From Lepidurus packardi (Eukaryota > Arthropoda > Branchiopoda > Notostraca > Triopsidae), in the NCBI GenBank assembly GCA_023053545.1, contig JAKZAN010000004.1, positions 6,572,001-6,636,000 of the forward strand: a stretch of DNA of 64,000 bases. The letters are read 5' to 3'. The translations under genes and the position numbers were made by a program. The notes below the pieces were generated by a model. The model searched no databases. It was not told the DNA's origin and saw only the letters and a list, made by a program, of their open reading frames with translations. Every line of letters starts with the position of its first letter. The stretch's first letter is position 1. Shown in pieces: positions 1 to 64,000 of this stretch.

Positions 1-3000
1 ATCTTTTTCGTACACGTTTCGTACACGTTGGATAATTGCTAGCGTTTTGTTTAAATGTTTCTATGATAGTTGACATGTTCAAAGCTCTTAACTTGGCTAA
101 TTTTGTACAGTGTGTCTATATATAAGAGAATGAGAGTTTTCTGTAGTTGTTTCTTTCTCTCCAATAAAAAAAGTTTTAATAGTAGTTTTATTTATTTTTA
201 CACATGTTGAACTTCATTGATCTTTTAATTATACGTTTGGCTCACGTGTCTGCTATGGTATTTGGAAGCATTTTGTTTGGGGTTTCAGTGACAGTTAACG
301 ACAGCCTCTTAGTTCTAACTTGACTAAAGTAGTACAGTGACAACGCAAACCGAGTTGTCCTCATTAAAAAGGCCGGAGCGAGCGTGAAAACCAACTAGTA
401 GGAAGTGGAATTGTAATGCAAATGAAAACAGAGTTAGTGTGTGGGTTTACTTGGGAAAGCCGGGTCATTTAAAGAATATTTATTTTTCTCTTCCAGCAAT
501 TGGGGCAGAAAGTTTGCTTTCGGCACAGAAGAAGAGGATAATATTTGACTTTGAGAGGAGAGCGTAAAAAAAGTAAAAGATAAAAAAGTAGAAGGAAAAA
601 AAAGAATTGATAGAGAGAAGCAATAGCCCCAGACAGTTTGTGTTAGAATTTATTGTCATTCACGGAAGGTTCGAACTTCAAAATCAAATTAGCGCGCCGC
701 TTCTACCGGAAAATGCGCTCAACACACAAAAAATAACGACAGTTAGGAGAAAGTTCGCGCCAAGCCTTGCTGTTTATTTTTGTGGAGCCTCCCAATTAGC
801 CCTTAGTTAGTGTAGATTTCCATGAACAATCGGGTATTTTATAAAGCTGTCCTTTCCTAATATTCTCCTTCAGGGTTTACGACTTTAAAATTTGCCTCAT
901 AGTACAAAATGGTCCAAGGTTTATTACCATCATCCGTCTCTTATGACCTTTCTTGCAGTGTTAATCTTCTGAACATAAAACGAAGGTTTTTGTGGCACGA
1001 AAAGTGCTACTTTCTGAATCATAATTAGGAACGTAGGCTGTTCCGAAGGTACTAAATACTATCCTCTCTGTGTATAATCGTAAAAAAAAGTTTTGTTTTG
1101 TTCTAGGATTAACATCTTGCTTGTTCGAAGAAGGCGCAGAGCCAAATTGAAATGGAAATTTCGCTACTCATTAAAAAGCTATTAACCAGGTACCCTTGAT
1201 CTTACGATCGTTTCCCTTGATTGACATCAAGTAGAAGATTGATGTAAGCTTTGGTCCTAACGTATTCGTGTGATTTTATTTTATTATATTTTACATGAGC
1301 TGTTATGAACGCTATATGAGCAGAACTATGTGTCGCCCAACAAGGGACTAAGGCTAAACTCAATTATAGAGTTTTCAACTATGTGTGCTAAACTTTGGGG
1401 GGCCAACGTCACGGCTTGAAGGGTAAACGGGACATTTTCGTTACCCTTTCATTTAGGGAGGGTGCCTATACTTGTGAACGTTTGCAAGCCAGCTTAGAGT
1501 CGGTCGCCTTCAAAGGAAGAATAACATACTTGTTGTTGGTTGACATTTTCCGGGAAAACTACGCATACACATGCACTCACACATGACCTGCAAGGAACAA
1601 TGTGAAAACAATGAATCTGCATTTTTATGCAAACATAAACGAGTTAGGCGTCCCCAAGAGGTCCATAAGGAGGCTGACAATGAAGAAAAACTCGAGATAC
1701 TGTACAGTTTGACGTTGCCATTTGTTCCGTGAGAGTACGTGCACTATGTGCCAAGTTCAAAAAGAAGAAAAACGAGAAAACGCCGTTAGGCTTTTATCAA
1801 AACTATTACGAGCGGGGGAAAAGGTAAAAGAGAAAATCTTCTATTAGTTCAGTGGCTAGCCAGGCGTGTGCTGTTTTATCGAAGAGGTTGCATATAGGTT
1901 ACGCTTATCAGGCTTTTACGGTCTAAATTGCCGTTTTTCTTTTTCTTTTTATTTCCTACCCGACCAATTTGCCTCTTTCCGGTTCGTCTGAGATGCTAGG
2001 TGATACCAAACCCTGCAGCTTTTTGCAAAGGATACAGCTTCCAATTACCCATCAATCTCTCTCTTGGCAAGGATCTCAAGTCCGTATTAGCATTCAAGTT
2101 CTATTTCTTTTGCAACCAAGCGTAGGACATATAGCACCTATCAGGCAAAAGGGGGCACAGGACAAGCACAAAGGCTTTAGCTTACTTACGGCTCCTAGTC
2201 CCAACTCTACTCGTCCGTACAAAATATTATTTCTTTTTTTATAAACATAAGTAAGTGAGACAAATCTCCGATTCTGCTCTAACAATGCTGAAAAGACAAA
2301 TACGAAGACAAAAACATGATTTCATGCTTAAAAAATAAGGAAAGTTGGAATTCTTCAAACAAATGTACGTTGTATTACAAAAGCATCACTTTAATCAATA
2401 AGTTCATGTGACCCATCCATGCGACTTTGAGAGCAAATAACCAGAACCCAAAAGTTGTAGGATGAGGAAAATGACACAATTTAGACTTTTGATTAGGAAT
2501 GGCTTTGCTTCTGGGGCTGTCACAGGTATAAAGAAATGCCTACAAATCCATGATTCATTTTCGTGAACAAATTTTGTCTTGTGTGTGTGTGTGTTGCTTT
2601 ATCTCTCAAAACCAAAGCAGCTTAAAGCGTATAAAAGCAAGCTATCTTCCCAAGTCGTACAACAAGAGTTGAGTGTTTTGGGCTGTTTCGAATAATCAGC
2701 TTACACAAGTTATACGCTGGGCCGAAGAAAACTTCACTGTTTATCATCTCGCTGAAATCCCAGCTTCTTATCCTGCCAAGTACAAACTGTCACATAGGCT
2801 TGATTCTTTTTTTGCTCTCTTATTCTTTGTCACCCATGGGATCTTGTTTATTTTGGGGGGAGGGGGACAAAATAACTGTCGGCTCTTTGTACTTGCATTC
2901 ATTTTCGGTTCTTTTTTTTCTTCCTGGATATAATTTACCTTCCCACCACTTCATTATTACCTCGTTTGGCACAGAAAAGGAGGAGACAAGCATGGAACGT

Positions 3001-3174
3001 GATGAATAAGGCACCTTATTGTCTTTCCCTTCTTTTCCTCATGGAGAGAGCACGCCGCAGTCAAGCGTTATTAATTCACACACACCTGAACAATAAATGA
3101 GGGTGAAGTTCACGTCGGAATAGTTGGGGTCTTAGCTTTTCAGTTGCTTTTACAGCAGCCTGCAGTCTTGTTTC
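1..3174. other. Gene-free stretch, downstream of the dpr-like gene
   Basis: No reading frame here resembles a known protein, and I found no splice-consistent exon chain. It holds AT-rich sequence with short T and A runs, a (GT)n tract near 2580 and a G-rich run near 2856-2867. Part of it next to 3174 is presumably the 3' untranslated region of the minus-strand dpr-like gene. The first 200 bases have LTR-like features, listed separately. Confidence 0.6.
28..202 (+). mobile_element. Possible solo LTR fragment (copia-like)
   Basis: A TTGGATAATTG start that resembles copia-type LTR beginnings is followed by a TATATAAG box near 119 and an AATAAA signal near 163. The stretch then ends in a T-rich tract closing with ACA. 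No matching target duplication flanks it and no internal retroelement sequence is present, so this could equally be an ordinary AT-rich promoter or a 3' end. Confidence 0.2.
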
Positions 3175-6100
3175 TCATGATTTGATCCGCCAAAGCCAGA
3201 TTGTAGTAAGCGCAAGCATGGACATGAGCCAGATATGCCACCGACAGAGCGAACTCCCTCGTGCGTTGTCATGTACCGCGGCTGGCTCCGCTCCTAAAAC
3301 CATTTGCATCCGTTTATTATTTACTTGGGAGTGCTACCCCTTTTCCAACAGGATCTTTGACTATTCAAATAGTCTTACCGTCGTCGATATGGACTTGCAC
3401 GGTAGCGAGCGAATCCTGGGCTCGGCACTGGTACTGGCCACTGTCTTTCAGTTTGACTTTGGATAGCGTCAAACAACTCGTTGCGTTGTCGCCTTGCTTA
3501 TCCGTTACCACGCTGCCCGAAATAAAGGTTAACAAGCTTTTCATCAAATTTAAAAAATGCAATTAAAGGATTAATCAAATGAGTGATTTGAGAAGATTTT
3601 GTTTGACATGGTTGTAAACAAGTTGGAAGTGTATGGGATTTGGGACTATACACCAACTCGGGTCAATGTCAACTTGGACGTATTTTGATTCGTTTAAACT
3701 AATTTATTTGAATTTTTAATTTAATTCACTTATTGTGTTTTCATGATAATGCCAACGCAGGTTTCGCTTATTGTTTATTTATTTATTTTTTTATTTATTT
3801 ACCTGACGCCTCCACGGGTTGTATCGTAATTGAGTATCGTCTTTCCTCTGGTCCAGAATACGGTGTAAGGCATGGGCTGAGCTTGTCGAACTTTACAGCA
3901 GAGTTTGACGGTACTCCCGACTTTATAAAATTGCTCTGCAATTTTTTGGCCATAAACGTCCGAAATTTGAACTTCAGGACCTATAAAAAGCAGACAAAAT
4001 GGGCGCCAGTAGTATACGACATGATCTCTTTTAAAACCTCTGGGCAAAAGAGAGGGACTCAAAAACCCATTTTCCGGACCGGCGAACGGATATTTTACTG
4101 CCATAGCTTTTTTTAAAAAAAATATATATATGCCATTTTTCAGAAACCCCGCGTTGAGAGAAATGACCTCGCCCTCATTTGGCGGAACTCTTCTGTGTGT
4201 ATAACGTTCCCTGTTGGCTTTTTCTCCTCATCCCTGAACTCCCAACTTTCTTATTTAATTTTATGTATTATCTTTTTTTTAAAGGGGGGGGGGGAGGTAT
4301 TATTGGCGGCTTGTGACCGAAAAGGATTGTTTCCCTAGTGAAACTAGTTAAATGTGCATGCAATTCCGCTCTTGGAGCCGCGCTGTAATGCAATAAGCAA
4401 AGACAAGTCACTTGGAGTCGTAGCCAGTGAAGAAGTCCGTTATCATGTAAAGTCCGTAATTGGGGAGGGGCCGGTAATGCTGACATTGTTGGTTTTTGGT
4501 GTGGGCTGGTGGGACTTAGCTGATTTCAACTTGTCCTTTTAGCAAAACCAAATTAGGAAAACCTTCCCTTTGCTAGTTGTAATCACGTTTGCTCATGGGC
4601 TCGTCGCGGTTCTAGATGTGGTTTCGCTCTTCGGACCCATGGTTGAGGAGAATTGAATTCAATTGGTGGCGTTCCACAGGACTGGACTTTTGCTTATGCC
4701 AGTACCGTTACCCAAAGAGTACACGCGACTCCACTACAGCTAAGACTCTTCAGTCAACATCTCGAGAACGGCATAGCGAGGGTACCCACAGCCGGAGAAG
4801 CAAAACTTTACGCGGTTTAGAAGTCAAGAAAGTCGAGATTTAACTTACCACTAACTTGGAGGCGGACTACCCAAGTCCGGGGCGGGTGACTGTTAATTTG
4901 GCATTCGTATAGGCCATTATCGTCCAAACTCAGGCTTTGGATGCGTAAAGTCCAACTACCGGGGTATTTAAACAGAACTGCCAGGCGAGCGTCGCCAGTG
5001 TAGGCCACTTTGCCCACCGTCAGCAGCAATAAATCTCCGCGAAGACGCCGGAGCCACGACACCTATAACAGCACAATCGTGAACGTATCACCCAAGGGAC
5101 TCTTACAATATAGATGTGTTCTCCCTCCCCCCTTCTTCCCCATTTTTTCTTTTCCCCACCCTGGGCCAAAGAGCTATAGACTGTCTAAATTCTGGGAGTA
5201 AAGGAAAAGAGTTGAAAAAAAAATTACCTCAACGCTAGATAGAGATAAAGGAAAAAACAGTGAGAAAAACGGATGTTATATGCTCGCCATGTCAAAAAGC
5301 TTTTGACCGAAGAAATGGTACCAGCTTGCATCTGCGGGAGCCATACTGACTGCCAGCACGAGCAACAGAAACATATACAGCCCCGGCCGAACGGTCGTTT
5401 TTGGATTTTTTTCCCTATCCGAGCAACAAAGAAAAACTATAAATAAAAAAAACAAACACATATCCAGCTATAAGCACGGAATAATAAAAAATGCTGCCCT
5501 CTAAATTGCTGCCAAAGGGGTTGTAGTTAGGAGGGGAAGAGATTTTTTGTTTAGTGTCTTGTTGCGAGCCTGTATAACACTTACAGTTTGATTGCCGAGC
5601 TGACGGACGGAACAAGGCAACAATGCGGCGGAGCTTACAGGGAAAGTGAAGGTAGTATTTGCATAAGGATCACTCGCGTTGACTGCTTCGCTCAGATTAC
5701 CCATACCCATTTCAGCTAGTTCAAAGGCCGGGCCCGTGATATGGGCGCGATGAGGAGAATGACTGCGTGTTGCCGTCCCATAAACCTTATTGTTTCCTGC
5801 CGCTGCTCCTGCTGCTGGTAAAAGATTGATGCTGTCTGCTGCGATGGGAGCAGGAGCACTCTTGCCAGGTTCTTTGACACCTACTTCGCCTTGGGTAGCC
5901 TGTATAGCCACGTCTCGTTTATGCTTGTGTTGTTGTTGAAACTGAAGGATGGGTGGCGATAATAGTGCGGAAGCGATGGCAGTTTGAAGAGTCGCTGGAG
6001 ATGTGGTGGGGTAGGTGAATACTGGCGGGAGGGTGTGGTAGTAATAGGGTACCCGATATTCCACAGCACAATGCAATCTGAACACCACACGACACGTTCG

Positions 6101-6806
6101 ACACTTTTGTGTGGGCGGGCTCCGTCTCTTTCCTCGTATCGGATGCACTACTTGATCTCGTGACCCAAGTTGGAAGCTGCACTTTCTCCACGGCTGTAAC
6201 TTGCGGTTCGTGAGAGCAGCTAGAGGCCAAGTTAAACTTCTGTTTGCAATTCCTATCCCCGTAAAAGGCGTAGGCTCGAAGGAAACTCGGAAAGCGTCAG
6301 CATTTCTTCGCGGAAGGTTGCTATGCAAATTAGACAATGTGGAAGAAATGGGCCATGTCTGACTCTGAACATAATGGAATGGAAGAACTCTGGGTGTTTT
6401 GGTGCGATGAGTTGTTAAGAACGGCGAGGAGGAAAAACGCGGCGGCAGCTCTGCTTTGGACTCGAAATAAGGAAATTTGAATGGTAATTCCGGACCTAGA
6501 TGAAGCGTCGTGCAGCGTAGTTGCATCCGTTTTTTAGTATTTTTTCCGAATTGAGTTGAGTTAAAAGATGAAAAGTTTTTTATTAAAGGGATAAAAGAGA
6601 AGGAAAAGGGAATAAATACGTTTGCATGATAAGCATCCGTACATATGGGACAAGGTTGCTGTCGTCTCCTACTTACCATGTCTCTGGGGCGTAGCTATTG
6701 CTGCAGCGTTACAAGACGCGACCGGTGCGTACCAAAGTAGGATCCAGTAACAAGCAATGGAGCAGCAACAGCACGGAAGAGTTCTTCGGTTAATTACCAA
6801 TGCCAT
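3175..6806 (-). CDS. dpr: Dpr-like two-Ig cell-surface receptor
   Basis: Neuronal cell-surface protein of the Dpr family, whose members bind DIP receptors in synaptic partner choice. Exons on the minus strand: 6677-6806, about 5585-6021, 4849-5062, 3803-3980, 3379-3512 and 3175-3293. All phases agree and the sum is about 404 residues. Exon 1 gives a signal peptide with a Cys-rich and aromatic core. Exon 2 is a Gln/Ala/Pro-rich linker leading into the first Ig strand (LLPCSVRQLG). Exon 3 completes Ig1 with VSWLRR, LLTVGKVAYTGD and the DNGLYECQ motif. Exons 4-5 give Ig2 (VKLCCKVR to SGQYQCRAQ). The last exon encodes a Glu-Pro-Ala-Ala segment like Dpr C-termini and a hydrophobic tail, suggesting a GPI anchor or membrane anchor. 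The exon 2 acceptor is uncertain; 5994 also fits the phase. Confidence 0.85.
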
Positions 6807-7028
6807 GTTCACTTTAGCCAAGCATTGTCTAGAGGTCTCGATTTCCTACTGAAAGGTAATAGCAAAGGGTTTCTATGTTGACTGCTTGCGTGTTAATTTC
6901 TGCAGAGTTTTCGGTCCAGTTGCTATAGCGTTGCATTGGCTGGGCAAGTAATAATAATGAAGGAGCTCGTGGCTGTCGCAGTATTGTCACAACAGACCGA
7001 AGGCGGTACAGTCTATTTTTTTTTTTTT

Positions 7029-7047
7029 GGGGGGGGGGGGGGGGGGG
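7029..7047 (+). repeat. G19 homopolymer after a T run
   Basis: A run of about 19 G follows a run of about 11 T. On the opposite strand it reads as poly-C followed by poly-A. The length is likely to vary between individuals and sequencing runs. Confidence 0.9.
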
Positions 7048-7270
7048 ATGTGTTGCCCTACATTGTTGGGTTTCACATGTGTCGAGTGCTTTCGCGCGCA
7101 GTAGCGTTCACCGATCCTTTGCTTTTCCCTCGCTTGGCTTGCTGGAAAGTAAATATACGTGTCGAACGCTCTCGGGGAAAGCGAAACTGAGCTGTAAATA
7201 CACCGACAGAATTAAACGTGACTACAAGTACGCCGGTCTGTTGTTGCTATCGCTAGAAGTTCTCCTACTT

Positions 7271-7364
7271 CTCCTGCCATTTGCAGAATAATCAAAAACT
7301 ATACTCCGTCTTGGGTTCTCCTGCCATTTGCAGAATAATCAAAAACTATACTCCGTCTTGGGGT
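7271..7364 (+). repeat. Two tandem copies of a 47-bp unit
   Basis: The unit beginning CTCCTGCCATTTGCAG is present at 7271 and again at 7318, with nearly identical sequence through the CTCCGTCTTGGG at its end. No coding function is apparent. Confidence 0.9.
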
Positions 7365-10300
7365 CTCCCTCTTATGTCAGTATGGCAATAAAGCATCAGC
7401 TACACAGCAATTTCGAAGGATCCTTCTTTAAAGTCACAGTTTGACGCCAATTAGGAACTTATAGACGCAGTAATAGACTACAATATGAATAGGCTCTAGT
7501 AGAATGCTCTAATTCAATCCTCTTTTTCTTTTTATGGTTGAAATAATAAGTTTCTCCACATTGCACATGTCGTCATAGAATGGCGGAAATATAGGTTTTC
7601 TTTAGCCAGGCCAGAGGTTCTCTTTTCTCCTCGAGATCCAGCGACCCATGTCATCACAATTTCTGACTAGTGAGGATATTGCAACTTTGTTTATTTCCGG
7701 GCAGCAATATGAAAGCTAAATTTGGTCAAAGAGTAATTGTGAACAATGGCGACGCATAAAAAGCTTCTGTGAGATGATTTGGGTGTGCTAGGTTGATTGC
7801 TACAGGAAAAGCACGAAATGGCTGCGGCAGCAATGTTGGGCAGGACGCGTTAAAAGCCTTTGAGGGGGTGTTATATTGTTGCGAGCGTATTGTTTGGACC
7901 ATAACTCAGATAGCAAGGTCCAGTATCCAGGCAACGTGCAAATTGTCGCCGAAGGAAACCTAATGTTTTATTTTGGTGGTCTGTATTAAGCCATCCTCTA
8001 CCTCGTTTTTCCTTTAAAAGAGCCCGCAGGCTTCTTAAGTGCTTCACACAGTTTCAGCATTTTCTCGAAAGTCATGTCTTTATTACGATCATATGGCAGT
8101 GACGTCTTAGGAACGCCCATTAACTCGCAGGTCCTTCAACTGAAATGCTTGAAGGAGCTCCTTTTAAGTGACGAAAATTACTTATGGCGAAAGACCTTAA
8201 ACGTGCACGTTTCTTGCCCTCTGTTTCTCCATTGAAAATGCTCATGACCAACTGGTTTATCAAAGAAGTAAAAATCCTCTAGGGAGCCAAAGCTATCGAA
8301 GCAGCAATGTCAGAAACAACATTTCCCGTGTTTTTGCTTCTTGCATTATTTCATCCACCCGGAAAGTCCACCAAGTTGATACTCTAGTCAGGGTGAAAGA
8401 GGAATAAAAACCTTTATATTGATGGAGGGGGTTAGAAGCTGAATCGTTTGCATGTCGAAGTTCTGGGGATCTGCGAGCCGATTTTTGCAGCAGCAAACCT
8501 TATTACACAAGATGTGGAATTGCTGCAGACGAACGGCAGACCGCACAGATCGAGCGTTGATGTCTGTAAGTTTACACGGTACTTTTTTACTCTCCCGAGA
8601 AGGGAGAGACGAAAATAGTGGCGACTATTACTTATTGTTCCCAAGTTTGAGACTCTTTTTTTTGGCGAAAAAAGCAGAATACTAAACGTGAAAAAAAGAG
8701 GAAAGCGAAAAGCCAGAGAGCCTCGTCGCTCTGTAACTCTTTCTCTCTTCTTTATATGTTTGCTCTATCCGAGGACGAGCTAACAGATCTCAGCATTGAA
8801 ATGAGAAATCCGCCGAAGCAGATGGCTTTCGCCACAAGTATCGCCTGTCGGTTTGAGAAAAAAGAGGGGAACCAATTCAATCGGTCTAAGATTGCAACAA
8901 GGCAGAAATACCTTCCCAACTTGCAAGGAGATGAAGTTTTTGACCTATTCTCTGTCTGTCTGTCTCAATTCTCAGCTGGCACTCTGCCTTTTCTGAAGAA
9001 TGTTTGTCGCCTCCTATTGTAGTTCTAAGTTGATGGGCCAAAAAAACAAAAATTTTCTTTTGCTCCTGTTGTCCTCCAGTATTTCTTTGGGAAAAGAGAT
9101 AATTACTCTTGATAGCTCCAGCACGCCTGGATAAAAGGGGCCCAAGACAATCAAGAAAGGATCTGGAGAAGCTTTGTTTAGGAAATGCTCGAGTTCGATT
9201 GCGTGTTCTGTGCCTCGACACCAAACGCGCGGCATCCATACAAATATAGTCTCAAGTCATTCCACCTCGCAGTAATATCAGCTTCAGCCCTGTTTTAATT
9301 GAACGGTAATGGAACAGAAATCGGACAGAAATCGAGCTCCCACATGGCAACAATGTGGCGAAAGGGAAAGGAAAAGATTAACGAGTTTTAGAAGCCAATC
9401 GATACTGGCCCTGAACTTTTGCAGTGTTATATTCAGAAAGGAACATCGTTGCAAGAATTCATTGTTGAGCCCGAGAGGAGCGTTCAAAGTCACGCACAAC
9501 CAGGACAGTCTTTCGGCCGAGATCATAAATTTTGCATCTATATACCTTACCACTACTTTCGGAATGTAGCAGTAGGACTTGCTGTATCAAGCGCAATGGA
9601 GTCTCAACCTCCATCGTGCTTTTGGAGAATACCAAAGACAAACAATAGCTTTAGGTTCCATTCGGTTGTCTGTAGTTCTACGTCGTTTTGTCTTGCCTCG
9701 ACAGTCATATTTCTTGCAGCTCTATATAAAGCGGTGGAAATGGAATTGTCGCTAGAGTTGCAAAAAGGGAAGGAGGGATGTAAACAAAGGAGGGACGTAA
9801 CAATCACCAACCCAAGTACATACATATATACTTGTAAAACTACGTTGTAGCATTTGTTAAGTATACTATTCGGTTTGTTCTTAATCATTATGCGGGGAAC
9901 ATTTATGGATCCATTGCACATTCCCCCAGCACCCTTCCCGCCTCTTTTGCAATGAAATGTTAATGGTATACTCGAGTATAGAGCTTAACATCCACGTTGG
10001 TTGAGAGCACCAGATTTCGAGGGGCGTTTTAAGGGGCCAGCGAATGGAATTTCGGAACGATTTAGTGCTAAATCCACCTTTGGGATCAGAAAGCTTCAAG
10101 CAAATGCATCTATTAATTGATCATGATTGTCCAACAATACCCTAGCACATTTCTGCAGCTCTGAACGAAGTCATGTTGGAATGGTTTCCAATTCCAAATG
10201 TTCAGTTATTATAACCTATTTATACTTGATCTGACTATGATTGGCAAATAATAACGGGGGTTTCAAACAGGAGAATTACCATGTTTGGATATGAAGACTC

Positions 10301-13300
10301 TGTGAAACCCATAGCACACTGTGTTTTCCAGAGAATGAGAGCATAATTGGGGCAATTTGAACACTGGTGAGTTTCTAAGTAGCTTCGGGATTCATGTCGG
10401 TGGTTTGTTTTCTGTGGTGTGTATAGTAGAAGCTTCGCAAAGCTTCCCCAAGAACCAACTTAATTAGTCTGTGCAGTTATACTAGAGCACGTGGAGCGGG
10501 AAGAACGAATGAGTGAATGAACGAATCCATGAACACAACTTCTCCAATTGATATTACACGCACACAACTTTGATTGCAAGTGCAACGAGCGCGGGTTCGA
10601 AACATCTCAAACTTTGCCCTTAACCAGAGTCAACTACAACTACTAAGAAAGGGAAATAATAGAACTTTATCTACAAAAAGCCCACATATAAGGTTTGGTC
10701 TTCAGGAGTTTTCAATTTGGCATGGGCTCACCAAGTTTCGATGACTTTTCACAAAAAACGCGGGAAAAAACTAAAGCCATTTTTTTAGATATTTGATGTC
10801 AGAAATTGTTTGGGAACGCTGGATGGTAAAGTTTGTGGGATTGTTGAGAAAGGAGACATAGCTATAACAGACTTTCTATTACTTCACTCCTATTCGTGAA
10901 TTCCCGAGTCAAGTTTCGTGTCAAGTGGTTGAAAGGAGTTTTTGGTTTAGAGAAACGAAAGGAGAAGACAAGGAAATGGCTAACAATAGGAGTCTTTAAA
11001 AGAGCCTTTGTTTGTTTTTTCCCTGGTCTCTGTTTCCTATTCCGTGGAAAGTGTTAAAGTTGCAAAAAGAAGTTCGTGTTCGTGACAGATATATGTTCAC
11101 AATCCTGCCTGAGCGAGAGCGAAAGAATTGGACCCTGGCGATACGCTTACATTCATTGCTTTGCTGTTGATTTTAGGGGGACATAGCTTTATTTGGGGAG
11201 TATCACAAATAGAGTTGCAATCATACGGATTGCTGCATTGTGCACGAACTCTCTACATAAAAGCCCAAAGCTCATTTCATTTGATGCGACATTGAAAAGT
11301 TGTTTTCTTTGACTTTGAATACAATTCGAGCTACTCTACTTAGAGCCAGGGTCAGGATGTTATCAGGCAGGTGAATGGGAGGGGCCATTTACCGTATAAT
11401 TAATAATTATTTGCTTGACAGTTCGCTGTTTGTGTCTGTTTTGCCTTTCTATATGTTGCATGTAGAAATGGATCGCCTTTTCCCTACTGACGCCTGCTAA
11501 AGTTAGTTGACGACTCAGCCGACAGGCGGACAGATGTCCAAGCCTGTCCTATAGTGGCAGACATAAGATAGCGACAGACATAAATGTGAACAAAGCTTAA
11601 GTCTTTTAGAGGGCATTATGGTTACAATGAAATTAAGGTTGTCTTCATAAAATAGAGATAGAGGGAGCGTAGTGATTGTGTCTACTGTCTAGTGATGTTC
11701 TTTCTTTCGATCGTGGGCGAAATAATAAATTAAGTTATTAAATTATGGCTTTCTGGCGTCAAGGACGGATCTTTTATAGGTGCTGCTAGAAAGCTTTCTT
11801 TACTGTGTTAAGCATGGAAGTAAGCACTGTAACCATGGTAGCAAACTGCTGTAGGTAATATAGCCATGACACGTCCGTGACGTCATGATCAAAAGTTTGC
11901 ATGCCAAAAATTAGGAAGCGGACAATCCTAAGGATTTGAAACACAATTCATTGTTGTTCGAATAATGGAGGCTAAAAGCAACCATGAAAAATCCCCACCA
12001 TGTGATATTGATGACTCGTGCCCTATGATGGCTCGGGATCGTGGTGTACATACGTGTTACATAGCATAGTTGCATTTTATAAGATCAATGGCTCTCAGAA
12101 AAACACAGCCCAAGATTTTGAGCAAGCAGCAGACAGCTTGGATGGGGAGCGAAAAGCTTACTATGCTTGCATGGGGGCGAAAAGATGCGAAAGCGAAGCA
12201 CGTAAAAAGTGTGCTGCACCCAAAAGTCTTGTGCTCTATAAAGCATGTAGCACAAGCTAGAAGCAGCTGTTGGTCGCATTTCGTCAGTACTTTCGTTTCC
12301 TGCTGCTCTGTATTACGCCTTCCACCTTTAGCGTGCAAATCTGATTTACTTTGAAGAAATAAAAGAGAGTGATACCGACTTCCTCACATACAGGCCCACA
12401 CACACACATAACCTACTCACGTTATCCATGGGTAATACAGCCTATATAGTCTGACTGCTAGGGGGCTAATGGGGTATGATACGTGGGCGAAGTGCAGTCT
12501 GGGAAATCTCGTCTTTCGGAGGAAAAGTTAACGAAGGAGAGTCGTGATCAGAAGATATCTTCTTTCAGCGTCTAGTAACTTACCCTTTTTTAGATTATTT
12601 TTCTCGTCTCGTGCTCTGTGCTTAAAATTTATTACCTTTTTTATTTCTTTTACCATATTTTTTTGCATTAACTTTATGGACTGGGCAAAAAACCGTAATC
12701 AAGCTTTGAGACTGCTCTCTCTTGTCATGTAATTACATATACAAAGAAAAAGTCCAAAACTTGCTATAACTTCTTCAGCTCGTCCATATCTTTCCCACGT
12801 CACATGCTAATGACGAAGTAATCGAACAACTAAGGTCGTTATGCGCAGGTTTTCTCACGTCCTGTACTATGCCGTACTGTCACTTACATGACTTCATATA
12901 AGCTAACTTGGATATGATGGCGTATAGTAAGAGATTTTAATTCGTTTCTAAAACTACGCAAATATGCCCCGCTGGATTTGCTTTTCAACTAAAGCAACAG
13001 GGTGAATGACAGAAGCGTTAAGGAGACCATACTTGATTTTACGCTGTATTTTCTCTATTTCCGGTCCAAGCATTCCAATGACGGTTTGGTTAGTAATGAG
13101 TATTGAGAGAAGAATGTTGAGTAAAGCATTTAACGAAGGGGGATATAAGGTGTGTTAACGCCCCACGTAGTTCTGTACCGTTTATCTTTTATGGTGGTTG
13201 AAACTACCATTGGGAGCACAGGGCAAGAGAACAGTGCTACACATGGTGCGGCTTCATGAATGTCATCTGTGTGTGTGTGTGTCTGTCGCCTGCCATGAGT

Positions 13301-16300
13301 AGCAGAAGCAAAAGATATGGCTGCGACCAGGCCAATATACCGGCAGCAGAAGCAGCCATTTCTTCGGTCGTTATAGGACCGCATGGAAACAGCCTTGGGA
13401 ACGCGCTAGTGCACATCATTTTGGATCGAAGTTATAGACACGTGTTACAAAAAAACTTGGTTCATCTTTCTGCCACTTTTCTTTTCATATTTTCTCGATC
13501 GTCGACGTTGGTGATGTAAGTACATACTCGCGAATGAAAAAGTGATCGTAATTGGGGTTTTGTACCGGCAGGGAAAATCCATCATTCTGCAACACACGCT
13601 GGTACATTACTGTTGGGAGCCACTTGGTTCTACGCCTTCGTTGCAGCAATTAATTGTTTGTTCGTCAGGACGGAACTTCCTATTTATAGCCACAAGAAAC
13701 GGACAAACAAATTGCATGGTGGATGTGTCAATTGGGTTTCAAGCTCAAGCAAGTCCAGACAACCAGAGTGTGAAATAGAACAGATCATCTTTGAAGAGCC
13801 AGAAATATACAATTTTTCGGGGTTTGATCTTCATCAAAAGTTTTATTGTTTATAAATATCCTAGATTTTTTCTATGGAAGAGTCCATTGATCTCTGGGAA
13901 TGTTCTATAACTTTTTGGTTCTGGGTTTCTGGCGGGAAAAGGGAATTGTCTTAAATTTTTTATGACTCCGTACGGTTATTTTAGGGCGGGAGGAATAGGA
14001 GAAGGATATATATATCGACTTTGACGACTTGGTCCCGAAAATGACGAACCGAAAACCGAAGGGCGTCTTGTGCAAAGATTGTTATCGTTTTAGATCTCTC
14101 GCGGACTGACATTTGAGTAACTGATTGACAAAACTCCATTTCATGTCTGTTTGGTTTGGTAGCATTCTATGAGCGCTATGCATTTCTCGTCCGTCATATC
14201 TGCGTCGCATGTCTAATCTTCCTCTTTCCCTTTTTAAATTTTCTCCCTTTATTTTTTACGTTTTTTTTCTTTTTTTCCTCTCTCTCTTTTATCTTTAGTC
14301 CAGAGATAAGCGACCTAAAGAGGTAGCAAAAATCGGGGCCAGCTCCGTTTCTTTTAAAAGCTGGGGAAGCTGAAGCCGCCAATCTAATGGAATAACTCGA
14401 TAGAAAATCGAAAGACTTGGGGTCAAAAACTGTGAAGTTCATTTTTTATATACAAAAGGCTGCTCTTTCTTTTGCGGTGTATAAACAGGCGAAGGAAAGG
14501 AAGGAGAAAAAGAAGACCTCCGCCAGTCATAGCCTCGGTACATTTGGCAGTAATATCGTACTGATATAGTACGGAAAGTCATTGAGAAGCCAGATCAAGA
14601 TAGGGAGAGGGCGAAGAAAAGGATTCTTAACCCCACAGAGGTCCACAGGACTTTCTTCTTTTTTATAGGAAACCTCTCTTCTTGGAGCGACATTGGCATT
14701 TTAATGTGACTTTGATGGCCAACAATAGTGCTAAGTATATAGCGAAAGCCGGGGGTCAACTTGAAATATAGACCTCCTCCCTTTTCAAGGGTAGCGATTC
14801 TGCCATCACCATGTAATTTCTCAGACCAGGCGTAAGGAGGGTGCTAAAGAGCATCAGTAATTCTCTCTTTCCCAAAAGTCTTTAGAATTGCATAAACTTT
14901 GCCATTTGCATAAGACTAATCAAGGGAAGGAAGCGCGGAGCAAAAGACTTTCCGACGTAACCTCCAACTTGAAAGCGAAAACTTGCGTCAATTACACATT
15001 ATAAAGTATACCAAGAAAGGGATATATAACTTCCCGAGTTTCCTTGACATAGAGTTCATGCCATGGCATTACATTCTCGAGGTTGCCCTGTAATGAATAA
15101 GAATTGTTGCGTTCCACTTGCGGACCCAAAAGTTATGGACTTGTTCAAAAAAATAGCTGTGGGCAGTTTTCAGAAAGTCAGATAGTGCTGTGCTGCCTTG
15201 ACAGAAATTGGGAGGCAAATTGTGTGGGCGGTATTTTGCTTTTTTGCTAAAGAAAAAGAAGAAGAATATATACTTGAACCACTTATAGCCACGTGGAGTC
15301 CACCGATGGGTGAAATCAAGTCAAAGGCTTGAAAAGGGTCGAGAATCTCTTGAAATGCAATCCATTGTAGTTTTTTGCCTCCCGGTGAAATCTCCTTCAA
15401 AACGAAACAAATCGGACACTCAATTTGCGTAATTTAACTTGTCTCTTCACACTCATAGTAAAAGGATAATTCTGGGGATAAAAATGAGGGCAACTTTATG
15501 TACGAAGCACACATCCACACACACACATAGTACTGGGCTACACACTGGGAAAGTACGTGTTTGTGAAGCAGCACACGACGTGGTGATCCTGATCTGGAAG
15601 CTAGCGAACGCGTACTAAAGCTTCCGCGAAGCCGGAATTTCTGTTCTATTACTTGGGGTTTGAGTACGGAGTAGAGCGGACAGGGGTGAGAGGGCATTGC
15701 GCAGAAAGGAAAGAAAAAAAAAAGATTATTTCAGTTAGGAGACAAATATCCCCAACAGCCGAAAAAATTGTGCAGCTGAACAGAGACTCCACTGTAATAT
15801 TATTACTACCTTTTATTATTTTTTTTCTTGCCGTTTTTCTTCTTGCCGAAGACATAAACAGAAAACCACACTAGATAGATTGATATACTTATTATTTTGC
15901 TCCCCATTTTTTGTGATTGAATCTGTTTTCCCGCCATTCTGCCCGGGAGTCAATTCCCTTGTTTTTACATCTAAATTAGGTTTCGGCTTGGATTTGTTAT
16001 GGAAGCACCATGCATGCCGAAGGTGAAATGGCATGCGGCAAGGGAAAAAGCGTTATTATTGTAACGTGTATGGCACGCAAATCAGACAGGCGAATGTCTG
16101 TTCAGAATCCAGAGCAGAGCCTTGAAAGTTATCTTGCTAATATGAAGCAAAAGGCTATAGAATAGCTATGTTAAAATCCATGTCGCGTAATATAGAATAA
16201 TAGAAAGTGTTGCCAGAAGTTTCAAGTGAGCTGGCCATAAGCTTAAAACTTGCTTAGCCTTGAATTAAGCTTAGCTCTTATCCTTGAATTCATGGAGCTT

Positions 16301-17809
16301 GCCACTTATTTTGTTTTAATTGTGTTTATGGTATACTGTAAAAATGGTAGTCATTTTTATAATAAATATACGAAATCTCCGTTTAAAATAACCCACATTC
16401 CCTAATTTGGCTTTTTAGAATAATGGTAGGAAAATGCTTGCAAATTTTCATTTATATTGTAATTTACAACTTACTTTAAGTTTTATAATTGTTATTGGCA
16501 TATGCGGTACCTGGTACCAATTTTTGTACAGTGTATTGCCGTATATTGAGTATTGGTACATTGGTACTATGCGTGTTGGATTGTCACTTCCTAGTTTTCA
16601 CTGTAGGAAAAGTGTAGGTAATGTGCGAAAGAAAGGCGTATTAAACCTGTGTTAACTCGTGTGCCTAAGTTTTTGGAACCTTCTAAATAAAAAAAATAGC
16701 ATATATAGGTGCAGTTTTACGAGCCATTTATTTTCCAACCGGAAGAAGAAATGGAGGTGGGCGGAAGGGAGGCGGGTGTGTGTTGCGTGCGATGTTTCTA
16801 TTCATGAGACTTAAAAAGGCAGCGTCGCCCTGGCTCTGCGAGTTGTCCAATCTGGGGAGCTGCAATAATATCTTTATTGATGAAGAGAGTCTACATGCCA
16901 CGGGTAAAAGAGATGGGGGTTTCTGTAGCCATGTTTGAAGGAAGTGACGGTCTTTGGTTGCGGTTGGATCCCACTTCTTGAATTTTCCTTTCTTTTCTAT
17001 ATCCAACGCAAATGCAGAAGGGCTATATATATGTGGGTCTGTTCGGTAACGGCTATCGAGGACAATCGGCGCAGTACTTTAAAAGTAGAAGCCCATTCAG
17101 AGTAAAAAATATTACCTCATTCAGTGGTAAAAAAGGATGATAAATGGCCTAGACGTACATATGTGAACACAATCTGTACCTTTTGTTTGCATCATTTCGG
17201 CATTCATATGTGTAGAATCCTAGGAAGTACAAACATAGACTGCACAAAGTACAGTATCTGCAACCCTACTATACAACAGATAGATATAGTTGTTGATAAG
17301 CTCAGTCTTAAGTTAACGCGCCATAATTTCGCTGTCCTAAATGTTCAAGTTTAGTAAACCTAATCTCAGCAATCGGCCTTCACCTTCTTGTTATTGTTAT
17401 ATGTGTTATAGGAAACAAAACAGATTTATAATTTCATTGAATTCCTTAGGATATATTTGTCCACAATACAAGCCTCACATGTTGCAGCTTCATTGATCTT
17501 AAAAGTGTTTGTCGACAAGGTAAATAAAGGTGATAACAATCATGTTTCCTACACATTTCAAAAGGCTTTTAATCTCCCAAGAAAACATAATCGTTGTGAT
17601 TACATGTCAATTTTCTACTAACGAACTCTAACCTGTCGGTCAACTTATCAGTTCTTTTCCCAGCTTGGAATTTCGAAAACAATAAAGTGATGAAAATACA
17701 CCACGTGACAATGTACCACGTGATTCTCTACCATCAGACCAGTCTTAATTACGTTCGATATGTCAGTTATTGGGGAAGTAGTATTGTCTGGGGATTAACT
17801 GGGTAAGGA

Positions 17810-20401
17810 ATGGATAACGCCAGCTTAGTTAAAGATGTTGATCTCAAACGTAAGAGAAATAAAACCTGAAAGTGCAAAATAATAATCGTAAAAGATTTCA
17901 CGGTTGGGGCTAATTACGTTTCATGTTTTTCTAATTGTGTGTCCCCCCTCTTGTCATGTTAGCTTCATTCGATTGCTACGGAGCAGAAAGAACTTTCGAT
18001 GGTGCAAGTATCCCGAAACCTGCCAAATGTGAACTTCGCCTGGAACGCAGTTTGGGCTTGTTTAGCGCAGTTTCACTCATCGTAGGAACCATTATTGGTA
18101 ATTACCCTATAGATTCGTATTTCCCTTTGTGAATTCGATTGTACATTCCTGGCTTTCCCCAAGCTTTTTCTCCCTGCTTAAGAGATCATTCTATAGGTTC
18201 TGGCATATTCATCGCACCTGGGTTCGTCATTGAGCAAACGGAATCTGTAGGGCTATGTTTAGTGGTGTGGGTAGCAGGCGGCTTGCTGGCCATGTTGGGT
18301 AAGAAAAAATAATCGAAAAATAAAAGACATTGAGGGAAAATACTGTTAATGGTAACTGGCTTGTACTCCAACAGGCGCATTAACGTTCGCAGAACTGGGC
18401 ACAACTATTCCCAAATCAGGCGGCAATTACATCTATCTTTTAGAGAGTTATAGATCATTTCATCGCTTTTGGGGGAAGCTGCCCGCCTTTTTGTTCATGT
18501 GGCTCAACGCAATACTTCTTATCCCAGCGGGGTGGGTCATAGTCGTTCTCAGTTTTTCTGAGTACACCATTAGCCCCATTGCTCGAGCGTTGGGTGTTTG
18601 CGAGGATGCTGAAGACCTTCACGGCGCCAAACTTCTGCTGGCCTGCTTATGCTTACGTAAAAAAATCTCTTATTTTAGTATTATTATTCCAACATGTGTA
18701 ATCTATATGCAACTGTAGTCTTGTTTCACTACCGCAGTTATTGTTGCGGTTATCAACTGCCAGAGCACAGTCTTGGCAGCACGGGTTCAGATTGTTTTCA
18801 CCACCGCTAAATTATTGGCCATTGCTGTCATTATATTCGTAGGACTTAATAACATCGTTCGAGGCAAGATTACTATTATCCTCTTCTCTTATCTTATCGC
18901 GCTTTTTGTCTGCTTTATATGGCCGGACGGAACCGAATTTGAATTAACGAAATCCTTTTTTCTTCTAGGTCGTTTTGGTTCCTTGGTTGAAGGGTTTGCC
19001 CACTCGACGTCATCGCCCGGGAATATTGCCACCGCTTTTTATAGTACCATGTTCGCTTATAATGGATGGTAAGGATCATCGTCCTATCGTCTGCTTTCCT
19101 TAAAAAAAGGCGAGGCCTTGTGAGGCTTAACATATTCTATACATGGAGCAAAGGGAAGAAAGGAAAATTGATCGTACACTATTTATGAAGCAATTCGAAG
19201 CTATCGTTCAGCCCTGGCATGGTACATCGTTTCATTATTATTTTTTTCGGGGGGTGCTTTTCTAGGAGCAACTTGAACTATGTGATTGAAGAACTGCAAG
19301 ATCCTTCTCGCAATTTGCCAAGAGCCATTATTATCAGTATTCCTTTGGTAGCTACCTGCTACTTTCTGGTCAATGTTGCATATTTCACTGTTCTAACCCC
19401 CGAAGAAATTATAAATTCCCAAGCTGTGGCCGTCGTAAGTCCAGAAATCAATTTTGAAAGCTTTCAGAAATATCTTAAACGCTGTGTATTTTTTATTTTA
19501 AGCGCCTTTTTTTATTCAATAGGATTTCGGGTACAAGACACTCGGACAGGCCGCTTTTCTGATTCCGGTGGCTGTAGCCATGTCCACTTTTGGGGCTCTT
19601 AATGGAGGGTGTTTCGTGTCTCCGAGGTTTTGCATTTTTTTTTTCTTTTTAGAAAAAATGATATGATGTGGGAGTGGAATTTTATCTGGTTTCCTTTCAA
19701 TAATAGGCTCTGCTATGTGGCGTCGCAACAAGGACACATGATTGACATACTTTCCTATGTCGATGTCGAAAGATTGACTCCCTCTCCATCCATCATATTT
19801 ACAGTAAGACTGAAGTTTTAGTTTATTGGACTGCGTCGAATATCACATAGTAAGCGGCCGTTTTTAGGTCATGATGGCCGTGGTTATGCTAATGATTGGT
19901 AATGTCAGCAAGCTTATTGATTTGATCAGCTTTTCTCAATGGATTTTCTTTGCGCTCACCATGGTGGGACTAGTCATTATGCGAGTCCAAGACAAGCATC
20001 GAATCAGACCTTATAAAGTAAAAGAGAACCAAAACTTCTTCTTTTATTTTGCACGGAATATAGAAGGTACCATCTCTTTGAATTTTTACTCTTGTATAGG
20101 TGCATATCATCCTTCCGTGCCTCTTCTTCCTCATATCACTCTTCCTGGTTTTGGCTCCTATAATCCAGGAGCCTCAGTTTGCTTACCTCTACTCGTTGGT
20201 ATTCATGGGCATGGGAGTCGTCGTTTATGCAATTTTCATACACGGCCAGTATTCACCGCCATGCATGGGTATTGACATTATATACTACGCCTTTCAAATT
20301 GAAAATTCTCCTTGGATCTTAACTTTATGCTATTTTTAGGTGGTTTAACCAAACGGGTCCAGTTGCTTTTGCTAGTGGCTCAATCATCCAAGTCGGGCTA
20401 A
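17810..20401 (+). CDS. SLC7 family amino-acid transporter light chain (b0,+AT / y+LAT type)
   Basis: Twelve-helix APC-superfamily amino-acid exchanger, normally paired with an SLC3 heavy chain at the plasma membrane. Exons: 17810-17849, 17963-18097, 18197-18298, 18375-18656, 18738-18863, 18969-19068, 19266-19434, 19523-19626, 19707-19803, 19868-20017, 20100-20268 and 20340-20401. The phases agree and give 511 residues. TM1 carries the substrate-binding VGTIIGSGIF motif, split by an intron, and [13 protein letters not shown] follows. Cys in GVCEDAED lies in the TM3-TM4 loop where family members form the disulfide with the heavy chain. [10 protein letters not shown], in the family's highly conserved NYxxEEL position, follows a Trp codon split by an intron. 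Exon 5 ends in a GC donor (GAG|GCAAGA). The short first exon was chosen because its frame and phase fit; an internal ATG at 17956 is the alternative. Confidence 0.93.
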
Positions 20402-20864
20402 ATTATTATGTGTACAAACTCAGTTTATATTTTATACAATGATTCGTGCCTTAGTTTTTCCCATTTATCCTAATTTATGAAGTTTTTTAGTTCATTTTCC
20501 GTGCTTGAGGTTTAGTCTATTTGTTTTACTAAATATTAGTTCATTTTTTATTATTAATTTTTATTTCAGTTATTTTCATGAGTTTAATCTAGTTCATTAT
20601 GGATAAAAGAGATCCCATAAGAGAATTCCGTGAGAACAATAGATATCCAAGTGAATTCGCTCTAGTTCTCGGGTTTAGCCCCGGTAGCGCAGCAATCGGG
20701 TTAGGAACAATGAATCACAGCGAAAGTGTCGCTCCTACTTGGCGCCGTCGGCTATTATTCCTTCACCTGTGTTCTCGACGTTGGTCGACGTGGTCAATTT
20801 TTCTAGCTCAGTTTCCCAACGTGGTTCTCGGTCTTGATCTAAACTTCGCCGAATTGCAGCTAAA
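20402..20864. other. Intergenic spacer between transporter and UCH gene
   Basis: About 460 bases, AT-rich in its first half. It should hold the transporter 3' untranslated region and the UCH promoter. I see no further gene or clear TATA box. Confidence 0.5.
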
Positions 20865-23266
20865 ATGTCTTCTGAATCTGGGAAAGTGAACTGGATTCCT
20901 TTGGAAAGTAACCCAGATGGCATGAACAAGGTGATTTTAATTCTAAAGTCTTTAATTAAACAAGTTTTAGGTACATTTCTTTTGTTATTTTTGGGGTAAC
21001 TAAGAGTAACCGGTAACCACGCGTTCCATTGCATTGTTGGGAATTCTCCATATGCCCTTTACCGGCGAGGTATGATGCATTGTAAGGGCAGTCAGACTAT
21101 TGGCCTTGGCATGTATTGATTTAAGTTGTATAACAATAGTCCAAATGGCGTTCATGTTTTTGTTGAGAATGAGATTCTGTCGTCTATACGTTTACCGTGT
21201 TCCCCGTGAGTAATGAAAGTTTTATTGCAGTTTTTAGTCAAACTGGGCGTTCCTGATAAGTTCAAGATTTGCGATGTTTATGGCCTGGATCCTGAACTGC
21301 TTTCAGCTGTTCCACAACCCGTCTTGGCTGTTGTGCTCTTGTTCCCCATCAATGATAAGGTAAAAGTATTGAGCTGCAAGACATTTTATTCCTTGCCAAC
21401 TGGCTTGTCTTTATTGATATGCGATTTATTTATTCTTTTCTTCCATACATTCCTCTTTAGTTTGAGTCTTTTTTCAAAAAAGAAGTGGAGCAACTCAAGC
21501 AAGAAGGCCAAGAACTATCGCCAGGGCTCTATTTCATGACGCAGACCATCAATAATGCCTGTGGTGCCATTGCTTTACTTCATGCAGTTGCCAATAATTT
21601 GGAAACCATTCAATTGGCTGATGGAGCTTTAAAGGATTTTTTAGAAGCCAACAAAGATAAGACTTCTGAAGAGCGTGGCCGTTCGTTGGAAGAAAATACT
21701 GGCATTGCCTCTGCCCATGAAGAGAGTGCCCAGGAAGGCCAAACTGAGGTAATCTACCTCCCTCAAACCTTTCAATTAATTTGCATTCGCATTAAATCTG
21801 GGAATTTCTCTAATTACTATCTAATTTTTGTATATGCAGGCCCCCAATCCTGGTGATAAAGTAGATCTGCATTTTGTAGCTTTTATAGCCAAGGAGGGAC
21901 GCCTTTATGAATTAGGTAAGGTCCTTCCTTATAACATCTTATCATACCATATTACGCTTTGGGTTTTACTATTGGTACTAATATGCATTCTCAGATGGAC
22001 GCAAACCGTTTCCCATTTATCGTGGACCCAGCAGCCCAGAGACGTTCCTTGGGGTAAGTGGGAACCATTTGTTTATTCGCAGATCTTGATGGGATGGTGG
22101 AAATGGGCGTCTCCTTGTCGCGTCAAAATGGCCGGGCCAGTACGAGTTAGTTAGCTTTGAGTCTGAAGAGCTCTCAAGCTTTTTTAAAATACGGCCGGAA
22201 ATGACATCAGAGGGGTACAGCATCACCCGAGAGAGAGACACACACACATAAGCACAAGAGGCCAAGCCACCACCAACCAACAACACAAGTCAAGCTCAGG
22301 GAGTTTGGAGCAAGTGAAGGTCTCTCCTTCCTCTTAGTTATGCAGCTCCCCTGGGCAGCGCGTGTCACGTCATTTGCATAATGATAATGTTGGAAAGGTC
22401 TTGGCCCCCTTTGGTTATTATGATAAAGGTTTCCGAATGGTCTTCCTTTTATCTTTTTATTATTTTTTAAAAGTTTAAAGCAGAGGCGGATATCACGCAT
22501 GGCAACCGAATGGAAAATCTATTCGGTCTAACAAGGGACACGTTTAATTCGTTTTAATGGCACGTAGTCACGCATCCCAGACATTCCAATCAAACGCAAG
22601 CCTCTGAAACTGTAAAATAATGCAAAACATTTTGTTAAAAGTAAAATTTTCGCTTCTGTTATTTTTCTTTTTTTTTTTTCACTATTTAAGCTTAGAAGAA
22701 TTGGCCTTACCGTTGCCCACTAGAGCCATTGTTGTGGACACGGGAGCACATAGTCCTCCATTTAGAAGTTGCCTGTAGCCAAAGACTTAGTTCAGGTTGC
22801 AGAAGTGCTGAGGACTTTTAGTAGTTTTTTTCCCTTTTTTCTCCCTTTTTGTTATCTTTTCATGTTAGCACACACCTCGAGTGGCATATTGACCAAAGGT
22901 GGGATGAACCTTACAAGAGAATAGTTCTTTCTTTTCCCCCATTTACTCGAGAAGCTGTTCAGCAAGTTAAGGTCCTTCTCCATCTCACCGTCTTACATAA
23001 ACGCACGATGTGGCTTTATACTTGACCCTGGACCTTTTGTCAAAAAGGGGGGAGAGAGAGAGAGGGAAAAAAAAGAAAGCTTTAAAGAATAGGGCGTCAT
23101 GGAGATGCAGTAGGCGGGAAAAGGTGACAAGAAAACATTCCGACATTACCTTGTATATTTCCATGTTTAGGACGTTGCTGCCGTATGTCAGCGTCTCATG
23201 ATGGTGGATCCTGACGAGATGCGTTTCAATTTGGTAGCTTTAACCGCTGCCGGCGAAGAAGCTTAA
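20865..23266 (+). CDS. Uch: Ubiquitin C-terminal hydrolase, UCH-L3 type
   Basis: Cysteine protease of peptidase family C12 that removes small adducts from the ubiquitin C-terminus. Exons: 20865-20930, 21231-21359, 21461-21748, 21840-21915, 21995-22053 and 23171-23266, giving 237 residues against about 230 for human UCHL3. All catalytic elements are present: the oxyanion Gln in MTQTINNACG, the nucleophile Cys in NNACGAIALLHAVANN, His in VDLHFVAF and Asp in YELDGRKPFPI, whose codon is split by an intron. The active-site crossover loop corresponds to the SEERGRSLEENTGI region. The C-terminus matches the family pattern PDEMRFNLVAL. The last intron is about 1.1 kb, much longer than the others. Confidence 0.95.
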
Positions 23267-26200
23267 AAGTGTCGTCGTTATCTTCTCGTCGTTTGCCCTC
23301 CGAAAAAGAAAATTTCTTGCTCAGTTACCGTGATTTCTCAATTCCTTTTTACTTATGTTCGATTATGATTTCTCAGTTGCATTTTTCTTATGATACAATA
23401 ATGCAAAGCATCCTGTTGATTGTTTTTGAGCCTTGCAGTTAATTTGCAGCAGCAGCTTATGCTAAGCGATTTGATCTCTCATTTTGGGCGTTACGTTTTG
23501 TCGTCAGCTTGGATTTTGATTTTTTTTTAGCATTCGTATGTGCAAATGAGGCTTGGATTATTTTTTGGATTTTTTTATATATATATATGAACTAGCGGGG
23601 AACGCGTATCCCACACGACCACACACAGCGGCTTTATATCCAAGCCTTTCGCAGTGTTGGCTGAGGCAATTCCTTTTTCATATCAAAGCAACTGAATTGC
23701 ACGACATGCTTAAATAGTTTGGGAAGGAAAATCCTCCCTGTATAAGAGCTTCTAAATTTATGACTTGTGTCAGTCTTTTCATAAATTGGACACATCGCAT
23801 AGAACCTTTTCTTGCTCGACGACTCCCACTGATTAGAAAGGTGGAATCAAGCATAATGTTATAAAAAGTATGCAGCATGCTTCTTTTGATGAATAGACCA
23901 TCAAATTTTTGCAACCACCTGTGTGACTTAAGCCTTGCTAGAAGCATTCACAGCGCCTTTTCGTGTAATTTTTCGACATAGCAGTGTAGTTACTATGATT
24001 GCGTAACACTCTGTTATGGTTTTGTCAGCTTCCGAGCGCATTTGGCGAACCAGTAGGTCGTCCAAGCGAGCTTAGGCTATTCAATCACAGCAAAATTTAA
24101 TAAAAAAAATAAAACCATGCGTGAAATTACATATATATGTACTGCGGAAAGGAGGGAAGGAAGACGAGTTTTTCCTCTTGTGGCCACACCAAAAAGAGCC
24201 CATCGCATCTTAAATGCTTTCATGTAATGTTTGCAATACATCAAAGCCCAACCCAAAAGCTTCTACTACAGTGCGCTTGGCACCAAGGTATACCCGAACT
24301 GGTGATAACACAAGTCAAGAAGAGCTCCGGAGCCGGAAAGAGTGGGCGGTATAATGTTATTTAGAATGTTTATTGCTTGGAAGAGGTGTATGGCTTTGAC
24401 CTCACCATACCATACTAGTCAAACTCCATTGAAAACGGTGACCTGAGACTGGGGTCTCGCGAGCTCGGACCACGTACGCAGCACGCGGAAGGCTTTTTTT
24501 TCGACATATTTTTTTCTTGTTCCTTAAGGTGGAGGTAGTGGTGAAGATTCAAATGAGCTGAGAAGCAGCGTGAGGGGGCTCATTTGCATGCTCACCTCGT
24601 CCTCATACACATCCGACCATGCGTGCGTTGTGTGTGTGTAATATTATGTATGTGCTATGCCCGGTAGGGATGTCTACAACTTTGCTTCGTGCTGCAGCTT
24701 TCTTGCTTTGTCTAATTCTCCTTTCCGATCGTGCATACGAGATTTTTCATCCAAACCCAAGAGAAGCTAGGATTTAAAATACATACAATGAAAAAAAAAA
24801 ATAAAGGAAAAGGGAGGTAGAAGATTGTGGCAGAGATTTTTCGAATGCCACCTGCAACAATAAAATGTCATTTGGGGAGCTTAACTGATCGGGACATATA
24901 ATTTGCATAATGCAATAGCGTTCTGAATGGAAATTATCCAAGCCAGTTTTTTTGTTTGTTTTTTGGGCTCGAGTGGTTTAGTTTTTGTCACATCTTGTTG
25001 AATGAGAAAGAGGATGGCCAATATATGTGTAATTTTCAAGTGTCTGGGAAAGTTTAAATTTGTGATTTGACCCGTTGGGCAAGTTCAAGGCGATGACTTG
25101 TTGCAAGATAACAAAAAATAAACCTGGCACATGTTTTTTGAATGGCTTTATACGGAAAAGTCAGAGTAGGGAGTATATTTATAAACATGCACCGTAGCAG
25201 TTGAGGGGGCAGGCGTCCAAGAGGAGGAAGAGATCTATTAGACGGGAGATGAAAGAGCTCTACGGAGTGTTTATCTGTTGCAAGTGGTTTGTGATGTGAT
25301 TTGATGGCTGAGGAGGGATAGAGAGAAAGAAATAGATAGAAACAGAGAGAGAGGAAGCCCCAGACAGCCAAGTTGGGAGAAAAGCATGGCCGTTGAGATG
25401 CTAAGACGACGCGAGAGAGAAAAAGGGACTCATTTGCATAAGAGAGACTGACCTTGATGACCTGACGTTACTTTCACAGCCCCGTCTGTGCCGACAGCTA
25501 TGTGGCCATATGAATGCAGTTATGTGTGTGTATATATGTTAATACGATGATAGCTTTTACCATAGGGAAATGCGGACGGCGATATTAAACATAGCATTCC
25601 AGCATGATTCCCTTTTGCTTGGTACCTATATTAGCATTGGCCGATTGCCGTCAAACGGTGCATTTACGGGTATAATTCCCTGATTATCATTATATTGGGG
25701 CGTTTACAGCGTCGAAATAGTCACTGGTTGCCAAGATTTTAAGTACACCTGGTGGCTTAGACTTGTCTAAGCTTGCAAGTGATACTACAATACATCACAC
25801 AGTATACGCTTTGGGTAAGACGTGGTTCGACATGACCGGGCAAGCTTCCCAGAAGTTCACTAGAAACGTTCGATATTTCCTGAGCGCTTAAAACCGGTCA
25901 AGCTCCTCAAGCCTTTCCTTACACACATGTTTGATTAGGGGATTATTTGTCTTGGTTCGTTAGGTACAAGTAAAAAGGTTCGATTTGTGCTCCGGATCAA
26001 GATTCACATCTTGGGGCTGGTTAGTGCATACGTTTTCTCTAGGGCTAGCATTCAACGATTGAAGCCATTTCGCGTCAGTGAGCGCATCTCTTAAGTCGTC
26101 AAAGTCGCCTAATTTATTTGTGTAAACGACGAACGTTTGAAAGACGACCAAGTTGTGTTTATTATGGTGACGTAGGAAGAAAAAACAGCTCCTTTCTCCG

Positions 26201-28765
26201 GAAATGTGTTTGAGAATCTGGCGTAGCGTAGCAAATGGCAATCCAAACACGAAGTTAGGCATGGGAAAAAGGGGTTATTTAGTAGGGCATATCACGGATG
26301 TTACGGTGTTTGGAAAAGATTCTAGACTGTTGGTGTTGGAGTAAGTTCATCGAGTTCGTTCAAGAAAAACGAAGGGTTCGGAGAATGTAGAACAAGTAGT
26401 CCCGCTTAGTGAACGAAAATCCTGGGGCAACCGGCTTTTTAATTTGAATGAAGACAAGGTGGCAGGGGGTAAGAGAGGAGGAGGAGGAGAAGGGAAAACG
26501 CTAAAGGTTTGGGTAAACCTCCTTAACCACCTTTTCCACCTCCTAATTTTCAAGAATGTCCATTCAGGAAAGAGAGGGCCCGTGCTAAATATACAGGTGA
26601 CTTCATAGCTCGCAGGAGCCCCAGGTAAAGTTCCTGTGCACACTCCGAATTTCCCCCCAAAAGACTATAAAAAACCGCAATCCTACGAGATTTCTTATCA
26701 GATGAAAAAGCCAGCAGCAGTATTACCATTTTGAAGTCACTGTATCCATAGCGTAAAAAAAATCCACCCCAAAGAAGAGGGAAAAAAACAGACAAACATT
26801 CCAAGTCCGGGACTCGTGGCCGTACTAGGATTTATTAGTCCACTTGCAGGTTTTTAATGACAAAAGCACGCGTGGCGACAATTTCTAATTAGAAAAGCAG
26901 ACTTGCATTTTGAAAAACCATGCTCATAGAAAAGCTTGCCCGACGGCACTCGAGGAACTTTTTTGGAGCTTGTTTTTCTTAAACAAGTGATACAACATAT
27001 TTGTGTAGTTCCATCGCATTCCAGTATCCTAGCCTTGGTGACTTATAAATGTATCTTATGCAAATCTAGCTTACCTATCTGGTAAAAGACAGCATAGGAC
27101 AAGCTCCAGCGAAAGAGAAAGACCATATGGATGTAAATGTGAAGTCAGGTTGGTTACCGTCGTGAGCCAGTAACCGGTTTGTGATCTTATGCGGGTTTGT
27201 GAAAAGGAAAAGTGTGCAACAATATACCTTTTTTCAACTTCTTTTGCGTTTACCCTAATGTAATGTTTTGATGAATGGACGTTACGTGGCTAACACATTC
27301 CTCCACGAACCTAATTTGTTTTTGTTTTTATTCTGCGGTACCTGAAATGCTAAAGAAGTTTTATTGGTTGTTTTCTTCAGTGGGTTTTAAAAACAAAAAC
27401 ACAGAAATATGTACACCTGATGGAGAACAATCTTTGTTGTGATTTCTGCCGCGAGGTATACTCATGAGGCTGTGTGAAATCATATAGGGTGTCGGATGAA
27501 GCGGATATGACATCAGTCTTTTCCAGCCGGAGTCCCGTAATCGTTTAAGTCATCACATTTGCATGTTTGAAAGCCTCCTCTTTCTTCCCAAGCTGTATTC
27601 CTAATGCTATTGTTGTTTATAGGCGAACTGGGATTCGGGCATTTGTAATTTAAGGACAGTGAAGGGACTTGTGGAAAATGACGGTTATTGCTGTAAGAGC
27701 GTAATGCGTTTCCTATTGGCCTGATGGCGATCTTTGGGAAATGAATTGATTGGTTTATAATTCCCATGTGTCGTGCCCGTTTAACAGACACGAAAATGAC
27801 GGTTGGGACTGTTCTTGTCAGAAATGGTGACGTTTCCTAATTATTATTAATATTATTTATGATTGTTTTGTATTTTTTTTTTGCAAAAAGCATTTCCAAT
27901 GTATTGGTCCAAACAATATGGTTATGGCAGGTTAGTTGGCACACTAATAATATTCTGAGAGTGCTGTTCGATGATAGGATTTTACAGAACAAGAGAATTT
28001 ACAGCCGAGGGCTTTGAAGGACAAGCAGTGTCAGTAATGTCTTGAATATTTCAAGAGATACGTCACCGTTGCATATAACGTTTGGGTATACCTGGCTTCA
28101 GCAAAGCCCTCCGACGAATTTTTGAATACAGCGGGCAAACTTCAAATCTAGGACATTGATTTGGGGAGACTTTCCCAAATGAATGCCAGCATTCTTGCCC
28201 ACCTGTTTCTGACTTTTTTTTCTACTTTTTATCTCCTTTTTGAAATTTTGTTCAAGGAAGATCAATCTGTTCGTGTTTCCATGCCCTTCCAATGTCCATG
28301 GCACGTTTTTTTTCTCTTTAATTGAGCAGAGCATTAAGTTGTAAGAGTCGTGGCACTTTGGTGAGGGACAAATCGTTCATTTTTGGGGGGCGAGATTTGG
28401 GTAAGGGAAAACGGAAATACCAAGAGAAGAATACAAAACTTCCAGCTTCTTAGCAACAATGAAAAAGAACGTAACGTCAACAGAGAAAACTGGAAGGGAA
28501 TCTTGGGGGGGAAATAGAACAAAAATGTGTCTTTGCACTTGGGGATAGCCTCATTTAACTTTTTCTTTTTAAACACTATAGTACAACCAAAATATTAGAT
28601 ACGATCCAAAAAGATAAAAAAAAAAACGTAGCAAAAAACGGTACAATCTTTGGGGAAGGGAGGACAAGTCCGGGAATAGTTCGGTTTTTACAGGACTCAG
28701 TTTCGCGGCGGCTCAAGCGTTTTCATTCTTGTCTCCGAGCGCCTTGGCAGCAGTCAACACTTCTT
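23267..28765. other. 5.5-kb stretch without recognised genes
   Basis: It lies between the 3' ends of the convergent UCH and KLF genes. All reading frames are short and unlike known proteins. Microsatellites, A/T runs and a TATATATATATATGA tract near 23577 are present. Untranslated 3' sequence of both neighbours is expected at the margins. Confidence 0.55.
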
Positions 28766-29305
28766 TTATTGTTGTTGCTGCTGCTGTTGTTTGCCGTTTT
28801 TTGGCTGATGACGTTTCATATGCAGAGCGAGGTGATCCGATCGCGCAAAGGACCGGTCGCATACTTTGCAGCGGAAAGGCTTGGCTCCGGTATGTTTCCG
28901 ATAATGCCGCGTGAGTTCGTCAGATCGGGCGAACCGCCACTGACATTCTGGCCAGTGACACCGGTACGGTTTCTCTCCTACACAAAATGAGAATGGAGGG
29001 AAAATAGACCATGATTAGCGAACGAGTCAGAAAACCGCGCGCGTACTGGAAAACTGACAATGGCAACAAACGTAGTCGTTTTATGAGCTTGCGGTTTGGG
29101 GATTTCAATGGAAATTTTGCCCTCGCGAAAAAGTTCTGTCGCTGACCGGAAATGGTTGTCCGGTATTGGGAGACTTTTCATACAGAAACAGAAAGAAGAG
29201 ACTAAAGGAACTTGAAGAGCAGAAGAAAAAGAGAGGGGTTCTTCCTGACCAGAGATTTCTGGTGCAAGAAACTGAAGATGGTTCAGAGGATAAAAGTGCA
29301 CTGGC

Positions 29306-29336
<31 letters not shown>

Positions 29337-32300
29337 GTTGAGTTGGACACAGGTTAGAACTGTGGCATTTATCAGGGTGCAATTCTCTTCTCTTTGCTCT
29401 GTCTTCTCTATCTTTCTATAGCTATTCAAGGACTTCCCGAAAGTACCCCCAAAATCTGAAGCTTTGGGGAGCATCTCCCGCTTTGCATCTCGCCCTAAAC
29501 CTTAACTGTCCTCTAGTTTCTCTTGTCTTTCGAGGATCTCGCAGGGTTTTTCCGTAGAGTCACTTTGTTTCTAGCCATACTATAATACGGCCCAGAACCC
29601 GAACCAAAACAAAAAAACGACGTTCAGAGTTTACCCTAAAACCCATTTCTAATCTCGCAAGCATAACTATTTTACCTGTATGGATTCGTTGGTGGGCCTT
29701 CAGATGGGAACTCTTGGTGTAGACTTTGCTGCAACCTGTAAAGGCATAAGATAGATCAGTTTGACTGTGAAATTCCTTCAGAAATTACGCACGTTCTAAA
29801 GCTCAAGGTAAATTATTGAGGTTGTTCTACACTTCTAATATGGAAAATTTACACCAAAAAGAATGCGAGTTCCGAATTTGCTAACTTCACGGCATTTAAA
29901 AGACATGCATAGAATATTTGAATAAAAGGTTCAATATCCTTTTACCTGGGAAATCACAATGGTGGATACGGCGTTTTTCCAACTCGGGATTGTTACGTCG
30001 ATTGTACTTGACAGAAGACACCGGGGATGTATTGGAGACTGAGTTGGTTGCCAAAATTGCATTGTCATATGAGTCATTAAGTTCGGAGTTGATACTGGTG
30101 GACGTGGTCTTGGCATTGTTGCCAGCCGTTGCCGTATACGGTGGCGGGGGAGTCCGCCTTGGTAGGTGGAAAGTGTCGGGTGATCCTGGATCCGAGCTGG
30201 GCGGCGTTGGGGGTAGATAGCTGCCTCGGTTCATAACCAAATTGGCTGTATTGTTGGCCTTAGTGCCCCCGGAGTATTGCGAGAGAGGAGTGGAATTATT
30301 ACTATTGTTGGAATTATTATTATAGTGAGAAGACACAATGAGGGAATGGGAGGGAGGCGGGGACGATAATGCGTGGGCAAAGTGGAGACTTGAATCTACC
30401 GAATCGAGGTCCAAAAAGTCATCCAGAAGAGGCTCACTTTTAATGAGTGACAAGCGAGTGCAGGAAGGAATCTCTGCTGATAGCATATCAGCATTGTCAG
30501 GGTCTAATTTTCGTAAGCTAGAGGCAATATCTTCCCATACTTTGCCTTCGATGACGGGTTGAGGTTTGACAAAGACTTCGTCGTCGGACGAAGAGGAGGC
30601 TTTGAACGAAACCGTAGAGACGAAAGACATACTGGTAGAATTACTGCTGGAAGTTATGGTACGGAACCCTGCACTCGTACTGCCGCTACCCATCGGATTC
30701 CGGCTAAGGCAAGGATGGTTACTGCTATTGCTAAAGAGGAGTCTGGCGTCAAGTGATTCTTCAAAAAACTCGTCAATTTGCGAAGCTGATTCTCGGCGAG
30801 GTTTTACATCCGACTCGTCGTCCAGGATCAGCTCCATCATCTCAACCGGGTTGCTAGGCCGGCTATTCCATTCCAACTTGCATAAGTAGGCGTCCAGGTC
30901 GGATTGGACCTGTTTTTGTAGAAGTTGGGGAAGAAAAACAAGAACGTTTTATTAGTTTTACACACTTTGGAAACTTTACTGTGTGGTAAAATCTTTTTGG
31001 GGTACCAAAAAAGGAGAATCCCAACTTAACTAGAGTTGGGACGATCTAACACGAACCGAGAATGTGTGCCATAAATTCCCCAAACAGCAACCAGCACCCC
31101 CACTAAGAAACGGGGTTTATGGCGTTACAAGTGCTGTAAGCATTGGCCCTTTCAAGGGTAGTTGGGGTGCAAACGAAGTTATGGCAGCAATACTTGACAC
31201 CAGCCAAAAAGCCACCATAACCATACCTTATAGAGCACCCAAAGTATCAGCCGTTGATCTTTATCTTCGGACTCATGGCCAGCGTGACCCTTCGGGTGGT
31301 ATTGTTGAAAGTTTTTCTATGATGTTGTCGAGCAACAATACGCGTGTCCAAGGCAGGAAGTGCTGTCCATTAAACACGGTTCCTTTACAAGATCCTTGAC
31401 GCGCACGAGGGTGCCTAACAATGCCCCTTCATAGCTACTTTGAGATTTTGCCGAGAGAATAACGTGCGTATCTCTTCAGTGGGGTTATTTAAGGCGAATA
31501 TTACCGGCCCAATCATTTCAAAAACGTCCCAGGACCAAAAATATGTGATATGATTAGAGTTCTAAAGACGTGAACTTCCGGTATGCCTGGGCATGGGACA
31601 CAGTCCATGTCCCCCATCTTGAAGTATGGTTTGCGTTAGGGAATGGGGCATGAGGTCACATTGTTGGAACACGGGTAGGGTGCAAAAGGTCGACGAGGGT
31701 TAGTTTATCTGTTCTGGTGTATATATATGTGTGTGTGTGTGTCTGTGTATATTACTCTCGAGAAGTCAGGCTGAACCCCCTCCTTGGGAAGGGTGAAAAA
31801 GGCTCACTCCATAGAATGTCTTGATTTGCAGCGAAACGACGGAGAGAAAAGGGAGGGCGAGCTAATGGAGTGTCAATTGGAACAGAACAAACTAACAAAT
31901 CCGAGACCTGAAACATTTCCGTCAATGCCAGCGCACTAATTTACAGGCTTGAGAATAATTGGCGGAACATTTTTCCAGAGAAAATTGTCTGCCTCTCTTT
32001 ACAAAACTATCTTTCATAAGAATTGGGTTCTTGCTTGTCCCCTTATCGAAGCTTGTCCCGACTTTATCGTATTTGCACTGATAAGAATATTGTAGCAAAC
32101 AAGTGAGAGGGAAACTCAATATAAAATACGCAGTTTTGGTTGGCAAAGCGTTCACTGAATTGAATTTAACTTTTGTACTGGATTAGTACATGCCCAAAGT
32201 TGAAACTTGTTAATGAAAGAAAGCATCCGCGTTTTTCATTTTTAATGTTTAGCTTATGTTTCGTTAACCCCCCAAAAATATGAATAAAATAAAAAAGCTG

Positions 32301-33734
32301 GGTTCCTGGGACCCAAGTAATCGGATCTCCATGCAAAGCAACAGCTGAAGCGGACGGCAGAAAGGGATAGCTTTTTTGGTTAATTTTTTTTCTCCTCCAT
32401 TTTATCTGTAATGAAAAATTAACAGTCAAGAGTCTTTATATCCATGCATGGGAACTTATTTTTGACATTCCGACGACATGTGCATAGCTTTTGAGCTTTA
32501 TAAGGTTGTGCGTAAGCTTACTTTCTTTAGCTTGCTGAAGACTTAGGAAAACGAAGACAAAACTGGAACTAACTGGCAATTTTATCGTTAATTTCCTCAT
32601 AAAAGCTAAGTATTCTGATAAAATCTACCCATTATCAGTTTTACGGGGTTAATCGCATAAAACCCATGGCGCTGTTCTTTCATAATTTTATAATCCTCCA
32701 TTCATAGAAATGGAAAACTGGAAAAACAAACCGCGATAAGCGAGACCAAGTGGGGTCTGGTTTTCAGCGATGGCAAACATCGTGAAGCCTTTGGAAGGGA
32801 ATTCAAAAGACTAATTAGTTTCAAATACGGGAAAAATTCAATTAGGTATTTGAGCCGGGGCTTCAAGCGGTTCGCTTCGTTGCAGCTGGTCTTCATGACT
32901 AACCATTTCCGCTCTCGACACCCTCGTTAGCCCAATTAGCGTGCACAACTTATTTTTTGGCGGGAAGAGCCGGCCATTTTCAAAAGGTTTCAAACACACT
33001 AATGTTCGAAATGGGTTATTCTACACCTTATTTCTTCCCCCCAAATAATCCCTTAGCTCTTGCTGTGTTGTATCATATATGCTCGACCCCTTCGCGTGTT
33101 CCATAGAAAAGCCTAAGCTACGAACGTTAGCTATTTGTTAAAAGAGAAGCTAGTACAAGCTGTGGACCTATCCAAGGGCCTCAATGTTCTTCATTAAAGC
33201 ATCCTGACGTCATTCGCACCCTCTTCAGAATCCTTCCGAGTTTGTGGCCTCGTAGAATCCTTTTCGCCCCTCGCAAAGTTGTTCAGTTAGGATGCTCGCT
33301 CTAATTGGAAACACACACATGCTATGTATGCATGACGCGTACGGGCGAGAATGGAATGCAAAAGACAAGTCCGGGAGGAGAATCTGGCCTTCTGGCCTGT
33401 TCTAGTAGTGCTCTTTCTGTGTTTATAGCACGTAATTTCTTATTTATTTTTTTACCTGTTGAGCTGGATTCCCAGCCATGATTGAATTGGAGGTTGATAA
33501 GGAATGGTTGTATCCGGAGTGGTTCCAAGTGTCGTTAAATCTTCCTAGTTGCAGTTTGGTTGTCAGCAAACAATCAGGCACAATTTGATCTTCTTGGTCT
33601 TCATCAAACACGCTGTCACTAACACTACAGTATTTTTCATTGACATTGGATGACACAAAGCCTCCACGCAGTGAGTACGAGTTGGAGGAAGGACACAGCG
33701 GCGACGTTAAACGTGTAGTACGATTCAGTTCCAT
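28766..33734 (-). CDS. Krüppel-like transcription factor (KLF6/7, luna-like)
   Basis: Nuclear sequence-specific transcription factor of the Sp/KLF family, binding GC/CACCC boxes. Exons on the minus strand: 33456-33734, 29946-30909, 29676-29735 and 28766-28977, giving 504 residues with agreeing phases. Three C-terminal C2H2 fingers are encoded across three exons: finger 1 (HHCDFPGC then [18 protein letters not shown]), finger 2 ([21 protein letters not shown]) and finger 3 ([23 protein letters not shown]). The spacing and linkers are those of KLFs, and a short tail ends in Gln7. The N-terminal part has [14 protein letters not shown], similar to the KLF6/7 N-terminal region, then Ser-, Asn- and Pro-rich segments and an acidic [15 protein letters not shown] patch likely to activate transcription. 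Assignment to KLF is firm; the KLF6/7 subgroup is inference. Confidence 0.92.
29308..29336 (+). repeat. C29 homopolymer inside a KLF intron
   Basis: A run of about 29 C lies in the intron between the KLF exons ending at 29676 and starting at 28977. On the transcribed strand it is a G run, which could fold as a G-rich structure in the pre-mRNA. Its length is probably polymorphic. Confidence 0.9.
30910..33455 (-). other. First intron of the KLF gene
   Basis: A 2.5-kb intron bounded by a GT donor after codon Gln93 and an AG acceptor before Val-Gln-Ser-Asp. It contains no recognised gene. A short (TG)n tract lies near 31730. Confidence 0.8.
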
Positions 33735-35571
33735 CGTGGGATGATGGCTTAAGCAACCATCACCATCACTACTCTCTCCCCTGCCAAAAACTGCGAGAGG
33801 CCAAAGGTCATCAAACGCTATATATGTGCACTTTCCCAGAAGTGAGCCGCAAGACGCTAGGTTAAAGGTTCTTCGGAGTCGCTAAGGCACTTTTAAAGGA
33901 TGGAGGGCAAAAGAAAAATCCGTTTGCCTTAATACTCCTGGTAAAATAAAAATTAAAAAATGATTAAGTCATTAGTTTGCACCGGCTAAAAGGGCATTAA
34001 ATAAAAATGTCACTCTGATAATCTTGGTTTCGGAAGATGTTGGTTCTTGATTAGGTAATTCGCACCTGAAGTGGGGTTTCGGGCCCCCGATAAGGATAAG
34101 TACAAAAGAACGTAGCTTTATCTCGAGCTCCAGTAAGTACGGCGCGAATAATAATACAAAAATAAAACCGACCATATGACGTTGGAATGGCACAATTATA
34201 GTTCACAGAACTCACCTGTTGCGTTGGATTTGAACCTGCGACGGTTCCTTGGATTATAATTCTTGGGAGGAGAAACTCACAAATGTTTGCGTTTCGCGTC
34301 TTCTCTTGGGGAGGACGTTAATTCCCTGCTATCTATGAAAGGAGACTCCTTGTCTTCTTCTGTGTGAGCTCAACCACTTGCTTGCATCAACTAAAATGCC
34401 TGGTCCGAATGTCGTAGCCCAAACATTGCTTGAATGCCGGGGCCGAGAGAAGGCAAAAGGAGCTGTCGAGAAGAAAACCGGTCATGATATGAGGCTAAGG
34501 GACGGCCCACTTGCCTGAAGCCCGCCAAACTCGCTTCTCCTAGTCATTGGTTGCCCATCTCTTCTCTCTTTCTCGCTCTCTTCAAGTCGACCGAGGACTA
34601 AAATGCATATAAAAGACTTGAGGGCTTATAGTATCTACCTGTCATGCGAAAGAAAACTAAAAAGCTTTTAGAATCTTAAAAGAAAATGAGGCGGGATTGC
34701 AAGAGGCGGCCAAGAAAGAGGTGGTTGTGGCGGGATGAAGGAGGGAATATAGTTTGGGTGGTACTAACTGGCAAGTATTAGAGCTCTCCAGAAATCAAAC
34801 AAGCTTTTCTGCCTTTATGGCTATGGCTTCGTATCTTTTTTCTGTTTTTCAACTCCCCAACTTCGCCTTCGCTTCTAGCTTAAGGTTCCTGGCGCTCATC
34901 TTATCGCTGTTTATGAATGAACTTTTGAAGGCGGCCAAGTCCAGTCCGCGGGATCTTGCTGGGGGAAGCCAAGAGTGTTATGGACCGGCTCATAACCACA
35001 ACAAGACATCGGTCTGGGTTTAGGTTTTGCGACTTATCTACTTGGCTGGTCCCTTTTCTGCCCATGAATGAGCCCACGGCGGCGGTATGTGAATGGAAAA
35101 GTGGCACAAACATATGGATCTTGGAGGCGTCAAATAAAACTGAAGCGGATCTTTTTCCTTGGCCTTTTTTAGGCGTGAGGCTTTTAAACGTACGGAGAAA
35201 AGTAAATAATATGTTTTGGCCCGAGTGTTTTATATTATAGGCAGTAATACATTTGTTATTTTAAGGAGTATTCTGTCTCGCGAATCTGCTCATGGATGCA
35301 AGGAGGTTAAATCTGGAAGGAAATGACGGTACAGCGACCAGAGGATCAGAGCGCGGTATGTGCGAAGAACAGCCTCCGTGCCTAAGTGATCTGCCATAGC
35401 TTCTCTGGGCTTTGTAGCTTAGAAGTCGCGCGGTGATTTAACATTTCGGGATGGATTGGTAAAGAAGCGCCATCTGTCGAAGTGCTTTTTACATGGCGAA
35501 GCTCGTCACTTTTTAGGTGGCAGGCGACTACCTAGATGAAGCTGGTGGCTTCAACATACAAAGAATACATG
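33735..35571. other. KLF upstream region up to the mobile element
   Basis: About 1.8 kb lies between the KLF start codon and the left edge of the large element. No coding exon was recognised. Purine- and pyrimidine-rich tracts occur near 34560-34590 and 34660-34750. The KLF promoter and 5' untranslated exons are expected here. Confidence 0.5.
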
Positions 35572-35575
35572 CAAC
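35572..35575 (+). other. Left target-site duplication CAAC
   Basis: CAAC directly precedes the left terminal repeat and is repeated directly after the right one (48407-48410). A 4-bp duplication fits an integrase-type transposase. Confidence 0.75.
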
Positions 35576-35590
35576 TGTTGCGACCCAAGT
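35576..35590 (+). repeat. Left terminal inverted repeat
   Basis: TGTTGCGACCCAAGT, an exact inverted match to 48392-48406. Imperfect palindromes with CCCGAGTTCGAGCTCGGG and CCCAAGTTCGTACTTGGG follow within the next 60 bases. Confidence 0.8.
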
Positions 35591-36429
35591 TCGATATCTG
35601 CCCGAGTTCGAGCTCGGGCAGCCCAAGTTCGTACTTGGGTAGACACTGAACTTGGGACGCGAGGCATCTGCCCAAGTTCGATGCTTAAAAGTATGAACTT
35701 TATATTTGACGTGACACATTTTGCAGAGGCGTGGCATTTTCCAAAAGAAGGGTGTAGCTTTCGGTGTGACTTTATCTACTTGCAAACATGATCCGTTGGA
35801 GTCGCTCTTAATTGTATTTTCTCTCCAGTATAAAGCTTATTAAAATTGTTATTCTTTCTTATTCAACCCGTGAACAAAAATATAAACAAATGGTATCTCT
35901 TTTAACGGAAAAGATTTAGTGAACTTATGTGAAGTTACTTAACTTAGACAGACACAGATTCATTTTAAATGTATTTTGTATTTATATATTTCATAGAAAT
36001 CGAAGGATGCTTAAAACTTCTCATTCGACATCCAAACATAGACCTTCGTTGTGTCAAATCTCCTACTTTCTATTCAAGTTTGTACTTGTGAATGTAACCC
36101 TTTCTTAGTGATTACACCGTTGCGTTTCATGTATTGTTCATGCAGTTAAAATAGTGAATAAAGTGTTAATAAACTTTTTTGTTGTTGTTAAGAAAAGGAG
36201 ACCGCGTTGCTCGGTCTCTTTGTATTCGCGTATTAAATAAAATCGATACATATGATAGAATAATAAACTTGATGAAATTAATTAACTGGTTTCTTTTTGT
36301 TCTGAAAATGCGATGGAAAAAGTGCTCTCTCTACATAATACTGAACTTGAGCTACCCAGCATAAGTTCGAACTATTGGGTAAACATATAGCTCAAGAATT
36401 CCCCATAAGCGTCATGTTTTGAGAGAGTT

Positions 36430-37400
36430 TTTATAAGATTTAATAGCACACTTAACCTGTTGATGTAATAAATTAAGTGGTTTATCTTTGTGCTGTGAAC
36501 ATGCTATGAGAAGGGGCTTTTTCTACACAATACCGAACTCGGGTTCCCAAAAGTTAGAACTCTATCGGTAATAGCCCTATATTGTTCAAGAATTGAGACA
36601 ATATTGTAAAATTTGATTGAATAAAAATCTTGCTTATGATTTTGAAAAGTTTGAGAGACCTTTCGTAAAATTGTATAAAATAATAAGCTTGTTGATGTAA
36701 TAAATTAAGTGGTTTCTCTTTTTGTCGTGAACTAGCTGTGAATAGTCCTTTCTCTACGCAATACTGAACTTGGGCTCCCCAAGTTCGAACTCGGGTAACC
36801 CGAGTTCGAACTCGGGGAGCCCAAGTTCAAGAAATCCCCATAAGCGTCCTATTTTGAGAGAGTTTTTATAAGATTTAATAGCACACTTAACCTGTTGATG
36901 TAATAAATTAAGTGGTTTATCTTTTTGTCGTGAACTAGCTGTGAATAGTCCTTTCTCTACGCAATACTGAACTTGGGCTCCCCAAGTTCGAACTCGGGTA
37001 ACCCGAGTTCGAACTCGGGGAGCCCAAGTTCAAGAAATCCCCATAAGCGTCCTATTTTGAGAGAGTTTTTGTAAGATTTAATAGCACACTTAACCTGTTG
37101 ATGTAATAAACTAAGTGGTTTATCTTTTTGTCGTGAACTAGCTGTGAATAGTCCTTTCTCTACGCAATACTGAACTTGGGCTCCCCAAGTTCGAACTCGG
37201 GTAACCCGAGTTCGAACTCGGGGAGCCCAAGTTCAAGAAATCCCCATAAGCGTCCTATTTTGAGAGAGTTTTTATAAGATTTAATAGCACACTTAACCTG
37301 TTGATGTAATAAATTAAGTGGTTTATCTTTGTGCTGTGAACATGCTATGAGAAAGGGCTTTTTCTACACAATACCGAACTCAGGTTCCCAACTTTGAACT
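36430..37400 (+). repeat. 203-bp tandem units with TTCGAA palindromes, left array
   Basis: The landmark CTTAACCTGTTGATG recurs at about 36447, 36887, 37090 and 37293, with a variant at about 36690; the central copies are spaced exactly 203 bases. Each full unit carries a near-perfect 60-base palindrome centred on GGGTAACCC, with an AGTTCGAACT motif on each side. Such structures could form hairpins or serve as paired protein-binding sites. Confidence 0.9.
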
Positions 37401-37756
37401 CTATCGGTTGCCCTATGTTCAAGAATTGCCTGCAAATGTCTTTTTTTAATATAATGGTGCAATATATACCAAATGTGTGTATATTTTCAAAAGTTTGGTT
37501 CACTCGGGTATGTTCACTAAATGGAATGCCTATATTTATTAAAATTTCATTTGAACTTATGTAGCAGACAAAGCAAATAAATGCTTAGCATCGAAATTGA
37601 AAATATAATATTCGTATATGTGATGTAAAGGGAAGGGAAGTTAAGGGGATTCGTAAATGTGAAGAGTGCGCAGTGCATTTAAGGACAAGGATTTCCCCTA
37701 TTGGTCGGAATATAACAATATAAGTACAGTCTATATATTCAATATAAGTACTTGGG

Positions 37757-38263
37757 ATGACCGTATTCCACTTCTCATTTTACTGTGGTCTTACTAAGAG
37801 CGCGAAGCTTGTTTACCATGGAAGGTATATCCTCCCATCTCCTGTGAAGGCGTTTGCTACCAATTTCGTTTTTTCTTTTCTTACAGGAAAATGCAATTTA
37901 ATTGATAATTGTGAAGAGTGTCTTGGTGATGGCGACTGTGCCTTCATGGTTGGACCCAACGACGGGGACATCGTCTGTTTCAACGAAGATACGGGGCACC
38001 CGCTGGCACCCTACTATGCTCGTATTGAGCATTGCGGTAGTAATACATTTTCTTTTAATAGAATATGCTAAATTCGATTCTTTAGATGAAAGTACCTACA
38101 TTCGAGTGGCTACAAGCCTCGTCGTTCTTGCAGTTTGTGTAATTTGCGTACTTGGAGTTATGGTTTACTGGTACGCTCTGAAATGCTTTAATTACAAAAC
38201 TTTATCCTAATGATTTGTCGTTATAGTAAACGACGGCGTAATCGACGGAATGAAATAGTATAG
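37757..38263 (+). CDS. Small PSI-like Cys-rich single-pass membrane protein (left copy)
   Basis: Exons 37757(or later)-38036, 38086-38170 and 38227-38263, with agreeing phases. The core has a CNLIDNCEECLGDGDCAFM pattern typical of small PSI or PTTG1IP-like cysteine modules, then CFNEDTGHPLAPYY and EHC. A transmembrane helix (VATSLVVLAVCVICVLGVMV) follows, and the last exon gives a strongly basic tail, CKRRRNRRNEIV. That layout (Cys module, membrane helix, Arg-rich cytoplasmic tail) resembles PTTG1IP, but the tail is much shorter. If the second intron is not removed, the protein ends in YWYALKCFNYKTLS instead. The start is uncertain: either ATG 37757, or ATG 37818 with a 7-base first exon. An identical copy lies in the right arm. 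Its function in the transposon is unknown. Confidence 0.55.
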
Positions 38264-39024
38264 GAAAATTACTCATGCTTTTGATCCTCTTCATGCTTTT
38301 GTGTTTCCGGTTTTTGTAATCCAGTTTACGATTTGTAGTTTAATCGGACATTGTATGCTTTTGATTTTTTCAATGGTTTTTATTGTGCTTTTATCATATT
38401 TTGTGATTTTTCTCAATTTTTATGTCTAAAAACTTTGAATACATAAGTTAACCTTGTTTTCATCTATCTTGTCTGTTCGGTGAAATGTTTTAACAATTTA
38501 CGCAGCTCCTTTTCCGAAATAAATTTTCCGTTTATTTACTCTTTTCGTTACCTCCTGACAACACAAATTTTACACGTTTTCCGAAGGTTTTGCCTTCGAA
38601 AGGCTTGGAAAGATACGGTCCGAAAGGGTTGGAAAGCAATGCTATATCGGTTCTTCCGTCCCCCAGCAACCATCGTCGCATCCCAGCACTCAACCATCGT
38701 CGTTCTGATTTGAGGTCACACAGTGCAAACATTGTCGGCTTTTCAAAATTTAGCTTTCGTCGCTGTTTCCACAAGTTCTTTTAAAATTGCGAGCGAAATG
38801 CGATTTCGCTCGCCAATTTTGAAGACCGATTTTTAGCTCTGGGCGCAAGTACAGCTCGTCTGACCTGCTGCATGTGTGCTTCGGTTGTGTTGTGTTGAGT
38901 GTTGCTCTTGCCTCTATATTAATGTGATAGTGAGATTAAACTTGTCTTTAAGTTGTTGTCCTTTCTTTTTTAGTTATCATGTTGCTTGCAGTTTGCTAAT
39001 TCTGCTCCTTACATTAAGTTTAAA

Positions 39025-42000
39025 ATGCAGGGTCTTGGTCCTGTGGATTGCGAGAAATTTGATTTAGTGGTACGACAAAAAGCCAGAGTTCGCAACTCGG
39101 TGATTATCACCAATGAGAAATATCAGAAGATTCTTGCCGAATTGCATAAACAAAAAGAAGGGGCGACGTTAAGTAATGAAATAAGTAGAAAATTTATTTT
39201 GCAAACTGACGAAAGCGGTGAGGAATACGTTGCGTGCTTTACTGAGCCGTCCCAAAGTATGGCAAAAGGGTACGCGCGTCAACCTTTCAAGCGCGTCGTC
39301 CGGGCTGAAGAAATGTACGATTACATCAAGAAGGTGCACGAAAATGACACGAATCATACGTCACCTAGGGCGGCGTTTCATTATGTAAGTTAATTAAGCA
39401 ATATATCAAGCTTACCATACTATAACATTGTTTTAGGTGCAAGCGTATTACTATGGAGTAACCCGTTTTTTAGTTGAAGAATATACCCAAATGTGCCCGT
39501 ACTGTGCAACCAAAAAAGTCCAAACAAATGCAACTCCCATGAGGCACGTGGTTGCCAGTGATGTCATGTCACAAGGACAGGTAAGTGGTCCTGAGAAGAT
39601 ACGGGGAAAAGCTTACAGATTTTATTTTTTCTTTGGTAGCTCGATCTGGTCCTTCTGCCGAAGAAGTCGGTTGTCGACGGGTATCGCTACATAGCCCAGT
39701 ATGTAGACTTGGCGTCCCGTTTCCATATTCTATGGCCAATGCGCAAAAAAAATGGGACGGAAACCTATGAAGGCTTACTGAGATACGTGTTCAGCGTGTT
39801 TGGACCCCCAAAAAGGCTCCAGACAGATAATGGAACTGAATTTCGGGATCAAGTAATACTGTTAACATGAACATGAACGGATACTAAAGGAAGATTAATA
39901 TTATTTCACAGGCGTTGGCAGCGGGCTTAAGTAATTGGCCCATACAACATATCTTTGGAAGGGTACGACATCCCCAAAGCCAAGGAGTAGTTGAGCGGGC
40001 CAACGCTGAGCTGAAGAAATTGCTTCGTAACCGCACGCTGACCGACAAGCAACAAAGAACCTGGCTCTACTGGCTGCCAGTAGTTCAGTGTAATATTCTT
40101 TTGATTAAACAATGAGGGATTTGGGTTTGTAATGGAATAATGTTGTATTTTATTTTCAGATCAAATGAATACGAGAAGATCACAACCCATTGGCCAACTA
40201 TCTTCATTCGCGGTCATGTTTGGGAAAGCTCCGGTACCTTATGGAAGACCGGAACTAAACCCAACACCAGCTGCTGATTATACCACTACGGAACTGCCAT
40301 TGGGTCCTGATTCAGAAGATAGCGAGGAAGACGGATCAGAACCTCTTCCTACTCTGTCAGCGGACTTCATTTTTCTAGATACCCTTGATGCTGTAAGTTT
40401 CTTCCAATGATGATGTTGTTCCTTCCAATGTTCCTGAGCTATCACTTGAAAAATTATCTGTTTCGACTCAGGAATTGGAACCTGAAGAGGACCCTTTTGC
40501 GCTAGCTTCCACGTCAACTGCCAATCCGGTCATCGAAGCCTACTGCGGTGGAGATGTGGTATGCCTGAAATCGCCGACTCAGGAGTTAATGGAACCTGAA
40601 GAGGACCCTTTTGCGCTAGCTTCCACGTCAACTGCCAATCCGGTCATCGAAGCCTACTGCGGTAGAAGTGGTGTGATCTGCACGGATGTTGAAGTCGCTG
40701 AAACGGACTCAGAGGTACTACCTGCGTGCACTTTTCCACCAAGAAAACAAAATTACTGCCATGGTTCATCATATTTAATTTTTTTATGTATTTTTATTTT
40801 AGCTTGACGGTGTTGCACCACTAAACGAGGATCGTCTGGCCATCTTCCGCTTTGTCCGCAGCCAAGCGGCAGCAGCATTATCCCATAGCCATGAAACTAT
40901 GAATCAAAAGGCTGGGTTAAATCCGTGCAAACGCACAACCAAGCTAGAAGTAGGGAACCACGTTACCGTGTTAATTCCCACCAAAGACCGGACAAGCTTG
41001 GAGAGCAGCCGCCTTCCAGGTATAGTCATCAGAGTGAGCGGTGATACATACCGAACCTACACCGTCCAGTCGTTCCACGGGGTACTTCGGGAGTCATATA
41101 CGGAAAATCACTTAGAGCTTTATGAACAGAAATTTAAGCAACTCTACCATTGTAAAAGTTACGAAGTTATACCGCTAAGGACGGCGGTTCGACTTTTTTA
41201 CGGCGGTAAAAGCAAAGTAGACATTTGCGAGTGTAAAAGTGATTGTGAAACTAAGCGGTGCAGGTGTAACCGAACGTTAAAAAATTGCACATCGGCTTGT
41301 CATGGTGGAAGGTACTGCCAAAACCAGGCGCTTTCTGAAACAAGTATGGCAGTTACACAATTATACTTTCAAGCTCTGAGGTTTAAAGTAAACGAAGTGA
41401 TCGGCTCCGCATATAACCTTGCTGGTAATTTCTTCACTTTGTTTTGGGGCGAAGAGGGTAAGGTTTTGTTTTTCTTTTAGGAGATGTGAACTCTGACGAT
41501 TCGAACGACTATTGCAAACCTGAATATCACGAACCGTACAGATCCATTCCGGTAGATGAAATGCAGGTGTTGTCGGAGCAAGGACTACAATATCGTTTGA
41601 AAGTCTCTGAAGACCATTTTTGGGATCAAGCTGGTAAGCACATAAATTATTTAAGAGAGATACAAGGCTTAAAGTCCCGACTTATTTATTTATGATCCAG
41701 ATGCGACTTCTTGTAGCTGCCGTAAGATGTGTTTGAAAAAATTTTGCAAGTGCATGCAGGCCTCACGGAGATGTACCGAACTTTGCCATGGCGAACAAGC
41801 TTGCAACAATGCCGAAGCACGAGAATTAAGTGAGTTGCAAATGAATATAACAATGTCAAACTTATTCTGCGGTACAGAACATCAAGCAAAAAAATCTTCG
41901 AATGGGTGTGACTGCATTGAAGGCTGCGATGTGGCAGAAGATTGTTCCTGTCGAGCATTCTGTGATATGGAATGCACTTGCAGCAAGAACTGTTCAAAAA

Positions 42001-43802
42001 GTAAATCAATTTTGTGAATATATCATTTAATCCCGTTCCATACAACAATATATAATTACATGTAGGGAAAGGCCTCCCAACCCAGAATAACCGAATCATG
42101 TGTGACTGCACGGAGTCATGTATAAACAGTAAGGAATGTGAATGCAAGAAGGCTGACATTCCGTGTTGGTCGGCTTTGTGCCATAACGGAAGGACTTGTG
42201 ATCTTATCGATGAGAACATGGGTAAGTTTATTACCATACTGCTGCAAAGAAAAACGCGAAGATGACTACTCTAATTATTCAAAACAGAAACACAAGCGGG
42301 ACCACTCGATGACCAGTCAGCGATTCAGTCCGCTGAACCACAATTCACTGATGCAGACATGGGTACGCATTTTGATTCTTCCTCCTAAATTGCTGATTGA
42401 TTTTTACTTTTCAATCATTTAAGCAGTCAACGAGGAGGCTATCCCTATGGAAGACGAACCACAGCCCTTAACTGAGGATGATTTATTTAAAAAATTCAAC
42501 TGCCAATGCAAAGATAATTATTGCGCACCAAAATTCTGTCCTTGTCGAACGACCGTTAATTTGCTGGATCCAACTGACCTCTCCCGTACAATAAAATCTC
42601 TTCGATGCAGCACGACATGTCATAGAGGACGATTATGTTCAAACCAAGTTGTACGAAAAGGTAATTTTATTGAAGAATTCAAACTTACCCGATTAAGATT
42701 TAATTACTTTTTGCTCGACAGTTACTAATAAGTTGGAGACGCTTTTTCATTCCACGAAACTCAAGCATTTACGCACGGTGCTACCGTCGTTATATGCTGC
42801 ATATGCATGGATTCAGGCAAACATGCATCACTTTGAGGAGCATGTTACCATCCCCTACGTAAGGTATTCAATGGCACAAATTCCTCACCCTAAAATTCCT
42901 TTTATAGTTGGAACAAAAATGGAAATTAAACAATAAAATGGAAAAGCGTATTAAGGAAACGGGGGCCTTGGATTACCCCACTGTAATCCTGGATCGTGAT
43001 TTGGATGATTACTGGTACCGCTATAGAATTATTGCTCACACCCCCGATGATTTAGAAATTCTGCGCGATGCAAAGATCTGTCTTCTTTGGGCTTCCAATG
43101 CTGTGACAATTGAAGCTTCGACTAACCGAAGTCCATACAAATTGCTCGAGTATCAGGTAGAAAACAAGACATCTCTGCTATAACCTAACCTAAACCATTA
43201 CTTTTCGGCAGCTAGCGATGGATTCCAAATCTAAGGCTGGGAAGCAGCAGTCGTCTCATGCTACTACTGTCCTAAATTGGGCCGTAACACAAAAGGAACA
43301 AGGCAATCGCACAACGGTACGTGCGACCAGTTTTAAACATCCTTCGGTTCCGGCGTCGAGAAAATTGCGAGCCGGACCACTAAAGTTTGAAAACATGCTG
43401 CCTACAGAAAAGACGCACTTAGTGTTATCGTGGCTTCTGAAGGAATCGAGTCTGGACAAAGGAATTAAAAAACTAGAAAAGGCCGACAATAGCGATCTAA
43501 AATTAGATTCCCGGGCTATCTCGGATGGAGTTCTTGACCAGCGGGTTAACAAAGAATTTAACCGAGTATATACGTACCTCACACCGCAAGCCAAGATTAC
43601 CGTAAAAAAGTTCATCGCAGAAAAGCGCGGGAAAAAGCTATTTTGCTGTCCTGCATGCAGTCTACCGGCGAAAAACAAAACTGTACAGTGTGACCGATGC
43701 TTGTCATGGTTTCATTACCTTTGTGCAACGAATTTTCACATGGCGGAGCACAAGGATAAAGACTGGTTTTGTGGAACTTGTGGAAACAGCGACGAAAGCT
43801 AA
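39025..43802 (+). CDS. Integrase-CXC-PHD transposase
   Basis: Fifteen exons: 39025-39384, 39437-39580, 39640-39852, 39912-40089, 40160-40392, 40472-40714, 40803-41343, 41481-41633, 41701-42000, 42066-42221, 42288-42362, 42427-42660, 42722-42858, 42908-43156 and 43212-43802. All junctions are GT-AG, the phases agree, there is no stop, and the length is about 1268 residues. Order: H2C2 finger (VHENDTNH ... CPYC); DD35E core with D in LDLVLLPKK, D in LQTDNGTEF and E in VVERANAEL, exactly 35 residues after the second D; a duplicated acidic segment; a VGNHVTVLIP C-terminal integrase-like domain; CXC clusters (CECKSDCETKRCRCN, CSCRKMCLKKFCKC, CDCIEGCDVAEDCSCR, CDCTESCINSKECECK, CQCKDNYCAPKFCPCR), several ending in a CH(N/R/G)GR-type C; a helical segment; and a C4HC3 PHD finger (CPAC, CDRC, HYLC, CGTC). 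Family: Ginger / KRBA2-SCAND3-like. It should cut and paste the element. Confidence 0.88.
40472..40680 (+). repeat. 114-bp tandem duplication inside transposase exon 6
   Basis: The segment beginning CCTGAAGAGGACCC recurs at 40481 and 40595, giving two in-frame copies of a 38-residue acidic stretch with EPEEDPFALASTSTANPVIE in each. The copies are nearly identical in DNA, so the duplication is recent. The segment sits between the integrase core and the C-terminal integrase-like domain and is probably a flexible linker. Confidence 0.9.
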
Positions 43803-44288
43803 ATTTTGAAAAGCCGACAATGTTTGCACTGTGTGACCTCAAATCAGAACGACGATGGTTGAGTGCTGGGATGCGACGATGGTTGCTGGGGGACGGAAGA
43901 ACCGATATAGCATTGCTTTCCAACCCTTTCGGACCGTATCTTTCCAAGCCTTTCGAAGGCAAAACCTTCGGAAAACGTGTAAAATTTGTGTTGTCAGGAG
44001 GTAACGAAAAGAGTAAATAAACGGAAAATTTATTTCGGAAAAGGAGCTGCGTAAATTGTTAAAACATTTCACCGAACAGACAAGATAGATGAAAACAAGG
44101 TTAACTTATGTATTCAAAGTTTTTAGACATAAAAATTGAGAAAAATCACAAAATATGATAAAAGCACAATAAAAACCATTGAAAAAATCAAAAGCATACA
44201 ATGTCCGATTAAACTACAAATCGTAAACTGGATTACAAAAACCGGAAACACAAAAGCATGAAGAGGATCAAAAGCATGAGTAATTTTC

Positions 44289-44795
44289 CTATACTATTTC
44301 ATTCCGTCGATTACGCCGTCGTTTACTATAACGACAAATCATTAGGATAAAGTTTTGTAATTAAAGCATTTCAGAGCGTACCAGTAAACCATAACTCCAA
44401 GTACGCAAATTACACAAACTGCAAGAACGACGAGGCTTGTAGCCACTCGAATGTAGGTACTTTCATCTAAAGAATCGAATTTAGCATATTCTATTAAAAG
44501 AAAATGTATTACTACCGCAATGCTCAATACGAGCATAGTAGGGTGCCAGCGGGTGCCCCGTATCTTCGTTGAAACAGACGATGTCCCCGTCGTTGGGTCC
44601 AACCATGAAGGCACAGTCGCCATCACCAAGACACTCTTCACAATTATCAATTAAATTGCATTTTCCTGTAAGAAAAGAAAAAACGAAATTGGTAGCAAAC
44701 GCCTTCACAGGAGATGGGAGGATATACCTTCCATGGTAAACAAGCTTCGCGCTCTTAGTAAGACCACAGTAAAATGAGAAGTGGAATACGGTCAT
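44289..44795 (-). CDS. Small PSI-like membrane protein (right, mirrored copy)
   Basis: Exact mirror of the left-arm gene, on the minus strand: exons 44516-44795 (or a later start), 44382-44466 and 44289-44325. The reading frame, splice sites, transmembrane helix and Arg-rich tail are all preserved, with no difference seen from the left copy. Both copies point inward, toward the transposase gene. Because both are intact and identical, either the duplication is very recent or gene conversion between the arms keeps them alike. Confidence 0.55.
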
Positions 44796-45239
44796 CCCAA
44801 GTACTTATATTGAATATATAGACTGTACTTATATTGTTATATTCCGACCAATAGGGGAAATCCTTGTCCTTAAATGCACTGCGCACTCTTCACATTTACG
44901 AATCCCCTTAACTTCCCTTCCCTTTACATCACATATACGAATATTATATTTTCAATTTCGATGCTAAGCATTTATTTGCTTTGTCTGCTACATAAGTTCA
45001 AATGAAATTTTAATAAATATAGGCATTCCATTTAGTGAACATACCCGAGTGAACCAAACTTTTGAAAATATACACACATTTGGTATATATTGCACCATTA
45101 TATTAAAAAAAGACATTTGCAGGCAATTCTTGAACATAGGGCAACCGATAGAGTTCAAAGTTGGGAACCTGAGTTCGGTATTGTGTAGAAAAAGCCCTTT
45201 CTCATAGCATGTTCACAGCACAAAGATAAACCACTTAAT

Positions 45240-46010
45240 TTATTACATCAACAGGTTAAGTGTGCTATTAAATCTTATAAAAACTCTCTCAAAATAGGAC
45301 GCTTATGGGGATTTCTTGAACTTGGGCTCCCCGAGTTCGAACTCGGGTTACCCGAGTTCGAACTTGGGGAGCCCAAGTTCAGTATTGCGTAGAGAAAGGA
45401 CTATTCACAGCTAGTTCACGACAAAAAGATAAACCACTTAGTTTATTACATCAACAGGTTAAGTGTGCTATTAAATCTTATAAAAACTCTCTCAAAATAG
45501 GACGCTTATGGGGATTTCTTGAACTTGGGCTCCCCGAGTTCGAACTCGGGTTACCCGAGTTCGAACTTGGGGAGCCCAAGTTCAGTATTGCGTAGAGAAA
45601 GGACTATTCACAGCTAGTTCACGACAAAAAGATAAACCACTTAATTTATTACATCAATAAGCTTATTATTTTATACAATTTTACGAAAGGTCTCTCAAAC
45701 TTTTTAAAATCATAAGCAAGATTTTTATTCAATCAAATTTTACAATATTGTCTCAATTCTTGAACAATATAGGGCTATTACCGATAGAGTTCTAACTTTT
45801 GGGAACCCGAGTTCGGTATTGTGTAGAAAAAGCCCCTTCTCATAGCATGTTCACAGCACAAAGATAAACCACTTAATTTATTACATCAACAGGTTAAGTA
45901 TGCTATTAAATCTTATAAAAACTCTCTCAAAATAGGACGCTTATGGGGATTTCTTGAACTTGGGCTCCCCGAGTTCGAACTCGGGTTACCCGAGTTCGAA
46001 CTTGGGGAAC
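45240..46010 (-). repeat. 203-bp tandem units with TTCGAA palindromes, right array
   Basis: Mirrored landmarks occur at about 45252, 45455 and 45885, with the variant unit at about 45650. The palindrome blocks near 45318-45380, 45522-45584 and 45955-46012 each contain two AGTTCGAACT motifs. One central unit is missing compared with the left array. Confidence 0.9.
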
Positions 46011-46043
46011 CTAAGTACGGTATTGTGTAGAAAAAGCCCTTTC

Positions 46044-47862
46044 TCTGCGCAAAACAACAGAACGCAAATCAAACATCTGACCTTCACAGACAGTCGCCAA
46101 CGTAGCATAGAGAAACTCGACACCGCAATGCTAAAATTCATCAAAGAAATGCAAACAAAACGAAACGACGAAAATAGACAAATCAAAATTGAACTGGACG
46201 CCATTAACAGTACCTTGAGACACCTAACATTGAGATACCTAAGAGACACTAATGAAGGCCATTTCATACGAAGATTCAACCCCCAACTTAATTCCGAGGA
46301 AAAAACGGGGAATCCTTAACGGTGGAGGTGAAGTCTTGCGCTGGCTTTTTGGCACCCTTAGCAGCAAAGATCTAGAAGACATTAACCGAAAATTCAGCAG
46401 GATAACAAAGGACAATAGAATGCTGTATCATTTAGAAGAACAACAGGCTACATTACTAAACGGCACGTACCTGCAGGTCCGGAAAAATGTGGACGCTATT
46501 TCAAAAATTACGAAAGCAGTGAGTAGCCTTGCCAGTAGTGTTGAAGACCTCGAAGCTGTGATTTCAGAATTTGGAGATTTTTATGCGTTTACGTGGAATT
46601 TTGCTCGAAAATTGGACAACGCTTATCATACCCTTGGTACCATTATACTTTGGTTACACCAAAACGTTAATAACATGAACACGGGCTTGTCAACAATAGC
46701 GTCAGGACGACTTTCACCAAACATAATTCCTCCAACAGAGCTATGGCAAATTCTTCAAGAAGTAAGCCGCTACCTATCCCGCAACTGGGTCGTAACAAAG
46801 GCGGCAGAACCAGGGAACATGTGGACCCATTATCAGGAATTCCGGGTGCGTTCAGCAGCAACACTCCAAGGCACACTGAAAATCTTCGTGGACATACCAC
46901 TACAAGATTTAAGTACTACACTTGATCTATATCAACTAATAGCTCTACCGACTTTTTTACCTGGAGGGAATTTCTCAGTTGACACAATACGATTATCTCG
47001 GCTTAACAAGCGACAGACAGTCGTATGTTGAATTTACTTCCTCAGAATTGGCAGAAACTTGTACAACAGGATCAGCGAAGATTTGCTCCACCAGTAAAGC
47101 CCTCAAGCGTGGCATCCATGGGCGCTCTTGCTTGTATGCTGCGTTCTTTAATGATACTGTCTTGATTGCGGAATTGTGCAAAAAGACAGTCCGAATAGAC
47201 GGCAGGCCATGGTGTCATTACCTTGGGAAAAACAAATGGATCTATTCAATACCTCAACCAATGCAACTTACAATATCTTGCCCAGAAGAACGACGTCCAG
47301 AAGCCTACAGCAAGAGTTCCAGTGTCCAGCTAAATGATGTGGGCATCTTAGAACTACCGGATGGCTGCTCAGCTCACTCCGGGTGGTGGACCTTTCCGGC
47401 AAACTTGGAAAAACTTAATAATTATACAATCCACACCAGCACTATAGACGTAAAAAATATCTTTTCCGATTTAGATTTTAACTTACCATATCCTGTTGTG
47501 CAACTCCCAAAACCAAATCATCAAGGATTAACGCAAATTACCAAAGACATTTTGGAAGACCTACAGAAAAAAGTACATTAGACCCAAATTGGGAAATCAG
47601 ATACAAGTTGTTCGAAAAAGCAGTTCAAGATTCAAAACCTATTTTTAATAATCTGAGTGACGAAATTTCGTATGTCTGTCTGACCCAAAGCTTCTTGACC
47701 CAATTTTTACTATACTGTTGGGCTGTTGTGATTACTGCCGCCACAGTATTTGCCCTCCCTGCCATCATCTATATGTTTTTGAGGCTTAGATGGCTGACAA
47801 GAAAACAAATTGAACTACTTCGTCTCTGGCAAGCTTACTTGATGTTGATGATAAATAAGTAG
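46044..47862 (+). pseudogene. Envelope fusion glycoprotein-like gene (baculovirus F / errantivirus Env type), frame-broken
   Basis: Relic of a class I-like membrane fusion protein gene, as found in insect errantiviruses and as host-captured F-like genes. Visible parts in order: a Lys/Arg-rich helical segment (46044-46270); a furin-type RKKR site followed by a Gly-rich hydrophobic stretch in fusion-peptide position (about 46290-46350); long heptad-rich helices; a Cys-containing ectodomain (46979-47581); and a transmembrane helix near the C-terminus (about 47690-47785) with a short basic tail. The gene is broken: the frame changes near 46270, near 46985-47030 and at an A-run near 47570. The N-terminal signal region is missing at the right-arm junction. 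No gag, pol or LTR lies beside it. It may be a captured passenger or a remnant of another element. Confidence 0.7.
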
Positions 47863-48329
47863 GGTATAGTGAATTATAAATTCCAACTTGTAATTCAATA
47901 TTATTATTATAATAACCATACCTGGATATCCAACTTCTGCATGCTATACGTTTGAGCTACTGTTATTATATGAGTGAACATTAGTTGCCAACAAACTTTT
48001 CAAGTACTGTACCCCAAAAACAATAATAAAAATAATGATACATATAAATTGAGGAGTGACAAGCACAACTCTACTCTTTAGTGATGAAAGTCGACACAAG
48101 TGGCGTAAACTGCAATTCTAAGTAGCCCCTCCTACATGCAACGCCTCCAAGTAAAGTAGTCTACACTCCACTGTAAACAAAACTTGTCATGTAAACTTCG
48201 AAGATAAATATTTAAATAAGTTGTGAAATTACTGCCAAGGTAATAATGCCAAATTAAAGATAACTAAAGCAGTAAACTGTATTGTTAATTTCACTTGCAA
48301 AAACTGTGTAGGTGTGGAGAACTTTAGTG
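47863..48329. other. AT-rich spacer between env-like relic and right end
   Basis: About 470 bases of AT-rich sequence with no reading frame of note. Any polyadenylation signal for the env-like relic would lie here. Confidence 0.6.
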
Positions 48330-48391
48330 TCAAATATTGCTACCCGAGTTCGAACTTGGGTTACCCGAGTTCGAACTCGGGTAGAGGCTCT
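48330..48391 (+). repeat. Right subterminal TTCGAA palindromes
   Basis: Two AGTTCGAACT-type motifs flank a central GGGTTACCC, matching the palindromes in the 203-bp units. They lie directly inside the right terminal repeat, and so tie the outer ends to the internal arrays. Confidence 0.85.
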
Positions 48392-48406
48392 ACTTGGGTC
48401 GCAACA
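48392..48406 (-). repeat. Right terminal inverted repeat
   Basis: ACTTGGGTCGCAACA, the exact inverse of the left terminus, followed by the CAAC duplication at 48407-48410. Confidence 0.8.
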
Positions 48407-48587
48407 CAACTAAGGAAGTGACTTTGTGTGAACTGAATTGTATTGGAACCTCAGAACGCGTTACAAGAAATTTAAAATGGAATCCAGAACACCGCGGCGA
48501 TCCACGCGTGGTTAGGATGAGACTTAATGGCCATACCTGCAAATATATGATTGAGTCTTATTGTTGTATAAAAAAAATATGGAAATG

Positions 48588-49070
<483 letters not shown>

Positions 49071-49579
49071 GGTTAAAGTTTTGGTAGCCGCAAGATCGTG
49101 AAATGATTCCTTCATGAACAGTAAACAGTTCCTGTTATCGATAGTAGTGCCGAAATCGATAGTGGTTTCCAAAAGAGAGTATGATAACTAAACGATTCAT
49201 ACATATAAATACAAATTTGAATCGATATATTAGTACAATAAATTACGTAAAGATAACCTAAGAAATAAATTTAAAGTTTCTTTCTTGAATACAACAGAAT
49301 ATGAATAATCTTTATAAATTACTTATTATCGCTATATTTGCAGTCTAGTCGATTACGATAGCAGTAACAAACGATTTTGAAACAGCGCGTCCCTTTCTGG
49401 CTAGCTTGAGGCGACTTCCCAAAGCGTCCTCCTACATAGCGTTTGCAAGCGGAAGGTCACGCTTTGTCTGTATTTACGTGGACGTACTGGTTCGATTTCT
49501 CGCATTTCTGTTTTGTGAACAACCGAGTGAAGAGAAATAATTTTTCTTGGTGGAAAAAGAAAACAAACAAGTTTGTAAC
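49071..49579. promoter_or_regulatory. Shared upstream region of Rbx1 and tetraspanin 1
   Basis: The two start codons face away from each other across about 510 bases, so this interval must hold both promoters. It is AT-rich in the middle, and no TATA box can be assigned with confidence. Confidence 0.5.
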
Positions 49580-52500
49580 ATGGCACTAAAAGGCTGTTAC
49601 GCCTGTCTCAAGTATATGGTGCTTATTGTCAACCTCATCTTTTGGGTAAGCAAGAGTTAAAAATGCGTGTGAGCCGCACCCATAGCGTGCGCACTCTTAA
49701 ACATACGTTCTGTATATTCGTTGAAACGTTCTATATGCGTGACCTGTGCATGTTTTCCAAGTGCTAGGCTACAACGTTTCTTCCCTAGATCGTAGATCTA
49801 AACTAACCGAAATTCATGTCCCACGTTTCTGTTAGTTATGAATCATATCTTTCGTCTTAAAAACGCTGCTATTAAAAACAAACGTTCTGGCCCTCGCTTG
49901 TCAACAATCCACAACCGAGATAAGGTGCACTCGATTGATATTCGAAGTAAACAACAGGGCTTCCTCACCAGCTGCCTTTTAAAGCTCCAAGCCAGCCATC
50001 TTCGTCCTGGTTTTGCCCCAAAAGTTTTGTGATCCAAACAAGCTCCTGTCACTCTACATAGCCTCTGAAAAGCTAGCGTCATTGCCCCTCTTAGTCAGAT
50101 AAACTTTTTCATCTCTTATAAACGTATATTCAGTTTTGTAAGGAACTACTTATGCCTTCAGAAAGTTCTTTTGACCCACACCGCCTGGCTTTCCACCAAA
50201 AAAGGCTAATTAGCTGAAGACTGTTAATCTTGTCTACCGCTACTCCCCTCCTTTCACTAAATGAAGCCCGAAATTGACATTAATTTGTTTCAAAGCTCTA
50301 TGGGATTTTTTGGGCAAATTTAACGATTCATTACACAGCGCAGATTTGTTTAAAACCCCAGCGTATAAACATCAATTTAAGGCGGCTGTCGAGTTGAGAG
50401 CTGTGTAAAGAGCGCCAATTTCTTCAATTAGTGTATACTGAAGCGAAGAGATCGCAAAAACGCGAGCAACTTCGCGACCTAGTTTAAACCGCACGAGCCG
50501 AAAGTATCTTGCCAATTAATGTTAAGGTCATGTTCTGGACTCTGAACTCAATAGTTGGACTCTTTTTTTGAAATACAGTATATCCAGTGTATTCTTTTGG
50601 GTTTAAACTTTGACGTCATCTGCATGATATCACTGACCAGCAAAGTCACGATTCTTCCGCATCCACACAACCGGTTGGTTTTTTTCGTTTTCTAACAAAC
50701 CTTTCGTCCCCGCACCTTTTCTTGTAAGGCCTTTTTGAATGCCACTGGGAACTGACGTTCACGCAAGGCACTTTTTGAGTGGGGGGTTAGGGGGCATGCA
50801 GTGGTATTCTTAATCCTGTAGTCTTGATCCACGCGATAGGATTTCCCGAGGAAAAGTTTATTTACGCTGGCTTGTAAATTTATTTCCGCTGCATTGCGCC
50901 ATACTATACGAGGCTAAGAATGTGGCCATCTAAGAACGCTAAATCTTTCACGTGTGGGATTTCCTTTCTTTATTGTCGATGTGATAAATGTGAAATTCCC
51001 TCCGACATGAAGGCCGTCATCGTAGCTTGATCAGACTGTGAAACACCGGATCTTGGTATTTCTAGTATTCTCTGTACTCCCTCCCCAACATTGACTTATA
51101 AAGGCATTCAAGCTCAAAGATAAATGAAGTTATGACAGCATTAACAGGTAGTTAGTTATTGTTTGGGGGATATCTTTCTTTTGTCACAATGCGTTCAGAT
51201 TATGAAACAAAACATGTAATGCGTTTGTTTTGGGTGTCAAGGATGCTCGCTTTCTTGTTTCGTGGTTCACCTTGGATTCCCGAGAGACGATCTTGCTTAG
51301 CGAGGCCTTCACGTTTTTTTTTTTTTTATTATTTAACAGTAGGCCTCACGCAAGGCGTAGATTTATCTCTCCCCGCAGGGCCCCACCCTCTTAGCGCGCG
51401 CCTTTGGTCATGCAAGTAAATTGCACGTTCACTTTTTGGCTACGAGTGAAAAGAGACTCGAGAACGTAACCCTTATATGGTTCCGTGGGATTCATTATGG
51501 CGTTGGCATACACGATACCCAAGCCGGGTTTCCGGCTTCTGATTCGCTTTAACCATCGTAGATACGAAAAATGTCACGTGACGACATTGCATGGCCGATC
51601 AATGAGGACGCTATTGCTCTTCGGGGCCTTCTCAAAGCCCTTGCGAAGACCATGAGAATAAAAATGGGTAAAAAGAAAGAAAAAAAAATAAAAGTAAGGG
51701 AAAATCAATGAGAGCCACTTAGGGTTCGTTCTCCGAAAACTTCCCCACACGCCCGAAAACCTCATAACGCATAACTTTTTAATGACGCTAGCATAGGATA
51801 CGTAACTTACTTTTTGTTTAGATGGAAACGTGCAACAGGCAATTTTTTCGGCATTTTTTCCTTTTATTGACAAAGAATTATAATTTTCTTGTTTTCAAGC
51901 GATTTTCTTGGTCTATGGAGTCAGTACAGGGTTGATGTTCAGGGTTTTGAGCTTTTGATCTGCAAACTCAACACATGTCTCTTGTGGATGTTTAGTTTAG
52001 TCAAGGCTGGTGGACGAGAGGGGGCGAAGCTCGATTTTAATTTTTTTTTTAAAAAGGATAAGAAATACTAGCGTTATCCACTATAACTATAGCGTTGTCT
52101 GCATCGTCAAGTTATCTTTGTGATCTTGAAAAAAAAAGAATAAGAATATGATTGATTTGTTTATTTTTTGTTGCAGTTGGCCGGCTTTGCTGTTCTCGCC
52201 TTCTCCTTATGGCTACTCTTCGATACGGCTTTCTATTTGAAAGTGACGGACTCTTCAGGCGCCTACTTCACCGGAACTTACTTGTTACTGGCCGCCGGAG
52301 CTCTTATGACCATGGTGGGCTTCCTGGGCTGTTGTGGAGCGTATAGAGAGAGTCAGTGCATGCTCGGATCTGTAAGTTTCCTTAACATCCATAGTGGACC
52401 TTCTTGAAATTATCTTGTGAAATGAATGAGGCGTTTTGTTTCACGATTTTTTTTCTTAGTTTTTCGTTTTCTTGCTGCTCATCCTCGTGGCAGAAATTGC

Positions 52501-53168
52501 GGCTGGCGCCTGGGCTTGGAATCACCGCGTGGAGCTGAATAAAATGGTCCTTGACTCGGTCAAAGCAACCGTCCGCAAGGAATACAAAAACGATCTGGTT
52601 AAAACAGAAGGCTTTGATGCTATCCAACAAGCGGTAAGATGCATGACAAGATGGTTAAGGAACAAAAAGGCGTTCAATAACAGATTTTCCCTTTCCCCTG
52701 TTAATCGTTTAGTTGCACTGCTGCGGAGCTGAAGGACCCAGCGACTGGGCCAACTCGGCTTTTAACAATGCGGGCGAAAAAACCGCGTTAGAGATTGGTA
52801 TCTCTTCTCTGATCAGTAATTACCGAGTACCTGAATCTTGTTGCACGGACATGAAGAGTGAGGTGTGTAAAGCGTCTCTCACGTTCACTCTTGGAGCTCG
52901 TACTGCTGGAACCATCTACAGCGAAGTATGTTATACGGTGCTGGCTCCTTGTAGGAGATATAGTTACCAAGGGTAAAGACTGGAATATTAATTGTAGTTT
53001 TTCTTTTTCGTGTAGGGTTGCGCTAGAAAGATGGTGGATCTCCTGCAGACTCACGCAGTTTACATTGCTGGAGTTGGCATTGGCTTAGGAGTTGTGGAAT
53101 TGTTAGGCATGATCTTTTCGATGCTGCTTTGCTGTGCCATCCGAAAAATCGAGGACTTCAAAGCTTAA
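49580..53168 (+). CDS. Tetraspanin 1 (CD9/CD63-like)
   Basis: Four-helix membrane scaffold protein that organises partner proteins in the plasma membrane and endosomes. Exons: 49580-49645, 52177-52371, 52460-52633, 52713-52925 and 53016-53168, giving 266 residues in phase 0 throughout. It opens with GCYACLKYMVLIVNLIFW, typical of TM1 with palmitoylatable Cys. TM2 ends in GFLGCCGA. The large loop has the diagnostic CCG (LHCCGAEGPSDW), ESCC and a GC before TM4, six Cys in all. TM4 is followed by CCAIRKIEDFKA. The first intron is 2.5 kb. An AATAAA signal lies at 53180, close behind the stop. Confidence 0.95.
49646..52176 (+). other. First intron of tetraspanin 1
   Basis: A 2.5-kb intron with no recognised gene or element. 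It may carry enhancers, since the other introns of this gene are under 100 bases. Confidence 0.8.
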
Positions 53169-54126
53169 TTTTTCAACGAAATAAAGAAAGTCGACAGTAC
53201 CTTTAATGCATATAGCTTGAACGTGTTGAGAATTTTTGAACCATTTTGTCATTTTCCTTTTTTTCATAAAACATTTTTGTAGCGGATGCCCCTCCCCCTT
53301 TGACCATTTAACCTGTCTCCCTTTTTCTACAACACTGTTCTTTACCCAGCAAAGAGCCAAAAGAGCCATTCGTCGTAAAAAGCAAAGTGGCACCTATCAG
53401 GAATACTCGCACAGATCTATTTAGAAGATTTCGAAAACGCGCTTCGTCTTGTTATACATCACTGCGCGGCTTAATCCGTGGCTGTAAAATTTGGGTTTAA
53501 ATTGTGAACTGCCAAGTTTTCTAAGACCCTCGTAGGACTACTGTGACTTTTTCTTTTTTTTTATATGCGTAAGGGAGCTTCCCGTAATGTTCGGAAGTGT
53601 TGCTTGACCCTTGGATTTTTTGCGGAGATTTCTGTTTCTGGTTATCATTTGATAAACTATACCCTTATTTAACTTTTATTTAACTGTTGACACCTTGGGT
53701 TTTTCTCCGTTCGAATATGAGGGTAGATCTAAAAGAGACAAAGGGAGATATAATTGCCAGAGATCAAAACGTTTACACACTAGAATGTTAGTTGCCCAAC
53801 CGAAAGGCAAAGGTGTCTGGATGTATTTCTTTATAAATGTATTCACCAAGTTTCAATATAATTTCCCTATTTGAATGTCGTTTAGAGGAAACATGCTTCT
53901 TCTGTAATTTTCTAGATGATTTTCCTACAGGATTTCCTACAGTTCTGTGGAAATTAATTTGGGTGGGAACTCGTGTGATACATCGTATTTATTGGTCTGA
54001 AACTTTCGAAGGCGGTGGCAGTTTTGCTTTATAAACGTCAATAGATTAGTGTGATCCGTTAGTGTTGGAATCGATATCGTAGGAACGACAAATATTTCTC
54101 TTATAGTAATTAATCAGATCAGTAAA
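53169..54126 (+). repeat. Upstream block of the tetraspanin duplication, copy A
   Basis: From about 53430 the sequence matches 57366-58030, for example GTGAACTGCCAAGTTTTC followed by GACCCTCGTAGGACTACT, then GGAAGTGTTGCTTGACCC. Both copies lead directly into a tetraspanin first exon, so promoter and gene were duplicated together. No separate gene is seen. Confidence 0.85.
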
Positions 54127-55009
54127 ATGGGATTAAAAGGAGGCTACGCGTGCCTTCAAAATACCATGATCTTTGGGAACATGATCTTATTGGTAAGCAA
54201 GAATTTTAAAATAATTGTAAGTCGTAATCGCAATTTTATTCGTTCGTCGTAACACAATTTCGAACGTGATTCAAAAGTTACTCTCAAGTTGAAAATCTCA
54301 TGAACGCTCGATTTTAAACGTATTTAGGTAAGTTGATGCCATGGAAGAACAGTGATTTCACTTTTTTGTTGAATAGTTAAAAGAAACAAATATGCAATTG
54401 CTTAATTAATTACTTTTAGCAATATACATCAAGTAGAATGATCGAAGTATAACTATAAGTAATCTTTCCACAGCGTACGCCGTGGAAACCACTTAGTTTG
54501 ACAAAGTGTGATTGATCAGGAAAAACGTATCATTCATCAGGGGAAAAAAATCATATGATTCGTCAGGAAAAAGACACATTTTACTAAAGTAGTTATCTGT
54601 TACTTCCCGCCACTTACATCCTTTTGAGGTTTGAAATCGGATTAGAGCTCAACGTATTATCATAGTCAGTTTTTAACCTTCCAAAAAGCCCGGATTAGTT
54701 GATGATAAGTTTTACTGCAAGACAGTATCGTGCAAATCTCTTATAGTTTACATACGGTAATTGTTAACAAAGATGTCCAAAGCTATTCGGCCAGAAGAAA
54801 AGAGTTATCTTGAAAAGCTAATAAAAGTCTGATATTGATTTGTCACTCGGTTACTATTTCAGTTGGCCGGTGTATGTTGTCTCTCGATTTCGTAACTTTC
54901 GATAAGCAGTTCGAAACGCAACTGAAGGGATTTTACAAAGGAACTTATTTGTTGATTGCTGTTGGATCTTTGACAACGGTGGTCAGTATCCTGGGATGTT
55001 GCGGATCTA

Positions 55010-56297
55010 TTGGGTCACTCGAAAAGTCCGTGCAGTAATCCGAACACTTTCCCATTCAAACAGCCCGGGTATTTTTTTCCGTCTGCATTCGAACTTTTTT
55101 GTTCGAAAACTAGGAAGAGGTTTATGTTAGCTATATGTGTACCAAATTTTAGTGATCCTGACTTGAATTCGAAGTTTTTATTAACCACTGAAAGATGGAC
55201 GATTCCGCTGAACATTTTCGCCACATAATGCGGTATCATTTCCACGAAGGACTCAACGTTTCGGAAACACTTGAAAAAATTTGTGGAGTTTACGGCCCTG
55301 GTGCTTTAAAAGAACGCGTGGTTTGGAAATGGTTTGCGCGTTTCCGAAATGGAAATTTTTGCTTTCAAGATGGCGCCCGAACGGGTCGTCCTAAAGTGGT
55401 CGATACGAACCAAATAACATCTTTGGTGGACGTAAACCCACATTTTACAATAAAAGAGATACAGGAGATTGTCGGGGTATCCAATGATAGCGTTTCTAAA
55501 CACCTGAAATCCGCTGGCTACATTAATAGAGCGGACGTCTGGCTCCCGCACGACCTGAGCGACATGAACCTGGTAGAGAGCGTGGACGCCTGCGATTTAT
55601 TGCTACATAAAAATACGGAGCATCCTTTTTTGAGAAATGTAATCATGGGAGACGAAAATTGGATTATCTACAATAATGTTACAAGAAAAAGATCTTGGGG
55701 AACAAGGGACAGTCGTCTACAAACTGTCCCTAAAGCCAGGCTCCACCCGAAGAAGGTGATGCTGTGCATCTGGTGGGATTACAAAGGCGTAGTTTACTAG
55801 AAGCTACTACCATATGGTCAGACTATTAACTCGGACAAATACTGCGAGCAACTTAACAATTTGAAGGATGCCATTGCTCAAAAGCGTCCGGAATTGGCCA
55901 ACAGAAGAGGCGTAACCTTCCACCACGACAACGCCCGGCCACACACATCTTTGCGGACCCGGCAAAAACTTTTAAAATTTTCCTGGGATGTTCTACCGCA
56001 CCCTGCTTACAGCCCTGGCCTTGCACCTTCAGACTACCATCTTTTCCGCTCTCTTCAAAACTCCCTTAACGGAAAAAATTTCGAAAATCTGGAGGCCATC
56101 AAAATGCACCTCAATCAGTTTTTTCGCAAATAAACCCAAGATGTTTTGGGAGAAGGGGATCTTCGATCTACCAAATCGTTGGTCTAAAGTGATCGAACAA
56201 AATGGTTCATACATAGTTTAATAAAATTCGCTATGTGCAGAGAAATTCGCTTTCAAATTTTGGGTAATTTACTGCACGGACTTTTCGAGTGACCCAA
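55010..56297 (+). mobile_element. Full-length mariner transposon, inactive
   Basis: A 1288-bp element with inverted termini beginning TTGGGTCACTCGAAAAGTCC at both ends and a TA duplication (55008-55009 and 56298-56299), as expected for Tc1/mariner. It lies within exon 2 of the tetraspanin pseudogene. Its single gene is disabled. Confidence 0.95.
55195..56221 (+). pseudogene. Mariner transposase, nonsense and frameshift mutated
   Basis: The start ATG is followed by a helix-turn-helix N-terminal region and GRP linker (ARTGRPK). The three catalytic aspartates of the DD34D core remain: MGDENW, HHDNARPHTS and APSDYHLF. A TAG interrupts the frame at 55798, at the position after GVVY. A second lesion near 56115-56131, in a T-run, shifts the frame so that the last 30 residues (ending in IEQNGSY) lie in another frame. 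With two lesions the copy is not autonomous, though its termini could still be mobilised in trans. Confidence 0.93.
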
Positions 56298-56599
56298 TAC
56301 TAAGGAGAGCCCATGCATGCTCATGACTGAGTATTAGACAATAGACCTTTGTTCTTCATGTGAAATTCGGATTCATTAAGGCTTTTATTTTCTTTGCAGT
56401 ACTTCGTTTTTCTGTTGATTATTATGGTACTAGAGATTGTGGCTGGAATATTGGCTTTTGTACACCAATTAGAGTGGAGGTCGGGAAGAACGGGTTGCTA
56501 GTTATTGCAGGAGTTGAGTTTGGTTTGGCATTGTTGGAATTATTCGGTATGATTTTCTCCATGATGCTATTTGCGCCATTCCGAAGAAACCATAAGTGA

Positions 56600-58036
56600 A
56601 CCTAAATATTGTGACGCTGGAAAAATATATGCTTAGCTGTTTCCGCACACTAAGTGCAACAGCACGTAGGCAGAATGGCGTGCAATCTTTGTTCTATACT
56701 GTTGGCTTCGCAATTGCTTTGCGTGGGAGTTTGCTTCTATAATGACAGGGGGTAGTTGGCTATAGGATATTAAGATCGATAAACACCTTTGACTTTTGAC
56801 CACTTATTGACCCCCTCGAAAATAATTGTAATTGTAATCTAAATATATCCTACTTAAATACAAAGTCACATTTTGGTGAAAATGCGGTGTATCTTTTTTT
56901 TTAAAGAGTGTAAAAAACAATTTTTGATAGATCAAAAGTTATAGGACGGTTATGTCACGCTGTCTGTGTGGAAAAGACCAAGCGATTGTATGGTGTTTAA
57001 AGGCCTTACTCGATGAGTCTGTGACTGGAGGACTACAGGCTGTGGTGGACGGTAGGCCTACCTTCATGAGTGGTGGTAAGGTTTTTGAAGGTGCGATATG
57101 AAAGAAGCTTCATTTAACACATGAATCAAATCGATTCCAATTTTTAAAATACGTATATCTCAAAAGTTACTGTATAATGTACTTCTTCACGCAATGTTCT
57201 TTTTTCTTACTTGCAATAAAATTTCCCCTGTTCGAATGCCCTTTATAGGTAATTCGCTTTTAATACAGTTTGAAAAAAAGCTTGGAATAATGTTGGTTTC
57301 TTGATTGTCTCTTTGATGCTGTTAATGACGTAATATTTGGCAAACAACATTTAAGGATGAAGAAAAGGTTTCGAAAACGCGGTTGCTTCTTGCTATGTAC
57401 ATTACTCCGCGGCTTGATTAGTTACAAAATTCGGTTTAAACTGTGAACTGCCAAGTTTTCGAAGACCCTCGTAGGACTACTACGACTGTTTTTTTATATA
57501 TGCGTAAGGGAGCTCCCCGTAATGCTCGGAAGTGTTGCTTGACCCTTGGATTTTTTGCGGAGATTTCTGTTTCTGACTATCCTTTGATAAACTATACCCT
57601 TATTTAACTTTCAACTTCTTGTGTTTTTCTTTGTTCGAATATGTGGTTAGATCTACAAAGAGATAAAGGGAGATATAATTGCTAGAGATCAACTCGTTTA
57701 CACACTAGTTGCCCAACCGAAAGGTCATAAACGTCTGGATGTATTTCTTTATAATTATGTTCACCAAAGTTTCGATAGGATATCCCTATTTGAATGTCGT
57801 TTAGATTTAAAAATGCCCCTTTTTGCGCAATTTTCTAGATGATTTTCCTACAGGAAACTGGTTTTGTGGTAATTTCTTATTTAGATGGAGACTTGTGTGT
57901 TATATCGTACTTATTGGTCAGAAACTTTTGAAGGCGAGGCCGGTTTTGCTTTCTGAACGTCAGTAGATAGTGTTGGAATCGCCATCGGAGGAAAGACAAG
58001 TATTTTTCTTATAGTGATATTAACCAAGTCAGTAAA
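56600..58036 (+). repeat. Spacer and duplicated upstream block of the tetraspanin cluster, copy B
   Basis: The part from about 57366 to 58030 repeats the 53430-54126 block with scattered differences. The part before it, including AATAAA at 57215, matches the sequence after tetraspanin 3 (AATAAA at 59800). This sets the duplication unit as promoter plus gene plus 3' flank. No further gene is visible. Confidence 0.8.
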
Positions 58037-59673
58037 ATGGGACTAAAAGGAGGCTATGCGTGCCTTAAATATGTCGTGTTCTTTGTGAACATGATCTTTT
58101 GGGTAAGTAAGAGTTTTAAAATGATTACAAGTAGTAATCGTAATTTGAGTCGTTTGCCGTAACGTGCTTTTGAGAAAGATTTAAACATAACACGCACATA
58201 ATTTTGTTTCTTGACAGTATCTTTTTGTGGCCAAGAAGTTGAATTAGAAAATCTCATGAACGCTCGAGTATAGATTTTAAACGTAATTAAGGTCAGTTAA
58301 TGGAAGAATAGTTATTTCACTCTTTTTTGTTGAATATTTAAAGGTATATAAGTATATCTAATTGCTTAATCACTTCTAACAATATAAATAGTTTAAAATT
58401 AAAATGTTTGAAAAGTAACCAAGTGATTTCCACAGTACGCTATTATTCATCAGGAAAAAAGTGAACACATTTTGCCAAACTAGTTTTCTGTTACTTCCCG
58501 CCACTTACATCCTGTTGAGGTTAGAAATCGGAAACTCGACGTGGTATATGATATCACAGACAATTCTTAACCTTCCGAAAAGCCACGGGTTTCATAATGA
58601 TAAGCTTACTGCAAGAATAATCTTGTGCAAATCTCTTATAGTTTTTGCATACGGGAATTGCTAACAAAGATATCCAAAGCTATTCGGCCAGAAGAATTTA
58701 TATACATAGTTATCTGGGAAAGCTAATAAATGTCATATACTGATTTGTCGCTCCGTTACTATTTCAGTTGGCCGGTGTGGGTGTTCTCGCATTTTCGTTA
58801 TGGTTACGTTTCGGTAAGGGGTTCGATGCGCAAATGGAATCTTACACAGGAACGTACTTGTTGATGGGTGCTGGATCTTTGATAACGGTAGTCGGTTTCC
58901 TGGGATGTTGCGGAGCTTCAAAGGAGAGTCCATGCATGCTCACAACTGTGAGTATTAGATAATAGACTTTTCGTCTTCTGAAATACGGATTCACTAACGA
59001 TTTATGTTTATTTGCAGTTCTTCTTCTTTCTGTTGATTATAATGGTGCTACAGATTGCGGCTGGAGTTTGGGCTAGTAGTCACCGACCAGAGCTCAACAA
59101 GAAGTTACATGATTTGGTCCGGAATATGGTTAGGGATTACAACAAGGATCCGGTAAAAACAAAGAGTATTGATGCTTTGCAAAAAGTGGTAAGTTCGTAG
59201 CAATTCTGACTGTAAAAAAAGGCTTTAAGTTATTTACTTCTTCCATTAGCTACACTGTTGTGGAACTGATGGCCCTAGTAATTGGTCTATCAAGAGTTTT
59301 AACGGTAGTTCAGGTGGAGGTTCAGTTGTGGGTAACGACAGTATGTTTAACGTCAGCACCTATTGGGTCCCGCAATCTTGTTGCGTAGAAAGGCAGAGAG
59401 ATACTTGCAATTCCACTGTCACTATTAATATTGAAATGAAGTTTCCTGATTATATTTATACTGAAGTACGTTTGCATTTTAAATTGATAGATTTTGCGTA
59501 GTTATTTCATTTATTCCCCTATATCTTTCCCACAGGGTTGTGCTGCAAAGGCAACCGAGTTCGCAAACAAGCGGTTAATAGTTATTGCTGGAGTTGGGTT
59601 TGGTGTTGGAGCGTTGGAATTGTTCGGTATGATCTTCTCCGTGATGCTATGTTGCGCCATTCGGAATCAATGA
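58037..59673 (+). CDS. Tetraspanin 3 (CD9/CD63-like)
   Basis: Intact sister of the pseudogene. Exons: 58037-58102, 58768-58947, 59018-59188, 59250-59465 and 59536-59673, giving 256 residues in phase 0 at every junction, the same intron pattern as tetraspanin 1. It starts [21 protein letters not shown], and TM2 ends [14 protein letters not shown]. The large loop has [12 protein letters not shown], a Gly/Ser insert (GSSGGGS), PQSCC, a further Cys and a GC before TM4. Asn-Ser-Thr and Asn-Val-Ser sites offer N-glycosylation. The end is CCAIRNQ. An AATAAA lies at 59800. It probably works in the membrane in place of, or beside, tetraspanin 1. Confidence 0.94.
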
Positions 59674-60314
59674 GTGGACCTAAATTTGAAAGAAGTTTCA
59701 TTTTAATACAAATTAAATCGATTCTCACACTTAAAACGATGTATACCTCGAAAGTTACTTTATAATGTACTTATTAATGCAATTTGTTTTTAATCTTGCA
59801 ATAAAATTTTCCCAGTTCGAATGTCCATTAAAAGTAATTCGCTTTTAATACAGTTTTGAAATAAAATCGTATAGTGTTGGGTTTTTGGTTGTCTCTTTGT
59901 TACTGTTAAATGACATAATAGTTGGCTAATAACGCTTAATGGTGAATAAAAGCCATATTTCACTCGGTTTGTATTATTTGCGAAATTATACAGTGAAATA
60001 TGTGTAAAAAATTTTTATACTTTGGAAATTTTATACTTTCCCGCCTTAAAATTGGAAATGCGAACTCATGAGCCAGCCGCAATTCACAGATTTCACAGTT
60101 CAGAGTTAATGGTTCAGAAATTAGCCCCCCCCCCTCAAAGACGAACTTTACGCGCGAACCCACACAATAACAGACGTTTAGCTTGTTTGTGTTTCTGTGA
60201 ATTTGCTGTTTATTTAGTTTTTTGCGCTTGCCCTTTTAGTTCTTAGAGTCGGAGTAATGTATGTATTTCTATTATATGCTACTTGCGACTAAACAAGTGG
60301 TACATTTCCTTTAG
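59674..60314. other. Spacer between tetraspanin 3 and SMC2
   Basis: It contains the tetraspanin 3 polyadenylation signal (59800) and presumably the SMC2 promoter. A C-rich run is present near 60126-60134. No other feature was seen. Confidence 0.6.
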
Positions 60315-63300
60315 ATGTATATAAAGACGGTCATCATCGACGGGTTCAAGTCGTACGGACAGAGAACAGAGATTAAAGGGTTTGATCCCTTGTTTAACGC
60401 CATAACTGGATTGAATGGTACCGGTAAATCTAATATCCTGGACTCCATTTGTTTCTTGCTGGGAATCACGAATCTGACCCATGTAAAACAATATTTATTG
60501 CTCTTTTACTCACAGTATAATATGCTCATCATGGTTTTTGTATTAGGTACGAGCCACTAACATGCAAGAGTTGATCTATAAGAATGGGCAAGCTGGCGTT
60601 ACTAAAGCCACAGTCACCATCGTATTTGACAACGCAGATAAAAGCCAAAGCCCTTTGGGTTACGAACAAAGTGACGAGATCACCATCACACGACAAGTAA
60701 AAACGAAAATTCATAAAGCTCCTCGCGTGCTTATGCAAATTGTGTTCCTCGTTTAGATCGTTTTGGGAGGGAAAAACAAATACTTAATCAATGGAAGTAA
60801 CGTGCCAAACAGCCGCATCCAGGATTTATTCCAGTCTGTGCAGCTAAACGTCAACAATCCCCACTTTCTCATTATGCAAGGCAGAGTTACCAAAGTTCTA
60901 AATATGAAACCACCTGAGGTACTGACGGCATTATTTGAATAATTTACCGAGTTAACAGTTTGCTCTCTAGATTCTCTCCATGATAGAAGAAGCTGCAGGT
61001 ACGCGTATGTACGAAACGAAGAAACAAAGTGCCGTGAAAACCATTGAGAAAAAGGATGCCAAACTTAGAGAAATCAATGCTGTAATTTTTCATTATAACT
61101 ATAAAGATACAAGTTTGATTTTACCGAGGATAACTTAGATAATTGACGAGGAAATTAGCCCAGCATTGGATAAACTGAAAGGAGAAAGAGCGCAGTATTT
61201 TCAGTTCCAGAAGACACAAAGGGATTTGGAGCTGTTGACCAAATTGCATGCGGCATACACATATACCGTTCTTGAAGTAAGCACCCTCTTAAGCACTTGT
61301 TAGTCTAATTTACCGTGTTTAAACATAGGCTGCTTGTGAGGAAGTTAAGAACCGTTACTTGGAAATCTGCGAATCCGTAGAAACTCTGCAAACCAACATG
61401 GCTAATGCCCAGAAGGAAATCAAGCCTCTCGAGCAAGAGATTGAAGTGATGTCACGTAAAAGACAGGAGGTAATTGAGTTTTTCTGTGTTTATCAAGGAA
61501 ATATCTTTTTAACGTGGAAATCTACTTCTTTTCTAGGAGTCCGGGCCTTTATTGCAAAAACTTGAGCTTGTTGTAAGCGAGAAACACAAAGCAGAAGCCA
61601 AAGTCCTCGCTAACGTGAAGAATATTACTGACAGTATGAAGAGAGAAGAAAAGCGCATTCAGCAACTGATAAAAAGCATTGCAGACGTAAGTTATTGTTT
61701 TCAAAACATTAGTATCTTCAAGAAGGTTCAATGTCTGTCGTTTAGGACCAAGCCACACTGGACGGTAGAGAAAAAGTGCACGAAGGTTTGGCCGAAGGTT
61801 TTCGAAAACTAAAAGAAGCTGAGGAGAAAGGAAAAGAAGTTTTGGCCTCCGCCCAAAAGAGATTGCAAGCCATTTCTTCAGGCATGTTTGCCTCCGATGA
61901 CGGACAATTCGCTACCATAGCTGAACAACTCATGGGTAAACTATTGCTTAAAATTTCATTTGACAGAAAAAGCTCTTATGTATGCTGTAGCTGTCAAGGA
62001 AAGCATTTCCAAGGCCGAAACGGAGCGCACAAAGAGCGAAATGAAGCTAAAAAATGATGAAAGCGAGTATCAAAAGAAATCCCAAGATGTGAAGAAGATC
62101 CAGGACTTGTTGGTTAAAGATCAACAGAATTATAAGAACATGGAAAGCCAAATTGGAAAGATCAAAGTAAATTTCATAATATGTGATAACATTAACAAGA
62201 ATCTTTTCTCAAATGAAATGTTCTATTCACATAGAAAGATATGGAGAAGTGCAATTATGATGAAGCTCATTTCCAGCGTGTCGAAGACGAGCACAAGAAT
62301 CTCAGAGAGGAAATAACCCAAGTGCGTCACACAGCTGCAGCTTTAGAAGACAGGTACCTCTCAAATTAGCTATTAATTTCATATTTGAGGTGTCTTTCTA
62401 GGATCCCTCAACTTCGGTTTAACTACACTGATCCCGAGCCAAATTTTGATTACAGTTCTGTTAAAGGTTTGCTGTGCAAATTGTTCACTGTGAAAGAAAA
62501 AGCAGCAACTCTAGCTCTGGAAGTTACGGCAGGAGGAAAAGTAAAATTTCTCCGTATATTTCATGACGGCGCTGAAATGTATGTGTTTTCAGCTATGCAA
62601 TGTGGTTGTGGATACGGAACGCACTGGCAAAAAGCTGCTGGAGAAGGGACAATTGGAAAGGCGAGTAACGTTTATTCCGTTGAATAAAATCCAGCCTCGG
62701 TACGTTGATCAACGAGCTGTTAAGATAGCCGAGAGTTTGGTTGGCAAGGAAAACGTTCAGCTTGCCATGGATTTAGTTGAATATAACGACGAAGTGAAAA
62801 AAGCTGTGGCGTTCGCCTTTGGAAGCACTTTTATCTGCAAAGATATGAACGTTGCGAGAACTGTGGCCTTCCACAAGAGCATTATGACCAAATGCGTTAC
62901 CCTGGAAGGTGATGTCGTAGACCCTGGTGGTGTAATTACGGGAGGTACGTGGTCGATTACGTTCGAGACGATTTCTAGTGCTTTTATGAATGGATTGCTT
63001 AGGTTTTCGAGCTGGTGGCTCTTCTTTGCTAGCGAAACTACCCGAGCTAATGGCCAAACAAGACCAACTAAATGAAATGGATCAGAGATTAAAAACGCTC
63101 GAAAATGAGCTGCGCAATGTTCAGCCTACAGCGCAAAAGTATGCTAGCCTACCAGTTTAACTTTCAGTTTAATTGCCTAACTGTATTTTTTTTTTTACTC
63201 AGGTACCTTGCATTGAAGAAACAGTACGAGTTAAAAGCTTACGAGTTTGATTTGATGAAGCAGTGTACTCAAGAGACGAGTCACCAGCGTCAAGCCCAAG

Positions 63301-63973
63301 AAGTTCAGCACCTTGAGCAGAATATTGGTAAAATTAAGGGCATCACACAAAATAAATTATGTCAATCTCATTGGATTTGTATTGTTAGCTGCCTTGAAGG
63401 AGACCATAACACAAGCCAATGCTCAAGTCAAAGACGGACAAACGAGAGTAAAAGATTTGGAGTACAAAATGAAAAACGCAGATACGTTGAAGGCTGAAGA
63501 GTTGAATGCAGCTAAGAAAGCAGTCGAACAAGCCAAAAAACAAGCAGAAGATTCGCGTAACGAATGGAAAGCGAAAGAGCAAGAAGCCCAGACTATGACT
63601 CTGGAACTTGAAGAGTTACGTACTGGCATCCAGGATGGCAAAGACCAGCTACGAGTGGCGGAAGATCTGGTCAAAGATTTTGGTCAGAAAGAAATCGAAG
63701 CCAAAAGTGAATTAGATGAAATGAGAGTACGTTCTACGTGTTGATTTGGACATGGTTTTGAAAATTTTTTGGTTATAGACTGAATTAGCTGGAGCTCAAG
63801 AGACCCTACAGAAGGCGAAAGAGGATTTGGAGGCACGCAGTGCAAATTTGACTCAGAAAGTGGCCCAATTAGACGCTTTGAAGTCACAAATTGGGGAATG
63901 GGAACTTGAAGTCAAGCGGAATGAGCATGTGGTCACCAAATCTAAGCAGGAAGCGAAAGATACACAGAATCAA
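60315..63973 (+). CDS. SMC2: Condensin subunit SMC2 (3' part beyond window)
   Basis: ATPase subunit of condensin I and II, which compacts mitotic chromosomes. Exons: 60315-60482, 60547-60696, 60757-60918, 60971-61081, 61139-61276, 61329-61469, 61537-61686, 61746-61935, 61967-62166, 62235-62353, 62402-62540, 62593-62944, 63003-63138, 63203-63327, 63389-63726 and 63779-63973. All phases agree. The N-terminal ATPase lobe has [20 protein letters not shown] and Walker [10 protein letters not shown], then [20 protein letters not shown]. The first long coiled coil follows. The hinge spans about 62402-63050, with [14 protein letters not shown] and the glycine-rich [17 protein letters not shown]. The returning coiled coil has begun when the window ends after a GT donor at 63974. 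The signature motif, Walker B and stop codon lie outside. Confidence 0.96.
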
Positions 63974-64000
63974 GTAAAATGAGATTAAAACAAGTAAAGA

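What the first reader, a model, noticed from the sequence alone, without database searches (positions are those of the whole stretch)
35576..48406. Large DNA transposon combining an integrase-CXC-PHD protein, mirrored membrane-protein genes and an envelope relic
The sequence shows 15-bp inverted termini, a CAAC duplication, a complete integrase-type transposase, 1.9-kb near-identical inverted arms each with the same small membrane-protein gene, and an F-like envelope gene relic between the right arm and right terminus. Ginger-type elements are known to be cut-and-paste and to carry extra C-terminal domains, but I know of none with this full set. The combination recalls virus-like transposons (Mavericks, Teratorn) without their replication genes.
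Basis: partly seen in the sequence, partly recalled or inferred. Interest (0 to 1): 0.88.

Follow-up and report, generated by a model that had tools for sequence, protein, structure and literature searches.

The report
Flipping jumping gene with envelope remnant
A 12.8-kb cut-and-paste transposon, recently active in an arthropod-like genome, carries a mirrored pair of small genes that lets its middle flip over, plus the remains of a virus-type envelope gene: an unusual new variant of a known transposon group.

Summary
Window 35576-48406 has TGTTG...CAACA ends and a 4-bp target duplication; flanks match in 16 of 17 copies checked, and a sibling differs at 3 of 12,831 bases once its middle is turned. 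The transposase is one intact 15-exon gene (1,295 aa): DD35E integrase, at least three cysteine (CXC) modules, PHD finger. Its relatives are KRAB-A domain-containing protein 2-like (Ginger2-type) proteins; half of the relatives held show one CXC module. The 1.9-kb arms flank the transposase in 11 of 11 long copies; the middle lies one way in 2 and the other way in 9, and the arms evolve together, so it flips. The Baculo_F-type envelope gene is broken here, yet envelope sequence accompanies 10 of 11 long copies and the short transposase-less ones, and a scrap lies beside an older relative's transposase, so the link is probably old. A sister element carries PAN-domain genes instead. Target preference fits neither Ginger1 nor Ginger2. 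Verdict: a new cargo-carrying, flipping variant near Ginger2. That the envelope ever served transfer between hosts is not shown.

The parts
35572..35575 (.). left copy of the 4-bp target site duplication CAAC
35576..35642 (+). left terminal inverted repeat (15 bp perfect, 67 bp at 82%), TGTTG end, with CCCRAGTTCG motifs
36389..37430 (.). left tandem array (units about 203 bp apart) with palindromic AGTTCGAACT cores
36895..38778 (+). left inverted arm, 1,884 bp with one mismatch to the right arm (a poorer match extends to 36853)
37887..38210 (+). small cysteine-rich protein gene with one hydrophobic span, left copy: exons 37887-38036 and 38086-38210, 49-bp intron; start exon uncertain
38779..43773 (+). 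invertible central segment
39025..43802 (+). transposase gene, 15 exons, 1,295 aa: integrase core (DD35E counted by eye), CXC modules, PHD finger; its last 26 coding bases and stop lie in the right arm
43774..45657 (-). right inverted arm
44342..44665 (-). small cysteine-rich protein gene, right copy
   Evidence: coordinates mirrored from the left copy
45120..46060 (.). right tandem array, inverted relative to the left
46074..47862 (+). Baculo_F-type envelope gene remnant, in at least three frames here; 5' part missing
48340..48406 (-). right terminal inverted repeat ending CAACA
48407..48410 (.). right copy of the target site duplication CAAC

Best explanation
A single, recently active cut-and-paste DNA transposon of a deep Ginger2-like lineage. 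Shown: the unit, its ends and 4-bp duplications, an unbroken transposase gene, recurrence of the set, flipped isomers (in the assembly), concerted arms, and an envelope remnant common to the family. Inferred: the integrase-like transposase binds the repeated CCCRAGTTCG sites at the ends (perhaps through its CXC modules), cuts at the TG/CA ends and joins them with a 4-bp stagger. The left arm arose as an inverted duplicate of the right flank, since it repeats the tail of the transposase gene. Homologous recombination between the arms turns over the middle and keeps the arms alike. Deletions across the array-bearing flanks leave short copies that the transposase still moves. Envelope and small membrane protein are captured cargo; the envelope is decayed.
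For: 21 left ends at 99-100% over 125 bp and 19 right ends at 97-100% over 157 bp, both lower bounds. Equal 4-bp flanks in 16 of 17 copies with both flanks seen. Joined flanks of 12 copies: one is found whole (180 bp, 99%) at 10 other places, and a second over 118-137 bp across the junction at 12 places, i.e. paralogous empty sites; for the other 10, the window copy included, only their own flanks or nothing was listed, with 40 of 131 candidates scored. Sibling C3:8525756 differs at 3 of 12,831 bases after turning 38779-43773. Orientation 2 versus 9 in 11 long copies. Arms differ at 0-2 of about 1,350 within each of 6 copies but at 10-13 plus 2 gap columns between subfamilies. Transposase without frame change or early stop in 4 of 6 long copies, except that in two of the four the stop comes two codons sooner. 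In the central segment 12 coding against 13 noncoding changes between subfamilies, p 0.001; 6 of the 12 silent against 22% expected, p 0.028. CCCRAGTTCG 34 times in the window, all inside the element, 0.12 expected. Relatives.
Against: No transposition assay. Target preference matches neither Ginger1 nor Ginger2. The query lies outside the KRBA2-like clade on a long branch. By eye the CXC modules lack the tyrosines that LIN54 needs for TTYRAA, so CXC binding to the motif is a guess (PMC4974476 passages). One of 17 copies has unequal flanks (AAGG/AGGT). The flips rest on the assembly; a misjoin inside identical arms could mimic one. The 9:2 ratio is not significant (p 0.065) and copies are not independent.
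Confidence: 0.86

Rival explanations
1. Two nested elements: an envelope-bearing short transposon into which a separate transposase unit with long inverted ends (the arms) inserted.
For: Short copies hold both ends, array and envelope but no arm gene or transposase; the arms look like long terminal repeats.
Against: The arms end inside the arrays and include the tail of the transposase gene. All 11 long copies lie next to the element's own ends or envelope. An older partial copy jumps from array to mid-transposase, as a deletion would. One short copy has the envelope haplotype of two long copies.
Confidence: 0.06
2. A virus-like element (Maverick or Teratorn type) that lost its replication and capsid genes, the envelope being original.
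For: Envelope-type gene; internal inverted repeats and inverted middle as in Teratorn; sesarmid nimaviruses carry a Ginger2-like transposase (PMC10871703 passages).
Against: No polymerase, capsid or packaging domain among the 24 element frames scanned against Pfam; the sister element carries PAN-domain genes, i.e. exchangeable cargo.
Confidence: 0.07
3. Same transposon, but the envelope stretch is a passive passenger: a retroelement fragment caught by chance and spread by transposition alone. This does not exclude the best explanation.
For: None of 11 copies compared has an unbroken gene; the genome holds many open Baculo_F genes elsewhere.
Against: By score the nearest envelope outside the family is only 33% identical over 246 residues, with short stretches to 44%. 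A 91% identical scrap lies beside an older relative's transposase of 42-58% aa identity, so the capture looks old. Four of 21 element envelope matches keep one frame of 478-541 codons, though with stops in the wider match. None of this shows a role.
Confidence: 0.45

Closest known systems
Ginger2/TDD DNA transposons (Bao et al. 2010, PMC2836005; section 6 and passages read)
   Same: TGTNR termini, 4-bp duplications in metazoan members, integrase-like DDE transposase with zinc finger. The nearest named proteins are KRAB-A domain-containing protein 2-like, many with one C-terminal CXC module.
   Different: 12.8 kb against about 2.75-6.7 kb for the listed longer families; 1,295 aa in 15 exons, three CXC modules by the same pattern, PHD; targets not RTATAY; arms, cargo, envelope remnant.
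Ginger1 DNA transposons (same paper)
   Same: TGTNR ends, 4-bp duplications, introns; one listed family has a PHD finger.
   Different: No OTU or Ulp1 match here; 0 of 16 duplications are CCGG, CCGT or ACGG.
Teratorn (PMC6431247 and PMC10175614, passages read)
   Same: Internal long inverted repeats and two subtypes that differ by an inverted middle; transposon carrying virus-type genes.
   Different: piggyBac-type transposase, herpesvirus genome, 41-182 kb.
Sesarmid endogenous nimaviruses (PMC10871703, passages read)
   Same: Ginger2-like transposase and inverted terminal repeats in a crustacean element with other genes.
   Different: Large virus genomes inserting in (AT/TA)n.
Galileo (PMC3688188, abstract and outline seen)
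   Same: Many proposed transposase-binding sites in tandem repeats inside a transposon.
   Different: P-element superfamily; binding was tested there, not here.

Membership tests
Ginger2/TDD | TGTNR termini | tested here: met
   TGTTG
Ginger2/TDD | 4-bp target duplication (metazoan members) | tested here: met
   16 of 17 copies
Ginger2/TDD | RTATAY target preference | tested here: not met
   1 of 16 duplications lies in RTATAY, read by eye
Ginger2/TDD | H2C2 zinc finger and DDE core | tested here: met
   rve E 1.7e-12; H2C2-like residues and DD35E spacing by eye, the H2C2 Pfam model was not listed for the query
Ginger2/TDD | no GPY/F or YPYY motif | tested here: inconclusive
   not scored with a model; the region after the core aligns with a KRBA2-like protein
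Ginger2/TDD | transposase inside the Ginger2 clade | tested here: inconclusive
   outside the KRBA2-like clade of 61 rows, long branch; no named Ginger2 reference sequence was available
Ginger1 | CCGG/CCGT target | tested here: not met
   0 of 16
Ginger1 | OTU or Ulp1 domain | tested here: not met
   none at E <= 0.1
Maverick/Polinton | DNA polymerase B and capsid genes | tested here: not met
   none in 24 element frames scanned against Pfam; no dedicated search
LIN54/tesmin CXC | DNA-reading tyrosine in each CXC | tested here: not met
   other residues at that place by eye (compared); PDB sequence search with the CXC stretch found nothing

The most novel reading that the evidence does not exclude
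A cut-and-paste transposon lineage that once used a captured membrane-fusion envelope, and perhaps small surface proteins, to pass between cells or hosts: a DNA transposon turned infectious without capsid or polymerase, its flipping middle and swappable surface-protein cargo (small membrane protein here, PAN-domain genes in the sister) being parts of that lifestyle.
Probability: 0.1. Interest if true: 0.93.

Novelty: new variant of a known kind. Interest (0 to 1): 0.62.

Why it matters
An integrase-type DNA transposon that has taken up a viral-type envelope and other surface-protein genes shows a step thought to turn mobile elements into viruses. It also carries its own flipping, self-homogenising repeat pair. 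Many nearly identical copies, with flipped, short and cargo-swapped forms, make it a workable natural case. A side result: a C-terminal CXC module is frequent in KRBA2-like (Ginger2-type) transposases, while the word CXC does not occur in the main text of the paper that defined Ginger2.

Tried and rejected
Spliced-leader RNA to name the host: nothing, and no control rang. PDB search with the CXC stretch: none. Viral contigs with a KRBA2-like protein: 5 stretches matched a pattern, none a relative. Small arm protein: no candidate in the protein set; in the genome, beyond element copies, only two weak hits (E 0.046 and 0.17) near C1:4.44 Mb, not followed. An older partial copy at C2:1.32 Mb considered as a one-arm ancestor: rejected, it jumps from 36757 to 41192, i.e. 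a deletion. Selection on the arm gene: 0 of 275 changes in exons against 12 of 1,074 elsewhere, p 0.14, not significant. A tree with an OTU-bearing protein joined it to the query by two long branches; rebuilt without it. PHD in relatives: my pattern found none in 130 but also misses the query's own PHD; Pfam lists PHD in 0 of the 65 CXC-bearing relatives, but misses it in the whole query too, so its absence there is only suggested. Literature; the listings (8-20 papers each, 4) show no title on a Ginger element with an envelope. The library holds open-licence papers only.
Full report
Host. The window lies in a 108.6-Mb, 344-contig genome. A mitochondrial COX1 remnant reads with the invertebrate code with one stop in 403 codons and looks arthropod to me; that it is a branchiopod such as Daphnia is a guess from memory. 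Three contigs carry COX1-family frames open under the standard code, which look bacterial.

Unit and ends. The element spans 35576-48406 with CAAC on both sides and 15 perfect inverted bases within a 67-bp repeat at 82%. A left-end query gave 21 places at 99-100% over 125 bp, a right-end query 19 places at 97-100% over all 157 bp; both lists are lower bounds. Of 17 copies for which I saw both flanks, 16 have equal 4-bp flanks: CAAC, GTAC, GGGT twice, GAAC twice, AAAT, TATG, TATA, GATC, ATAC, TCCT, GGTC, GTGT, GGCC, GCAC. The exception is C2:7191717-7204552, AAGG/AGGT. The GCAC pair is the outer ends of a fused 23-kb structure whose inner left end has no partner there. Left out because one end is missing or unpaired: left ends at C1:11787342, C5:12113855, C2:1324594, C2:8004200; right ends at C6:346338, C39:2182, C1:7275376, C2:5592176; also more diverged ends. 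One copy is only 213 bp long, with GAAC on both sides. I joined the flanks of 12 copies. One joint (TATA) was found whole at 10 other places and a second (GGGT, C5:6745926) across its junction at 12 places, so these two sit in repeats that show the empty site. For the other 10, the window copy included, no empty site was listed (40 of 131 candidates scored).

Two size classes. Eleven copies hold transposase and both arm genes. Envelope sequence lies in 10 of these 11; the eleventh, at C2:8007029, belongs to the fused structure and has no right end of its own. Other copies have both ends, array and envelope but no transposase or arm gene; the four fetched simple ones are 4.3 to 5.4 kb. Two of these four share an extra stretch of about 630 bp and sit at different sites, so the short form has itself moved.

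Flip. Relative to the ends, the transposase segment is in the window's orientation in 2 of 11 long copies (window, C3:7592035) and reversed in 9. The window copy and C3:8525756 have the same length and, once 38779-43773 is turned, differ at 3 positions. Within each of 6 copies the arms differ at 0 to 2 of about 1,350 positions; arms of the two subfamilies differ at 10-13 positions and 2 gap columns. The arms thus evolve in concert. The right arm begins 26 coding bases before the transposase stop, so the left arm most simply is an inverted copy of the right flank.

Transposase. One gene of 15 exons with 14 short GT-AG introns, 1,295 aa. Integrase core E 1.7e-12; the 60 PDB matches shown of 129 are retroviral integrases and Ty3, best E 3.7e-11. 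CXC (TCR) E 2.8e-4 on exon 9 and PHD E 5.8e-6 on exon 15; in the whole protein TCR falls to 0.0085 and PHD is not listed. Of 6 long copies, four (window, C3:8525756, C2:8430189, C3:2963373) have no frame change or early stop, except that in the last two the stop comes two codons sooner; C5:8288566 has lost one coding base; C3:7592035 has a stop inside and a longer coding repeat. Between the window and C2:8430189 the central segment has 12 coding and 13 noncoding changes; three more coding changes lie in the last 29 bases, in the arm. The test used 3,885 coding and 1,110 noncoding bases, whereas the stretch holds about 3,860 and 1,136; the difference is immaterial (p about 0.001). Six of the 12 are silent against 22% expected (p 0.028).

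Kin. A first protein search gave 11 hits, the best (P0001) matching collinearly from the zinc-finger region to a CXC module, 26% over 620 columns. A two-row profile gave 443 hits; of the 120 listed, 16 are named KRAB-A domain-containing protein 2(-like), from molluscs, insects, crustaceans and a sea spider. A CXC pattern occurs in 65 of the 130 proteins held, once each, and three times in the query. In their alignment seven cysteines of the module are invariant, partly because the rows were chosen by the pattern; Pfam's own CXC model is listed for only 1 of the 65. PHD: see Tried and rejected. The tree separates 61 KRBA2-like rows from 8 LTR-retroelement rows; the query lies between them on a long branch. 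That KRBA2-like equals Ginger2 is inferred: Bao et al. list a Ginger2 family from Littorina saxatilis, and KRBA2-like hits come from the same snail.

Binding sites. CCCRAGTTCG occurs 34 times in the window, all within the element, 4 at each end and 13 in each array, against 0.12 expected. The core TTCGAA fits the LIN54 consensus TTYRAA, but LIN54's tyrosines are not seen in the element's modules, and Phe, Ala or Arg in their place abolished LIN54 binding. The link is a testable guess. The arrays are not needed for movement, as the 213-bp copy lacks them.

Envelope. Two pieces match Baculo_F over its cut-off. In the window the gene lies in at least three frames and its 5' part is missing; two fetched short copies have further upstream sequence with a signal-like start. 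None of 11 copies compared is unbroken. Of 21 element envelope matches in the genome, four keep one frame of 478-541 codons over this part, with stops in the wider match. By score the nearest envelope outside the family is 33% identical over 246 residues. An older relative (L073, C2:0.83 Mb), with transposase pieces 42-58% identical, has a 112-bp envelope scrap at 91% between its right-end region and its transposase. I read this as old capture, with the caution that 91% exceeds its transposase identity, so later exchange is possible; the two Baculo_F pieces themselves gave no tblastn match there.

Cargo exchange. L072 (C3:2804842-2811814, 6,973 bp) has related ends (81% over 353 bp on the left, 86% over 530 bp on the right), AGCA on both sides by eye, no transposase, arm-protein or envelope match, and three PAN-domain frames (E 2e-5, over the cut-off; 3e-4 and 5.7e-4, just under). 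PAN relatives elsewhere in the genome reach 47% over about 106 residues.

Judgement. It works like a cut-and-paste integrase-type transposon and its middle flips like Teratorn's. As a member of Ginger2 it meets the tests of termini, duplication length and core domain and fails the target test; clade placement is open. I file it as a new variant near Ginger2. Infectious behaviour is not shown.

Noticed in passing
L072 (G000:C3:2804842-2811814): Related 6,973-bp element without transposase or envelope match that carries three PAN-domain frames.
   Followed up: partly
proteins P0001-P0130: A C-terminal CXC module is frequent in KRAB-A domain-containing protein 2-like transposases: pattern in 65 of 130 proteins held.
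   Followed up: partly
window 55195-55800: Open frame of 201 aa that looks like a mariner-type transposase (recalled resemblance).
   Followed up: no
window 62563-63075: Open frame that looks like part of an SMC protein (recalled resemblance).
   Followed up: no
genome, e.g. C2:1598266, C100:46395: 27 further Baculo_F envelope matches outside the element, many in open frames of 600-700 codons; one search lists more.
   Followed up: no
genome contigs C52, C214, C43: COX1-family frames open under the standard code, probably bacterial contigs in the assembly.
   Followed up: no
L048 and L050/L051: Two copies are interrupted by other DNA at nearly the same place, element position 47915-48004.
   Followed up: no
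G000:C2:7991759-8015212: Fused structure with two central segments, outer ends sharing GCAC; an inner left end with AATA whose partner may be on contig C39.
   Followed up: partly
G000:C1:4438481 and C1:4443481: Two weak matches to the small arm protein, 5 kb apart, possibly a host relative.
   Followed up: no
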